Shown: in pieces, positions 1-64,000 of the stretch
Numbering within the stretch: the first letter of the stretch is position 1
How the letters are laid out: the number at the start of each line of letters is the position of its first letter
DNA from: Powellomyces hirtus
Lineage: Eukaryota; Chytridiomycota; Chytridiomycetes; Spizellomycetales; Powellomycetaceae
DNA: 64,000 bases
NCBI GenBank assembly: GCA_025526995.1
Contig: JAHLKG010000030.1
Location: forward strand, 134,501 to 198,500
Direction: 5' to 3'
Program-made: the position numbers and the translations under genes
The notes under the pieces: generated by a model
The model's input: only the letters and a program-made list of their open reading frames with translations
Told to the model about the DNA's origin: nothing
Database searches by the model: none

Positions 1-1
1 T

Positions 2-2488
2 ATCGGCTACGACTCGACGATTCTAGCAACCAAAAGTTCAGTTGATGCTCTCTCCACCTCTAAGCAGGATACAATCACTGCAGGGACTGGTCTTACCAAA
101 ACTGGAGCAACGCTATCTGTAAATCCGGCCCAAACGCAGATAACTTCCGTTGGGACTCTTACAGCATTATCGGTCAATGGTTACATCAACATAACCAACA
201 CTGGAAGCGTAGCGCTGTCTATAGCAGATAACGTATCCTTTGGACGTTGTGGTTCCAATACACAATGGTTTTCAAATGCGCAAACTGGCGATGCGATCAT
301 CCGAGTGTCTAACTCGAAAGTGATTCGTCTGGGGACCAATACGAATGCATCAGTGGTAGATATATTCGACGGAGGTATGGTTGTCAACAGTGGGAACCTT
401 ACGGTAGCTCAAGCTGCTACACTAGGCAATCATGTGGTCAACAAAACTTACGTTGATGGATCATTTGCCTCAATAGTATCCTTGAATACTACGAATACCA
501 ATATCACGAATCTCACGGGTCGAGTGGTCTCTTTGGAAACCGGAGGCAGTACATCCAAAGAGATCACAGTCTGGAATAAACTGAAAGGCTCCGACACAAT
601 TCCGGTCATTCTGCCTCCAGTGGGTGGAGCTGCTCTCACAGCGGCCAACTCTACCACAACCTCTTGGGAGTACCTAAACGGAACCTATAACGTGAATGCA
701 TCAAGTTTCCACTCGGCGGGTTACGAGGCTTACAGAGGCTTCAAGTCGGAACGATTAACGGCTCCATGGGTCTCTGGAAACGGTACTTACAACTCGACAA
801 CTGGTGTATATACTACTTCCACCGTTTCATGGATTGATGCCAATAGTACATTCGTACCAGGGGAATGGGTTGCAGTGGCATTGCCAGGTGCACGAACGAT
901 CTCTTCAGTAACAATCTATCAAAGGCTTGGCGAACCCTCTCCATCAATGCCTCTGAGAATAGCGGTGTTAGTTGGACAATCCACATCAACCATGACGGTG
1001 GCAGTCGACCAAGATAATATCCCAGACGTTCCGAGTCATACGCTAAACTTTACAGGAGGTTCCTACAAGTATATAAGGCTTGTATGTCTCAAAACAAGAA
1101 CACCTTTTACCTTTTGTAACTTTTCCTTTAGTCTCACCACAACGACCGCCGGGTTTCCCCTTGCCCTCGATCATTCTCAAGTGAGAATTACCTCCACTGA
1201 GGATTCTTCATCACCAACTTCAGGGGCCCTCCAGGTAGCTGGAGGTCTAAGCGTTCAGAAATCCATCAACATTGGTACAGCTATGATTCCAGCTGGTATT
1301 ACGACAGAAATTGGTGGAAATACACCGTTAGTCAACTTTGAATCTAACTTCCGTTCTGCAGGAAAGAACACTACATTTGGGGGCGCCGCTGTCAGAATCG
1401 ATACTCGGGGAACAACCCCAGCGATCAACTTTTTCCAAAGAGCCGCCGGTACAACTGTGGAGACTGCCCCACTCATAATTGATTCAAATGGAAGCCTGGA
1501 GATACAAACAGCCACAGATTCTTCCTCTACAACAACTGGAGCATTGCGGATTGCAGGAGGTGTTGGTATAGCAAAAAAGTTGAATGTTGGTACAAGTATA
1601 AGCGTCAATGGGGCGCCTACAGCATGCTCACGACTGTCACTTTTGGGTCCCGATAACAATATAACACTAGGTCCCCATTTTACTGCTTACACATCGTCGA
1701 ATACCGCCCACCCTATTTTCCAGATATTAAATTGGGGAACAAACAACCAATCACTCAATTTTGATACGTACTTAGGAGGAGGGGGTACTTGGACAAGTTC
1801 CTTTGCAGGATCGTCCAGCCAAATCTACAAACTTAGCAACGCGTTACTCTTCAACTGGGGCGTGGCCCCAGTAGGTACCACAGTGCCAATGACTACTGCA
1901 ATGAGGATTGATCTAACTAACGGTAACGTTAGCATCTTAACTGCAACCGAGTCCTCTTCTACCACCACTGGAGCTCTCCAGGTAGCTGGAGGTGTTGGTA
2001 TCGCGAAAAATGTGAACGTTGGAGGGTACGTGAATCAAAAATTACCAGCGTTTTTCTATTGCGACAACGTTACTTTGGCAAACTATCAAACCCTTGCTGC
2101 TAACACTGAGACCACGATTTGGTTGCTCCCTTCTTCCACATATTCAAAAGGACCCCAACCAGATGCAAATAATGCCCTGGTAATCCCTACGGCAGGTCTT
2201 TGGCACTTTGATTTAAACATGACTATAACCGGTTTCGTCGGTGCCAACAATTGGTTCCTTCAGGTAAATATTGCGGGCACCACACAGAGTAACAATATCC
2301 ATAGATCGTTTGGACAGAGTAACATCTCAGCCCAGTTTCCAAACGTGTATGCTCTCGTAACTGGTAGCATTTACTTGACCCTTCCCGCGGGGGCTGTTGT
2401 TACCATGGCCTTCCAGCCTAGTGTGCAATGTCAGACGGGAAATGGCTGCCTCGCTAGGTTTGCAGGAAGACTCATTGCCGCCTCTTAG
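2..2488 (+). CDS. virus-type fibre/attachment protein, 5'-partial
   Basis: Open from the window edge to the stop at 2488 (at least 828 aa, no intron), so the N-terminus lies outside the window. The visible part starts with tail-fibre shaft repeats (TITAGTGLTKTGATLSV, then ITSVGTLTALSVNG and NKTYVD). A discoidin (F5/8C)-like beta domain follows at about nt 660-1140. Three further shaft repeats of the form SSSPTSGALQVAGGLSV and TTTGALRIAGGVGIAKKLNVG follow. It ends in about 145 residues resembling a C1q/TNF-type trimeric head (nt 2040-2488). Such modular fibres are known from large DNA viruses and phages, where they are virion surface fibres. A function here is inference from architecture. The frame is intact, without stops. 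It reads as an endogenous viral segment or a recently acquired virus-like gene, not a typical fungal gene. Confidence 0.75.
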   Translation: MGYDSTILATKSSVDALSTSKQDTITAGTGLTKTGATLSVNPAQTQITSVGTLTALSVNGYINITNTGSVALSIADNVSFGRCGSNTQWFSNAQTGDAIIRVSNSKVIRLGTNTNASVVDIFDGGMVVNSGNLTVAQAATLGNHVVNKTYVDGSFASIVSLNTTNTNITNLTGRVVSLETGGSTSKEITVWNKLKGSDTIPVILPPVGGAALTAANSTTTSWEYLNGTYNVNASSFHSAGYEAYRGFKSERLTAPWVSGNGTYNSTTGVYTTSTVSWIDANSTFVPGEWVAVALPGARTISSVTIYQRLGEPSPSMPLRIAVLVGQSTSTMTVAVDQDNIPDVPSHTLNFTGGSYKYIRLVCLKTRTPFTFCNFSFSLTTTTAGFPLALDHSQVRITSTEDSSSPTSGALQVAGGLSVQKSINIGTAMIPAGITTEIGGNTPLVNFESNFRSAGKNTTFGGAAVRIDTRGTTPAINFFQRAAGTTVETAPLIIDSNGSLEIQTATDSSSTTTGALRIAGGVGIAKKLNVGTSISVNGAPTACSRLSLLGPDNNITLGPHFTAYTSSNTAHPIFQILNWGTNNQSLNFDTYLGGGGTWTSSFAGSSSQIYKLSNALLFNWGVAPVGTTVPMTTAMRIDLTNGNVSILTATESSSTTTGALQVAGGVGIAKNVNVGGYVNQKLPAFFYCDNVTLANYQTLAANTETTIWLLPSSTYSKGPQPDANNALVIPTAGLWHFDLNMTITGFVGANNWFLQVNIAGTTQSNNIHRSFGQSNISAQFPNVYALVTGSIYLTLPAGAVVTMAFQPSVQCQTGNGCLARFAGRLIAAS

Positions 2489-2829
2489 TACTTCTCGGTA
2501 ATGTAACCAATTTCAAGGTACCCCATGATCTTACTTTGCTTGCATTGGTATAAGCCAAAGATGAGTAATTTGTGCGCGCCTACACCATTGTCGGAAGGAA
2601 AATCAAGGAATGCTACATATGACTTTTTATGATTTTTCCAAAGCATCTTCTCCTTATGGTTGTTCTTGAAAGATGTCATGTTCAGCAACTTTTGAAATAA
2701 GCCTCTGTTGGCTACTGTTCGTTCGACGATTAACATGACATCACTCATTTGACGAAATTGTATAGCTAAGTGTACAAATTCGTTTTCTGTGCTGCAGGGA
2801 ACTTTAACCGCGTTTGGAGGAGCGCCCAT
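2485..2829 (-). CDS. small hypothetical protein in virus-like block
   Basis: Intron-free 114-aa ORF convergent with the fibre gene; the two stop codons overlap by 4 nt. The sequence is mixed alpha/beta in composition, with a central basic stretch and a hydrophobic patch (GAHKLLIFGLYQC). It is not recognised. The tight convergent packing and absence of introns match the neighbouring ORFs and suggest a compact viral gene block. Its ATG lies inside the 3' end of the next minus-strand ORF (2804-3055), in another frame. A single gene broken by a frameshift is therefore an alternative to two overlapping genes. Confidence 0.5.
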   Translation of the reverse strand: MGAPPNAVKVPCSTENEFVHLAIQFRQMSDVMLIVERTVANRGLFQKLLNMTSFKNNHKEKMLWKNHKKSYVAFLDFPSDNGVGAHKLLIFGLYQCKQSKIMGYLEIGYITEKY

Positions 2830-3055
2830 TGTTTTTGTTTTTTCTTATCTTATAATGAAGCTTATACTCGTCCTGGGCATAGACGCAAAACTGCCCTCCC
2901 GCTGCGACGAAAAGGATTTGTCTGCCAATTTGTGTTTTAACCGTTGGTTTTTCCTGGGAAGATTTGATTGGGTATCTTATCTTTCTAGAACTAAAAGTGT
3001 TCTCACCATATGTTCCGAAGCAGGACCCATTAGTTTGGTAATCTTGTTTGGGCAT
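2804..3055 (-). CDS. small basic hypothetical protein in virus-like block
   Basis: An 83-aa lysine/arginine-rich ORF that overlaps the following minus-strand ORF by 26 nt. It is preferred over a plus-strand ORF covering the same bases because its composition looks more protein-like. Not recognised. Either a separate small gene or the N-terminal half of one gene with 2485-2829, split by a frameshift. Confidence 0.4.
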   Translation of the reverse strand: MPKQDYQTNGSCFGTYGENTFSSRKIRYPIKSSQEKPTVKTQIGRQILFVAAGGQFCVYAQDEYKLHYKIRKNKNNGRSSKRG

Positions 3056-3129
3056 TTCAACTTATTAATGACAGGTGAGCTTCGTAATCATACGCGTTCT
3101 TGGAACTCGTTACGTTACAAAAAACAAAC

Positions 3130-3408
3130 ATGACAGTATCTGTAGAGCACTTGAAAACCATTATATCCCTTGTTACGGACGTGCTTGTAGAAGTCGAAAT
3201 TACAACAGCCGACTACTTGGAAGATTTACCCATGTTTGACCAGCTCCAGGATATGGAGCTGGACCTTACACGCGCCATCGAGCTCTTGAAATGCGTCCAA
3301 AACAATGCAGAACAATTTACAAAAAGGCAAGTCAGAGCAACATGTTCTCTCACAACATCAAAGCTAACACATGGCAACAGGACAGCTTGCGTACAACCGC
3401 GCAAATAA
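3130..3408 (+). CDS. small acidic helical hypothetical protein
   Basis: 92 aa from the ATG at 3130; an upstream in-frame ATG at 3100 would add 10 residues. The first 60 residues are acidic and predicted helical (heptad-like leucines in SVEHLKTIISLVTDVLVEVE and MELDLTRAIELLKCVQ), and the tail is basic. Not recognised. It reads out from the space between the minus-strand pair and the next plus-strand ORF, intron-free like its neighbours. Confidence 0.5.
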   Translation: MTVSVEHLKTIISLVTDVLVEVEITTADYLEDLPMFDQLQDMELDLTRAIELLKCVQNNAEQFTKRQVRATCSLTTSKLTHGNRTACVQPRK

Positions 3409-3437
3409 ACTTTTTAAATGGTTATAAACAAGACAAC

Positions 3438-3722
3438 ATGTATTTCAACAGAGAGACATCTACATTTAAAGACAAGGAATCCGTGGACGCTATTATTAAA
3501 ACGTTTGAAGACGATCCAGTGTTTTCTCATGTTCCTGAGAACGTTCGTAGGGAGATCCTAGACGCATTTTACAAAGACTTGGCAGAAAACCGCGTGGAGG
3601 AACTCTTGCGCGAATCCAAACCAAAGCCTCCAAGGAAACGAAAGGCAGCCCAGAAGAAGAAAGCAGCAACGAAAGAAGAGCCCGTTGTTGTTTTTGGCGA
3701 CCAGACGGACGAGAAAGAATGA
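3438..3722 (+). CDS. small protein with lysine-rich C-terminal tail
   Basis: 94 aa from the ATG at 3438, which lies 29 nt after the preceding stop. The frame is open further upstream (ATG at 3342) but that start would overlap the previous gene, so the later start is chosen. The N-terminal half is acidic/amphipathic. The tail is very basic (KPKPPRKRKAAQKKKAATK) and then acidic at the end, suggesting nucleic-acid or chromatin binding. That is inference from composition only. Confidence 0.5.
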   Translation: MYFNRETSTFKDKESVDAIIKTFEDDPVFSHVPENVRREILDAFYKDLAENRVEELLRESKPKPPRKRKAAQKKKAATKEEPVVVFGDQTDEKE

Positions 3723-3736
3723 ACAAGTGTCGATGT

Positions 3737-4150
3737 CTAGTCATCCCAATCTGCCACAACCGTATCTCGCATTTTCCATAGCTTAGTCTGTAAATCGTCT
3801 TCCGTTAATGCCGATACATTGTGCAGCAGATCGACTAATTGGTCAACAAGACAGATTCGATTGGTTTTGCACTCGCAAGTATCCTTAGCCGGACAAGTGG
3901 GTACAAATATACATTGGTCCCGCAGCTGCTTCAGTCCATTAGTATGGTACTCAATCTTTCCAAGGACATAGTTAAGCTTCTGCCTCTCCGGACCCAAGTA
4001 GAATGTCTCGCTCTTTTCATTGTATAGCCGATCCACAATGTTGTATTTTATTCCATTGAGATGATAGTAAACTTTGTCCACAGGATTTTTCGACCTGAAA
4101 GTTGGACGACGACGTGTGGCAGCTTTCGATCCTTTACGCTGACCTGCCAT
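3737..4150 (-). CDS. small basic, cysteine-containing hypothetical protein
   Basis: 137 aa, intron-free, convergent with the preceding ORF (14 nt between stops). The N-terminus is arginine/lysine rich (KGSKAATRRRPTFRSK). A cysteine cluster follows near residues 80-100 (C-x5-C-x5-C-x-C-x6-C), possibly a zinc site, then an acidic end (VVADWDD). Not recognised. A TATAAAT box lies 43-49 nt upstream of the ATG. This is the last ORF of the compact virus-like block. Confidence 0.55.
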   Translation of the reverse strand: MAGQRKGSKAATRRRPTFRSKNPVDKVYYHLNGIKYNIVDRLYNEKSETFYLGPERQKLNYVLGKIEYHTNGLKQLRDQCIFVPTCPAKDTCECKTNRICLVDQLVDLLHNVSALTEDDLQTKLWKMRDTVVADWDD

Positions 4151-4192
4151 GCTAGGAATAACTTGGATGCGTGAAGATAAAGGGAGTCCCAG

Positions 4193-4199
4193 ATTTATA
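4193..4199 (-). promoter_or_regulatory. TATA box of the 3737-4150 gene
   Basis: TATAAAT on the minus strand, 43-49 nt before the ATG at 4150. The short spacing implies a very short leader, as in compact viral genes. Confidence 0.4.
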
Positions 4200-4808
4200 G
4201 GAATGTGGGGAAGCTATCTTTTGCGCGAAAACGAAAGGATACGGGGGAAAGCCCCTGTTTGAGGCTGTGTGGCAAGAGGCGGACCTATCGAGAGGTAAAA
4301 GACGAAAAAACCAGCGGGGAGCATAAAGGACCGTGTGGGGAGAATATCCCAGCTAGATCTGGGAGTTTGAGAGGAGCAAAAAGGGGTCATATAGAATAAT
4401 TCCGTAGTACTTTTGGAAAAAGAACATATTTTTTTACTGATGCTAGAACGGATCTATGGTTTCCCAGCTTCTCAGACACTCAGAATTTTTTCGAGAGAAA
4501 AAAATATAGTATAAAGAAGAGATGTGACTGGAGGGTATGGAGAGGGCAACGGTTGGAGAATGAAAAGATGGAGAGGTGTGCTTTGGAAAACTGAGTGTTT
4601 GGATTTAGCGGTTGGGAATCGGGTGGGGTGGGGAGCTGAGGGGCTTGCTATCGATAGGAAGGAACGGACTCCAATGGAAGGTGGAAAACGGGGGGAACAT
4701 TGGACGCATGGCTCGATGCTTACGAGAGGATGACATAAGCAACCCAAAGCTAAATTTGGGATGGAGACGCGCCTGCCTACACCGGGACTACACTCTGACT
4801 ACATTGTG
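4200..4808. other. no gene seen; purine-rich spacer
   Basis: Only short frames without coding character. The plus strand at 4505-4720 is strongly G/A-rich. This stretch separates the virus-like block from the accessory island. Confidence 0.5.
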
Positions 4809-4863
4809 GATACAACCCAGATACAACCCAGATACAACCTAGATACAACCTACATACAACCCA
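4809..4863 (+). repeat. 5 x 11-bp tandem repeat
   Basis: Five head-to-tail units of GATACAACCCA with one- or two-base differences, ending 6 nt before the 54-bp palindrome. Confidence 0.9.
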
Positions 4864-4869
4864 TATACC

Positions 4870-4923
4870 TATCACAGTGCATCTGAGGTGTAGTATATAC
4901 TACACCTCAGATGCACTGTGATA
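4870..4923. repeat. perfect 54-bp palindrome
   Basis: The two 27-nt arms, beginning TATCACAGTGCATCTGAGG, are exact reverse complements with no spacer. It abuts the left 45-bp direct repeat of the island directly. It could extrude as a cruciform or be an inverted duplication left by an insertion event. Confidence 0.95.
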
Positions 4924-4968
4924 AATGTGGCTCGCGACGTGGCCGAGGTGGCCGAAAGTTTAGGTACT
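4924..4968 (+). repeat. left 45-bp direct repeat of the island
   Basis: Starts AATGTGGCTCGCGACGTGG and ends GAAAGTTTAGGTACT. It is identical over 45 bp and in the same orientation as 13949-13993. Confidence 0.85.
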
Positions 4969-5280
4969 GTGAAGGTATCTTTCACATTGCAACTAAGCGC
5001 CACATTTTGTGGCCTGGTGTGTGGCCTCGATTAATGTGGCCGAGCACTTAAATACCTGACTTCCAAGCCGATTTTGCCGATTTCAAGCCAAACAAGCCAA
5101 TGGAAAACACGTGCTCATGTACACGTCAGCACAGCACTTGAGCTGCCGAATCTCACTCACGCAGGCTCACCTGTCAAATCCCATTCTCCCCCCAACTCAT
5201 CTTACCATCTGACACCTCTCATCTCATCTCATCTTATCTCATAACACAACGAGCACAACACCACAAACGAGGTATGTAAG

Positions 5281-5349
5281 GGACGGGTTAGATGGTGTAT
5301 TTGAAGAGAGCAGTCCAATTTGCATTGAAAAACGAACTGACATGCGTCC
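5281..5349 (+). repeat. 69-bp element, copy 1 (5'UTR intron)
   Basis: Exactly 69 bp from GGACGGGTTAGAT to GACATGCGTCC. It makes up all but 14 nt of a probable leader intron 5272-5354, with donor GTATGTAAG and acceptor CGCAG just outside the element. Confidence 0.8.
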
Positions 5350-5385
5350 CGCAGTTTTTTAGTTTTTTTTTGTAAGTAGGGCATT

Positions 5386-6275
5386 ATGGGAACCGTAGCA
5401 AGATTGTTTAACCTAGGCGGAGGAGGTGGTGCAAGTGGTAGTGGTGGAAGTGGTGATGGTGAAAGGAAACGATCGTCGCAACCACCCAAAGAGGGACATT
5501 ATCTCGAAGGTTTTGCAGCCACTCAAGCTCGCATGGCGGAAGAAGAACTGCAAGCAACCGTTGCGCTCCTGCGATACCTTGCCAAAGCCTGCCCCCCTCA
5601 GACCTTACAGCGGAAGGGGACTGCCTGGTACTGGTGGACCATGACAGACATCAATCACATCAATACCTTGGCACATCAACTCGAGTCTGGTATGGTGGCT
5701 GGCTGGGCTCTTGTTGGCAATGAAGTAAGGAACTACGCTGGAGGGGAGCGTGTTAGGGGGATATGTGTACGCCAGGAGCTCTTGGGTATGTATGGACACG
5801 TTAAACATTGTCTTTGTGCATGTAAACAAATTTGGCAATCAAAAACACCATTTACTGCGGCTGTATGTGCTGGACACAGTAAATGGTTTTTTTGCACGCA
5901 ATCGGAGTAGCTATACGCTTTAACGTTATTTAATATGTCCACTCACTTCTACCTCTATTTATTGTTGTAGGCGGCGACCTCAAGTTTCATCCTGTCAATC
6001 GCGACCATCACGCAATGTGGCACATGCCAAGAGTCCCTAGAACTGCTGAGGTGGACTGCAGCCGTGGCTCACAGTGCTCAAATGCGAAAGCCAGAGAAAA
6101 CCCTGCCTGGGAGAGGGAGTTCCTTCCACCAACGATCCCAACAGCTACTCGTGCGACTCGTGCAAGAATGGGCAAGGTTTTGACCAAAGAATCAATGAAT
6201 CCCCAAGCTGATGAGATCATGACCGAGGATGAGCGGGATGAGCAGGAGGAGCAGGAGGAGGACAAGGATGAGTAG
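5386..6275 (+). CDS. unrecognised 234-aa island gene, 2 coding exons
   Basis: Exons 5386-5785 and 5971-6275; the 185-nt intron restores one frame (phase 1). A leader intron at 5272-5354 is likely, so both introns are built on 69-bp elements. The N-terminus is glycine/serine-rich (GGGGGASGSGGSGDG). The middle (about residues 45-130) looks globular and helical with several Trp/Tyr (GTAWYWWTMTDINHINTLAH). The C-terminus is acidic (EDERDEQEEQEEDKDE). I recognise no family. It is the leftmost gene of the island, and the stop is followed by a G-rich tract. Possibly a passenger of the same mobile element as the recombinase; that is inference. Confidence 0.65.
5794..5940. repeat. 69-bp element, copies 2 and 3, head to head
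   Basis: Copy 5794-5862 starts GGACACGTTAAAC (its last bases are degenerate). Copy 5872-5940 runs from GGACACAGTAAATGG to TTTAATATGTCC in the opposite orientation. Nine nt separate them, and GTATGT precedes each copy. Together they fill the intron 5786-5970. Confidence 0.85.
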
Positions 6276-6276
6276 T

Positions 6277-6319
6277 GGCAGAGGGGAGGGGCAGAGGGGA
6301 GGGGAGGGGAGGGGAGGGT
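6277..6319 (+). other. G-quadruplex-type tract
   Basis: Seven runs of three or four G separated by 1-4 nt, immediately after the stop codon of the 5386-6275 gene. It meets the usual G4 pattern on the plus strand. Confidence 0.6.
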
Positions 6320-6805
6320 TTTGATTGTTTTGCAATATAGTAGTATCAGTATTCATTTCAATCACATTCTGTTCCATTTCACACATGACACGCACACAGA
6401 CAATGCCACTAAAAAAGCAACCACCAAAGAAGCAACCACCAAAGAGGAAAAGGTCTCCCAGTCCCACAGCCTCAGACGAAGACCTTGAGACTGTTATGCA
6501 GACAAAAGACTGGACCGCAGGGGTTCCCCCCAAGTCTACACTTGTGAGATGGCCATCATGGCATATTTATACTTTTACTTATTTTTGGCTAGTAAAAAGC
6601 CATATCCCAAGTTAAGGCAGACGCGCCTCATAAGTGATTACCCAATCCTTCATAAGCATCTCCACAAGTCTCAGCTCTGTAAGCATACCCTCGCAATGCG
6701 CAGCTGCACTGCCCAGATACACTGCCCCGCTGCACTGCCATAGATCCCTAGATCATCTCCCCGTTCTCCCCAAGTTAGCTAGAGACTAAGAACCCGAGAA
6801 CCTCA

Positions 6806-6813
6806 TATATAAA
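6806..6813 (+). promoter_or_regulatory. TATA box upstream of gag
   Basis: TATATAAA about 250 nt before the gag start, in a region with the position of an LTR U3/R segment. No second LTR copy is visible to prove this. Confidence 0.35.
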
Positions 6814-7057
6814 TGAGAAGGAAAGCACCCCCGGTGGAGATCATCATCCATCAATACATCAACATCCAAAAACTCGAAATATCATATCATTTCCTCCCTA
6901 TCTCTCGCCTCTTCTTTTTAAGAACGACTCCAAGTCAATGAACTTCATACCTCCCGCCTTGAAACATAGGCACCTCACATGGTAGCACCACAGCGTCTTT
7001 CCTGTCAGAACTCACTTCTTCTCGCTCTTTTCCTTGATTAAAAACACAGTGATTCAC

Positions 7058-8808
7058 GATGGCTGCACCCGGACCTGCTGCCTGGACTTTTCCCGCCGTA
7101 GGCCCTGCCCTGCAGAATGGTGACCGGCTCAACAAGATCACCTTACAAACGACTCTGGTTGCCAATACAAGACGATTCCATACTTCTCTGGCGAACACGA
7201 TATGGAACTGATCGATCTCTTCGTCACCACGAATGTCAGAGCTTGCAACCACTTTATCACGGCTTATACCGGCATCGCTTACAACGAGTTCAACTATTTC
7301 GACGAGTACGCCATCACCAATATGGACCCTTCAGTCGTCGCCTGGCATGTCGCTATCATGAACAATCTTCACGTTCAACCCGCCGCGCCGGCCGAAGGCG
7401 TTGCCGCTTGGTGGGCCACCCAGTTCTACCAACGATGGATGCCCCGTAACGTTACCAATCGCCTACATCAAGAAATGGCAGCTCTTTCGCTTGGAAACTC
7501 GCTTGAGGATTACATCCGTGAACTGGAATGATATCGACATCTTGAAACAATTGCTGTCCGCGCCAACGGCAATGCTACCGAACGACTTCTCCTTAAATCC
7601 GAGATGATCGACATCTTTCGCGCAGGCCTTCTCCAAAACGCAACCTACGGTCTTTACCTTGTCCAAGCCCTGCAAAACTTCATGACGATGAGACTTACCA
7701 TCGGACAAGCGGTCACCTGGCCCCTGGCCGTAATCTGCGTCCGAAACGCAGCAGCCTCCTGCAACCTGGTTGATGGCTACCTTACTACTCCCGCACGGGC
7801 ACAAGCCAAGGCCCCTGCCCGATTCCACCCTTACTCAGGCATCAAACAAGCCCCCTCTCGTACCGCTCGACGGACCTTTCAACAACCCGCACCAGTTACT
7901 CCTCGAAGATCAACAATCGAAGGCCAAACATCTAAGCAAGCGATCCCCCAAACACCAAGAAAGAGACCTAGCTTACCAACGCCAATTACTACACCTCAAG
8001 GAACTCCTGCACGCAGACCAGCATTTCCTAGAACTCCAGCGACTCCCAAAACGCCTATGAAACGTGGGAGTGCTATGCTCTGCAAACAATGCGGACGAAC
8101 CAATCACAAGATCCAGGACTGTTTCGCTAAGCGAGACGTCAATGGCGAAGCAATCGGGGAATCAGCTACTAGCAGCACTTACCCGGTTAGACAAGTCAGT
8201 CGAATCAGCGAAATCAGAGCCGATGAGGAAGACCAAGACTCCCAGGATTTTCTGGACGGTTGGGAGTAGAAATCGGTTCCCCTCAACCCAATAAGGGACA
8301 TACTCTCTTCCCTGAATCCGATATTCCCTGGATGACATGTAATCGACCACCCGAAAGCCCTAAGGGCAATCCTACATCTATTCGACGAATGGATTTTCAA
8401 ACCCGACTTCAACCTGGCAAAGCTTCAAGCGCACCCAGTTGGGTCTTCCGAGTCAAAATGGGCACCAAGCCAATTATAGCCCTCTTGAACACCGGCTGCA
8501 ATACCATGGTCGTTCAAGACCGCGTAGCAGATGAACAAAGACTCGAGAAGAGACCTCTTGATAACCCATACGACATTGATACTGCCGGTGCTGGCCAAAG
8601 GATCCGAATCACCTCCTTTACCACCCAATCAATCCAAATTTTCAATAATGTCTTGCAAGACTACGACTCTGTTGCTTCTTTCCATTTCGAAATTGCGCCT
8701 ATTGGAATCCCTCTTATCTTGGGACTTCCATTCCCCACCAATATATTAAGTATGGAAGGAAAACTACTTATATCGGAGTTGATCACGTGGGTTCACGTGA
8801 TTGCGTGA
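7058..8808 (+). pseudogene. gag and aspartic protease of an LTR retrotransposon, decayed
   Basis: Gag begins near the ATG at 7058 and continues in a second frame with PYFSGEHDMELIDLFVTTN, a typical gag core, after a frameshift near 7160. An in-frame TGA follows at 7529. The second gag block (7604-8269) is rich in Pro/Arg/Thr and carries a zinc knuckle CKQCGRTNHKIQDC (C-x2-C-x4-H-x4-C). After another frame change, 8380-8808 encodes a retropepsin-like domain (KPIIALLNTGCNTMVV, later PLILGLPFP). The catalytic DTG reads NTG, so the protease would be inactive. Reverse transcriptase, RNase H and integrase are absent. This is a non-autonomous relic inserted in the H3-like gene. Confidence 0.7.
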
Positions 8809-8877
8809 TACGCCCTGCGATGGCGCAGTTATGACTCGATGACAGAGTCTGTACGTGCTAACACCCGCCCATGCTTT

Positions 8878-8984
8878 GCGGTCAAAACCATCATCTAATT
8901 TGTCCGAGTACCGCTGGACAAATTAGATGATGTTTTTGAATGCGCTTTGCCATTCTGAACCCTTTCTGATGATTTATTGTGTCC
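8878..8984. repeat. 69-bp element, copy 4, with hairpin arm
   Basis: Copy 8916-8984 runs from GGACAAATTAGATGATG to TTTATTGTGTCC. Its first 28 nt recur inverted at 8878-8905 (17 bp perfect at the core, 10-nt loop), the remains of a second head-to-head copy or a strong hairpin. It lies in the probable first intron of the H3-like gene. Confidence 0.7.
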
Positions 8985-9191
8985 TCCATCTTCCTTCAAT
9001 GCCAGCTATTACGCCTCCAAAGTGGGCGCATTGATCCCAAAGGCACCATTTCGATGATGTGTCTGCGGGATCGTCGTCCCGGTGTGGACAGACGAGTTGA
9101 ACGCAAAAGGAAAGCTGCGTTGGAATGCTAGGGGCATGGATGTACTGCAAGAAGGAGCAGAGCTCTTTCTGGCAAGTTTTTTGGCAGACTC

Positions 9192-9466
9192 TGTAATGAG
9201 GCGTGGCTCACCAGCCCAAGCCTAGACACGCATCGGGAAGGGTCCCGTGCGAGATGGATGCTAGCGTCAGCATCCTGAAGGGTACTAGACCTCAGGGATG
9301 GCCACGGATGGCCATCACGTGACCAGGGCCACTCCGCGGCCTAGAAGAAAAGTAGAAATGCTCCAACGAGGGCGCATTCAAGACTTAGAGATCTTACAGT
9401 AGAATTAGACAGAGGGAATTCCCAAATAGAAGACTAGACTCTGGCAACGGACCTAGTCTTATTACA
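9192..9466 (+). mobile_element. solo LTR 1 (275 bp)
   Basis: It begins TGTAAT and ends ATTACA and is flanked by the 5-bp duplication GACTC (9187-9191 and 9467-9471). The second solo LTR at 11114-11388 has the same length and highly similar sequence. Removing the LTR plus one GACTC restores the H3-like frame (FLADS|LLVS). Confidence 0.95.
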
Positions 9467-9539
9467 GACTCGCTCCTGGTGTCTCGCCATACCAGGCAAT
9501 CCACCGTCACAAAGTACGACGTAAGTGCATATCTGATTA

Positions 9540-9608
9540 GGACGCATTAAATCAGTTATTTGAACGATTGGTCCATCCGCTGGAAGCGAAAACTCAATTT
9601 ACTGTGCC
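9540..9608 (+). repeat. 69-bp element, copy 5 (intron)
   Basis: From GGACGCATTAAAT to TTTACTGTGCC, the last bases degenerate. It lies inside the 103-nt intron 9521-9623 of the H3-like gene (GTAAGT...TTGCAG, phase 0). Confidence 0.85.
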
Positions 9609-9988
9609 TTCATTACATTGCAGGTTCAGATTGCGGCAGCTCTGGGTGGGCGCCTTGATCCTGAACGCGTTAAGGAGTTGCGGCGACTGCAGATCTGCGA
9701 TGAGGCCGCCAGGGAGAAGGCGGCTTCTCTAAAAAGGAGAAAGGCGAAGGGGAAGGGGAAGGCAACGGCGACGGAGTCGGAGTCGGATTCTTCATCCGAA
9801 TATGAGCCTTACCCGCAAAAGTGGGACGATGAGGAAGACGCGTACAATCCACACGGTGAAGGGCCTTTGGGTGGGTCTGCTTCAGGTACCGCTGGTACCC
9901 CTGGTGTATCCTATGCAGATGTATAGTTTTGCAGCGGGGGGGTGGGGGGGGAGGGGTTGTTCCTATTATTTAGCATAAAGGTCCTATA

Positions 9989-10138
9989 GGACGCATTAAA
10001 TAGCACATATGAAAGCAGCTTTTCAACACGAGCACAATGAAAACATTTGACGCGTCCACACGGGATGCTGGACGCAATAGATAGTTTATTTGGAGGTCAA
10101 CTCTATCTGCCAGCGCAAAGAACACATATAAAGCGTCC
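9989..10138. repeat. 69-bp element, copies 6 and 7 (intergenic)
   Basis: 9989-10057 runs from GGACGCATTAAAT to TTGACGCGTCC. 10070-10138 runs from GGACGCAATAGAT to ATATAAAGCGTCC. Both are exactly 69 bp and lie 12 nt apart. They sit between the H3-like stop (9926) and the recombinase 3' end, so they are not in a coding intron. Confidence 0.85.
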
Positions 10139-10637
10139 AAGTCACTAGCTAATCTGCAGCAGGTGCTATAGGAGGACAACTAAGTTCTATATTATGACGC
10201 CTTGTCTTGGGTGGTGGCGATATGTGTGCCCTGTACTTATCCAGAGTCAATCCAAGCCCTTCTCTCTCCATGTCCATCATCTCGGCAATCTCATATCCTG
10301 TGCATCCAGACTCTCTCATTCACTTGTCGATTTCATTATATATCACCTTGCGCTTGCTCCAGTATTTCCATTCGGTTGAACTATGCGTTCGCCACGTTGC
10401 TTTGTGTGCCAGCTCTAAGCTATGTACGGAAGGATGTCGTCCAACAACCGTCCCCTTCTCATCAAGAATTGGCTGCCCTTCTTCATATTCCAACCAAACT
10501 TGAAGCACTGTCTGGTGATGCCGATAAAGCTCATATGGCAGCCATTTGGCAGACTCGGAGCCCTGTGTCTGTTGTGGTTGTGGTTGTTGTTGTTGTTGTG
10601 TCTCTTCTGCGTACAACTGCTGTTCCGTGTGGTTTCT

Positions 10638-10706
10638 GGACAGAATAAATGATGTATTTCAATTTAGAGCGCGGCTTGGGAGCAAAAAAGATCAGTTAAC
10701 CTGTCC
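10638..10706 (-). repeat. 69-bp element, copy 8 (intron)
   Basis: On the minus strand it reads from GGACAGGTTAACTG to CATTTATTCTGTCC, inside recombinase intron 10715-10636. The acceptor AG follows the element end directly. Confidence 0.85.
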
Positions 10707-10787
10707 AACGCTTACCTAGTAGTCGTACGCAACAGGGGTCCGTCGTCCTCTTCTTCTGACGTTGTTGACGTTGGAAAGAGTAATTGC

Positions 10788-10807
10788 GGGGGGGGGGGGG
10801 GGGGGGG
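10788..10807 (+). repeat. 20-G homopolymer
   Basis: Twenty consecutive G on the plus strand (poly-Pro codons in the recombinase gene). The frames before and after it differ by one step, so this is a slippage mutation or a length error of the assembly. Confidence 0.9.
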
Positions 10808-11007
10808 CATCCGTCAGCTGTGACATAGTAGACTGTAACTGGCGTGCTGCTGGAGATCGACAGATGTCGGATATCGCTGTTACCATCTCGTGCACCGCAA
10901 CAGAGGTGGCTTCTTGCCGAATGCCCAGTGCGTTACAATATGTCTGAAAAGTCCCTTGCATCTTCTCCGCTATACGGCTGGCGTCCTTCCGGGTATGTCT
11001 GATCTCT

Positions 11008-11076
11008 GGGCAAAGTAAATCGTATATTTCAACTCCAAATGCGGCTCAGAACTGAAAAAGATGCTTTAACGTGTCC
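11008..11076 (-). repeat. 69-bp element, copy 9 (intron)
   Basis: On the minus strand GGACACGTTAAAGC to GATTTACTTTGCCC. It fills all but 11 nt of recombinase intron 11085-11006; the acceptor AG directly follows. Confidence 0.85.
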
Positions 11077-11113
11077 TGTACATACCTTCGATGATTTCTT
11101 TACCCAGTCTGAT

Positions 11114-11388
11114 TGTAATGAGGCGTGGCTCGCCAGCCTAAGCCTAGACATGCGCCGGAAGGAGCCCCGCGCAAGATGGATGCTAGCGTCAGCATCCTGA
11201 GGGGTACTAGACCTTAGGGATGGCCACGGATGGCCATCACGTGCCCGGGACTGCCTCGCGGTCCAGAAGAAAAGTAGGAATACTCCGACGAGGGTGTATT
11301 CAAGACTTAGAGATCTTACAGCAGAATTAGAGATAGGGAATTCCCGAATAGAAGACTAGACTCTGGCAACGGACCTAGTATTATTACA
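11114..11388 (+). mobile_element. solo LTR 2 (275 bp)
   Basis: TGTAAT...ATTACA, same length and family as 9192-9466. It is flanked by the 5-bp duplication CTGAT (11109-11113 and 11389-11393). It interrupts the recombinase frame between NQNDMSI and RLGKEIIE, so it inserted after the recombinase. Confidence 0.95.
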
Positions 11389-11803
11389 CTGATAGACATG
11401 TCGTTTTGATTTGAGATTCCGCTCAACTCAAAGGAGAGTGCTTGATTACCAGTGGTAATCATTGATGCAATTTGTGGAACAACATATTGAAGAGTTGCCA
11501 GGGTTGGATTGACGACGCTGCGCATCCTGTCCAAGAGCTCTGTCTTGTAGAGAAGGAATGCTGGCGATCGGAACAGTGGATGGGTCCATATGGCATGCAA
11601 TGGAAATTTGTCTATCAAGACTGCAGCATCCTGAATGACAACACGGCACATTTTCTTCAACAGAATTGCAAAGCCTCGTCCAGCAATGTCCGTAACTTGT
11701 GGATTACCCAATGCTTCATCAACAAATGGAAACACGGCAGCTTCTAGTTCTTCAGGGACATCAATACATGCGCGGGGTAAGAAGAACCCGCCACCTCAAA
11801 GAT

Positions 11804-11872
11804 GGACGCGTTAGAATGTGTTTTTTGCATTCCCTTTATGGATGTCACACAATTAATCAATTTAATGCGTCC
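11804..11872 (-). repeat. 69-bp element, copy 10 (intron)
   Basis: On the minus strand GGACGCATTAAATTG to ATTCTAACGCGTCC, within the 83-nt recombinase intron 11877-11795 (donor GTAAT, acceptor TTTGAG, phase 1). Confidence 0.9.
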
Positions 11873-12248
11873 ATTACCTTGTATCAGCCATTGACCTAAT
11901 GCGCGCATAGCTTGTTTCGGGAGCTCCAAATCGTAAGACATATTCTTTGCTGTTTGGTCCCAGCCTCCCATTCTGTTAACGTCACTTCCATCCACGCCTC
12001 GAGATGTTGCTGTACGGACTGCAACGCCACGTGGGAGGTGTGTCACTTTTGATACATTGATGTTGCAAGCCTTGAGAGCCCGCTGATAGATTTGCGGATG
12101 AGATTGATATGACATGCCATTGGGATTATTGTCCTCGCATTCGTCTTTTCCCTCTCCCGCACCATCAACATCTACTTTTGGAGGTATTAGATAGCGGCAT
12201 TGCATGAAAGAGAACGGGAGGCATTCAAAAACATTGTCCAGTGTAGAC

Positions 12249-12317
12249 GGACGCAGTAAATGGTGCTTTTGACTGCAAGCTTGGCTTATGTTCACAAAGA
12301 CGATGTCTAACGTGTCC
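12249..12317 (-). repeat. 69-bp element, copy 11 (intron, boundaries uncertain)
   Basis: On the minus strand GGACACGTTAGACATCG to CCATTTACTGCGTCC. It lies at a recombinase intron. No acceptor beyond the element end keeps the frame, so part of the element may be retained in the exon. Confidence 0.8.
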
Positions 12318-12737
12318 CGTTTTACTTACATGTGTCTGCATGTTTCCGCTTTCTCGACTTCGCTCGCTTTGTATCTCTCTTCATGAAGTATGTGTTGTAC
12401 CATGACTTGTTATCGGTGAAGTCTGGCAGTTGTTCATTGGTCTTGTGATATTGATAGAAAAGGAAGAACGCGGCATGGCCAACAGGGCATAAGGCAGCCT
12501 CTTTATGGCGCATGCAAAGCACCTTTTCCTTGCGGCCTACTTTGTTTGTTTTCCCTTCGCGTGAAATGGTTATCATAGCGAATGCTGGCGTTGGTCCTTC
12601 CTCTTTTGGTAGATCAGAGCTGAACATATATGAGAGCTGAAGCAGTCTGATACTCTGTCCACGCCCCATAGTCGAATGTTGAAGAAGAAAGCATGCAGCA
12701 TTCTGCAAGCCCATCTCTGGTTGTGCCTACGGATATT

Positions 12738-12806
12738 GGACGCATTAGAATGTCTTTTTGCATAGATATCATGGATCATGGTTGAAATACTTGATTTAAT
12801 ATGTCC
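12738..12806 (-). repeat. 69-bp element, copy 12 (intron)
   Basis: On the minus strand GGACATATTAAATC to ATTCTAATGCGTCC, within the 84-nt recombinase intron 12810-12727 (phase 0). GTAGG occurs at both splice junctions. Confidence 0.9.
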
Positions 12807-13374
12807 CTACCTGTCCCCACCAATGCGCAACTAGGGCACTCTGTTCTGCTTCGCTGTACATATCAATGAGTGTTCCGACGCCACGGTCTTCAAATCCTTT
12901 TAACTCTCGCTGGAGTACTCCATGGGCGTAGGCTTTGACCATGTCGAAGAGTGTCTTTGTACGTGGGCAGTTATCTTTTGTATTCATGTTGAGTTGACAT
13001 TGATAAGACCACAAGTTGACGGTTGCCTTAATAAACTGCTCGATGCTCGCCTTGCTGTATGGTTTGTTCATTCCTTTTTCATCTTTGCGGCTTGAACCTT
13101 GCGGTATAACAGCTTTATTCAACCATAAAAGAACTTTGTCTGGCGCGACTCGCTCGTCCATGCCTAGGGAGCGACATCAATCTTTGTACCACTTTGCGCG
13201 CCATTCATATGCATTCCAAGTGGCCACAGGCCGTGCATTGTGGTTGGCAACGAGTTGATTCAAATTGTTTGCATGCAGGGCCATGAGGTTTTGAACGTCC
13301 TGGTTCATTGCGGTGCCATGGAGCGCTGCTGCAGCAGCAGGTGGTAGGTTGCACAGGTTCATTGCACGGGAAGG

Positions 13375-13627
13375 GGACGTAGTAAAGGTTGATTCCGAGG
13401 CGAGCGAGTTGGAAGCAGTCCAAAGAAGCAAAAAAGACTGTCCAGTGGAAGGAGGCGGACACAGTAAAGGTTGATTCCAAGGCGAGCGAGTTGGAAACAG
13501 TCCAAAGAAGCAAGAAAGACTGTTCCAATGGTCCCAGTGGTCCACAGCGGAAGGAGGCGGACGCAGTAAAGGTCGATTCCGAGGCGAGCGAGTTGGAAAC
13601 AGTCCAAAGAAGCAAGAAAGACTGTCC
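13375..13627 (-). repeat. 69-bp element, copies 13-15 in tandem
   Basis: 13375-13443 and 13559-13627 are 69 bp and 13457-13526 is 70 bp. Each runs on the plus strand from GGAC(A/G)(C/T)AGTAAAGG to AAAGACTGT(T)CC. They share much more sequence with each other than with the other copies, and the minus-strand frame reads through all three. Confidence 0.85.
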
Positions 13628-13948
13628 CAATGGTTGGTTAAAAATGTGGGCAAATGCAATTGCGAAAATGCAATGGCAATGGCGAAATGTCGTGGGGGTG
13701 GGCTCAAGTAACGAGATAAATACAGCCTACCTTATGTAAGAGACATTCCAATGGAGTCCAACCAGGTATCAGTTAATCGAGGCCACAGTGAGTGCTGTAA
13801 GCAGTGAAATACCTATGGTATTTGAGCTTTTCGTAGATAAATGTGTGGTTGACTATCTAGTGCAGATACCTGGGGGCGGTGAGCCCCGCTAGGTATTTGG
13901 TTATGTAAGCTTAGGTAAGGTCACGTGTATTTGTGGCCTTGGCTAGGC
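13628..13948. other. 5' flank of the recombinase, no gene
   Basis: No ORF of coding character. It contains short inverted stretches around TAGGTATTTGG and the start of the right island end. Confidence 0.4.
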
Positions 13949-13993
13949 AATGTGGCTCGCGACGTGGCCGAGGTGGCCGAAAGTTTAGGTACT
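13949..13993 (+). repeat. right 45-bp direct repeat of the island
   Basis: Exact copy of 4924-4968 in the same orientation. The flanks AGGTAT downstream are also partly shared. Confidence 0.85.
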
Positions 13994-14326
13994 TACAGGT
14001 ATACCAAACAAGACTGCATTGCCAGAAAATGTAGTATTCCCTAGCGAGATTTATTCCTACATGATCCAAATTTTTGCTTGCAGCTTGCATAACGTTTTCA
14101 TTTCCACCACCAGTCGCGTTGCTTCACTCGCGTCTTTGTCAGTTGTGCTCCCCTGCGCCCTCCGTCCCCAACCTCCTTTTGCCGCCGCAATTTTCCCCCG
14201 CGGGGCCCTCGCAAAAATCCTAAGTGATTAAATGCGAATTCGAACCCCGACAGGCCTTTCGCTCCGGGCTTCGTTTTTGCTGAAGATCAAGTTATTTGTA
14301 ACGGGACGGGGGAAACGGGACTGACC

Positions 14327-15655
14327 ATGGGGCAAGAGCATTCTACGTTCTTCTCAGAACAGGCGCGGTGCGAGTTGCTGGCGAGTCCCGTGGGAGACGT
14401 GCTGCTGTTGAATCGTGAGTTGGCAACGTGGTGTACTTGCCTGTTGAAAGTCTGCGTATCTGACTGAATTTGCTTGAAGGCCCTTTGGTGACCGTGGGAC
14501 CACAGGATTCGTTGGTCGACGTGTTGAGGGTGCGTTGCGTGTCGATTGCCATTGCAAGCAGATGACAAATTCTCACCGCAATGGTGAATTCAGATGCTTC
14601 GGTTGAATAATATCTCGTGCATGCCAATAACAGGGGGGCAGAGAGAGAATGCCGGTAAGTTCTGAGCTTTTGCAAATCATACATGGAGGGGCTTTCTTAC
14701 AACGCGCCACAGAAGCTAGATTGATAGATGTCGTGGATATTGTACGTGTGGGAACTGCATCTTTCATTTGCTGGAAGACGGGGGAGCAAAAGTCAATAAT
14801 CCTTCGATGTTTAGGTCACGTTCATAACAAATTCGTACGCGCAACTCGGTGTCTCCTCTTTCAATGAAAACATCAAGAGTATCATGAAAGTTGCTTGCAA
14901 TCAGCTTGCAGGTGGGAGACTGGAGTATGAAAGGGGCAACCCGCAAAAGAACAAGGATGAGAGCTCACAGGACATGAAACAGACTTTTCGACCAAAAACC
15001 CCACACACTGTGTGGCATGCACCACACCTGTTGCCTCCGCCATTCACAAAATGACCGAACTCAAGATAGCCCGCTTGGCGTTGCTCGACTCTGGAGACAA
15101 GATCTCGCACCTGATAACGCAGAGCAATGTGATCGAATTTGTGTTGCTGAATTTGGACGCTCTGCACCCGGAGCCTGACTCAACTCTGCGGGAGTTGCGG
15201 CTGCCGCCCACGTCGCCGGTAGTCGCATGCTACGATTCTAGCTCGACCATGCAGGTCTTGCAGGACATGCGCAACAAAAAGGTCACGGCTGTGCCGGTCC
15301 TCAATGATCAGGGCGTGATGACCGGTGTCATGACTGTTCGCCATCTCAAGGTTTGTTTGCGTTTCCCTCCACTGGTTCTCTCCTCTCCCCGAATCTCGTC
15401 CGACTAATCCATGACCACCATGAGCAGAATCTAGTACCGGAAACAATACCCAACCTCTTCCTCCCCGTCAGCAAATTCCTATCTGCGATCGGCGCGACGT
15501 ACGTCACGGGATCACAAGACATGACGCTGCGAAATCTTTTGCGAGTCATGGTCGTCAACACGTACCACCATTTGTTTTTCTTGGACGAGGCCGGTCGTGT
15601 GGAGGGAGTTGTAACGTTGAGTGATCTCATCCGATGGTGTGTGGAAAGCTCGTAA
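14327..15655 (+). CDS. multi-CBS-domain protein, 7 exons, 310 aa
   Basis: Exons 14327-14414, 14480-14529, 14594-14654, 14713-14741, 14815-14911, 14971-15350 and 15428-15655. All six introns (58-77 nt) are GT-AG, keep one frame and join family-typical sequence (LLNRPLVTVGPQDSLVDVL; LIDVVDIVTFITNSY). CBS-like units are visible at about residues 25-90, 125-180, 195-240 and 250-310 (HKMTELKIARLALLD, VLQDMRNKKVTAVPVLND, GVVTLSDLIRW). Such four-CBS proteins are related to AMPK-gamma/Sds23-type adenine-nucleotide sensors. No kinase or channel domain is attached, so it probably acts as a soluble regulatory subunit; that is inference. It is the first normal gene right of the island. Confidence 0.8.
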
Positions 15656-15959
15656 TGGAAGGATGTCTATTAGACAGGACGATACTATAAGTGCTGAGCA
15701 GCACTCCAAGACCTCATTAAAAGATAGTGATAGAATAGAGAACGCCTGGCGTATAATAGGAAAATGGAAGAAGTGAGAGAAACGAGAACAAGAAGGGATG
15801 GGCAAGCGGACACCTCATGAGAAGAAGACGAGTTTCGAACAGAAGATATATACATGCACTAATACGGCCTACGCTATGTATATAACACGTAATGGGTGGG
15901 GACCGCAAAATGAAACATACCAAAAACACCGTGCTTTCTTCAATTCATGTTCATGGTGT

Positions 15960-16240
15960 TCAAGCCTGATCCCAACCGGCGGGCATCTGGGCCTTGAGTG
16001 CACGGGTAAAGTGCTTGTAAAGAGCATCCTTGGTGCGGGCATTGCCAAAGAGCTTTTTGTAGGCCTGAGCGATGACATTCCAGTCTTTGCAGACCAGGGC
16101 CATGGCTTTGATGGCGGCGTCTTCTTCCGCCGAGTACTGCCCAGAGGGGGCCAAACCAATTCAGTGTCAAAAAGAGTGAGGAGAAATCATGTATCAGGAC
16201 TTTCCCACGATGGATTGTGACGCTCACTTACTTCACCCAT
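15960..16240 (-). CDS. single-repeat SANT/Myb-like protein, 61 aa
   Basis: Exon 1 is 16240-16232 (only Met-Gly-Glu), then a 95-nt intron 16231-16137 and exon 2 16136-15960. The spliced product starts MGEYSAEEDAAIKAMAL and is almost entirely one SANT/Myb repeat with spaced tryptophans (DWNVI, GWDQA) and a basic recognition-helix region (RTKDALYKHFTRAL). Being so short it would bind DNA or chromatin partners as a stand-alone domain. Convergent with the CBS gene, about 300 nt apart. The mini-first exon is the main uncertainty. Confidence 0.6.
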
Positions 16241-17938
16241 GATATGTGTGCGTGAGCTGTGTGTATGGCAGGCAGAAGGAGTAGAAGCTGTGCGTTTGAC
16301 TTCTGTAACTCGATTCGTTTGGCGTTGATCGCGAGCTTTCCGTATTAAGAAGTACGTGTTTGCGTATCTTGCGTGATTTTTCAGAAGAAATTAGCGCTAT
16401 GAAGATTGAAACTGCTGCGTTTTGCGTGGCAAGCAATTAGACTATTCGTTGTTCCCGGGTACGCATTCTGACCGCGGGTGACGGCCGGTGACATGTTTCC
16501 GCGCACCAGCACCAGACGCAGTGCAACCAAAGAACCCTTTCTTGTGGATACAGCCCCGTGACCCTATTTCACGGCTTTGGCGCTCTTGTTAGCCATTGGG
16601 GGTCTAAGACATGGTTGAGTCACGCTACACGGTGGATTGGGGCAAAGAGCGCCCAGCGCCCAATCAAATCCTTGAAACGCCCATCAAGGAGAGATCATAG
16701 AATCCTTATAGTCATCATTTCCTCCCTTGGAGTGCATGACAGTCTGAATAATCTGCGCTGTGAAAGTTTGTTCATTTGCCGTATTGCTTAGCATGGGGAA
16801 ACGCCCCAGCCGCCAAGAAACCGCTGTCGAAACTGGACATCTCCGTGTGTGATCTCAATCTCGAATCTGTGCGTGATTCACAGCCTTGTCCCTCCTGGTG
16901 GATAGCTCGAGGAAATTCTGAATGGCATGAGAGATATTCACGATGTTCCTTGGCGAACGCGTGCTGGGGCGTTGCGGTGTGGCTGTGCTGGTGAGCTTAT
17001 GTCATGCAAGCAGGGCGATCGTAACAATTCTGACACAACAAAAGGCCCACAGGCTGAGTATCGATAGCAAAAACAACACGCCCGTGCGAAATTCTCACCT
17101 TTTTTTTCAATCGCAAAAGAAGACTTACTTGACTGACTGACGCGCAGTCAATCTTTGACGCTGCATATATTTGGTTTTCTTGACTTCCCCGAAAGCAGGC
17201 CTTTCCCCCATACTACTATACTACTGCTACTATACACGACTCTGCTCTCCAACAGAATCATCGACACCTCAGCAGAAGGACTCTATCAACTGGTCATCCT
17301 AGAGGCGAATTCTAGTACGCCATTCTTGTACTCGTGCGGCAGACATTCCGACCCCAAGCTGCGCCCTCTTCCTGCCCTGCCCTGTGACATTCTGCCACGT
17401 AGGAACGCTGACAAATAGATACACCTTTACACTCCTCTTTTGAACTCTGTTAAGATGTGAGTGAAAGAGACCTGTTTCTCCTGGGACTATCGTTTTGTGT
17501 GAATTGAGAAGGAAAAGTGCTTTGTCACACGTTCCACACTGAAAGCTGGATACACCGCGTCATTGCAAATTCTGCGCATGAATTCTGGGGCATAGGCGAT
17601 TCATTCTGCTGCAAGAGTGAAGGGAGAGAACGTGAAACTAGTTCGGCGTTGCCAAGACCTACGTGGAACCTTTTGTCCATATCCTGATCTCTGTCATTTA
17701 TCTGCTGCTTGTAGCCCGAACTCCCCATTCCGCCACTGTAACAGAAACTGGCTAGGCCGCTGTGTACTGCATATCCACTGCCAAGTAGAAGAAGCTCCGC
17801 AGAAGCCGTTGCGACACCCACGTCTCTCATAAAGCTCTCTCCGCCGTGTCGGCACCCAACCCCTCAACGTCTTATAGCATTACCGAAGAAAGTCCGCGGA
17901 ACTGGCGCCCTCGGCATAAAACACGTTTTTGGAGAGTG
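16241..17938. other. no gene seen; upstream region of the flippase
   Basis: No frame with coding character or family match on either strand. A leader exon for the P4-ATPase could lie in its right part, since the flippase frame is open to 17846 without an ATG before 17939. Confidence 0.5.
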
Positions 17939-20900
17939 ATGGGGAAACGAAAGAACTGGCTGGGCGGCCGGTCTCGTCTCTCACTCAGCAGGCATGCCGA
18001 GACACCTGCGATGATCCCGCCGGACCCGCCTGCCGCGACGCCGCAAGGCGTGGCTGCGGCCTCCGACCTGAACGCCAAACGACGGATCTACATCAACACA
18101 CCATTGGTTCCCCCTTATATCGATACCCAGACGGGTGAACCCGTGTTTACCTATCCCTCCAACAAAGTCAGAACGTCAAAGTATGCCCCATTAACGTTCC
18201 TGCCCAAAAATCTGTTCGAGCAGTTTCGGTCTGTTGCAAACTTCTACTTTACGAGTCTGGTCATTTTGCAATGTTTCCCTCCATTCAACCAGGTCTCATT
18301 CATTCTGACTGCGGCACCCGTGATCATTATTGTTGCCGCAACTGCGCTGAAGGATGCCGTTGAAGATTACAAGCGGCATCGAGCTGACGCGAGCGTCAAT
18401 AAAGCCAGCACCTACCTTCTGGCGAACTGGGAGAATGTAAACGCAGTTGCAGTGGACGGATGGCGGGTCACATTGCGAAGAACAGTGAAGAAAGTCAAGA
18501 AGGCGATCATGCGGGTCATTCGAAATGTACTCTATTTCGCAATGCAGTTGATTACAGGGAAGGCCAGAAAGGGACCGCTGAGTCCAGAAAAGCCAGACAT
18601 TTTGAGAGCAGAGGATTATGTACAAGCTGACGCGGAGAGCGAAAGGGTTGGGCGATCTTCGGCCAACATACATCGGAATTCGACATCCCAGTTTGCACCA
18701 GACGCGAGCACTACGATCGAAAGAGGAACAGCAGCATGGAAGCTTTCTAAATGGGAAGATGTGAGCGTCGGCGATTTCATCTTTTTGCAGAACAACGATC
18801 CCATCCCTGCCGATATCATCATTGTGTCGACATCCGAACCGGATTCTCTGTGTTATGTCGAGACTAAAAATCTGGACGGAGAAACCAATCTCAAAGTCCG
18901 AAGGGGAATACCGGCGTTGGACTGGGTGAAGACCCCAGAAGACTGCACCAGCATCAAAGCTTGGCTTGACTCGGAGCCACCAACACCCAACCTCTACTCC
19001 TATAATGGCGTGCTCCATATTCCCGAACCTGGTCCCCCTCCAGCCTCTCCGACTTTACAGCGGCGATCTGGAGATCAGACCGAGATGACACAGGCGCCTT
19101 CTTCTACATCCGGCATTCAACCTGAAACTGTTCCGCTCTCTACAACATCCATTCTTCTTCGAGGCTGCGTGCTTCGCAACACCGACTATCTGATCGGCAT
19201 AGCAATATACACTGGCTCAGACACCAAAATCATGCTGAATTCTGGGAAAACACCATCCAAACGATCCCGGATCGACCGACAGATCAACCCGCAAGTCATG
19301 GTCAACTTTATGCTTCTCAGTGCAATGTGCATGGTGTGCGCAGTGGTAGCTGCGATCTACGCCGGTAGTTTCGGGTTTGAGGATGCCATCTTTGCGGGAG
19401 TGCATTTCGATGCTGAGTTTGGAAATGCCGCGTTTGAAAACTTTGAGACCCCGAGCTACACGGCTTTCGTCACTTTTTTTTTGTGCATGATCATCTTCCA
19501 AGCCATCATTCCCATCGCTTTGGTCATCAGTGTCGAGTTGGCCAAGTTGTTCCAGAGTTTCATGATCCATATCGATGAAGAGATGTATGATCCGGAAACC
19601 GACCGACACGCAACGCCTCAGGCCTGGAACCTTTGCGACGACCTGGGGCAGATCGAGTACATGTTTTCTGACAAGACAGGAACTCTGACGTGTAACTTGA
19701 TGGAGTTCCGAAAATGCACGATCAACGGGGTGTCATACGGTGGGACATTTGTGTCCGAGGCACAAATGGGAGCAGCAGAACGCGAAGGAAAAGTCATCAA
19801 CGAAAGCGCAGTCACCGAAGAGCGGGAGGCGGTCGAGAAGGAAATGCGGCGGCGGATGAAAGAATTGGGAGGCGAGAAGTACGCTGGTGAAAAGCTGAGT
19901 TTTGTCGACGCGGACGTCGTAAGGCACATTCAAGACAACAATGTTCAATCACGGCGAATCCGCGAGTTCTTTACCCTCCTGGCTGTATGTCACACTGTTC
20001 TTGTCGAGAAGCCCGATCCTGATTCTGAGAATGCAAATGCGCTCGAGTACAAGGCCCAATCTCCCGACGAAGCCGCGCTGGTCGCTGCCGCTAGGGACGT
20101 CGGATTCTCGTTCCTGGAGCGCAACGACAACCGCGTCACGGTCGACGTGATGGGACAGCAACGAACGTACACCATCCTCCACGTCCTCGAATTTAACAGC
20201 GACCGCAAACGCATGAGCGTCATCATCAAGAGGCCGGAAGGAGACATGATCTTGCTCTGCAAAGGAGCTGACAGCATCATCTATGACCGCCTCAGCAAGG
20301 ACAATGACCAAGAACTGATGGACATCACGTCCACGCATCTGGAAAACTTTGCCAACGAAGGTCTGCGGACACTGTGTCTATCGTACCGCCCAATCTCCCA
20401 GGAGCATTACAACCGATGGGAGGAACGGTACCGAGCTGCTCAGAACCTGATTGAAAATCGCGACCGGGAGACGGATCTTGTTGCGGAGACCATTGAACGA
20501 GAGTTGATTCTAATGGGAGCCACAGCGATCGAAGATAAGTTGCAAGACGGCGTTCCGGAGACCATTGCACTGCTGGCGACAGCCGGCATCAAGATCTGGG
20601 TCCTCACTGGTGACAAAATGGAAACGGCGATCAACATTGGTTTTGCGTGCAACCTGTTGCGGCGAGACATGATCCTCATTGTCGTGCGCAGTACATCGCT
20701 TGACTCAACGTTCCGGCAATTGACGGAAGCCCTTGAGCGGTTCTGGACCAGCGATGGCAAAGCAACCAATGGGGAAGGAGGGGATGCATCGGGAGAGACG
20801 GGAGACAGCTATGCATTCATCATCGACGGCGAGAGTCTAAAGTTTGCGCTTGAGCCCCGGTGCAAGGCTCTGCTGTTGGAACTCGGATGCCGGTGCTCGG

Positions 20901-23428
20901 CAGTTGTCTGCTGCAGAGTCAGTCCGCTACAAAAGGCTATGGTGGTTCAGTTGGTTCGCAAGGGCTTGGTACGATCGCGTACTCGTACTTGCAGTTTTTT
21001 CGCACATTCTTTCATACTGAATATGATTACAGGGCGCGATGTGTCTGGCTGTCGGCGATGGAGCCAACGACGTGTCGATGATTCAGGAAGCCGACGTCGG
21101 GGTTGGTATTGCTGGCAAAGAAGGGTTGCAGGCGGTCATGGCTGCCGACTACTCGATCGGCCAGTTCAGATTCTTGGCTCGCTTGCTGCTTGTCCACGGC
21201 CGCTGGGCGTACATTCGGACAGCGGAAATGGTTCTCAACTATTTCTACAAGAACGTGGTGTACCTCTTTGTGCTGTTCTGGTTTCAGTTTGACAATGGGT
21301 ATGTCCAGTGCTGCATGTGTTGGCACAGTTTTGAAATGAATTAGAAGCTAAACCTGGTTTTTGGGTGTTTTGCAGATTCTCTGCGTCGACCATCACCGAT
21401 TACACATACGCCATGTTCTTCAATACCCTCTTTTCTCTCCTCCCTACCATTGCTATTGGAACGCTTGACCAGGACGTTAATGATCGGATCTCCATGATGG
21501 TGCCTCAGCTGTACCTGAAGGGAATCCGGCAAACGCTGTATACGATGGAGCGGTTCTGGCTCTACATCTTCGACGGCATCTACCAGTCGGTCGTCTGCTA
21601 CTATTTTGCCTTCTTCATGTTTCGCGACTCGATCCTCAACAAAACGGGGTTGGACTCGACAAAGGATGACATGGGAACGTTTCTGGCCATGAGTATCATC
21701 ATAACGGTCAATTTGTACGCGGGGATGACTATCATGAACTGGACATTTTTGGTCCATATTGCCTTATGGGCCACGATACTACTGTGGATCGTTTATTTGA
21801 TGATCTTTGTCTCCAATATCGAAAACGCATCGTATGGACAGCTCCAGGTGTTACTGCAAAGCGGGACATTCTGGCTCGGCGTCATTGTCACAGTATTTGT
21901 CTGCCTGGCGCCGAGACTTGCTTATCAGTTTGTCAGCGACTGGTTCTGGCCGTCGGACACTGTCATTGTGCGGGAGCTTCAGTCTATGTGGAAGGAAGGC
22001 GATGAGATTCGACTGGATGGAACGATGGTCCCTGTCAAGTCTCGCGGCAAGAAGAGCAGCGGCGATGCATCCGGTACCAGCAGCAGCGGCGACATTGACA
22101 TCAGAGTCGATGGACCCGTCAATGTGAATGTCTCGGATACCAGCACCGCTCTCGTTGGCCTCGAAGCCCGCGGAATGAAGAAGACTTTGTCCGATTGTCT
22201 TCTGAACAGGCGAAGAAGTCACAAAGGAGGTGAATTGGTCAGCCCTGCCGATAAGCGACGAATTCACAGCGCGCACGAACCACCAGACCTGCATGCTCAT
22301 CATCAAAGATTGGAAGTTCAGCCACCACCATTACCACCACCACCACCATTCCTCATCCCAGCAACGCTCGACCAAACGGGATTCCTCACCTCGCAGCAAC
22401 TCGAAATGCGGTCCACGTGCGACGGGTTCGGCGAGGATCGACGGGTTCGCCAGCGCCCACCCATGCTGCAAGTCAACACCTCAAATCCCAGCAACGGGGA
22501 TTTCAACAGCAATGCCGACTCCGAACTCAATGCTGCTGAAGGCGGTAGCGCCATGCACTCGCGACGTGGATCGGCGTTCCGCGCCCGCGCTATATCGGCC
22601 GCCGTCAAGGGAGTTGGCAAGAAGGTTGGCAATGTCGTGCAGAAGATGAGAGGCAAGCGATTGAATGCTCATGGACGCACGGGGAGCTTGGTGATCTACA
22701 TGGGTTCCGAAGGGCCCGACGCTATGAGCCCGAATCGTGGATTTGCGTTCTCGCATGATGAGGGGATGACTTCTGTTATCACGCCGACTAGGTAAGAAGC
22801 TGTGACCTCTTGATGTACATCAGCAGCTAGTGTGGCGCAGGATCTGATGATTGTTGTAAATGATTTTAGGCCACCGGCGCCGCCACGGACCGATTCTCAA
22901 CATTCCCAGGTCCAGAGTCCACAGCACCAAGTCACGACACCATCTTCATCCAATGCGCACTCTCGCAGTATCACCCCGGTGCAACGTCTCGTCGGGGCGC
23001 TGCGACCATCTTCAAGCACGCTGTCAAGGGACGCCCGGCAATTTGGCAGCATGGGAAACAGCTCGGGAAGTCTTGGACGAGGTTCTGGTGGGGAAGGCAT
23101 GGAAATGGGCTCCACGCGGCACATGCATGGCGGGGGTTCTGGTGGGATGGTGAATGTCGGCATCGCGGGTGTTGTCGTTGGGGCCATTGGTGCGGCGATT
23201 GCTGGTGCGGTGAGAGTTGGCGGTGTCGGGAGCAATGATGGAAGTCAGATGGAATTGGCTGGGTTCAGTCCCATCCCAGAAGATCAGGAGCGGGAGGCGG
23301 AGAACGCGGTGATCGAGCGAGGGCCGCCAGTAGCTGATGAGCCAGGCACGACGCCGCAACAGCACACTAATCAGGATCCGCCGGAGGGTGGATCGTTGTC
23401 ATCATCTCATAAAGTCAAAGACGACTGA
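17939..23428 (+). CDS. P4-type ATPase, Dnf1/2-like phospholipid flippase
   Basis: Exons 17939-20968, 21033-21298, 21376-22791 and 22870-23428 give 1756 aa from the first in-frame ATG. Motifs in order: N-terminal RRIYINTPL and [24 protein letters not shown] in the actuator domain; PIALVISVE in TM4 (P4 form of the PISL motif); phosphorylated Asp of DKTGTLT at about residue 578; KRMSVIIK in the nucleotide domain; [15 protein letters not shown]; then six C-terminal TM segments. It flips phospholipids to the cytosolic leaflet of plasma or endosomal membranes. The actuator and nucleotide domains carry long insertions. The roughly 370-residue C-tail is low complexity with His/Pro runs and a Gly/Ala/Val-rich hydrophobic stretch near its end (23140-23235). 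An upstream non-ATG extension or leader exon cannot be excluded. Confidence 0.9.
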
Positions 23429-23752
23429 GGACGCACTGGTGCACGCAAATGATGAGGGAATCAAAGAGAGACATTGGTGCTCTCGGCGATCGACGCTTGT
23501 AATTAGGATACTGAAATTTCTTGTTCATAAATATTATTTTTTATTCTCATATCGAACAGCTGTTACTCGCACGCGTAAAATGTCAAACTCACGTCGGACA
23601 CTGAATTCAGTACTTGAACCTGACGTTTCGCGATTTTGCGTCGACTGCAGTCAGCGCCACGTAGCATTTTCATTCTCTCACTTTTTCCGCAACTTTTTCC
23701 GCAAGGAAAGTAGATTTATTCTTCCAACATGTGAGGGCATTTCGTGTTCTCC

Positions 23753-25460
23753 ATGCTCAACCTCAAGTCAAACGCAATGGTAAAAACAATCGCCCTGGTT
23801 CTCCTGCGAAACGATCTCCGAGTACACGACTCGCCACCCCTTTTCGCGGCGCACAACCATCCGCAGACGACCCACATTTTGCCCCTATATGTGTTTGATC
23901 CACGTCAGATCGACCTATCCTGCGTTCCGCTGAATTTCAGTCACTACAAGCCGTTTGTCCCGCCTCTGACACATTTCTACAAATTCCCGCGCTGTGGAGG
24001 ATGGAGGGCGAGGTTCTTGGTGGAAAGCGTGAAGGGTTTGGGACACGGGTTGAGAGAACACGGGAGTGGCCTGGCGGTTGGATTTGGGATGCCGGGGGAT
24101 ATTGTTGCAGAAGTTGTGAAGGAGTTGGAAAGCAAGGGCGATAAATTGTCTGGCATCTTCTTGTCCAAGGAGTACACGCATGAGGAAGTGTGCGTGGAAG
24201 AAGCTATTGCTGCGAAGACCCCGCAGGTTCCTCTGCACACGTACCATTCTTCCACTCTGTATCATCCCGATGATCTTCCATTCAAGGCGGCTGAGACGCC
24301 ACTGATTTATACGCAGTTTCGACTGCGGGTGGAACCGATTAGAGACCTTATTCGCGGACCGCTGGAGACGCCCGATAAATTTAAACCATTGCCCTCGTTT
24401 CCCGATGTACCATTGGTGATAATGAGCGATGCCCTTGAACTCTCGTGGTTTGTGGAGCCAAAATACCTTGACCGCAGCGACAAGAGCGCGGTGCCGTTCG
24501 AAGGCGGCGAGAAGCAGGGGCTTGCTCGTCTGAACAGCTTCATAAGCCGAGATCGCAAATCTCCCGTAGCGACGTACAAAGCCACACGCAATGGTTTGCT
24601 GGGCGCCAACTATTCGTCCAAGTTCTCCGTGTTTCTCGCGAACGGGACGCTGTCACCGCGGCAAATCGAGGCGGCTCTTAAGCACTATGAAACCACGGTG
24701 GAGAAAAACGAAAGCACGTACTGGTTGTGGTTTGAACTTGTGTGGCGGGATTATTTCAAGTACATCAGCTGGAGGTTTGGGAAATCGTTGTATTTTGAAC
24801 GTGGTTTTGCGAACGATACCAAGAAGCGGATCGATTGGAAGAAAGATCAGAGTACGATTGATGCTTGGGTGGCTGGAAAGACCGGCGTGCCGTTTGTGGA
24901 TGCTGCGATGCGGGAAGTGGCTAGCACAGGGTAAGGCTACAGCTCCGTACATTGTATGGTGCCTGCACACAAGACTGACTTTCTTCTCCAACAAAAGATA
25001 CATGTCAAATCGCTCACGTCAAAACGTGGCAAGCTTCTTCTGCCACGACATTTACCAACACTGGTTGATCGGCGCCGAATGGTTCGAATCCGTCCTCATC
25101 GACCACGACGTTTGCTCCAACTACGGCAACTGGCAATACGTCGCTGGCGTCGGAACTGATCCGCGTTCTAACCGCTGGTTCAACGTCGTTAAGCAAGGGC
25201 GAGAGTACGACCCGGACGGCAAGTTTATTAGAACCTGGTGCCATGAGCTGCGAGATGTGGAGGGCGATGTACATAAAGTTCCGCAAGCTGCGGACGGATA
25301 TCCACAGCCGCTGGTCACCAATAAGGCGTGGGATACGGCCAAACCGAGGGAAATGGGGAAAGAAGGAAATCGGAATGAGCGAGTGGGTAAAATCGACAAT
25401 GGAAAGAGAAGATTGGGAAAGTCGCGGAAGAATAAGAAGCAGGGAGGGGAACAAGTGTAA
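23753..25460 (+). CDS. cryptochrome DASH (CRY-DASH)
   Basis: Exons 23753-24930 and 24998-25460, a 67-nt intron, 546 aa; starting at the second ATG (23777) gives 538 aa. The photolyase N-terminal domain begins IALVLLRNDLRVHDSPPLF. The FAD-binding half includes STYWLWFELVWRDYFKY, GVPFVDAAMREVASTGYMSN and RSRQNVASFFCHD. DVCSNYGNWQYVAGVGTDP with RWFNVVKQGREYDPDG is the hallmark of the DASH class. Members bind FAD and an antenna chromophore and repair or sense UV/blue light. The C-terminus is a Lys/Arg/Gln-rich tail without a known domain. It lies 324 nt after the flippase on the same strand. Functional class is secure; photoreceptor versus repair role is not visible. Confidence 0.95.
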
Positions 25461-25758
25461 ATATAGGAGATTTTGGATGATGTAGCGTAACTCAACGGCG
25501 GTGCATGCCGTCGAACCCCGAAATGTTTGATATTCATTCAACTATACAACTATGATGCTAACTCAACTACGCAACGGGGCAGACTGCCACATGAGACAGA
25601 GACCACCAACAGCACAGAGCATGAGAAAGTTTTTTATATTATATGCAGAAATCCAACAGGTATATCGTGATCCGACGCATTCATCCAAACTTTATCAAAT
25701 TTTTCATTTATTGGCCAGGGTGACGCCTTTGCCTTTGGCCGGTGGCATCCGTGGTAGC

Positions 25759-26507
25759 TTAACGTCCACGCTGGTTGTTGCCGCCTCTCCGGCTGTCGCG
25801 CGACCTGTATCCGTCGCGGTCGGTAAAGTTCAGGCTGATCTCCTGTTTCTCCAGACGCTGTTCCTTGCGGGCCTGGCGTGATCGGCCCTGTCGCGCCGCG
25901 GACCTGGAGCGGTCAAAGTAGTTGTCCTCGACGTCGTCATTATCCTGCTGGCTGTTGTTATTGTCGTCCTCAAAGTTGTTGTTGTTGCGGTTGTTGTTTT
26001 CGCGTGGGAGCTCTGGCAGGCTGTCAAAGTTTTCAGAGTCGCGACCGGAGGGAGATCGGTCGCGCTTGCCACGACGGGGGCCGGCGCTAGCAGCCCGACG
26101 CTGAGCTTGCTGCACTTGCTGCTGTTGCTGCTGCAACGCGGCCTGATCGGGTTCGGGGTCGTTGCCAAAGTTCCAGACCTTCTGTCCGGGAGCTTGAGCG
26201 TTCTGGGCCCGCTGCTGGTTGTTCTGGCCCTAGAAAACGCAGGAGAGCAAGGTCAACATCTGATATACCCATACTCAGACTCTCTTCACGCAACGCATGT
26301 TCGTTTCTCGCTTACATTGTTCTGCTGCTGCTGTTGCTGCTGCTTGGCGGCCTTCCTCTGGGCAGCCAGATTCTTTGCGCGACCCTGTTGCTGCTGCTGT
26401 TGGCTCTGAGGGGACGCCAGCGTCGCTTTGGCATTACTCTGGGCCTGTGCCGTGCGGGCGTTGTTCTGCAGCTGGGCAGCAACGGTGCTGTTGTTCTGAC
26501 GAGTCAT
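25759..26507 (-). CDS. Q/N-rich, arginine-rich low-complexity protein
   Basis: Exons 26507-26316 and 26229-25759 with an 86-nt intron (phase 0), 220 aa. Three poly-Gln stretches from CAG/CAA codons, an Asn-rich block (NNNRNNNNFEDDNNNSQQDN) and an RG/RS-rich C-terminus (SRDSRRGGNNQRGR) dominate it. The only ordered-looking piece is QKVWNFGNDPEPD. The composition suggests an RNA-associated, possibly phase-separating protein, but no family is recognised. ATG 26507 is the first in frame. Confidence 0.65.
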
Positions 26508-27762
26508 TTTAAGGGGACGGATATAAAGTTGCAAAGACAAAAAAAAGAATCCGCTTGCGATATAGAAAGGGAGCGGTTCTGTTGGGATGTCCCCTTCTTA
26601 TATGCCGGGATTTCGCAACCATCATCGCATTTTCTATGGTAAGTCATCTGAGCGATTGTCAAGCGCCACACAGACGCATTATATTCATTCAGTGTGGTTC
26701 GTTTGCGGCTGGACATATGGCGATATTGCTCATAACAAAAGAACCTGTTAGCAATTATGTGGGGGCCCATATTGGGCAACTGCACTAGATCCGATGGAGC
26801 TATTTTGAGGACCGGGCGCATAATTTGCCACTCCTTTCCAATATCATTGTTTATTCTGCATAAGCAGTTTTTCTTCTAAGTGGCGTATCGGGCTATTTGC
26901 AACACTTGAAAAGGGACGCTATGATTGATATTTCTTCGTTCTCTTGCGAAGATGAAGTGAACAAGTCGAGAGCAGTGTTTGTAATGAGTTGCGCCACATG
27001 CATTGGCAAGTGTTTGGGGAATGTAAAGGACCTTTGTCCTCCTGTTCGTCTGTCGCATAGGTTCAAGCCACAACGAAGCGGAAGTGTGTCTGCGCCAATT
27101 GCATCAAATAGGCTCTTTTGACAGAACTGCGGACCTTCGGCACCTGACGTGCGCGGAGTTTGTCGACGAATCGCTTAGTCGGCAAAAAAACTGTTTGGTT
27201 GTCTCTGCGCAATGCATGAAGTACAACTGCTCCGCCATCTAGAGCTATGTCCAGTAGTTGAAGGAACTGGGGACGGGATTGGCTCTTTGCATAAACGATT
27301 GTTTTCCAAGGTCAGGATCGTGGTTGATCAGGTCGCCTTGATTAGGAAAAGAAAGAGGAATGACCCAGAGATCAGGCGTCTGCACGTTTACGCCGCTGCA
27401 ACCTCTTTCTTGGCATAGAGAGTTATCATGCTCATATATCTAGAGAGAATCCGAAGAATGCTGAACTGCACTCTCGCCTGTGCTTGCCAAAGGCCTCGGC
27501 ATCGGATTGTGGTATGTCTGTCATATCCATAACATTCAATGGGAGCACAGCAAGTCGGCTAGAGGTTAGGGATAGTATCCATTCACGCCATCATTTCTTT
27601 TCCGAAACTGCCATGTCGATTGTCAAACAAAAATGTGTCCACATCATGATGGTCAAATAAATTATTCCTACTGATGAGTTCCGCAAGTCCAAAATTTAAG
27701 CAGGGAATAGGCCCCATTGTTTTGTGTTGAGAAGAGCGTACTGAAAGTCATGCCAGCTTCGT
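26508..27762. other. no gene seen
   Basis: Only short, non-coding-like frames. It separates the Q/N-rich gene start from the 3' end of the HMG gene. Confidence 0.5.
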
Positions 27763-29487
27763 TCAATCAGCTAATCGCTCATTAGAGTTGGAAAGTTCTG
27801 GTTGCTTAATACGTGTGACACGTTGTTGGTCAGAGGATTGCAATTTGTCCTTGGAAGGTCCTTCCACCAGGAGAATGTCGTCAACGGTCAGACATTCTGC
27901 GTCTGATCCGGCAGCATCGAGCGTGTCATCGCCGAAGCGGTCAAATCCGAGCGACAAGAACGTAAAGTCTGCGACGCGGGGAAAAAGCGGTATTCAGCTA
28001 TGGGAGGCTGTAGACAATGTCATCATGGTGCTTCACATACCTTGATTCTCGAGAAAACCTTGCTCCGGCTGAACGTGATTCAAGCCAGAGTCGTAAGAAT
28101 GGTTTGTAAGGTTGGGCATCGAAGAGCCATGCGGTGTATGAGTGGGATCGTTTCCGAGCATGTTACAGAAATCAGCGAAGGACGCTCTGCGTGAGGGTAC
28201 CGTAGACTGGCTAATCTGAGAATCGGAATCGATCCAATGTCGAGACGATGAGGCCGCGCTCGCCTGTGAATACCGTCGGCCATCCTTGAAGTCTTCGGAA
28301 CCCTTCCCCGGTGCATACCAATGATCAGCCGATGTTGCTCGTGCGATCGCCGGTTGCTCCTCTTCGCTGTCACCGCTTCCGTCGCGATCGTGACCAGCAT
28401 CTGACTTTCTCTTCTTTCTTCTTGGCTTGTTCTTCCGTGGGGCGTACTTGTAATCTGGATGGAGTAACCGGTGTCGACGCCGCTCCTCCTCAGCGCGACT
28501 CTTGTACACGTTCTTGACCTCGTCGGGCTCCTTCTTCCACCATTCTGCAACAACTTTGGATATCTCATTGTTGCTGATGCCTTCGTTCTGCGCAAGGACT
28601 ATTGGATGTTTCTCTTGCCGATAAAGGATCCACGAGTTTGCTGGTCGCTTCGCGCCTTTGTTCTTGTTGCTGGCGGTTCTCGTTGGGCTGCCGCGGAACG
28701 GGCCCGCAGCTTCCCGGCATGGAGACCCGATGGTTGCGGTCCCTGTGCTCGCGCTGTGCAGGTCTCCGCCTGCAGTACCCTGATTTGTATTCGTATTGAC
28801 GGCTAGCTCTCCATCACTCCCTGACCGGTTTGCCGGAATATAGGGAGCCACTTGTGGTGGTAAGTTGTGATGATGCTGTTGTGAGGGAACGAGATGGTGA
28901 ATGTTGGATGCAGGAGGATAAGGACCTTGTGGACCGCGCATGTAGCCGTGGCCCTCATCACCATATGGTGCAGGCATTTGCTGAGGCGCCTGTGGAGGCC
29001 CCATCATCAAGCTACCCCCTGAGTATGGCAACTGTTCGGGTTGGCGAGGAACCCCCTGACCACCATGACCGCCACTTTGTTGTCCAGAGTTCTGATTCAT
29101 CGGGTACAGCTGAACGTAGTGGCGATCAGGCACGTAAATTAGAGTCGCTTGCTGATTGGAGCTTGACGGAGCGGGTGGGAGAGGTCCCATGGGCGCCAGC
29201 ATTGGTCCTTGGTGGTGAACGAGGGGAGGGCCAGACTGCATCGACATGCCGTAAGGATGACCTCCGTGTGGCATAGATCCAGGTTGGCCTTGGTATCCGT
29301 ACATGGGCGGATACGAATACCCCATTTGCTGGCTCATGTGAGGTCCTCCATAAGGGCCCATTGGAGAATTGCTCGGACCCATGTGGTGGCCTCCGGGATG
29401 CTGCGCAGACGGAGGCGTGGGAGGAAGAGCCGATTGATAGTGGTGCTGCCATGCTGGACTCGGTTGGTAGATCTCGCGCTCAGTCAT
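27763..29487 (-). CDS. HMG-box (MATA_HMG-type) transcription factor
   Basis: Exons 29487-28041 and 27968-27763 with a 72-nt intron (phase 1), 550 aa. Residues 1-250 are Pro/Gly/His/Gln/Met-rich activation-type sequence. The HMG box spans about 279-352: KRPANSWILYRQEKHPIVLA, SNNEISKVVAEWWKKEP, YKSRAEEERRRHRLLHPDYK. This RPxNSWILYR...YKYxPRK form is that of fungal mating-type and Ste11-like regulators. A basic stretch (RKNKPRRKKRKSD) follows as a likely nuclear signal. The C-terminal third is acidic and Ser-rich. It probably regulates sexual or developmental genes; that is inference from the subfamily. Confidence 0.85.
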
Positions 29488-32400
29488 TGCGAAACTTGGG
29501 ACTGCTGCGCAGCAGTGATGTTCACCGTAGGATGTTCAAGGCGGAGTTCTGTGCCGATCAAACAATGTGGAGACGTGATGTTAGCAAAATGAGTTCAAGG
29601 TCGCGCGAGCCAGCCAACAGCACTGGACAGGAAGTGTGTAAAAAACACAAGTTAACAGGTCGCTATCCACGCGTTGCTTGTAACCCAGCCTGTTTGGCAT
29701 GGACGTCCCGTATTGTCCAGCACGGGAGCAGAGGACCTGAAGATGCCAAAGCTTCTCACGTCCTCTGTATCGTGTGGAGAAAGCTCGATAGTTTCCGTAC
29801 CCTCCGTATCAAGCGAGTCCAATGCATTTCAACAAAAACACGCGACAAATACCTTCTGAACCATAAACCAAATGGCGACAAAATGAAACACAGTAGCGCA
29901 CTGGAACTACAACCTTTTGATGAGAGGGGATCAAAGAGAATACGAACAGGTTCGTCCGCAACACAAATCTAATGGGGGGAGGAATGCCAGGACACGGCGG
30001 ATGGGAATGTATCTTTAAATGGTTCGAAAAAAGAAAGCCAGTCTCGGCCAGGCGGGAGGGAACACCCAGGAAGAGAGAAGTGTGCTGCGGAGGCGGCGAT
30101 TTCCAGGAACTGGCGGGGGGCTCACCTAATCAAAGCTTACCGCGCGTTCGGAGTTCGTTACCGCTGGTACGTGAGGCGCCCCCGTCTTTACCCGGACTGC
30201 GGATCTCAGCGGGCTGAAGTGAATCAAACTGTCCATGGACATCCTCGGTGGATATGATACGATAAAAACGCAGAATGAAAATGGGGATTTCGGTGCTTGT
30301 GGGGGCCCATGTAGCGGCGAAGAGGACCTGGCAAGACTTCCTTTCATTGTTCGTAGCAACAAAACGCGAACTAATTCCGCTATAGACTCAGGTTGTTGTT
30401 CCGAGTCCCCTTTGGCCGCTCTTCTCCATATGCAAAAGGAGGAAACTGCTCAGCCATGTCCTGATTTAACGATGACGACATAGTGCTAGTAGTGTGTTTC
30501 CTGGTACTGGGCTCTCTTGAGATCCCACCTGGGTTCCCGCCCAACATTACGGTCTCAGCTGTGATGTTTGGCTTCCGCTTTCGACGCGTATGCGGGAGCG
30601 ACGCGGGCGCAGGCGACAATGGGGATTGTTCAGGCCACGAAGGAAGACAAAGAAATCACACTAACTTGAACACAGCCATGCGCGGGAATACAAGTATATA
30701 GAGGGCAGTAGAAAAGGGAGCATAGAGAGTCCCTGTCCCTGCTGTACTTTTCAAAATTTAACAAGACAAGAGTTGTTTCGTTCGGCCACATTGGATGTAT
30801 AACGCAAATTGTAGTAGTATAGCGCACCGTGACATTTGATAGTTGCCTTCTAGCGTGATGTTCTGCTGAAAACCTGACTGTGAATTACCATTTTCCGTAA
30901 AAAACGTAGATCCGAGAAGATACCAAAAAACACGATGGACCGGTTTCCGACAACCCAGTTCGAAGAGCTCGGCCGAACAGAAAAAACAGCTGGTTTCCGG
31001 TAACAACGGGGCTTCATTCGACAATGGCAAGGTTTGAGAAGCCACGTCGGGTTTTGATTAATGGAAAAGTCAGTGGAGAGATGAATGGAACGACATATCC
31101 TGAAGCGGGGTGCGATTTCCAACGTGTCTCTGTCCATATTGTTCGAGGACTTTGAAACGCGGATTGGGAGGAACCGGACGATCCATTTCAATGCAATAGG
31201 ATGCCCTGTCTATGAGTGGACAGTATTCATGGAAAAAAGAGAAATCGCGTTTCGCACCAACGTCGTGGCTTCTCTGATGGAGCTGCATCATGCATCCATG
31301 GCGCGGGCTGTTGCTGCCATCATGCATTCTTTGGTGTTTCCGAGCCCTATGGGACTGCATCATTCAATGGTGAGTTCCCTGCGTTTGCGTGTTCGTCCTC
31401 TTTCTCGTTTCCATTATGAACCTTCTACGCGTTTGTCTCAATTTACCTTTCAATTACTGCGCAAACGGTAGAATCGTCTTGCGTTCAACTTGATTTGGCT
31501 CCAACGGCGCTCCTCCGCAAATCCCCATCTGTGACCAGATCTTAGCATTCAGTCACCAACCTGCTAGTCTGATGACCGATGTCTCCCATTAGCGAGGCAA
31601 AGGGGCGGTGCAGATGCGGCATAAGGATGCCGAGGGGAAACAGTTACGGACAAACAGCGCAAGAGGTAAGGGTTATGAAACAGAACTGCACTAGTGCTAT
31701 GCTATTTCACATGAAGGTGTTCTTCATTCTTGGTGTACCTAACTAGGACCACTTTTCGCGATACATCTATGTGATAACTCGACCCTCAGCCAGTACTGGA
31801 TCCTACAAGAAAGCGTGGCTTGCTATGAAAGCTCAGTCTTGCACCCCAGCCAATTGACTGTCCGCCGGTCAGAATCTCATTGATTCGCAAGTACTCGCAA
31901 CTCCCGACGGTTGGTGCAGTTGCGTTTTTAAGGCGGATGCACACGTTTGAGTGTGCCGGCCGCGTGGGCACCTTGTCGTCTGTGCCAGTGTCATGAGACG
32001 GGCTGGTTAAAGTCGTGTCCGGACTGCTGCAGGAACGTCCTCAATTCCATCTGGTCGGCCATCCTGGAAGCAAGAGGGTTAAGAAGTGCTCGCGTTGCTA
32101 TCAAACAGCTCACGCCCTTGGAGGATCTCACCAGTGATCCTGCCTAGACTGTCAACGTTTAGCCCCCATCGCCATAAACAACAAACATCCGTCTCCACAA
32201 AGGCAAGGATGATGTTATGGATAGCAAAGTACTACAGTCAAATAAGGTGAGTCAAAGAAGTGATGATATGGGCGGTCGGGTTAACCACGCCCGTGATTGA
32301 GGATCGACTCATTAGGCCTGGCCAGCCAAAGTGACTCGTATCGGCGCCGATGGGACTATCGTCAACCCACCCCTCATGTGTGCAATCATGTGACTGGCTT

Positions 32401-32567
32401 AGGGTGGTTCCTTGTGACCTACTGTAACCATAGTCGTTAAAAAGAAGTGATGGTGGGATGGGATTTTGGATGGAATCAAGGCGGCAATGGATCACAAGTT
32501 GGAAGACCAGAAAGAAGAGTTTTTGTATTTGATTATGAAAGTTCTACACTATTTACTTGTGAGCTAT
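29488..32567. other. gene-poor 3.1 kb
   Basis: No frame that I can support. Short frames at 30380-30619 (minus, 79 aa) and 31085-31471 (plus, 128 aa) lack a recognisable domain and convincing composition. It may hold leader exons of the HMG gene or non-coding RNA, but nothing shows that. Confidence 0.5.
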
Positions 32568-32924
32568 TCAGGCAAGGGGAGGAATGCCTTCAGCTCCAAC
32601 TTCAGAAGCCAGCCTTTTGCGTGTGGGCTGGTATGCGATGCTGAGCTTGCGTGTGAGATGGGTAAGGTAGTCGAGATCCTTCGTTGCGGAAGGGGTGACT
32701 TTCCGTGTCTTGCGGGTTGGAGGCCTCTTGGCCTTCCCCTTGTTGGTAGGTGCTTTCTTGTTTGCAGGCTGTGCTGCAGGCGTTTTGGCGACCTTTTGCC
32801 TTCGGACCGGTTGTCCGGCTTGGCGCCGGCGGGTTGGTGGGGAATACAAGATGCCCTGCATCATGTTCGTGGTAGGGTCGTATGTTCCCCACACCCAGAT
32901 GTCGACGTCCATGGGGTCGTTCAT
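32568..32924 (-). CDS. small basic Lys/Pro-rich protein
   Basis: 118 aa. The N-terminus is acidic and aromatic (MNDPMDVDIWVWGTYDP), the middle is strongly basic and Ala/Pro/Thr-rich (KKAPTNKGKAKRPPTRKTRK), and a short helix follows. No family is recognised; the composition suggests a nuclear or nucleic-acid-associated protein. A perfect donor (CAG|GTAAGATA, minus strand at about 33090) upstream could belong to a leader intron. The promoter region carries three about 157-bp tandem repeats with CRE sites. Confidence 0.5.
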   Translation of the reverse strand: MNDPMDVDIWVWGTYDPTTNMMQGILYSPPTRRRQAGQPVRRQKVAKTPAAQPANKKAPTNKGKAKRPPTRKTRKVTPSATKDLDYLTHLTRKLSIAYQPTRKRLASEVGAEGIPPLA

Positions 32925-33106
32925 GTTGGAAGTGTTGTAATTGATGATGGAGAGGTTTACTGTTTGATTGCGGTTTCGATGTAACCAAAGACGGATTTTG
33001 CAATGAGGAGAAAACAGAGGGATGCTCGGGGGAGGGCGGCCTTTTATAGGCGACGGGAAGGGAGGAGCGGGACACTAGTGCGTATCTTACCTGCTGGCTG
33101 CGGGAG

Positions 33107-33582
33107 GGCAAAGAACAATACGAACGCATCGTGACGTCAAATGTGGCGTTTGGATTAGAATCATGAGCTACAGAGTTAACATATGAGGCATTCCATGTGC
33201 GCTTTCGCTGAGTGCTCAAAGCGTTATCCCCGTTGCACCGTCGACATGATTGATGATTAAACGTGATGGCAAAAGCACAATACGAACGCAGCTGGCGCCA
33301 AATGTGGCGTTTGGATTAGAACCGTAGGTAGGAGAGGTAAAATTCGACATTGCATGTGCACTTTCGCTGGCTGCTCGAAAAATATCTCCGTTGTACCGTC
33401 GACATGATGGTGATAACACGTAACGGCAAAAGAACAATACGAATGCAGCGTGACGTCAAAATGTGGCGTTTGGATAGATCCATAGGTAGAGAGGTAAAAT
33501 TCGACGTTGCAATAGCTCTATGCGCGTCGCTGGCTGCTCCAAAGACTAATTCCGTTATACAGTCGACATGATGATGATAAAT
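33107..33582 (-). repeat. three ~157-bp tandem repeats with CRE sites
   Basis: Units start at 33107, 33268 and 33425 with GGCAAA(A)G(A/C)ACAATACGAA and end near TCGACATGATGATGATAA. Each contains AATGTGGCGTTTGGAT. Units 1 and 3 carry the full ATF/CREB palindrome TGACGTCA (33132-33139, 33451-33458); in unit 2 it is mutated. They lie 180-660 nt upstream of the 32568-32924 gene. Confidence 0.8.
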
Positions 33583-34023
33583 CCAACAATGGAGAGGCGG
33601 GGAGCAAAACGCGCAGTGAGTTAAGTAGCTTATGTCATGGGGCCATCACTCACTTGACTGCAGTCGGAAAAAAGCCCTCCAGTGCGCTGGCTCGGTGAGA
33701 ACGTGCAAAGACACGAGAAACGTAGCTTCTATTGAAGAATGTTTGATAAGAATGCGGCGGCTTCAGCTCGCAGTATCAAATGAATCAGCCATGTGATGGG
33801 CAGAGAATGCTTGATAAAAATGTGGCGAGCTAGCTCTATTCATGAAAGATTAAGCGTGTCATGAGGCGGCAGCCAGAAGTGGGTGGGGGGCGGGTTGAAC
33901 AGCTGCACTGCTGACTCAAGCACATCACGTGGTTACGCGGCCCCGGGTAGTTGGTAACGCTTCCCTGGGCAACATGACGGCGATCTGGCAACATTTTCCT
34001 GACACTTGCACGTCCGTCAACAA
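33583..34023. other. no gene; short direct repeat
   Basis: A 24-bp motif, AGAATG(T/C)TTGATAA and following, occurs at about 33736 and again at about 33804 with three differences. Otherwise this is the promoter region of the scramblase gene. Confidence 0.5.
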
Positions 34024-35561
34024 ATGCTGTCGATAACAACGAAGGTCACCGCCAGTCTTCTACTTCGCCACTCTCGCAAGCCGCTCATAGTCCCGCCACT
34101 GTGGAACCTGTGCGCTGGAAACACCGGTGTGCGGCAGTATAGTGCGCGACTCAGCAATGGTGAGCAATTTTCCCTGATCTTAGCCAAGATAAGCTAACCG
34201 ACCCCTCGAATAGATCGATCCTCACGCCGTCCACTACCCCGCAAGCGTCCAAACTCAACATCCACACCACTGGAAGCATCTTCGCCAGCACCTGCCACTT
34301 CTCTGCAAACTACAGTCGAGAATGTTGTTCCGGTGCACCTCTCAGAGCGGGATCGGAAAGGCGCTGTACTCACAAAGCAGTCCGGAGCCTACGAAGTCCT
34401 GGCCCACCCGGCTCTTGTGGTACAAAGACAGATAGAAATGCTGAATGTGTTCCTGGGCTATGAGCAAGGAAACAAGTATAGCATCAAAACCGGGAGTGGA
34501 GAGGACGTTGGATTTATTGCGGAAGAAGTCACCTCTTTCGCTGGAACTATTTCACGTCAGCTGCTACGCACTAGGAGACCATTCAAGGCTGATATATTGG
34601 ACAAGAATGGGAAAGTTATATTGAAGGTAGTGTTACAGCTTTCAACTGCATCTTCTGTTGACGACTGTTGACCAACAAATAAAATGTCCAGATTGACCGC
34701 CCTTTGAAATGGTTCCTCAACAGTAGCATCTCCATCCGTGATGAGCACGACATTGTAATTGGAGAGGTCAAGCAGTACGTTACTTCATCGTCGAAACATC
34801 AATGGCGACGATGTTTCTGACAATTTTTGCTTTCACATAGAGTCTGGCATCTGTGGAGACGGAAGTACGATCTTTTCTGGCAACAAAAACAGATCGGATA
34901 CATCGATACCCCATTCCTTGCATGGAATTTCGAGGTTGCTGATGAGGATGGAAAGGTCATAGCCGCAATCAACCGAGACTTTGGAGGATTTGCTCGTGAG
35001 ATTTTCACGGATACCGGATCGTACGCGATACATATGGACGATGTCGAGCGTGCGGCGAGATCGCTGTCCCTTGACGATCGGGCGTTGTTACTCGCATGTG
35101 CAGTCAACATTGACATTGATTACTTTAGTCGACACTCATCTCACGGGTAGGTATCGTTCCAGGTTCCCTGCTCTTGTCATACTTCGGATATTCTTCCGAT
35201 ATTCATTTCTTGAAATAGTGGCGGGTTCATGCCGATTCCCTTTTTCGGTGGTGGGACAGCAGCAGAGCAAGACAGCAATGTCCCTGCTCCTACTGGCGAG
35301 GGCGGCGTTGGACCGTCCTCAGGCCCCGGCGGGATCGGTCCGGGAGTCTTTATACCCGGCATGATGGGAGGCCCTGGACAGGCCACTGACCCCTCGGGTT
35401 CTGCGCCAGGTTCTTCGTCCTCATATCCAGCACCGCCGCCACCACCTCCACCTTCGGAACAAGGCAATGCTTGGGGTGACAGTCCGTTTTTGTCCGACGA
35501 GCAGGCAGAAAGCGGTTCGTCATCGGGAGGATTTTTCGATGGCTTTTTCGATGATGATTAG
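34024..35561 (+). CDS. mitochondrial-type phospholipid scramblase family protein
   Basis: Exons 34024-34159, 34214-34626, 34692-34774, 34841-35146 and 35219-35561, 426 aa; all introns are GT-AG and phase-consistent. The N-terminus is an Arg/Ser/Leu amphipathic presequence (MLSITTKVTASLLLRHSRKP) typical of mitochondrial import. The scramblase beta-barrel domain runs from about residue 105 to 300 (VLAHPALVVQRQIEMLNVFLG, ISRQLLRTRRPFKADIL, WHLWRRKYDLFW, NRDFGGFAREIFTDTGSYAI). The C-terminus is a Gly/Pro/Ser-rich tail ending in Phe/Asp. It resembles yeast Aim25 and animal PLSCR3. No obvious Ca-binding loop is visible in the tail. Confidence 0.85.
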
Positions 35562-35826
35562 CGTAGCCTGGACCGTTGCATCAAGAACCAGGAATTTCGA
35601 ACTGAATCAAGGCTGGGTATCGTCAGAAGACGCGGGTTCATCTATCATCGGTCTTTTCAAATAATATCATCTGCACTACAGTGCCTCTATGTGGCAAGAG
35701 AAAAGTGTGCACCAGATAGAATGGCAGCCAAGTTGTTGTCCCAGTTCCTATTATTTGATTACATGTTATGTTACAGAGAAATGTCGCAAGGTATCAGTTT
35801 CAGAGATCAATCCCCAGCGGTCAGAA

Positions 35827-36252
35827 TCACCGCGTTTGGGCGCAGTTCGGTTCCAACGTTCTCCCGCTCGGTATAATATTTGATCGGGTTTTGGTAACCC
35901 GGAATCGTAGTTTGTCAAGCTTCCGGCGCTGAAGCTCCGTCTCTCTCAGCGCCAACAAAATCGGATGAAGTTGCTCCCGTCGCACTGGGAGCAACGAGAG
36001 ATTTCGGGCAGAATTTGACGGAATTGTTGGTGGTATGGTTGGAGTTTTTGGCGATTCTTCGCGGATTGGCCGATCTCCATTCTCGTTGCCCTGTTTGCCC
36101 GGGACGATGTATATCCATGCGCTGCCGTCTCCTGAATCCGACATGTCGTCTGGCAGGTAGTCGGCAAAGTATTCCAGATCGAACATGTCAATCCCAGTGC
36201 CTTGATTGATGGCGTTTTCGCGGGTCATAAGCGATGTGGCCCAACCAAACAT
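35827..36252 (-). CDS. hypothetical 141-aa protein
   Basis: Intron-free. The N-terminal half is acidic and aromatic (DMFDLEYFADYLPDDMSDSG, AWIYIVP), the middle is Pro/Asn-rich, and the C-terminal helix is basic (RRKLDKLRFRVTKTRSN). A canonical TATA box lies 83-90 nt upstream of the ATG. No family recognised. Confidence 0.55.
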   Translation of the reverse strand: MFGWATSLMTRENAINQGTGIDMFDLEYFADYLPDDMSDSGDGSAWIYIVPGKQGNENGDRPIREESPKTPTIPPTIPSNSARNLSLLPVRREQLHPILLALRETELQRRKLDKLRFRVTKTRSNIIPSGRTLEPNCAQTR

Positions 36253-36334
36253 AGTGACTAGCTTGATTCTACTGGCTGCTGTAGGTTAAGACTCGGCGAC
36301 GGCAAGTTTACGAGAAGTAAACCAAATGTAAGAG

Positions 36335-36342
36335 CTTTTATA
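36335..36342 (-). promoter_or_regulatory. TATA box of the 35827-36252 gene
   Basis: TATAAAAG on the minus strand, 83-90 nt before the ATG at 36252, a normal distance for a short leader. Confidence 0.55.
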
Positions 36343-37887
36343 GGGAGGAGCAATGGGGAGGGCCGACTCGGGGCAAACGGAAGGAGGTTCAGGGTAAAGC
36401 GCGTAAATGTCGTCGCGAAGCACCTCGTGGAGCAGTGACAGGTTCGGAGAATGTAGTCAAGAACGAGAACTTGATAGAAACGAAAAACCAGAAGTTGACA
36501 GCTATCGTTCAAGAGTTTTTATAATTGTGATGAAATAATGACAAAGACAGCCGCACAATCGGTTTTAAAGGACCAGATCCCTGTTTACTAAGGATTCAGA
36601 CTAGGCTACGTCAACTGTCAGCCCGATCGTGTGATAAAGTATCGCAGATAATGGATCTCATGATGTGTCATGCGTGTAAATTTCGCCGTCAGATTGCGGT
36701 TCAGGTGGGGAAGCACAAGGGGAGGGGATGTAAGCAAAACTGCGGCCCCCGAACAGATAATGGATAAATGGCCAAGACATTCGAACAGGGTGCGAGCCGC
36801 GATGTTTCAAATGTCCGATTGCATACGTCAGCACACGCGTTGACATTGACTGGGATGAAACGCACACGTGGGGAGTTGGACGGTGCCAAGAGGAGGACAC
36901 GTGCTCCAAGTCTTTTGCTCTCTCCATTCAGGCGCTGGGCTAGTAAGTTATAAATGCCATTTTTCCCTAATCGGGTGACTATTCATTTGATTGATAGTCA
37001 CTGCCTGTGGCTCTTTGTTTGTGAATAATATCAACGTTCAAAGCAGAGTCGCGGGTCACTGGCAAATGCCACGCTCAGAAAGCCACGCGTGACACACACA
37101 GAAAAGCAGTTCCACCAATTTGTTCGGCATTTGCGCTTGGTTTCTGTCCCACTCTCCAACGTGATATGGAGCGCTCACCACTGGTACGGCTGCAATCATG
37201 TTGTACAGAAGAATGCCATCATGGCTTCACGATCGGCTCTTCTGTTCTGTATACCGATCCAAACTTAGGAAAAAAAAAAGGAACGACTCGCAACATATCG
37301 ATACTCGAACATTGCTTATAAGAACATCCTGGCTGGAAACGTTCTCCTAGATATAGCGCAAACACGACGCCGAGAATTCTGACGCCACCACAGCCACGGA
37401 CTTCGCGGCGCGTGCTTTGTTGTTCTCATAAACCCACCGACTTTTTATCACGTCGATTTTTACAAATTGCAATATGAGGAAAAGTGGAGGGAAGCTGGAA
37501 AGTTCTCATCAGCCCGCATGACATTGCCTTCGCATGCATCTGCTGCTGGATGAAGACTCATGAGGTTTGGTTTGGGTTTGAGTCTGATGATATGATCGCC
37601 TTGGCCTGAACAACAACCTAGAAAGTTGTCCGTGTAGCAACGGACAAGGTTCCGCCAAAAACCATAGTGTACGGCCGTGCTTCCCGCAAAGCTTAAATGT
37701 GGGATACGAACATGTTACAAAGTTAATGTGTTGCGTTATTGAGGATCCTGGAAGCATGGTCGGTGGGTCAGCGAGACGCTGCCGCACGGTGGCACAAAGT
37801 GAAGGCCAAGCCTTTCGGTGACGTTTAGGGTGACGTTGTCCTCGTCGCTCACGTCACGGCATCTTCCCCCAACGGAACTCCCCGAGT
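36343..37887. other. no gene seen
   Basis: No supported frame on either strand. The right end is the promoter of the CBM-DUF3421 gene. Confidence 0.5.
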
Positions 37888-37895
37888 ATAAAAGG
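37888..37895 (+). promoter_or_regulatory. TATA box of the CBM-DUF3421 gene
   Basis: TATAAAAG, 104-111 nt before the ATG at 37999, followed by a C/A-rich leader. A strong, regulated-type promoter is likely. Confidence 0.65.
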
Positions 37896-37998
37896 AGGGG
37901 GAGAGGGTCCCTGCCCCACTACAATCACATTACCTTGCAAACCCCTCCATCTCAAAACACTTTCACATTCTACTACATCACAACTTCACATACCAATC

Positions 37999-39318
37999 AT
38001 GACTCAAAGCTGGGAACCAGGAATGCAGTACAACCTCGGCGATGTTGTCGAGTACAACGGGTCTCATTACAGAATCATTCAGGTACTTTTACGATCCTCC
38101 TTGATTCTCAACTGGCCAGACTGTCAATGATGATCTCAACGTGTATCGGTATGTTCACACAGGCTCACCGTTCTCAAGGCGACTGGGCTCCTGATGTCGT
38201 TCCCGCGCTTTGGGGCAAGATCCCCAAGAGCAACAATGACTGCCAGCCCAAGCCGCACTGCGACAACAACCAGCAGCAGCAGCAGCATCACCAGAACACC
38301 TCCCAGCAGCAGCAGCAGCAGCCGCCCTACCAGCAGGTTCCTCAGCCGCCTTCCCAGCAGCAGCAGCAGCAGCCAGCTGCACCTCACCTTGGCTACGCCG
38401 AGGCCAACCAGCAACAGTATGGAGCCGTTCCAACCCAGGTCGTGCCTCAGAACAGCAACGACCCTCGCAAGCAGCAGCAGGATGGTTTCAGTATTGGCGG
38501 TATGAACGTCAGCGACGACGCACTTAAGATCGGTGGTGGTATCCTGGGTAAGCATTCATTCATTTCGCGACATACTTGCGACATCACTACATTTTCGCCA
38601 CCCATGAGTGACTCATCCAATAACATCCTCACTCCAGGTACCGCCGCTGCCGTCGGAATTGGCGCCTTTGCTTGGGACAAGTACAGCGATGCCAAGGAGG
38701 ACAAGGCCGAACTGGAATGGGGTTACGCGAACTGGGAGAAGGATGCTCGCCGTCGTCAAGGAGAATACCTTGAGGCCATCAAGAACAACGCCAACCTTCC
38801 TCCTCTCACATGGGTCCTCACCGAAGGCAACAACATTCCTCAAGGTAAGATTTTTGCCTACTTCCCTGACGCACACGCATTTGGTTATGGATGTTCATCG
38901 TATTTTGCCTACAGGCGCCATTCGCGGAGGTCAAGATGCCGACGGAAGCCCATTCTACATTGGTCGCGCCTACGCCAAGCGCGGTGTTCACATCGGCAAG
39001 GTCTCTGCCAACCTTCGTGACGGTTGCCACGTGTCGTGCGACGGGGACGATGTCGCTGTCATGAAATACGAGATCCTGCTCGGCTTCGAGAACGCGGTCC
39101 GCTGGATCGATGGCTCCGGCAAGCTGGACAATATTGGCGGCTACAAGATGGTCGAGGGCGGCCGTGACCCCGACGGCAGCGTGCTCTACATTGGTCAATG
39201 CCACCGTAAAGGCAGCGTTGTCCCTGGTAAGGTTTCCGAGGCATTCAAGGGATGTTACATCGCTTGGGATGGTGACTCCAAGAACGAGAACAACTACCGT
39301 TTCCTCGTATACGCTTAA
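37999..39318 (+). CDS. CBM5/12 plus DUF3421 (DM9-repeat) protein
   Basis: Exons 37999-38082, 38163-38547, 38638-38844 and 38915-39318, 359 aa. Residues 1-50 form a chitin-binding-type CBM5/12 module (SWEPGMQYNLGDVVEYNGSH, then HRSQGDWAPDVVPALW). A Gln/Pro-rich linker of about 85 residues follows, then a Gly/Ala hydrophobic helix (IGGGILGTAAAVGIGAFAW). From about 225 come two DM9/DUF3421 repeats (RGGQDADGSPFYIGRAY, GGRDPDGSVLYIGQCHRKG). DM9 proteins are carbohydrate (often mannose)-binding. There is no signal peptide, so export would be unconventional or the protein acts inside. Codon choice is strongly C-ending, unlike most neighbours, consistent with high expression. Confidence 0.85.
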
Positions 39319-39642
39319 ACAAACTTTCGAACCTGACTGTTCATGTACCATATCTTTGCACACCCCTCACATATGATATCCACGGTGGTTGATTCCTGTA
39401 AATGTTAATGAGATCGAAACTGCCATACTTGTACCCATGACTCTCAGCGGTTGCTGTACCATCTGCTGTGCATGATGCATGACAGCAGTGTTTTAAAACC
39501 ATGTTCTACTGATAGAAGATTGTACTCAAGCTAAACAACATTACAGAAAACACTAGGAAAAGAACGACGAATGCCGGGCAATGATGCAAAAAAAAAACAG
39601 AGTAATAGGGCGTAAAGTCAATAGCATATCTTGTGAAAGCTG

Positions 39643-42600
39643 TCAGTCGGAGGGCCATCCAAACAAGTCATCAACACTAGCAACCACAACTTTCTCAGGT
39701 GGGGTGTTTGCCAAGAGCTGTCGACGAGTAGCCGTGTTGGCTCTAGTAATGCGAACAGGACCAGGACGAGCGGCAGGTTTCTCGTTGCATTTCTGCGCAG
39801 CAAAATCATTATCAAAACGTTCTTGAAGCCAATACGAAATCCGTGACTCAGTAACACTACCGTTGAGACGATCCGCCTTGTTCGTTGGGTGTGGATAGTG
39901 GTGGTCGTGGTGACAGATGTTTCCGACTGAGTAGGACTGCCTTCACCTGTGCCCTTCTTTTTCGAAGTGTAAGGTTTGACTTGTTTGCGAATTGAGTCAT
40001 CTCGCGGCGCTTCGGTCGTGGTAGAATGAGGGCGAATGCGAGGGGCCCTTGTCGCAACGCTGGATCGTTTCGCGGCCGCTACATCATCGTCTTTTCGCGT
40101 TCGCGGACTTTTGGTGGGATGGCGCGCAGAGCCGTCGTCTCCCTGATCTATAATCTTCAACCTGGGGTCTGTTCGTGGACTCTTACTCGTTGCCTTCTTG
40201 GGAGGGGAGATCTCAGTGTTCTCATCAATGCGGAAGAGCCCACGTGCCGCTTTTTGTGCCCTCTCCTTGCTATGCGCAGTTCCTGGAGTAGCCACGACCG
40301 GGTCCATCGTTTCTGCAAACTGCAGCGTCTTGGAGCGCCGAGCACGAGATGCGCGCTCGGGAGTTTTGAGAGGAGCCGCGGCAGAGGACTATGACATAGG
40401 ATTCCCGCAGATGAAGAACTCTGGAGTCGGCGGACTTCCGAGTGTAATCCAACTCACCTCCTTTTTACGTCGCTTGTCCGAGTCAGGTGCCTCCTCATTG
40501 TCATCGTCGTCAGTATCCTCAATCGTGAGGACTTTTCGTTTGGTCGCAATTGACTAAAAGCAAGCTTTGAGACAAAGTCGGGTCAGAATGCCGATAAAGT
40601 TCTACCATACCTTCTTTGTGGGTACCGGATTAACATCAGAAATTCCAATAGCTGCGGTGTTATCATCCGCCTTGCCCGCATCCTATGCCTGGGTCAGTTC
40701 TTGGCATTGGCACTTACTCCCAGCCTCAAGTTACCATAAGTAGCTCTTGCAACATATCGGTTGCATCACCATATTCTCCTTCGGATGGCTCGGCCATAGT
40801 CTCGATCTGTGAGAATATATGGGACACGGAGTCTTCAAAACGTTGAGATGTCTGAACACTCTGTCGCTCCGCGTTCGCTTCTAACGTAGGTGGCTTCAAC
40901 ATCAGTTTTTTCTCCATGTCCGAGACAGCACTGCGGAGGGTGGCGACTTCATGTAACAGGGCTTCATTCTGTTCGATCTTTGAGATGACCTGGCTTTGCA
41001 ATGCATTCCGCTCATCCTGGAGCATTTTTGTGACAGATGAGGATGATTCCTAGTGGAAAAAAGGTAAGATAACTGTGTGGAGCCGCCAGCGCACCGAGTA
41101 CCTTTTCGTTGCGCAATGTAGCGATTTTCGCCACCAGGTTGCTCTTTTCGGCCTTGATAGTCTCCGTGATCAATACGACTCCCGCTATACGTGTCTCAAT
41201 GCGTTTTCCCTACCTCTCGTCGCCGCTCCGTGGATTCGAATTGCTTCTTCAGCTGTGATACCTCGTTCGCGCTCTGCGAAATACAAACATTGTAGAAGAA
41301 GCGTTGGCCAACATGATGACTTGTCAGTGGAGACCTTCGTCCTCGCTTCCGACAGGCTTTCATTGAACGATTTCAAGGCATCCTTCAGTGCCGACAGCTC
41401 TTCCTCCAAGGTAGATTGCTTTTCCTGTCACAAGAAAGATGAGATCAGAGCTGACCATACTTTGAGTCGCCGCGGAGTTCATACACGGAAGAGTGATTCC
41501 TCCTTCGAATATCGCTCCCGTTCTTCATTGAGAAGACGATCAGCTGAAACAAGCTTTGCTTGGAGCGCATTGAGTTCACATCGTGCTTCGGTGGTCTCGC
41601 GTCTCGCAGCCGTCAGTTGGACATCGCCTGATGTGGCTTCCTTTTCCAATTCTTTGATGCGCTTGACCAAGTCAGCTTGTTTTGGCTTCATGGCATGAAG
41701 TTCCTGTGTGACAGCCTGGACAAAACGAGTGTAAGATACTATCCTCATTGCTGGTCATTCGTTACCTACTTCAGCCGCGGCATGCTTCAAAATCGCCTCT
41801 TGTAGTTCATTCTGCGCTCTATCCAAAGCTTCTCTCGTCAGGTTCTAAGGATGACTTTAGATTGAAGCGTTCTCCCAAAAGTTTCCATACTCCCCTTACG
41901 TGCTTGGCCTCGTGCTCTTCCGCGGCGATCTTCATTTCTCGAGCATGCGTTTCTTTCATTCGGATTTTTTCTTCCTGAGCCTTGGAAAGACTACCTTGGA
42001 GTCAGCCTCTGAACAACAACAAACTTTGGAACAGAGGGTAACACACGCAGCTAACATACTCGTTCTTCACTTCGCATAAAACGGTTTCCAAAGATTCTCG
42101 GGCACTCTCCCCTTGCTGCCACTTCTGTTGAGCTGTGACTCGCTCGGCTTCAGCACTAAAAGCGGACAGAAGTCAAAGCGGCGTTGGGATTATGTGCCCA
42201 GTCAACACAACAAACGTTTTCTGAGCCTCTTCAAGGGCTTGATTGTAGTCATATTCAATCTTCTTGCGTTGATCGTGCAGATCGATGATGGTTTTTTGAA
42301 GGCGATCATTGCTTTCTGTCATGCGGTCGATCTCACGAGACTGCGACTGTCGTATTTGCTCCAATGCCGTGATATTTTCAGCATGTCTATGCGCATATAC
42401 AGGTAAGCAGCTACCAAAGAGAGTCTCAAAGGCACTATAGGACCAAACTTGCCTGCTATCCATGTCTGAACCAAATTCCTTCAGAGTAGCAATCTCTGAC
42501 CGTAGGTGAGCTTGTTCATCTGCGGACTGCCGCTGTATCCTGGCCACCTCGGTTCGAGCATCACGGAGCCTGAACAACGACATTAGCACGAGAGAAACAA

Positions 42601-44896
42601 GGGAGAGCAGGCCGTTTGTGTATTACTTCCGTTCAGCTTCCTCCAAGTCCGTCTTGAGATGCAGTTGCGCTTGCTGATATTCAGTCTGTTTCGATTCGAG
42701 GAGAAGCTTGGTCTGCTCAAGGCGAGCGACCACGACAGCCTCGCTCTCATTGGCTTTGGCGATCTTCTCTTCCATGCTTCCCAAGTCCTTCCGGAACTTC
42801 TCTATCTCTTCCTCCAACTTTTCTTTGATAGATATGGTATTTTCTGCTTCTACGTCCATCGTCTTCATGCGCGCCTCGAGCGACATAATCTCAATGCTCT
42901 TGTTGGCAAGATCAATAGAATGTTGGTCTCGTTGAGCCGACATGATCTCCTTGAGATTCTCCAGCTCAGTCGCAACCCTCTCTGCACAGATGTTTCAATC
43001 GTGCTGACTTGGCTGTACGTCAGAATATTCAAGATGAATACCTTTTTGCAGCAGTAGCCCGTCTCGTTCTTCATTCCATTTGGTTTGACTTCTTTCAAAA
43101 TCATTTTTGTAATCCCTCAAGTTCTGGTCCTTCTCTGACCGCAGTTGTTCTTTCTGAGCAACAGCCTCTGCTAACTCCTTGCCTAACGCCTGATGTTGCG
43201 CATTTAAAGCCTGAAGCTCTTTCTGAGCTGCTTGCTCTGCTGCTGTGACTGCCATATAACTTTGGAGTCAGCTCTGATTGCGGAAGGTCAGAAACATGCG
43301 CGTAATCACCTCGCTTTTGCATCTCGCACAGATCCGCTTCTAGGCGATCCTTTCGCGACGACAGGTCTTCTTTTTCTGAAGCACGCCAAAAAAGTTCTAA
43401 TACAAGCTCAAAACCCAATGAGTCAACGGTGAACCCGCACTCGAACCTGCTGCCACGGTGTCAAGTTCCCCCTCCAACATCTTTCTGCTCTCCTCTGCCT
43501 TTTGAACGAGAGCACCCAAGTTTTTCACAGTCATCTGAAATCAAAGTGTTTGCCAGTGTATCACGCGGGACAATAAACAAGTTACTAGCTACCTGATAGA
43601 GTTTGCAAGCCTCTTGCATGGAATCAATTCTGACCAACAACGGCTGAGTACAACATCGCGGCTCAGGCGAAAACAAGTTAACACACCTTTCTTGATTGAA
43701 ATCAACTTTCTCACGCTGTCCTACTAGTGCTTGAATCACCACTTGACTGCTCTCTCGAAGGTGCGCAATAACCTCGCTTTGCTTTTCGATGCAGGCTCGG
43801 GCATTCGTGAGCTCCTCCGTCTATACCAAATGAGTTAGCATCGTTTCCAAACAGGGTACCAACAGAGGCCACACGCACGAGTTCCTCCAACTTTCGTTGA
43901 CGAGAAGAGTTCTGTTGCTGAATATGACCCGCTAAATCCATCATTGTGGCCGCCAGCTGATTCTCGACCTCGGCGTTTCCGATGAAGCTGACATCGAGCG
44001 TGCGCTGATCAAACAGGTCCCTTTGTGTCATGGTCTGCTCAGCAGCAACCGCTGGGGTGGTTGGTTGCGGTAAGGGTAGCAATTTGAGGTTTCGACCTGA
44101 TGAGCTCTGCAAGTTGGGACGGGTAGCAGTAGCTAGCACTCGCGGTTGTTGGGATGCAGTAGACGAGCTTTGCGCATTGGAAGCGTTTGGCGTCACAGCT
44201 GATTCTCTCGCAGTGATAGGTACAGTTCTCCTCTTGACTGTAGAGTTGCTGTGGCTTCCCCAGGCCATCCTCGTGGCGCTCCCATCAGGAACACTTGCTT
44301 TATCAGGAGAGCAAGCTCCGTCCAATGAAGGTTGTAGAGAGGAGTCTTTCTTCGGTGAGGCTGTCAAAAAGCGCAAATCTCAAATTCTGTGCATCGCACA
44401 TATACCTGTGCGCGAACTCACCAACATCCATCAACCGGCCGCTAACCTGAGGGCGGACGGGGCTCGATGGTGTAGACGTCTGCGGAGCCAACCTGTTGGT
44501 ATGTGGGCCACTACGCTCCTCACGTCTTGGATTCTGGTAGGGCGTGGGACCGCCGTCTTTCGACCTTTCGGCTTCCAAAGTCGGTTGAGGGATCGGCTGG
44601 CTTTCTGTATCGATGGTCTCCCGATGCGTTTGAGTTTCGGGGGCAATCGCAGACCCATTTCTCGGGGCTTTCCCAAAATTAAAAGACAGCGGCGAGTTGA
44701 GTCGACCGTGGGAAAATCCACCGGCTGAGCCGCCGCTGCCGAAAAAACTCTTCCGGGCGGTGCCGTTCGAACTGACTTGGCGTTGCGACGGTTCAGAATT
44801 GCCATGTGAAGAGACCAGCGTAGGGGGATTCTCAAGCTCATTTCGATCTTGGAGATCATTGGCAGGAACGTCTCGCAGGACGTTCGGTTGCTCCAT
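39643..44896 (-). CDS. long coiled-coil protein, many introns
   Basis: Starts at ATG 44896 (MEQPNVLRDVPANDLQ). A Ser/Pro/Asn-rich disordered head of about 320 residues contains PQVSGRLMDV and then DVSFIGNAEVENQLAATMMD. From about 43.8 to 40.7 kb on the minus strand run successive heptad-rich coiled-coil exons (ELTNARACIEKQSEVIAHLR, LKTDLEEAERK, EQNEALLHEVATLRSAVSDM) separated by about 15 introns of 50-80 nt. The C-terminus is basic and Ser/Thr-rich (SPPKKATSKSPRTDPR) and probably ends ANTPPEKVVVASVDDLFGWP with stop at 39643-39645. The last frame change near 39950 could not be resolved, so the exact end is uncertain. No domain other than coiled coil is recognised. A structural role in cytoskeleton, spindle or chromosome organisation is a guess. 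Confidence 0.65.
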
Positions 44897-45252
44897 ACTG
44901 GGGTCTGTTGCGTCTATGTGAGCTAAATAGAACAGCAGTATATCAGCGCCATTCCTCCAGTCGCTTTTACCTGAGTATGTTGCAAAAGTCTATTCAGATG
45001 GTCCACTCATCCAGCAAAAGTAGAGAAGATGTTGAGGCTGGAAAGTTACGGAAAGACCCGGTTGCATTGCGAGGGGCCGTGGGAAAAGAAGCAACGAGAG
45101 GGGGAAAGGGAAATGAAGAGGGTGTGGGAAACGCGCGCTGCTGTGGCTGTGTAGTTGTGATAGCCTTATTTGTACATATTGTGGCGCAGGCCGCATTGCA
45201 TTCACATCACTGAGTTGTCTCAATGTTCAGAAAACGCTAAATTGCTATGCTA

Positions 45253-48200
45253 CTAAACGACTGAATATCTTGCACCGCCTTGAGCTTCACTCTCCATACT
45301 AGAGATAGTGGCTTCCGTGATGATTCGCTTGATTTCAACTTTGGCTTTGTCAATGACGAGTTGGGTATCACCTTCAATGAACTATAAAAACAAGATATAT
45401 GAGAAAAAATGCGTTTCGAAAATTGAACAATAGCACAATGGGCCTTACCAAGTACAGCTTCCGCTCCGCTGGTCCAGGTTGCTTTCCAGGAGGGAAGAAG
45501 GTTCCTCTGGTTGTGATAGCCGCTCCACTGAGTTCCGTGATCTGAGAAATCTGTTCCTTGTTCGTGACTCGCCAACGCGCCTTTTGAGGGTAGTCGTTGA
45601 TTTCAATCTCATACGCGTATGCCGCTTCCGACGCCTGCTTCTTGTCTTCCTGGTTGCTAGGTCCAGTCGCTCCGGTATCCTTGAACTTGGCATTGATTTC
45701 TGCGATAATATCGCGCGCTCTTGCGGCGCCAGTTGCGCCAACGGCAGCATTCACCTTCGCCGCGGCTTCTTGTGCTGCTCTCACGGCGGCCGAAGCACCA
45801 GCGCCAGCGCCTGCTGCAGCGCTCGGTGCAGTCTCCTTTGGAGGAGCGGAGCCGGCAGGAACGGCCTTCGCCTCAAATTTGACATCTTCGTCCTCTTCGT
45901 CCTCCTCTTCCTCGTATTGGCCACCGTGTGCCTTCTTCTGGATCCTCTTCACGATGTCTCGCTCCTTTTCTAATTTCTCGAGACCCTTTCCGCCGAATCC
46001 AGAAGAAGAAAATTGCGCCGCGCCTAGTTTGACTTTCTCGACAAAACTGTCACCAAGCTTCTGTAAATCTTCGGGAATTGGCACCTCACTCATAGTGAGC
46101 GCTTTGATGATGTCGACTGCAAAGCGATCTTGGTCAGGTGTGATGAAAGTGTAGGCAGTACCCTTGTTCCCAGCGCGGCCAGTTCGCCCAACACGATGCA
46201 CATAATCTTCCATGTGATTCGGGCACTCGTAGTTGATCACAACTTTGAGCTGCTTGACGTCGAGCCCTCGAGCCGCTACAGACGTTGCAATGAGAACATT
46301 GGTGTTTCCTGTCTTGAAGTCGCCAATTGTCGAGTCACGGTCTGATTGATCTTTTCCGCCGTGTAGCGATTGGCACGGATAACCTTTCCGCAAAAGCTGT
46401 GTCAGAAGATTGTCGGCTGCCTCTTGACGATCTGTGAAAATGAGTATCTTGGCATTCTCGTCCTCGTTGAAGGTGCGGCCAAGAATCTCCAATAAACGTA
46501 AGAACTTCGCTGTATCATCGTCCACAACCTCGACAATTTGAGTCACATCGGAAGCCACAACACTGCGTCCTCCCACAGTGATCTCAAGAGGTTTTCGCAA
46601 GATCTTACGAGCCAACGCCTCCATCTTTCGCGGAAAAGTGGCCGAAAACAAAATTGTCTGTCTGGCGGGCCGTACGTTGTTCACAATTCGCATAACCTGC
46701 GGCTCGAATCCCATATCGAACATGCGATCTGCTTCGTCGAGAACGAGATAGGTGACTCGTTTAAGATTGGTCACTCTACCACTGTTGGCACACAGTAAGT
46801 CAATCATGCGTCCCGGAGTGCAGATGATGATTTCAGCACCTCGCTTGAGCTCGGCGATTTGATCCTTGATTGGGGAGCCACCGTAGCAGCAGACAGAACG
46901 GAGATTCAAGGCGCGTGCAAAATGCTTGCATTCCTTGTGAATTTGTACGGCAAGTTCGCGAGTTGGTGTCATGATCAGGGCGACAGGACCTTCTTGAGGC
47001 TCTATCGGCCGCTGATCTTTGATATGCCGGAACATCGGTAAGAGAAACGCAATTGTCTTTCCAGATCCTGTCTTAGCAATGCCAATCACGTCTCGGCCGC
47101 TCATGATTGCAGGTATAGCTTGTGCTTGGATTGACGACGGTCTCTCGTATTTCAATACTTTTCGAATGACCTCCCCCACACCGCTCGGGAGACCGAACTG
47201 TGTCCACTTCTCAATTGGCTTCGGACACTTTGTGCCGCGAATCTTGATTCCGTCCAACTCTATCCGTTTTGCGTCAACTTCCGCAGTTGTCATGTCAGCA
47301 ATCTCAGGCGGCTCGATGAAAAAGTCCTTCCGGAAGTGCTCGTAATTCTGAGTACTGTGGTCAACAGGTGCCAGATCCTTTCGCTTGGCCGCAAGTTTCT
47401 TCGCTGCCGCTGCAATAAGATCTTCCGCTGTATCACTCTTCTCTCCTTCATCTTCCACCTCATTTTCTGGCTCATTTGCGTCGATCGCTGCCGTTTGTTC
47501 CACCTGCACAGCCATATCTTCCTCATTGAGTCGCTGGACTTCTGTGCTCACATCGGCCATGTAAGCGTCCAAAGTATCCTCCGTAACATCCTCGGCAGTG
47601 CCGGTTTGCGGTGCTTCATCCACATCCATGTCATTCGAATCCATTGTTTTCAACTTTCTGGTGGGGAGTTTCGACAGTTTGACGCCCTCATCATCGTCAT
47701 CGTCCAACGAAAAGGCGGTCTTCGGCCTTACAAACGCAGGTTTGGCTGTTATCGTCGTTGGTTTGATCGACATGCCGGTTTTTGGCTTTCCAAACGACAT
47801 TTTGGTGGTCTTTGCAATCGGTTTTGTGGCTGTGAATGTTGGAGCTTGGGAGACGGGGGCGGGCGGCGTTCGAACCTCTACAGTTGGCGTTAGAAAATTT
47901 TTTTTGTCAGTCTACCTGCTCATACAACGACCCAGGAATGTGCACATACCGGCTGGTTTAGGGGTTCCGGGTTCGGACTTTTCCTTCTCTTCTGTTGCAG
48001 CCTTTGGCGATCCCACCTGCGGTGTACTCCCACCGTCCACACTGCCAGCTTTCTGCGCCGCCTCTTTCGCTAATCGCTCCCTACGCCATTGTTCGAGTCT
48101 TTCTCGGCGTTGACGGATTTTGTCCTCATTCTCGGCGGCTGTCAGAGTTATCTGTAACAGAGGATTGGGGAGGTTATGCATGATATGGGGCATAGATCAT

Positions 48201-48792
48201 GAGCAGCAGATCAATCTTATGTACATACCTTCTCAGCAGGCTTTGGTGCTGATGGCACGTCCTCTTTCTGAAAATACAGGTCCCGATGAATACTACAGAT
48301 CAAAGGCACACCAGTAGCAGTTTCCTGTGAGTTTACCTTGACGGCAGGTTCGAGTTTTATTATCTTAGCTCGCCCTGTTGAGTGCATCTGACCATTACTC
48401 GGATGCCGTGGCTCCACCTCATCGACGTCCATAGCATCGGCAGTGCGAAGGGTGGGTTCCTTCTCATCCGTTCTTACCGTCTGGTCAGGAGTGTCGGGTT
48501 CGAGTCTATGTGAATCGCGGGTGATTGAATCTTTCACAATGCGACGATCCTTGTCCTTCTCCCGATCTTTGGTTCGGTCCCGTTCGTCCTTGGAATGACG
48601 TCCACTGCTGGATCGTTCTTTGCTCCTGTCTCGCCGGCTGCTTTCCCTTTCGGACCGATGTCTCTTCGACCGGTCCTTGTGATCGCGGCTTTCTTTGTTT
48701 TTGCGATTGCTGTCATCGTCGGCATATTTTCGTTTGTGTTCAACTAGTCCCCTGGAATCAACGGAGCGGGAACGAGATCGATGCCGCGCCAT
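45253..48792 (-). CDS. DEAD-box splicing helicase, Prp5/DDX46-like
   Basis: ATG 48792 opens an RS/KE-rich head ([15 protein letters not shown], many R-D-R/K-D). Short exons lead to a helical [18 protein letters not shown] block typical of DDX46/Prp5. The large exon 47877-45449 has the helicase core: Q-motif region [18 protein letters not shown], Walker [54 protein letters not shown] and [10 protein letters not shown]. After it come an acidic Glu run, an Ala-rich linker and a KH-like end. The last exon 45381-45253 completes it ([20 protein letters not shown]). About 1,080 aa. The family acts in U2 snRNP/branch-site recognition. Class assignment rests on the N-terminal RS head plus the C-terminal extension and is firm. 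Confidence 0.9.
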
Positions 48793-49005
48793 ATCTATGC
48801 AGTTGTTACAGTGAAATTCGCAGGGGTAAATGCAAGCACAGCAGATGATGAGAACGGTACTCAAAAACTGCAAACAACCCCAAAAAGCGCAGTTACATGA
48901 CAATACGTATCACGTGACAATCGGGGATTGGTAAGCAGCAAAATACTGTCAATCGTTGTTCAAACATCATATTACGTCTTATCCCCCAAAAAAACCTAAA
49001 GTCCA

Positions 49006-52000
49006 CTATATGTTTTCAAAGCATGCTAGCGTCCGGGTCGTGATTTGCTCCACGGAACCCTCGCTCACAACCTGCCACATAATCACATTTGCCCATCAGT
49101 ATGGCTCGCCTTTGCGCAAACGCTTGGGGCGGAACTAACCTCCTTCACACGACCGTCCTGTTTGAAGAACTCGATGACTGGCATACTCATGCCATCGAAT
49201 GTTTTCAATCGCTTCTTGATACTCTCTTCATTGTCGTCCGCCCTGCCAGAGGTTTCACCTCGCTTGATGAGGCGCTTCGTAAGCACGTCGTGATCGGCTG
49301 AAAAGAAGAGGACAAATGTACAGTGTCCAATTTTCTTCTCAAACTAGAGAGATTGTGAGAACCACAGCGTGACGCAGCCCGAAACTTCTGTCTGCAGTAA
49401 AAGTACCATTTCTGCCTGCTCCATCGTTCTTGGGAATCCGTCAATAAGAAATCCTGGAGCATCAGTGCGAGCTTGCATGGCGGTCAATAGTAGCTGCATT
49501 GTAACATCCTGATAGCGTAGCAGCCTTTAGTTGCAAGTTCCCGTCACTCGTCTCAATGACATAGGCCACTCACCATAGACACCATCTTTCCCTCCTTCAT
49601 GTCAGCCTCCAATCGCTTGCCAAGCTCACTTTCCCTTGCGACCTCTTCTCTAAGCAGATCCCCAGTGGACAAATGGGCCCACCCAAGTTTCTCCACTAAT
49701 TTCGCACATTGGGTTCCTTTCCCAGAGCCTGGACCTCCCAGGACAAAGACAAGCTTTCTGCCGTCAAACGGCAAGGACCCAGTCGCGTGCTTTCCCTTGA
49801 TGCTCTCCTCAAAGTGCGTCTTCGCCTCTGCATACACCTCATCGACTGGCGGGACGGATGATATCTGTTGCCGGAGGTGAGAAACTGAAATGAAAAGAAC
49901 GCGCAGGATATGCTCATGCGTACCTGCACAAGACGACCGGACTTCCGATAGTATTCCACGACTGGTAGACTTTCTCTTTCGTAAGTTACGAACCTCTGTT
50001 TGATGGTATCCAAGGTATCATCTGCACGCCCACTTGTCTTTCCCCGCTCTAACAGACGTTCCTCGAGAACCGAAAGTGGGCAGTTGAAATACATGACTGA
50101 GCGTGGTTTGCCAACCTGCACATTCCCGCTGTATGAGCAATAAATCTTGAATGTGCGGTAAACGACCATACATACCGTCTTCTCAAATGCTAAGGTCTGG
50201 TCCAATGATCGAGGAAATCCGTCTATCCGGATAGGGGTTAGAAACGATAAGGGCGGAGCCAGCGATTCTCTAAACGGACCAATCAAGAAGCCCTTTGCGC
50301 TGAAGTTTTGCTTGATCTCTTGAACCAGGAGACCCATGATCAGATCCTACGAATGAGATGTTAGGTGATCTGGCCCGGTCTCTTCGTCGGGCTGTAGCAC
50401 GTACCATCGGAACCATTCCTCCTTGGATCATGATCTTTTGAGCCAGGCGGCCAACTTCCGTTCCGGTTTCTACCTCATGACGAAGAAGATCGCCGGTCGA
50501 GATATGCTTCAGCTGGAACTCGCGCGATAGGCGAGCGCATTGTGTTCCCTTTCCTATCATCATGGCATAAATATATCAGCGCGTGATGGCAATGAAATGA
50601 GGGGCTACATGACTGTTCATACCAGATCCGGGCCCCCCTGATTGAGTTCAAGAGGATAAGACTGTTTAGCTCCCTTTTTGTACAATACGCAAACTCTTTG
50701 ACTTACCCAATATGAACACGATGTTCGGGTGATCCAACGGTTTATCCTGCACGAACACTTTGCGTGCTTCTTGGTAAACTTCATCGACAGACGCCTCGGA
50801 CGATATCTATTCGCGCGCGGAATGCGCAAATGTAAACCTCTCCCCTTCGGCTCGAGGGCTTCCAGCAGCTCATCAACCAACCTCAATAACTTTGCCAGTC
50901 GGCCTGAAAAAGTCGATTACTGGCAGGCTTTCGTCCATAAACGTCCTGAACCGTTTCCGAATGGTTTCGATGTTGTCATCGACGCGACCACTGTTTTTGC
51001 CCCGCTCAATCAAACGAGCTTCCAAGGTTTCCAGTGGGCATGTGAAGAAGAGAACCGCACGACATTTGCCGATCTTTTTGGGAAGTCAGCGGATTAAAAG
51101 CTATTCCACAAACGTATATTGGCCTCGCTTTGTCACCTTCTTTTCAAATTCGACTGCCTGAGACATTGCGCGAGGAAAGCCGTCTAGATTGGGCGTAGTG
51201 AGTCGGAGACACTCAATTGATCTTGAACGCACATCAAGTACCAATCAAGAAGCCCGCGGTGTCCCTATGTTGTTCCATTGCGCTTCGCAGCAAGCCCATA
51301 ATGAGCGCCTACATCACAAGGCCGTCAGATGAAAGTATCTTGCATGCTGACTAGCTCTATCACTCACCATTGGAACCATCTTTCCTTCCTGCATTATACC
51401 CTCAACCTTCTTGCCTATCGGTGACCCATTCTCAATTTCTGCTCTGAGCAGGTCCCCACTGGACAAATGGGTGAGGTTGAACTCCTTTGCGAGACGGAGG
51501 CATTGCGTTCCTTTCCCTATTTGTTGAATACGCGCATCAGTGTGCGCTCTCCAAACCTATCGCTCAATCAACGAACCTGAACCAGGACCGCCTGTTGAGA
51601 AGGGATATCGGTTAGGACTGCTTTCACAAGGTCAGAACGTTTCTGCAGGGGAACGAACAACTCACCAAGAACAAAGACTACGTTCGGATGATTCAAAGGT
51701 GGTGGTTGATCAAAATGTTTCTTGACCATCTCGTATACCTCATCAACCGGCGGTTCGGATGTAATCTAGGAAGTTGATAATCCGTGAGCGGCAGAGCAAC
51801 AGTAGAGAATGCTACCATCCAGCTGTATACCTGCACACATTTGCCTTTGGTGGCATACGCTTCAATGACGGGCATGCTAGTTTCTACAAATGTTCGGAAA
51901 CGTTTTTTGATTGTCGCAATATTGTCATCTGCTCGACCAGAGGTCTCTCCACGTTTCAGCAGGCGCTTTTCGAGCAATGCGTCGGAACACTCAAAATACA

Positions 52001-53195
52001 AGACAAACTTGCAAGCACGAATCTAACATTCGCAATCTGGTAAGCCCAAAGAATCGCAACAAATGGGGGCACTTGTGACTTGCCTGCTCTTCAAAAGCCA
52101 CCGCTTGATCCAGCTGACGGGGAAAGCCATCAATGAGGAAGCCTTCTGCTGTCGGCGGAGCTTTTTGCATAGCGGCAGTGAGTAACCGAATTGTAACGTG
52201 CTAGAGCCATCATTCAGCGAGAGCGCTAGTTTAAATATGTCCCAGGAGCGGGTTTTTACCATTGGAACAATCTTTCCTTCCTTCATCATGGCATCTAGCT
52301 CTTTGCCAAGATCCGATCCGGTAGCCACCTCGTCCCGAAGGAGATCACCAGCAGACAGATGGGTGTAGTTGTAGTCTTTCGATATGCGGGCGCACTGAGT
52401 GCCCTTTCCACATCCGGGCCCACCTTGTATGAAGGGCTTTTTTCAATCGGATGCTCTAAATTTTTGTCAAGTCTTTTTAAGTACATACCCAGCACCAACA
52501 CAATATTGTCCCACGCCGGTCCCAGATTGGCCGTTGACAATTGCAATGCAGTGGCTGCTGTCGAGACGGCCTCCTGGGTTTTGAGAGTATCTGTACCATG
52601 CGCAATGGGTGGCAACGGTTTGGCAAGACTGGACATCCCGCCCGTCACTGGCCGCAGCTTGTCTGTAGCCAGATTCTTCCCTGCCGATGGCGCTCTCCCA
52701 ATGTCCTCTTTCTTTCCATCTCGTTTGTTCAAGACTTTCTCGCCTCCCAACACAGGCATGTTCACGCCCTGTTGCTGCATCGGCGGCAATGCTAATGGTT
52801 TTTTTCTTAGCGGGGCAGGTGCACCTCTCGACTTTTTGCGATGTGAAGGAGGGCGGGGCTGCTGTATGGAGGATGAGAGAACCGGTGGGGGAATGAATGT
52901 GTCCCACTTGAGTTTTGATTTTCCATTTGAAAGATCCCCGGCGCGAAGCCGATGGACGCAGTCCTCGATGTAAGCTAATGGGTCGTCCGGTCGGGAAAAA
53001 GTCAGCCCTGTAACAATGCACTGTAGGTAGGAAATGTCAGTGCGCAATCATTGTAACATGCGAATCGTCATGCCGCTAAAGCAAACTGCCCAGAATGGCA
53101 TGTCTAACCTCAAGAATCTGCCCAATGTGTTTCCTTTCAAAGTAGGTCCTGGCTTCCGATTGCGGATCGACGGGAGACGGTTGGTTTTTGAACAT
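49006..53195 (-). CDS. tandem adenylate kinase, four AK domains with RIIa/DPY-30-like N-terminus
   Basis: ATG 53195. Exon 1 (53195-53109, [20 protein letters not shown]) and exon 2 (from 53020, [19 protein letters not shown]) form an RIIa/DPY-30-like docking segment as in AK5/AK8. A Pro/Lys-rich linker follows, then four adenylate kinase units. P-loops of the type GGPG(C/S)GKGTQCA(R/K) are near 52420, 51520, 50560 and 49730. Each unit continues with HLS(A/S/T)[14 protein letters not shown] and [15 protein letters not shown] lid sequence. The gene ends in an exon finishing at 49006 (TLACFENI). Roughly 1,000 aa and about 20 short introns. AK transfers phosphate between ATP and AMP to give ADP. 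Multi-AK proteins with this docking end are known from cilia and flagella, pointing to a zoosporic fungus. Confidence 0.85.
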
Positions 53196-54100
53196 GCTTC
53201 AATATTTAATTGAAGAACGGTTGAGAAGCTCCACGCGAGAAGAGAGAGCAACAGCTCGGAGAGAAAACCGAAATCTTCCCTGATGTTCGTCATCTGTGGC
53301 GCTTGGTCTATGCTTCTAGCTATTGTTCATAATTCTGTGTCGTTAGGGTCCACGGAATCATTGAACTATTTTATGCCCACCGATCGGAGCTTGATTACGT
53401 ACGAGTCACCAAGCCACCAAACCACTCGCTGTCAATGCGAACCCGTCCCAAATATAGGCGCTGTCGATACGAAAGCAAATATGAAAAAAAAATGCAAGAT
53501 GTGACCTTCGTGACTCGCCCCTGAATGAAGCAAAATGGGGAGATGCAGAAAGTAGGCATGCCGGTCACTCAGTCAGAGCCGCAGTCACAATTTGCGTGCG
53601 TAAAAAGTTTCAGCTACCAGCGCTACAGTGATTCAGGCTAGCCCGCCAATGACTCGCCAGTTGGGGGATGTTTGGAAGTTTTGGACTTTGGATGCATGGG
53701 ATGGGCGGATGAGCGGCATGTTGAAGAATTTGCATCCAATGTTTCCATCGTCTCCCTCCGACTTGGGCGTTTCCCATTTTGCTGATTTTTTCGCGAACGA
53801 CTTTGTGACTTGTTGGACAAAGAAAGGCGTTTCAAAAGGCGCACGGGAGAGCTAGATCAAGGCTGACGCGTGTGGCACAGGCACGTAAGAGCGGATGAGA
53901 TGGGATCCGTCGAGTGTGCGCTTAATAGTCGCAGCGGAGACGCCAAAGGGGGAAAGAGTGCCGTCGAAAACATACATAGACAAGGCCCCCCCAGTTATCC
54001 CCTCCGTTTCGGCAGTCGTGAAAATATAGAGTTCTAGCTGGACTAGGTAGCAGTAGTTAGTAGTAGCAGCACCCACCACCCACCTCATCCCCCTTTCGCA
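53196..54100. other. no gene seen
   Basis: Divergent spacer between the adenylate kinase and CAP genes. Frames at 53628-53855 do not look coding. Confidence 0.5.
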
Positions 54101-54987
54101 ATGGTCAAGATCTCTTCCCTCATTGTCCTCGCCGTTGCAACGCTGGCCGCTGCCGAGTCGGCCAAGGGTGCGCAGCACAAGGCTGGCCGCAAGCGCATCT
54201 GCCGACCCAAGGGCGGCCATAAGCCTACTCTTCCCATCTTCCCCACCGGAATTGCAAAGGCCGTTGTTCCCAAGAAGGACCTTGCCACGCCTACGCCCGC
54301 CCCTGCCCCCGTTCCAGCCCCGCAAGCTCCCAAACCCGCCCCTCCAGCACGTCCCTCTCCTGCGCCGCCGGCCCGTCAGCCTGCCCCCAAGCCGGCCCCT
54401 CCTGCAACCCCCAAGCCCGCTCCTCCCGCTGCGCCCAAGCCCGCTCCTCCCGCTGCTCCCAAACCGGCCCCTGCGCCAGCGTCGGGCTTCGATGCCGACT
54501 GTCTTGCGATCCACAACCGCTTGCGTGCTGTAGAAGGCAAGAAGGCACTGACCTACACCCCCGCGCTTCAAGCGTCCGCCCAAGCTTGGGCCAACCAATT
54601 GGCTTCTCGCTCGCGCGGCGGCAGCATGGACTTGGATCATTCTGGGTCAGGAGAGAACCTGTACGCGTCCAGCGGCTCACCCAAGTGCAGCGACGCTGTG
54701 CAGATGTGGTATGACGAAAAGCCGCTGTTTCCCCCGAACGGCCGTATCGTCACCGACGGTAACTTTGAGGAGTACGGTCACTTTACTCAAGTCATTTGGG
54801 GAACCACTACCAAATTGGGCTGCGCCATTGCCAAATCTGCTGCACCCGTGAGGTCCTTTGTCGTTTGCCACTACGACCCTCCGTAAGTCGTTTGAAAAGC
54901 ATAGCTTCTTTCAGCATCTGTACACCTGACTGACCTCCTATTCTCTTCTCTCATAGTGGCAACATTATTGGCCAGCGTGTTCCTTAG
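54101..54987 (+). CDS. secreted CAP/SCP (PR-1-like) protein
   Basis: Exons 54101-54882 and 54957-54987 with a 74-nt intron, 270 aa. Signal peptide MVKISSLIVLAVATLAAAES. A basic segment follows, then a Pro/Ala-rich linker with repeated PKPAPPA(A/T) units (about residues 65-125). The CAP domain runs from about 128 to the end: DADCLAIHNRLRAVEGKKAL, LDHSGSGENLY, EYGHFTQVIWGTTTKLGCAI and VVCHYDPPGNIIGQ. These are the CAP1/CAP2 signatures with the conserved His and Glu. Fungal relatives bind sterols or fatty acids outside the cell. The Pro-rich linker suggests a wall-attached or extended extracellular protein. Confidence 0.92.
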
Positions 54988-56093
54988 ATACTGTAGATAT
55001 AGACTTCATAAAAGACGCACAAAGGAACGTCATAGCTGATACTGCTGGTCAGATCAGTTATGGGTTCTCATCACAATGCATGATGGATAGCAATAGACTA
55101 GTTCTGTAGATAGCTAGTAGAGACAGACCTGTACACACTAAAAAACAAATAGTTTATATATTGGAAAACGACAGCCAGCTTCCTTGTTGAGGCGAGTGAC
55201 CCTAACCCTATATGCAGCTCTTGACTTGTTTGCTAACGCTCGTTCTATCACTGTTCTCCGACTTTTCTCTCCGTCACCGAATCTTTACTGCAACCATAGC
55301 ATGAAAACGTTGATGACTATAATTGTCTTTTGGTAGATTCCCTATCTTAAACGCTCCTGTGTGCAAGGGCCTGCGCTTCCTCTCCTGCCCGTTCGAGCGG
55401 CGTGTCGCCAAGAAATCCCAAGCCTTCGTCTCCACCGTCTGGTACGAGAACGGCATCATCGGCCTTGATTAGACATCGTCATTTTCCAAAACGTTGGCCA
55501 TCCACGCAGCCACATTTGGTCCATTCTACATATTCTAATCTACCATGCCTTTATGCTTGATACTTTGGCGGAATGTATCACGCCTTTCGGCTTTCAAGGG
55601 ACACATCGCGACTGTTTTCTCTCCTTCCCAATAGCTTCGAATTCGGTCCGTGGGTAGCGGCATTACACATTTGATGTCATCCAGATCTGGCCGTCTTCGG
55701 TCAGCGTGGCAATGTATCCGTCCAATAAGGGAACGTCTCCACCGCTCTGTCAAGTTGACAACGACGAGGCGACGTGCTTCAACTTGCATGTGTGCCATCT
55801 TCGTATTTCTCGAAATGACCAATCATTCAATCCTTTAGTGCATGCCGTGTTATCTAGATAGCATATTTGCATCCCCACTGGGTTTCTCGCCAACACAGAT
55901 TCTGAGAGGTACTACTGTTCCGCACATTGCTGTTGGCGCAGTAAACGGTTAGGCAAATTCAAAAACACTCTGGCATCACAAACGCAACAACTCGCAAGAC
56001 GCGACGCCATCATTTGGCCGCGGCCAGGTTGAGCATTTTAGCTTTTTGCCAGATCACCATCACCTCTCACGACACATCCAAAAGGGCAAAAAC
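54988..56093. other. spacer with a possible orphan exon
   Basis: No complete gene. The one coding-looking piece is 55337-55472 on the plus strand, listed separately. Confidence 0.5.
55337..55472 (+). pseudogene. possible orphan terminal exon
   Basis: After an acceptor-like TTTTGGTAG the frame reads LNAPVCKGLRFLSCPFERRV and AFVSTVWYENGIIGLD, then TAG, with strongly C-biased third positions like the highly expressed genes here. No upstream exon joins to it. It may be the relic of a duplicated or truncated gene. Confidence 0.3.
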
Positions 56094-57652
56094 ATGCAAA
56101 TAATACGGTTGTTTACAGCACTCCTGCTAGCCGTCCTCGCGACCTGCTCGTCGTCCGTCTTTGCCCGTCCCGCAGGCGGCGCGCGCACGCTGGTCATTGT
56201 GGAAAACTCGGAAGCTAAAGGCCAATACAGCAAATTCCTGACTGGACTGACAGGTAGAGGGGTGATACAATGATGGTGGCTGTGTGCGAAGCAAATGCTA
56301 ATATGGTGGTTGGATTGTTAGAGCGGGGTCATGAGTTGACCTACAAGACGGCGACGGAATCGGATTTTGGGTTGGTGGTGTATGAGGAGATTGCATTCGA
56401 CCATGTTTTGGTGTTGGCGCCGACTGTTGGGTGTAAGTGACGCTACCCATTTGGGAATCCTGGAGAGACATTTTGATTGATTGAATGACGCATTCCTGCA
56501 CCAGCATTCGGAGGCGAACTTGGCATCGGCAACCTGATGGAGTTTGTCAGCAAAGGCGGCAATGTCCTGATCGCAGCGTCCTCCCAAATCTCGGAAGCGA
56601 TCCGCGATTTTGCCTACGAATTTTCCGTCGATTTCGACGAGAGCGGCAGCGGGGTGCAGGACCATTTCCTCAAAATCGAGCAAGACGACCCGACGCTGAT
56701 TTCCGTGTCCAACGGCTTCGTCGGCAACTCGGTCGCAGTGGCCCCCTCCGTCGCCAAGGGCCCGCCCATCTTATTCCGCGGAGTCGGCCACCGTCTTACT
56801 GGAAAGAACCCCTTGATTCAGGCACTGTTGGTTGGCGCACCGACCACATTTGCGTCCGAGATTGCGGACAAGGATGTGCTGGAGGGATCGCTGCTGGTTG
56901 GCAAGGACGTTGTTCTGGTGTCGGCTCTGCAGGCTCGAAACAATGCTCGCGTGACGTTTGCGGGAAGCGTGGAGATGTTTTCGGATGCGTTGATTGAGCG
57001 GCAGGCCAAGGGCGCCGTCTTTGGAAATGGGGCGTTGGTGGAGGAGCTGGCGAAGTGGACTTTCCACGAGAAGGGGGTGTTGAAAGTCTTGGGCAAGAAG
57101 CACCACCGAGTGAACGAGACGGATCAGCATGGAATTTACCGCATCAAAGATGACATGGTACGAGAGTAGATCCATGGAAAAAAATTCTTCATCATCCCAG
57201 AGAGTGTTGGTTTTCTGACAAAAAAAACTGTTCACCCCGTTTGCGAATAGGTGTACGAAATCTCCATCTCAGAATGGACCGGCAAGGACTGGGATCCGTT
57301 CCAAGCCACCGACATGCAATTCGAAGCCGTCATGCTCGACCCCTACATCCGCACCCCGCTCCGTTCCTCCACCCCAGGAACCTTCGCGGCGCAGTTCCGC
57401 CTGCCCGACCATTACGGCGTCTTCACCTTTAAGGTGGACTACCGCCGCCACGGCTACACATGGGTGACGGAAACCGAGACGGTGCAGGTCCGTCCGTACC
57501 GCCACGACCAGTACCCGCGTTTCCTCACGGCCGCCATGCCGTACTACGTCAACGTGTTCAGTCTTGCGGCCGCGTTTGTGCTGTTTTCTGCAGTGTTTTT
57601 GTGGAACAGGGATGTGCCTAATGCTGGTGCGAAGAAACTCAAGACAACGTGA
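56094..57652 (+). CDS. WBP1: oligosaccharyltransferase 48-kDa subunit (OST48/Wbp1)
   Basis: Exons 56094-56253, 56322-56432, 56505-57157 and 57251-57652, 441 aa. Signal peptide MQIIRLFTALLLAVLATCSS, then GGARTLVIVENSEAKGQYSK, the start of the DDOST domain. Further family stretches are DHVLVLAPTVGSFGGELG, FVSKGGNVLIAASS, LVGAPTTFASEIADKDVL, NARVTFAGSVEMFSDA and YEISISEWTGKDWDPFQA. One C-terminal TM helix (VNVFSLAAAFVLFSAVFLW) is followed by a short Lys-containing tail for ER retention. It is a non-catalytic subunit of the ER complex that transfers N-glycans to nascent proteins. Length and order match the family. Confidence 0.95.
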
Positions 57653-57836
57653 GCGGGAAGCGACGAGGTGGGGTCTATCAGAAACGTCTGTATGTATTTT
57701 GAAAAATAAAACTTTGGAAATAAAATTATATATATGCAAAAGTGTGTACAGGAAAAAAAATTGGGGGCGTGTGAGGAGGGGTGGGCGAAACAAAGGTAGC
57801 AGTGGCAATTGGGGTGATGTGGAAAAGTACGAGAGT

Positions 57837-57878
57837 GCGTGCGTTTGTGTGTGTGTGTGTGTGTGTTTGTGTTTGTGG
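57837..57878 (+). repeat. GT-rich microsatellite
   Basis: (GT)n with interruptions, between the OST48 stop and the convergent histidine kinase 3' end. Confidence 0.8.
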
Positions 57879-57912
57879 GGGGAAGGCGTCGCACCGTTTT
57901 TCCAGGATTAGT

Positions 57913-60900
57913 CTAGTTGTTTGTAGGTGGACTCCATCCAGCCACTTTGGTCCCGTAGACTTTCCCCAGGACGTTTGTCAGGTCTTTAAGACCTATTGGT
58001 TTGGTGAGGTACCCGTCCACGCCGGCCTCAAAGGCCGCGGCTTGGTCCTCCTTGGTGTCCAGACCGGTGAGTGCCCATATCCGGGTTCTTTTGCGGCCTT
58101 GTTCGACTTCGAATTGCCGGATGGCGCGAGCGGATTTCAGGCCGTCCATGACCGGCATCTGCAAAAAAACGAGGGGGAAAGGCGAAATGCGTCAACAAAA
58201 CAAGGTCGAGAATTGCAAACGAAAAATGGGGACATGTTAAGCCGGATGGGCGTACCTGGATGTCCATGAGGACAAAGTCAATGGGCGGGTAGTTTGAGGC
58301 AGCATACATATCAAATGCCTGCTGCCCGTCCTTGGCAGCAAGGTACGAGATACCCATCTTTTTCAAAAACTGCGAGAGGATCATGCGGTTGGTGACGTTA
58401 TCCTCGGCCAGGAGGCAATGGAGTTTGTTATTAGGTTGCGGTTGCGTCGGCATGGGATGTTCGTCAATTGGAAGGTCGGCGAAAGTGATGGCGGATGCGG
58501 ATGCTGCGAGGGATGATTGGGGTTCGTTGGCGGGAGTAGTGGTAGGGATGGCGGGTAGAGAGTCCGCGTGTGTTATCGTGGGCTCAGCCACACTTTCAAG
58601 TGACAGGAGATCGGGTGTGGACCGTTGGGTGAGCATGACGCGTTCCCGGGTGATCAGGCACGCCACGGCTGAGCAAGAGCGAGCCAGGTTCCGATCCTGT
58701 AATCTCTCCATCGCTTCAAAGAGTTTGAGCGGACCCACGGGCGTCGTGAGGACCATGACGGCCACATCCTCTCTCTCTAACCGCAAGTTCAAAAAATCGA
58801 CGGTTCGGCTGTGCTGCGCTATGCTGCTGAGGTATATGATTTGCGACGCTACAGCCTTGGAGTTGCCGAGCAGGTTGATCAACTCGTCCGACTCCCGATC
58901 CACGATCACAATGTCTCCGTCACAAACGCCATCCAGCCCGGGATGAACTTTCATGCCGTTGACCGCCAGCATGTTTTCCAGAACACCTGTAAGCTTTTTG
59001 GAGGTAACGTTTATCCGACATGGCCGTTCTGGCAAGATAAATGATGCCTGAGGTCCTGAGTTGTACAGCTCAACGTCCATCCAGAGCTTTGTGCCCACTC
59101 CCTCCTTGGTTTCCAGCTGCAGCGTGCCTCCTAATCGTCCGACCATAAACCGCGTTAGAATGAGCCCCAGACCAGTCCCTTGCTTGAGCGGGTTCTCTTG
59201 CGCAAAGGGTTTTGTGAAAATGTTTGGAAGAAAAGTTTCGGAAATGCCACATCCCGTATCCGTGACTGCAAAGCGCACTAGTCGCGGACCGGATCTTGGC
59301 GACGCCGACGTCGGTCCTGAGTCCACCAGTGAGACATGCAACTCCACAGATCCCTCGTCAGTGAATTTAAGCGCTAGAAGTTCATCGAGCGGTTTTAGCC
59401 ACATGTGTTGTACATCAGTTTCCAGTTTCCAGAACCCCTACCATTTCCTAGCAGGTTCATTAAAATCTGCCGTATAGAATTTGGATCGGTCTCCACGAAT
59501 CTCCAGTCCGACGATAGGCAGACATCCATGATCAGCTCCACGTTCGGGTGCGATGTCGCAGCAACAGAGTCCATGGCTTGCTGCAGCAAGTCGAACAGGT
59601 CCACCCTCGAAGCTTTCAAACTGTCTTTGTTTGACTCGGACGATTGTTTGGCGACATCCAAGACGTTGTTAATGATTCCCAGAAGAGATTTACCGCAAGA
59701 GTCGATGGTGTTCACGAACGCTTCTTGTGTGGTTGTGAGAGCAGTGAGAGCAAGAAGGTCTGAGACGCCGAGTAAGCCATGCAGCGGTGTTCCTGTAAAA
59801 CGAAGTCAATGAGAACGAGAAACAAGGCGCGCATTCACTTGACCTTGGACTCACGAAGCTCGTGGGAAATAGAACTGACAAAAGCGATCTTTGCCATAGC
59901 TGCTTGATCCGCACGGGCTCTGAATGAGATCGTGGCAATGTGAGTAGAGAAGGCTTGCAAGAAATGCAAATCTGATGCGGGAAACAGTCGTCTTGGGTCT
60001 TTTGAGAATGCAACTAATATGCCGACTTCGGTATCTGCCGCCGGGAGTGGGGAGCTGTCTGTCTTGACAAGGACAGCCATGCTAGCTACGAATCCCAAGT
60101 GCCGAACAAAGTCTGGTACTTTATGTCCTTCACCTTCCCCATATCTGAAATCCAAGCCCGACATGGATCCCATTGTTGAGTAGATTAACGCAGATGTTCC
60201 GGGGCAATCAACATCTACTGCGCTGTCCACCAGCCCCTCCAAGTTGGAACTGATGACCTTGTCGCGTTTCTTCTGAGGGCCTTGCGCGGTGACTTTGTCT
60301 TGCATATCCTGGCGGGTAATGTTCAATATCGTAACACAATCGAGATCCAGGCCGCGAGCGATTAGCGAACAGGCCAGAGCAAAGCTATCCTGGAGCTTCA
60401 TTTGAGGGTCAGCCAGCGCTGCTCGTGTAAACTCGGACAGAGCCTCTTCTCTCTTGTCCCGCTCTTCCAACTCCTTCTGAAAGACCCACGCATCCAGCTC
60501 CGTCAAGACCATGGTGGCAAATGTCAGCAGAGCTTCGCTGTCTTGGCGTGTAAAGTCGGTTCGCGCGTGGGAGTCCATAACACATAGCGATCCTATGCAG
60601 TATCCGTCTGGAGTAATGATATTCGCGCTCGCGTAGAAACGAACGAAAGGATCGTTCAAAACATTTGGATTATTCTTGAAGCGCCAATCTTTGTGGGTAT
60701 CTTGAAGCAGACGGAGCAAGTTGTCAGCAGTATACGGTGAGTTCGGTGGCATTACACGTGCCTACTCACCGTGAATGATCATTCCCACATCTTCGTTGCG
60801 AAGGATTGAGTGCGAGCACAAGGAGTTCTTTCGCTCAGTGACACAATAGGTGGAAGCCTCCGTTTTGAACATGGACTCGTCCTCCAGCACCCAAGTGAGC

Positions 60901-61335
60901 TGTAAGAAAGCAGGTCAGACTGTCGAACTAGACGGATGACGAGCTCTCCGAGGATCGCTTTCGACTCACGATGATATGTTCGGCGTTGAAGAATCGCTTG
61001 CAAAGATCTTGGATCCTTGTGAATTCCAAAGGTTGACTCTGGTTCAAAAACCAGCGGTACTTGTAAAGCGACCGCCGCCGCAGAGCTTCAATCTCAACCG
61101 GTGGCACGGGGGCGGGGAGGAAAGACTGCTTGAAAGGTGGGCTGCTACTTGGGCGCCTGGGAGGCTTGTCGGGGTCGAAATGTCCCAAAGCATACTGTTG
61201 GAGGAATTGTGGCCATGTCAGGTCGTCTTGCTCTGGCACGCTGGCAGACGACGACGACTTGTCGGACTCGCTGGAAGTGAGCGAGCCAGCGGTGCCGGTC
61301 GTCGGAGAAGACGACGTTCGCACCGGGTTCATCAA
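57913..61335 (-). CDS. cytosolic GAF-domain hybrid histidine kinase
   Basis: Exons 61335-60970, 60899-60770, 60700-59855, 59792-59442, 59373-58256 and 58158-57913; all phases agree, 1018 aa. Residues 1-75 are Ser/Pro-rich. A GAF-like N-terminal sensor spans about 80-225 (STYCVTERKNSLCSHSIL, VRFYASANIITPDGYCIGSL, then MDS) and a second GAF-like region about 240-420. The H-box FVSSISHELRTPLHG has the phospho-His near 445. The N-box is near 564, G1 is DTGCGI, G2 is GTGLGL. The receiver runs from about 885 to 1010 (CLLAEDNVTNRMI, phospho-Asp in LMDIQMPVMDG near 935, YLTKPI). No TM segment, so it senses a cytosolic signal and would feed a phosphorelay (Ypd1/Skn7/Ssk1 type). Ligand unknown; no phytochrome chromophore domain seen. 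Confidence 0.9.
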
Positions 61336-62389
61336 TATCTGGCAGGCGGGCGAAATTCCTCTTGTCCCCGAACGTGTGGTGTTTCAGAGGATGGTGTCCG
61401 CCCGCCCCTGCTCGGCAGACAAGTGAGTAGGAAGAGCGCCGAGTGTAAGGGTGTGTACAAGGGTTTGTGCAATTCCGTTTTCGGCTGTGGACATGGTCGG
61501 TCCTCTCTCCCTGTCTCTCTCTCTCTCTCGCGCGCGCTCGCTCGTCAACGTTTGGGCAAGGGGGATGGGAGTCTTGCGCAGCGAATGAAAAGGATAACTT
61601 AACTTTTTCCCCAGTCAGTCTGAGGTGGCCGATGATGCTGATGGAGACGAGAATGTGGGATGATGAACGAGTACTTGGTAAGTGAGTAAGCGAGTGCCTT
61701 CCTGTTTATTGGGACTGGGGGTTTGAGCATGTGCCGAGTGTGTGTTTTCTGGGAAGCTTGTCCTTTGATGGACAGATCGATTCAAAAGCGCGGACAATCC
61801 GATTCCCAAAACACAAAACAAGAGTGACGTCGCGATGATGACAGATTTATTAACAACCATTATCAATAAAGTTATCACCAGTGGATGGAATGGGATGGAT
61901 AGGATGGATCCGGTGAGAGTTGCCAGAAGTAGTCAGTCACGTGAGTGAGATTGAACTTGGATCAAGTGCACTTGACTCAGCCAGCCAGGTGGTCAGTCAT
62001 CCTATTTGACTACTGTAGTAAGTCATGTTGTTCAAATAGCTTTGGGGGTTGATTTGACTGACTAGCGCGCGTTTCTCGCTGCTGCTTGCGCGCGTCGGCG
62101 TTACAGGAGTATCGTGGTGGCCCTTGCAAAAAGTCATCGCTCTCTCAGAGAGCGGCCCATGTAAAAACAACTAAAATTCTGTGCGTCGATGATCAATCGC
62201 ACAGGCAAAGCAAAGGAGCACTGGCAGGCTGCAAACAAAATATCATGCTCCCTCGCTTCATCCCCCCTTCTCCCTCGCATCACCCTTGTATATATCTGCT
62301 CGTCGGGTCTTGACTGCTCGCTCCATAACGTCCCTCTTCTTCCTGGCAGCGGCTACCCTCGTGTATCAGATTCTGCATATGCGTTTAGG
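61336..62389. other. divergent intergenic region
   Basis: No gene seen. A (CT)n/(CG)n low-complexity run at about 61500-61545 lies in the upstream region of the kinase. Direct TGACT-type repeats (TGACTACTG, TTGACTGACT) occur at 61970-62065. Confidence 0.5.
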
Positions 62390-63601
62390 ATGGTCCGTCA
62401 AAACAACTTTTACGGGCTGTCGAGCGTTGCGCCTGTCACACCGACGGCCAGCATAGCTCTCACGGCCCCTTGCTACGACAAGCGTGCGCTGACCTGCACC
62501 GATCCTCTCCCGCTCTCCCACTCGCTGCTGCAAATAATGCACATGACAGCCAACGGGCGGATTGCCGTGATACTGTGTTCAGACGGCGGTGTCGAATTGA
62601 TTGTCAGAGCAGTGATGAAGGGCCTCGCGAGGATGGCTACCTCGGAAACGAAGGACCGGCGGCGATGGGAGATGTGCGTAACAGCCGGTGTTTGCGCGCT
62701 AAGCAATATCGCCATAAGAACAAATCAGCGGCTCAGAAAACGACTCGTGGAAGCCGGTGTGATCAAAGTCCTGTCTGTCATCTTGGGCGGAACCGGTCCG
62801 ATTCAGTGCGAGCTCCACGGCCACTTTTTGCCCGATGCAGATCCAGCGTTCGTCACATCAACACCCACCGTACAAGCAGCGGCTCCACCACCGTCATCCG
62901 ATCAGGGACCCGCGAATGTCTGGTCTCAAGCTCCTGCGAGTCTTCCTCCCCCACCACCACAACCATCTTCAATCGAATACATGATTCCACATCCCACTCT
63001 CCTTCCTGCTCTGAAGATGACCGCATACCTCAGCAAATACTCCAATCTCCGGGTGGTGCTCCACGAACACTGCACTTTTGCCCGGACTCAAAAATATACC
63101 CTCCCGGCATTCTACCCGGAAATCCGCCACTGGGCTGTTCTTTGCATGCGCAACGCGTTTCGCCGCGGCACACCCACATCTGGCCATACCGGTCTCGATA
63201 TCTGCTCCCTCCCTACCACCCCGACAAGCCCGGCACCATCCTCCCTTATCCAGCTCCCAACCTCAAGACCATCCACCCATGAATACCCAGAGCCACATTT
63301 ACGTATCTGTGGAAACCTCTCACCGGCAGAGACCGACCGCGCGCATTGCCATAAAAACGAGTCATTCGATCGCCAGTTCCTTAAATGTTCACGATGTCGA
63401 CGAGTTGTTTACTGCAGGTACAGTTCAGATTTCGGTTCTTTTTGCCGTGACCAGCGGCGTAATTTTCTAAACGGATACTTTCTCCGTATATGTAGTAAGC
63501 AATGCCAACTAGATGCCTGGCCACTGCATCGTTTCTGGTGTCTGAAGGCTGAAGCCCACATGGCGGACGCCGATGCCGCTGCCACACCGGAAGACATATG
63601 A
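62390..63601 (+). CDS. MYND zinc-finger protein, MUB1/samB-like
   Basis: Exons 62390-63417 and 63496-63601, 377 aa. The start MVRQNNFYGLSSVAPVTP is chosen because TAPCYDKRAL and NSL-like LSHSLLQIMHM then align with samB/MUB1 N-termini. An ARM-like helical region (VTAGVCALSNIAIRTNQRLR, VEAGVIKVLSVILG) and a Pro-rich linker follow. The C-terminal MYND finger has Cys/His pairs CSRCRRVVYCSKQCQ and HRFWC. The 78-nt intron splits the finger after VVYC. Yeast Mub1 partners the ubiquitin ligase Ubr2 in proteasome-gene control, and Aspergillus samB affects morphogenesis. The same role here is inference. It is shorter than most fungal homologues. Confidence 0.8.
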   Translation: MVRQNNFYGLSSVAPVTPTASIALTAPCYDKRALTCTDPLPLSHSLLQIMHMTANGRIAVILCSDGGVELIVRAVMKGLARMATSETKDRRRWEMCVTAGVCALSNIAIRTNQRLRKRLVEAGVIKVLSVILGGTGPIQCELHGHFLPDADPAFVTSTPTVQAAAPPPSSDQGPANVWSQAPASLPPPPPQPSSIEYMIPHPTLLPALKMTAYLSKYSNLRVVLHEHCTFARTQKYTLPAFYPEIRHWAVLCMRNAFRRGTPTSGHTGLDICSLPTTPTSPAPSSLIQLPTSRPSTHEYPEPHLRICGNLSPAETDRAHCHKNESFDRQFLKCSRCRRVVYCRYSSDFGSFCRDQRRNFLNGYFLRICSKQCQLDAWPLHRFWCLKAEAHMADADAAATPEDI

Positions 63602-64000
63602 CCATTTCATATCAATACATACCTGTGCAGTGTGTTATACTGTTAAATAAACCAGCGTTTCGTTTTGTCCCAATTTACAATTTTAGGCTGGCGCAGTGCT
63701 CAAACCGAAGTAGATATGACATGATCAACAAAATAAAGGTCCAGGAACAAAGCACCTATCCAGCATGCCTAGCGTCATCATCAAAATTACTTTGGCGTGA
63801 AATCATGTTAGAGAAAAATACAAAAGCCATATCGCGCAGTATTCTGGCAATAGGTGTCCCACCGCAGTACCGACTAGGGTCATCACCAGCCTAACTTTTG
63901 GATATCGGACGGGAAACGGTGCTTTTCTGAAGTACAGACTGTTCAACTTGATTCTCATCCACAAAGTACAGCTGAAAAGGATGCCGATCGCCTCTGGGCA
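63602..64000. other. no gene seen
   Basis: A/T-rich 3' flank of the MYND gene up to the window edge; only short frames. Confidence 0.5.

Follow-up and report, generated by a model that had tools for sequence, protein, structure and literature searches.

Fixed-length 69-bp inverted-repeat units in the predicted introns of a Crypton-type element from the chytrid Powellomyces hirtus

The Crypton-type element and its genes

Positions 4965 to 13993 of the window (the whole stretch of DNA analysed, 64,000 nucleotides from the chytrid Powellomyces hirtus) were occupied by a copy of a Crypton-type element, which starts with TACTGTGAAGG and ends with GTTTAGGTACT. A sequence-only reading of this DNA had described an island of three unrelated genes on both strands; the three genes and the use of both strands held, while the island was the gene set of a single Crypton of about 6.2 kb. 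Nested insertions enlarge the window copy, and an intact copy (C22) measured about 6.24 kb. The element ends were common to the C22, C1 and window copies (the right end also to C3), and the flanks of these copies were unrelated. As candidate terminal direct repeats, the window and C22 copies had TACT at each end and C1 had TACT/TATT, and the left end of C3 shared ACT only. A remnant of the right end of another copy (4924-4968, forward strand; a 46-bp match over 4924-4969) abuts the left end of the window copy, which fits integration beside another copy.

One gene encodes a tyrosine recombinase (NDC10_II and GCR1_C domains), another a histone H3-like protein and the third an unknown protein. 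This third gene, G1 (5386-6275, forward strand), has two coding exons (5386-5785 and 5971-6275) and a product of 234 aa matching no Pfam family. G2 (6403-9926, forward strand) is histone H3-like, as its reading from the C22 copy matched PF00125 (E 9e-17) and a histone H3 in the PDB (E 4e-13); a nested retroelement interrupts its first exon in the window copy, and in C22 that exon is intact. G3 (10200-13362, reverse strand; 3' boundary near 10200 approximate) encodes the Crypton-type tyrosine recombinase in six exons and is broken in the window copy. Judged by its predicted domains, the recombinase is of the NDC10_II type with a GCR1_C domain, as in CryptonF. No relative of it scored in the protein collection searched. 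The host element resembles CryptonF as described by Kojima and Jurka (2011, PMC3212892), with a tyrosine recombinase carrying GCR1_C and, apparently, short terminal direct repeats and no TIR, but differs in its two extra genes, one of them histone H3-like, and in its introns of 69-bp units. Mentions of "histone" (2) and "intron" (11) in the main text of that paper describe neither in a CryptonF.

Anatomy and distribution of the units

All 15 stretches listed by the sequence-only reading were recovered, 14 of them 69 bp long and one 70 bp. Each clear unit comprised an unconserved 23-bp centre flanked by two 23-bp arms in inverted orientation. The inverted repeats proposed earlier were therefore real, but they were about 23 bp long (GGACRYRTTARATNNTGTTTTTG) instead of 4-12 bp. 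Interiors varied as had been claimed, with a pairwise identity at centre positions 25-45 of 0.30 vs 0.26 in shuffled interiors (n=11 units). The GTCC end did not apply to the right end of the unit at 5794, which read GGCT in the window copy and the C30:75k copy; among the six copies compared, it was GTCC in C3, C22 and C25 (C25 one base out of register) and GTCT in C1.

In and around G1, units lie at 5281-5349, within a possible leader intron (5272-5354, forward strand; acceptor ambiguous), and at 5794-5862 and 5872-5940, 9 bp apart in a 185-nt intron (5786-5970, forward strand). G2 intron 1 contains the unit at 8916-8984, paired with an additional 69-bp unit on its left that is intact in C22 and C1 and was reduced by an insertion in the window to a remnant at 8864-8905 (left boundary approximate). 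The unit of 70 bp, the sole length exception, lies at 9540-9609 within G2 intron 2 (9521-9623, forward strand, 103 nt) and is also 70 bp in a diverged fragment (C17). Two units separated by a 12-bp spacer (9989-10057 and 10070-10138) are located between the convergent G2 and G3.

All five G3 introns (reverse strand) hold units. Intron 5 (10636-10715, 80 nt) holds the unit at 10638-10706, with the acceptor AG directly following the unit end GTCC, and intron 4 (11006-11085, 80 nt) has the same layout around the unit at 11008-11076. Intron 3 (11795-11877, 83 nt) and intron 1 (12727-12810, 84 nt) carry the units at 11804-11872 and 12738-12806, respectively. Intron 2 (12175-12329, 155 nt) contains two units head to tail, the one at 12249-12317 and an additional, degenerate 69-bp unit adjoining it at 12180-12248. 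Upstream of the G3 start, a set of three near-identical tandem copies with weak arms (13375-13443, 13457-13525 and 13559-13627) was also 69 bp each.

In the C22 copy, a score cut-off of 20 left 13 pairs measuring 69 bp (the weak one at 5810 and 12 clear units), one at 70 bp and none of any other length between 40 and 120 bp. The 13 clear C22 units scored 29-57 (leave-one-out), compared with a maximum averaging 6.9 and reaching at most 21.6 over 100 Markov copies. Over window positions 13998-64000, the best pair scored 11.0 when its length was left free and 1.7 when it was fixed at 69 bp. Chance origin was rejected for the 13 clear units from the length spectrum, the Markov copies and the genome-wide controls, and not rejected for three weak units on arm score alone. 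The two C22 equivalents of the weak tandem set scored 18.8 and 21.1, not above the null maximum of 21.6, and the degenerate unit at 12180-12248 scored 15.6, within the null range.

Genome-wide, 36 of the 37 places with the exact 69-bp pattern were inside copies of one mobile element, and the remaining one (C8) showed no arm similarity by eye; the reversed-pattern control gave none. When the length was left open from 59 to 84 bp, 28 of 30 places were exactly 69 bp, all in element copies, the other two being 72 and 79 bp (reversed-pattern control again 0). A more sensitive search for the arms, with up to three mismatches, returned 83 matches vs 7 in the control. Those outside element copies were an element fragment (C17) and five lone places (C6, C40, C7, C12 and C54), fewer than in the control. 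C6 and C40 carried the same 23-mer, yet 600 bp there had no similarity to the element, and C3:520048 had none in 500 bp. Further copies thus exist, with similarity reaching well beyond the four end bases, and they are confined to copies of the element. The genome-wide pattern searches turned up no unit in ordinary genes, in agreement with what had been noted for the window. Nor did the genome yield an autonomous partner with the same ends or a mobilising enzyme. A viral source was rejected, as viral contigs had neither the exact 69-bp pattern nor a recombinase relative, and no known RNA family reached the gathering threshold in window positions 4900-14050.

Sister units and intron positions

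Two units in different genes were similar over their whole length. The units at 5794 and 12249, on opposite strands and in the same sense relative to their own genes, were identical at 55 of 69 positions. In C22 (units 827 and 4577) their arms matched at 43 of 46 positions, against a mean of 29.3 (sd 3.0) over 156 pair-orientations, and their centres at 13 of 23, with a single-test p of 0.0014 for a pair that was picked by its arms; across the 13 clear units, the top match within a shuffled set attained the best observed centre value (13/23) in 17% of trials. Their flanks were dissimilar (10/30 and 16/30), so what the two share is bounded by GGAC/GTCC rather than by the splice sites. The units at 10638 and 11008 formed a weaker pair of possible sisters (47/69 overall; arms 36/46, centre 12/23, flanks 11/30 and 13/30), and those at 11804 and 12738 (C22: 4132 and 5066) had arms matching at 36 of 46 positions but centres at only 3 of 23. 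Over all pairs, arm and centre similarity were uncorrelated (r = 0.07). Most unit centres appeared unrelated in sequence, and whole-length similarity was clear for one pair only.

Every predicted intron of the coding regions (8 of 8) contained one or two units. Intron boundaries were placed manually around each unit, which could have let a unit-free intron escape notice where the frame stays open. Two NCBI models were concordant with these predictions. DFJ77DRAFT_515114 (P0001) splices G2 intron 2 as predicted, and DFJ77DRAFT_546026 (P0005, from the C3 copy) does so for the 185-nt G1 intron; of the other G1 models (P0006 and P0007), one shares the acceptor only and one differs, so the prediction was matched by one of three. 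Splice sites lay outside the unit at variable distances (4-22 nt and 2-30 nt), and a branch-point-like YTAAY was found near the 3' end of the arm in several introns.

As previously noticed, most of the introns consisted of little more than a unit and a few additional nucleotides. The non-unit remainder was 11, 11, 14, 15 and 17 nt in the five G3 introns, and 36, 47 and 47 nt in those of G2 and G1. A length of 11-17 nt is below that of any spliceosomal intron known to work, which argues that no intron was there before the unit. Intron positions were compared with one distant Crypton paralog (C27), which aligned to G3 residues 63-733 in one frame (with one TGA). The alignment ran cleanly across the positions of G3 introns 1 and 3, which are intronless in the paralog; at intron 2 the TGA fell within a gapped stretch, and the alignment was weak at introns 4 and 5. 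Introns 1 and 3 may also be missing from C27 through intron loss.

Among element copies outside the window, units were present in 46 of 47 comparisons and truncated in one, and empty sites numbered 0 of 47. With no copy lacking a unit, the argument for intron gain draws on one distant, intron-poor paralog and the tiny remainders, and not on empty sites. The target duplications looked for did not appear, as flank identity over k=3-12 was at the shuffled level across 16 units. The best single candidate, GTATGTAT/GTATGTGC, came from C22 unit 827; a composite target duplication, with exon ends matching intron flanks, was set aside on a check by eye only.

Origin of the units and relation to known introners

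On balance, we lean towards reading the units as introner-like, non-autonomous DNA elements that built the predicted introns of the Crypton. The two inverted 23-bp arms would probably be where some transposase binds and cuts, with an intervening spacer of exactly 23 bp whose sequence would be irrelevant. Units would have inserted repeatedly, over a long time, into the genes of one Crypton-type lineage. Those landing in a coding exon would have persisted if a GT and an AG lay close enough for the spliceosome to excise them along with 11-47 nt of flank, and the arm may supply the branch-point-like YTAAY in several introns. The Crypton, its coding-region introns gained from units, would then have multiplied in Powellomyces hirtus carrying finished introns. 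Units outside coding introns, such as those at 9989 and 10070, are what DNA insertion would produce and intron copying would not.

The strictly fixed spacing with a free centre could also mean that the units are paired binding sites for one of the Crypton's own proteins, either the GCR1_C recombinase or the product of G1. Scattered over the element as regulatory or synapsis sites, they would be tolerated where they fall within introns or between genes; the 69 bp would be the distance set by a bound dimer, and no mobility would be required. Such sites would account for the confinement of units to the element, for their presence between genes and upstream of G3, and for largely unrelated centres with no correlation between arm and centre similarity. 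We nevertheless consider this explanation rather unlikely. One pair in different genes shares both arms and centre, which implies that this unit, if no other, was copied in its entirety, and most introns hardly exceed a unit. Arms were not conserved above exons between element copies (3.6% of positions changed in arms, 4.4% in centres and 4.1% in exons, thus alike), and the element termini carried other repeats (GTGGCC, by eye), these arms being absent there from the unit listing.

It is less probable still that the units are short transposons that took shelter in pre-existing introns and made none. Splice sites outside the unit at variable distance would suit such an origin, as would the lack of any duplication linking unit and splice site. 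Against it, the five G3 introns would have been of unworkable size before insertion, no unit-free coding-region intron was predicted, and the C27 paralog has no intron where G3 has introns 1 and 3. Multiplication of the introns as RNA, through reverse splicing or intron copying with the inverted arms as an RNA hairpin, would agree with the same sense kept by the two closest pairs and with the stem near intron ends known from the stwintrons described in PMC12403724, but seems very improbable given that the shared sequence ends at the unit ends, that units occur outside predicted introns, and that folding was weak and no better in sense than antisense (mean z -1.08 vs -1.24, 16 units), for which a hairpin was also rejected as a conserved feature.

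Taken as introner-like elements, the units form a family living in a mobile element, and not a genome-wide introner invasion. The introner proposal made from the sequence thus survives for a TIR unit forming predicted introns in three genes, one unit being shared by two of them, and is not supported as regards target duplications, empty sites or presence in ordinary genes. Introner-like elements (ILEs) are near-identical whole introns present in many host genes, whereas the part shared here is a 69-bp core without splice sites, and no host gene was found with this core. Likeness to the ILEs of Dothideomycetes (PMC4457414) lies in sequence-related introns multiplying in a fungus. TIR-type introners, as presented in the main text of Gozashti et al. 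(2022, PMC9860276), are likewise short non-autonomous TIR units that constitute nearly whole introns in unrelated genes. The present units differ from them in occurring only in the genes of one transposon, in having largely unrelated interiors at a fixed length, in commonly forming doublets and in having a chytrid host, "chytrid" being a word absent from that main text. The same source gives TIRs in 72 of 177 judgeable introner families and TSDs in 49 of 130, and includes families with TIRs and no TSDs (Acanthoeca) or with neither splice site (Florenciella). The sister stwintrons of Hypoxylaceae and Xylariaceae, in the portrayal of PMC12403724, share with the units a fungal host, symmetry near the intron ends and no reported TSD, but are double introns, one nested in the other, whose 10-nt elements are complementary as RNA, unlike 23-bp DNA arms with no strand-specific RNA fold. 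Mirusvirus candidate introners, as outlined in PMC12768974, were also amplified within a mobile genome and not in host genes; they belong to a virus and form groups of highly similar introns, and are not known to include a counterpart of the fixed 69-bp paired-arm unit.

A more tentative possibility is that the units built every Crypton intron in another host, or in an active period since lost, and that horizontal transfer of the Crypton then delivered them, already assembled as introner cargo, to a genome whose own genes contain no introners. That the element encodes a histone H3-like protein next to a recombinase of the Ndc10 type is of interest because Ndc10 (Cbf2) is described as a Crypton-derived centromere protein (PMC3212892). 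Two arms at an exact spacing with a free centre make the minimal requirements for mobility directly testable, and the 23-23-23 geometry, if the units are indeed mobile, would be among the smallest known DNA transposons, with two binding sites at a fixed spacing. The origin of new introns is a long-standing question to which introners provide a main known source, and if one introner family lives only inside a single mobile element, transposons would be seen to host introners and perhaps to act as vectors for them. If the units did copy themselves among the genes of the Crypton, a jumping gene would harbour a family of new introns of its own.

Arms and fixed length of the units

All 15 stretches of the form GGAC...GTCC listed by the sequence-only reading were confirmed in place, with a length of 69 bp in 14 of them and 70 bp in the unit at 9540. 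Stacking 11 units (22 arms; the unit at 9540 and three tandem units at 13 kb were omitted) displayed a flanking arm of 23 bp at each side, GGACRYRTTARATNNTGTTTTTG, around an unconserved centre. Units of the reference copy of the host element, on contig C22, were scored with arm matrices built without the tested unit (leave-one-out). Scores of the 13 clear units ranged from 29 to 57, while the null gave a mean maximum of 6.9 and a largest value of 21.6 (100 Markov copies, all lengths 40-120). Two tandem units near the recombinase gene (18.8 and 21.1) and a degenerate unit (15.6) scored within this null range, which leaves 13 units to carry the strong claim. With a cutoff of 20, the length spectrum of the C22 copy encompassed 13 units of 69 bp (12 clear ones and the weak unit 5810), one of 70 bp and none of any other length. 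Four doublets of units were found, with spacings of 0, 9, 10 and 12 bp.

Further copies, which the sequence-only reading proposed to seek in the genome, were found in number, but essentially all of them lay inside copies of the same element (36 of 37 in the search for 69 bp only). When length was left open (59-84 bp), 28 of 30 places were 69 bp long and inside element copies; the remaining two (72 and 79 bp) displayed no common arm by eye. A one-end pattern gave 67 matches vs 4 in the control, and 83 vs 7 with three mismatches allowed.

The host Crypton and its copies

The units lie in a Crypton (window 4965-13993). Hits in the 29.26 Mb genome, with counts that are lower bounds, indicated at least six copies of it: those on C22, C1, C3 (276-311k), C30 (75-114k), C25 (partial) and the window copy, itself on C30 (window at 134501-198500). 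The C3 and C30 (75-114k) copies were apparently interrupted by other sequence. The C22 copy was complete from end to end (about 6.24 kb; left end ATACTGTGAAGG, right end GTTTAGGTACT). Sequence flanking the element differed from copy to copy, and the terminal direct match was TACT in the window and C22 copies, TACT/TATT in C1 and ACT alone in C3.

The element encodes a 234-aa protein (G1, 5386-6275, forward strand) without a Pfam match at a cutoff as loose as E 10, a histone H3-like protein (G2, 6403-9926, forward strand; PF00125, E 9e-17; PDB histone H3, E 4e-13) and a tyrosine recombinase (G3, about 10200 to 13362, reverse strand) with NDC10_II and GCR1_C domains, the combination of CryptonF in passages of PMC3212892. 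A histone H3-like gene is found next to an Ndc10-type recombinase gene within one Crypton; titles and abstract openings among the matches listed in the literature on these subjects described no H3-bearing Crypton. Lesser H3-like matches elsewhere in the genome, e.g., at C6:1245684 (44% identity), may represent host H3 or CENP-A.

The window copy was broken by nested insertions in G2 and G3. A retroelement remnant (6543-8863), carrying a CCHC zinc finger of gag type (PF14787), took the place of the terminal part of G2 exon 1 together with half of one unit, and solo LTRs of 275 bp (TG...CA) interrupted G2 (9192-9466, perfect 5-bp duplication GACTC) and G3 (11114-11388, perfect 5-bp duplication CTGAT). 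G3 exon 5 contains a long G run (10788-10807) that is not equally long in the window and C22 copies, with an effect on the reading frame. Genes of the C22 copy were damaged as well: G1 and G3 each contain a stop, and in G3 a single donor is mutated and the frame changes. A repeat of about 730 bp (4193-4923), edged by a perfect 54-bp palindrome (4870-4923), adjoined the left end of the Crypton in the window. In inverted orientation it also borders the copy at C30:112k, at the right end, which is truncated there. A diverged Crypton fragment at C17:562.2-562.7k (89% DNA identity over 507 columns) kept an H3-like exon and a 70-bp unit still ending in GGAC...GTCC.

Units in predicted introns

Introns were placed by hand around the units, with frame-keeping GT-AG sites as the criterion. 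In the C22 copy, units were present in all eight predicted coding-region introns, namely one of 185 nt in G1 (two units), two in G2 (185 nt with two units, 106 nt with a single 70-bp unit) and five in G3 (84, 155, 83, 80 and 80 nt, the second with two units). Apart from its units, each G3 intron contained 11-17 nt, and each intron of G1 and G2 contained 36-47 nt. Seven surviving coding introns and a possible leader intron of the window copy were GT-AG.

Among NCBI gene models over element copies, P0001 (DFJ77DRAFT_515114), fused to the retroelement, spliced the G2 unit intron exactly as predicted, and P0005 (DFJ77DRAFT_546026, C3 copy) did so for the 185-nt G1 intron. P0006 used the predicted G1 acceptor with a different donor, and G1 splicing differed in P0007. 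A second, distant Crypton recombinase of the same genome (C27:9797-11735, 28% identical to G3) matched residues 63-733 of G3 throughout in one reading frame, interrupted by one TGA. This alignment was clean over the positions of G3 introns 1 and 3, showed a gap with the TGA alongside at intron 2, and was weak at introns 4 and 5. No units were found in the C27 Crypton (10 kb examined).

Origin and age of the units

We favour a minimal two-arm DNA unit that would have inserted again and again into the genes of the Crypton. Splice sites would be recruited from the surroundings of the inserted unit, and YTAAY within the arm, judged from its sequence, may serve as a branch-point-like element. Cryptons are reportedly named among introner sources in a 2025 paper of the Gozashti et al. 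group on horizontal transmission of introners. Among 548 introner families, some have TIRs without TSDs and some rely on the sequence at the site of insertion for both splice sites, according to passages of Gozashti et al. 2022 (PMC9860276), whose main text does not contain the word 'chytrid'. The one paper found on introners together with Chytridiomycota has three 'introner' passages, none of which mentions chytrids.

The 13 clear units of the C22 copy give 156 pair-orientations, over which arm agreement averaged 29.3/46 (sd 3.0). Two units from different genes, 827/4577 (window 5794/12249), reached 43/46 in the arms and 13/23 in the centre, the best centre of all pairs, the centre p of 0.0014 being a single test on a pair picked by its arms. 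Their 30-bp flanks matched at 10 and 16 positions only, and the likeness stopped at GGAC/GTCC instead of extending to the splice sites. The next pair, 3243/3616 (10638/11008), agreed at 36/46 in the arms, 12/23 in the centre, and 11 and 13 positions in the flanks. Against a general rule of whole-unit copying stand the pair 4132/5066 (11804/12738; arms 36/46, centre 3/23) and the shuffled sets, whose maximum equalled the best centre match in 17% of trials. Arm and centre similarity were not correlated over pairs (r = 0.07), and among 240 pair-orientations of 16 units only three, all from a near-identical tandem set, had p <= 0.001.

Target duplications at the units, suggested as a check by the sequence-only reading, were not found; presence/absence among element copies gave 46 of 47 comparisons outside the window occupied, one truncated and none empty; and no units were found outside the element in the genome. 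Each of these results counts against mobility. In the main rival explanation, the arms would serve as binding sites for a protein of the Crypton. RNA folding displayed no preference for a sense-strand hairpin. For the favoured insertion of two-arm units, the rest of the genome yielded no element with ends of the unit type, and the mobilising enzyme would therefore be lost, in another host, or a Crypton protein.

Divergence among copies was 3.6% in arms, close to the 4.4% of centres and the 4.1% of exons; it was lower in intron flanks (2.5%) and higher in other sequence (5.0%). The arms thus seem to have been carried along as passengers from the time when the copies spread. Indels per aligned bases numbered 3/3,715 in units, 49/15,127 in exons, 4/922 in intron flanks and 104/4,489 in other sequence, and their rarity in units is given little weight because exons and other sequence contain simple repeats. 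We infer that the fixed length must have been imposed earlier, during the multiplication of the units.

Follow-up and report, generated by a model that had tools for sequence, protein, structure and literature searches.

Every intron that we predict in a CryptonF-like mobile element of the chytrid Powellomyces hirtus contains a 69-bp unit with inverted ends. Given that genome searches find this unit only in the carrier element and that a relative of the element lacks two of the introns, the sequence evidence indicates that introns were gained in an introner-like manner within a single transposon, rather than by an introner at work throughout the genome. As the unit is present in all nine introns, the carrier likely gained them from a tiny intron-making transposon.

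Results

A unit of fixed length with a free core

Within the window, the 64-kb stretch of DNA analysed here, we count approximately 17 GGAC...GTCC units, comprising 15 of 69 or 70 bp, one truncated and one shortened. The original prediction had listed 15 copies, 14 of 69 bp and one of 70 bp. All 15 were confirmed at their listed starts and so were the lengths, the 70-bp unit being that at 9540, which is best read at this length with a degraded right end. The count itself rises by two. One addition is a 40-bp stump (8866-8905, plus strand) cut by a retroelement insertion and found at its full 69 bp at C22:14033-14101. The other is a 60-bp copy (12180-12239, minus strand) with a GGAC start, an CTAATACCTCC end, a 9-bp spacing to its neighbour and a weak HMM match (E 2.3).

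The ends are inverted repeats of approximately 23 bp with a consensus near GGACRCATTARATGGTGTTTTTG, and the interiors vary, as had been proposed. With the tandem array described below set aside, 12 units are complete at 69 bp (10 intronic, 2 intergenic); in this set, which omits the 70-bp and 60-bp units because of their length, pairwise identity averages 55% with a minimum of 46%. Interior identity is 45% as compared to 30% in shuffles, and 31 of the 66 pairs are related (p<0.01), while the core (positions 23-47) is near random between units, with 36% identity against 30% in shuffles and 4 of the 66 pairs related at that threshold. Outside the array, 12 of 14 units are exactly 69 bp. On a star tree, and with the indel:substitution ratio taken from the coding sequence of the element copies, where comparison gives 34 gaps and about 762 differences, approximately 12.8 indels would be expected across 12 units of this length. 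The combination of a free core and a fixed length suggests that the geometry of the unit is probably what mattered.

A profile built from 12 units re-finds those 12 in the 64 kb, as it does by construction, with E values from 6.6e-13 to 1e-7. The next matches are the piece ending at 8905 (E 0.02) and 12185-12235 (E 2.3), followed by a match at E 2.4; a 15-row profile additionally recovers three copies upstream of gene M. At this profile sensitivity the ordinary genes of the window contain no unit, which bears out the earlier observation. The three upstream copies (13375-13443, directly before the M start codon, 13457-13525 and 13559-13627, all on the minus strand) are tandem duplicates, in an array of two or three per element copy. 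Together with a plus-strand pair between the convergent genes P2 and M (9989-10057 and 10070-10138, 12-bp spacer) they are the 5 of 17 units that lie outside introns.

The carrier is a CryptonF-like mobile element

The island that carries the units spans 4962-13993. Five left and four right ends of it were found with different flanking DNA, which identifies the island as a mobile element. It measures approximately 6.16 kb once a retroelement fragment (~6543-8863) and two LTR-like inserts (9192-9464 and 11114-11388) are removed. Its copies have common ends, ACTGTGAAGG... and ...AAGTTTAGGTACT, with ACT (or TACT) on both sides and different flanks. The copies compared look decayed, so its activity is past.

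Gene M (10320-13362, minus strand, five predicted introns) encodes a CryptonF-like protein in which NDC10_II and GCR1_C are predicted to be joined. The spliced prediction matches Pfam PF16787 (E=1.9e-35), and the last exon matches PF12550 (E=2.4e-9). The R, H-x-x-R and Y columns expected of a CryptonF are invariant in M, in its homologue in the C27 relative and in the metagenome protein P0001, and are putative catalytic residues. The window copy of M contains a nonsense codon near 13177. Gene P2 (6403-9926, plus strand, two predicted introns) encodes a CENP-A/H3-like histone, with matches to Pfam PF00125 (E=1.4e-17), a PDB histone H3 (E=5.6e-14) and a PDB H3/CENP-A chimera (E=1.3e-12); in the window it is broken by the retroelement fragment and an LTR-like insert. 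At C6 the host has a second H3-like frame, taken here to be its CENP-A, and P2 resembles it in starting with LIP(K/R)APFQ, in its lengthened loop 1 and in having W at the CENP-A position. Judged by overall identity, P2 is no closer to CENP-A than to H3, matching host H3 in 48 of 132 columns and the C6 frame in 48 of 160. Gene P1 (5386-6276, plus strand) encodes a protein of no recognised kind with three relatives found, all from P. hirtus. An AlphaFold model of P1 (P0002) was set aside as evidence, its mean pLDDT being 49. The viral contigs searched contained neither a relative of M nor the exact unit pattern.

All nine predicted introns contain units

Twelve units lie in nine predicted introns of M, P1 and P2, on both strands, with six introns containing one unit and three containing two. 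The original prediction had placed nine copies in seven introns; the intronic placement in three genes and on both strands is supported at the level of predicted introns, and the count is revised. Introns were predicted from reading frame, protein homology and one of three public gene models, so that the finding that all nine contain one or two units applies to introns detectable in this way, and a unit-less intron leaving no trace in the frame could escape. Single-unit introns are 80-103 nt in length, and the double-unit introns are 185, 185 and 158 nt with spacers of 9, 10 and 9 bp. Outside the unit, 4-19 nt separate it from the 5' splice site and 2-30 nt from the 3' splice site; the predicted splice sites thus sit in short flanks and not in the unit itself.

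In P1, on the plus strand, intron 1 (5272-5354, unit 5281-5349) is a weakly supported 5'UTR prediction. The double intron P1-i2 (5786-5970, units 5794-5862 and 5872-5940) is predicted from the open frame and from one of three public P1 models (P0002), which splices here; of the other two, P0003 shares only the 3' site and P0004 neither site. In P2, on the same strand, the stump described above is the first unit of the double intron P2-i1, followed by the unit at 8916-8984 and a 3' splice site at 9005, and P2-i2 (9521-9623) holds the 70-bp unit (9540-9609), which is also 70 bp in a relic of the element at C17.

The units in M are on the minus strand and comprise 12738-12806 in M-i1 (12727-12810), 12249-12317 followed by the shortened copy in the double intron M-i2 (12172-12329), 11804-11872 in M-i3 (11795-11877), 11008-11076 in M-i4 (11004-11085) and 10638-10706 in M-i5 (10636-10715). 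Exon joints at M-i3, P2-i1 and P2-i2 are gapless against homologues and that at M-i1 is nearly so, while the predictions of M-i2 and M-i4 rest on phase; M-i5 is weakly supported, as a poly-C run that upsets the frame precedes it. M-i2 could be read as a 49-nt intron whose end falls within the unit, but this was rejected in favour of the 158-nt double intron, which agrees better with phase and homologues. Although P1-i2 and M-i2 belong to different genes, they have 83 nt in common at 78% identity, spacer included.

Units were found only in copies and relics of the carrier

A strict pattern open to lengths of 54-84 bp matched 21 places in the genome, all of 69 bp. A loose gapped pattern over the same range matched 34 places, 32 of them within element copies and exactly 69 bp long; the reversed control matched 3, and the two remaining places (72 and 64 bp) are at this control level. 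Searching for single ends gave 46 matches, of which 44 fall within element copies or the relic at C17; the other 2 (C6 and C40) are one duplicated chance locus without a second end. These three patterns, to which units with strongly worn ends would be invisible, found no member of the family outside copies and relics of the carrier. Nor did the genome yield a partner transposon sharing these ends, even at a tolerance of 3 mismatches.

Wherever they are preserved, the element copies carry units at the same places, including the approximately 0.5-kb C17 relic. The check named with the original prediction, a genome search for further copies, is answered by half: further copies do exist, but all those found are inside the carrier. 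Spread as an introner through the host genome is not supported. Given that the further units are found only in element copies and at the same places, no carrier-independent insertion is seen and no gain can be dated within the P. hirtus genome.

A relative of the carrier lacks two of the introns

At its right end, over the final 148 bp, the carrier is 92% identical to the C27 relative, whose M-like gene is identical to M at 149 of 458 aligned residues. The frame of this gene, which is broken by one TGA, is open across the sites of M-i1 and M-i3. Both introns are absent from it, the M-i3 site being gapless and uninterrupted and the M-i1 site having a one-residue gap nearby. As read, the C27 gene has one intron, which lacks a unit. 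P0001 agrees with C27 at both sites, as a protein sequence only, and M-i2 falls in a stretch missing from both homologues; the comparison covers M-i1, M-i2 and M-i3, of which M-i1 and M-i3 are informative. Together these sequence comparisons make it more likely that the lineage with the 69-bp units gained the introns than that the C27 relative lost them. That two unit-bearing introns are missing from a homologous gene of the same genome supports the introner-like gain first proposed.

Insertion marks, constraint and folding

Target-site duplications, a suggested check on the original prediction, were not detected at any length from 3 to 12 among 13 units of C22 (lowest p 0.13; one of the 13 rows, 13608-13676, is shifted by one base). 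The look-alike pair GTATGTAT/GTATGTGCT around the first P1-i2 unit was rejected as a duplication because it is not general among units. Between element copies, codon positions 1+2 differ at 5.23% and position 3 at 5.22%, in a comparison that assigned P2 exon 2 and M exons 5-6 to the class 'other' and placed the 3' border of M-i2 3 nt off. Such equal change indicates that the copies decay neutrally, which gives a test for selection low power. In this low-power test, unit ends change at 4.9%, similar to codon positions 1+2 (5.2%), and show no sign of present constraint. We observed 0 gaps in 4,794 unit site-pairs between element copies, which is suggestive only since the pairs are non-independent. 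Upon folding of 12 sequences, z was below -2 in 2, between -1.4 and -2 in 3 and between -1 and +1.3 in 7; the lowest value (-3.2) belongs to an intergenic copy.

Discussion

These data allow us to propose, with slightly better than even confidence, that a non-autonomous inverted-repeat element made the introns of this transposon before the transposon spread in P. hirtus. A family of 69-bp elements would have inserted repeatedly into one CryptonF-like element, probably by transposition of the unit, and since the element copies share their units, these insertions predate the present copies. Short flanks would supply the splice sites with whose help the unit is spliced, and a branch point may come, in either orientation, from the inner part of the end repeat (TNTANY). 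Given that neither a partner sharing these ends nor a mobilising transposase was recognised, the introns most likely entered the genome, or survived in it, only as cargo of the carrier. The insertion reading is consistent with the relatedness and constant length of the units, their presence in all nine introns, the absence of M-i1 and M-i3 from C27 and the 83-nt likeness of P1-i2 and M-i2. Against it stand the lack of detected target duplications, the lack of units found outside the carrier (unexpected if the transposon were active), the weak predictions at P1-i1 and M-i5, two public P1 models that do not use the full P1-i2 joint, splice sites that are not in the unit, the 5 of 17 units that are not intronic and a core related in 4 of 66 pairs only.

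In the main alternative, which would also explain the restriction to the carrier and the fixed geometry, the units would be DNA sites with a function for the element, such as paired sites bound by its own Ndc10/Crypton-type protein and kept at a constant distance, with introns and spacers serving as room in a compact element. Consistent with this, the end-to-end spacing is fixed around a free core, pairs are separated by 9-12 bp, units also occur in intergenic and promoter positions, and the carrier encodes NDC10_II, GCR1_C and a CENP-A-like histone. The binding is putative, however, the unit ends change about as much as codon positions 1+2 (in a test of low power), and the coincidence that introns occur only where there are units is left unexplained; we consider this account rather unlikely. 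More speculative, and quite improbable in our judgement, is a combined model where a carrier with a CENP-A-like histone and an Ndc10-related recombinase made its own 69-bp paired sites into introns that double as a binding platform, so that the element would make introns from sites needed for its upkeep and movement.

Whole introns could instead have multiplied within one element by reverse splicing or gene conversion, the unit being the body of an ancestral intron. This would suit both the spacer-containing similarity of P1-i2 and M-i2 and the failure to find target duplications. It accounts poorly for flanks that vary on the 5' and 3' sides while the unit stays at 69 bp, for five units without recognised splice sites and for ends that are inverted repeats, and we regard it as unlikely. 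Complementary ends could also have been selected as an RNA hairpin that brings splice sites together, to which the five lower folding scores would conform; with 7 of 12 sequences scoring between -1 and +1.3, and with intergenic copies, one of which has the best score, this is highly improbable. Chance similarity of short A+T-rich introns, which near-random cores might suggest, has a negligible probability and is refuted by the loose-pattern search, where the 32 places of exactly 69 bp all fall in element copies and the reversed control gave 3 matches.

MITEs are short elements of fixed length with terminal inverted repeats and without an ORF, dispersed as copies with target duplications. The 69-bp unit resembles them in length, ends and the lack of an ORF, but differs in that neither target duplication, dispersal outside the carrier nor a partner with the same ends was found. 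Introners with signatures of DNA transposons are described in the main text of Gozashti et al. 2022 (PMC9860276), where 72 of 177 families have terminal inverted repeats, 49 of 130 have a target-site duplication, some draw splice sites from flanking sequence, and families of 5 to over 2,000 copies multiply through genomes. The P. hirtus unit is similarly short with inverted ends, forms related introns at many positions and uses flank-derived splice sites; in contrast to the families in that text, it was detected in just three genes, all belonging to one transposon. Neither 'chytrid' nor 'Powellomyces' appears in the main text of PMC9860276. Related introns in a fungus are also seen in the introner-like elements of Dothideomycetes (PMC4457414), which occupy new positions in host genes of Ascomycota; the text of that article lacks the term 'inverted repeat', whereas the P. 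hirtus units have inverted ends and sit in a transposon.

The carrier itself resembles CryptonF as presented in the sections of Kojima and Jurka 2011 (PMC3212892) consulted, where YR and GCR1_C domains share one protein and the ends have 4-6 bp direct repeats without inverted repeats. Like CryptonF, it has a YR-like NDC10_II and GCR1_C in gene M, and short shared end bases with different flanks. Unlike the elements in those sections, it adds a CENP-A-like histone, the P1 protein and introns made of 69-bp units; elsewhere in that article the word 'histone' occurs twice. Within the carrier the family has the core properties of an introner, and genome-wide spread was not found; we therefore class it as a variant of introner rather than a plain member. 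Our literature search found no paper combining 'introner' and 'Crypton' and, among the matches listed for Crypton and histone H3, none on such an element by title. To our knowledge no such case has been described before in a chytrid, of which this would be the first.

For the passage of introners between species, one proposal, made in the main text of PMC9860276, is horizontal transfer of transposons. A carrier with a private 69-bp module in all nine of its predicted introns is a concrete candidate vehicle for intron-making elements, and the fixed geometry of the unit makes the protein that mobilised it searchable.

A related CryptonF element elsewhere in the P. hirtus genome (G000:C27:9800-12366, L021) has the same right end as the mobile element and carries a frame resembling gene M, which encodes the predicted CryptonF-like protein. 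This frame is uninterrupted at the sites of M-i1 and M-i3, two predicted introns of M, and contains one TGA; a Copia-like fragment adjoins the element. Within M itself lies a poly-G/C run (10786-10807), on whose length the reading frame of the part preceding GCR1_C depends. Two LTR-like 275-bp inserts, 88% identical, are located in the histone gene P2 (9192-9464) and in M (11114-11388), and further copies occur close to other copies of the mobile element.

A perfect 54-bp palindrome of two 27-bp arms without a spacer (4870-4923) adjoins a 45-bp stretch (4924-4968) that is identical to the right end of the mobile element (13949-13993) and forms a second copy of it. At C30:114664, an identical palindrome links element DNA in inverted orientation.

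Of the four double units, three are 147-150 bp long (5794-5940, 9989-10138 and C22:13954-14101) and the remaining one 138 bp. The range of 147-150 bp corresponds to the length of a nucleosome core, a match that is probably coincidental.

In the mobile element, a CENP-A/H3-like histone gene (6403-9926; C22:13466-14327) adjoins the Ndc10-related CryptonF gene. Judged by title, none of the matches listed for Crypton and histone H3 in the literature concerned such a pairing. As predicted from sequence, one transposon encodes two centromere-type proteins, a CENP-A/H3-like histone and an Ndc10-related CryptonF protein.
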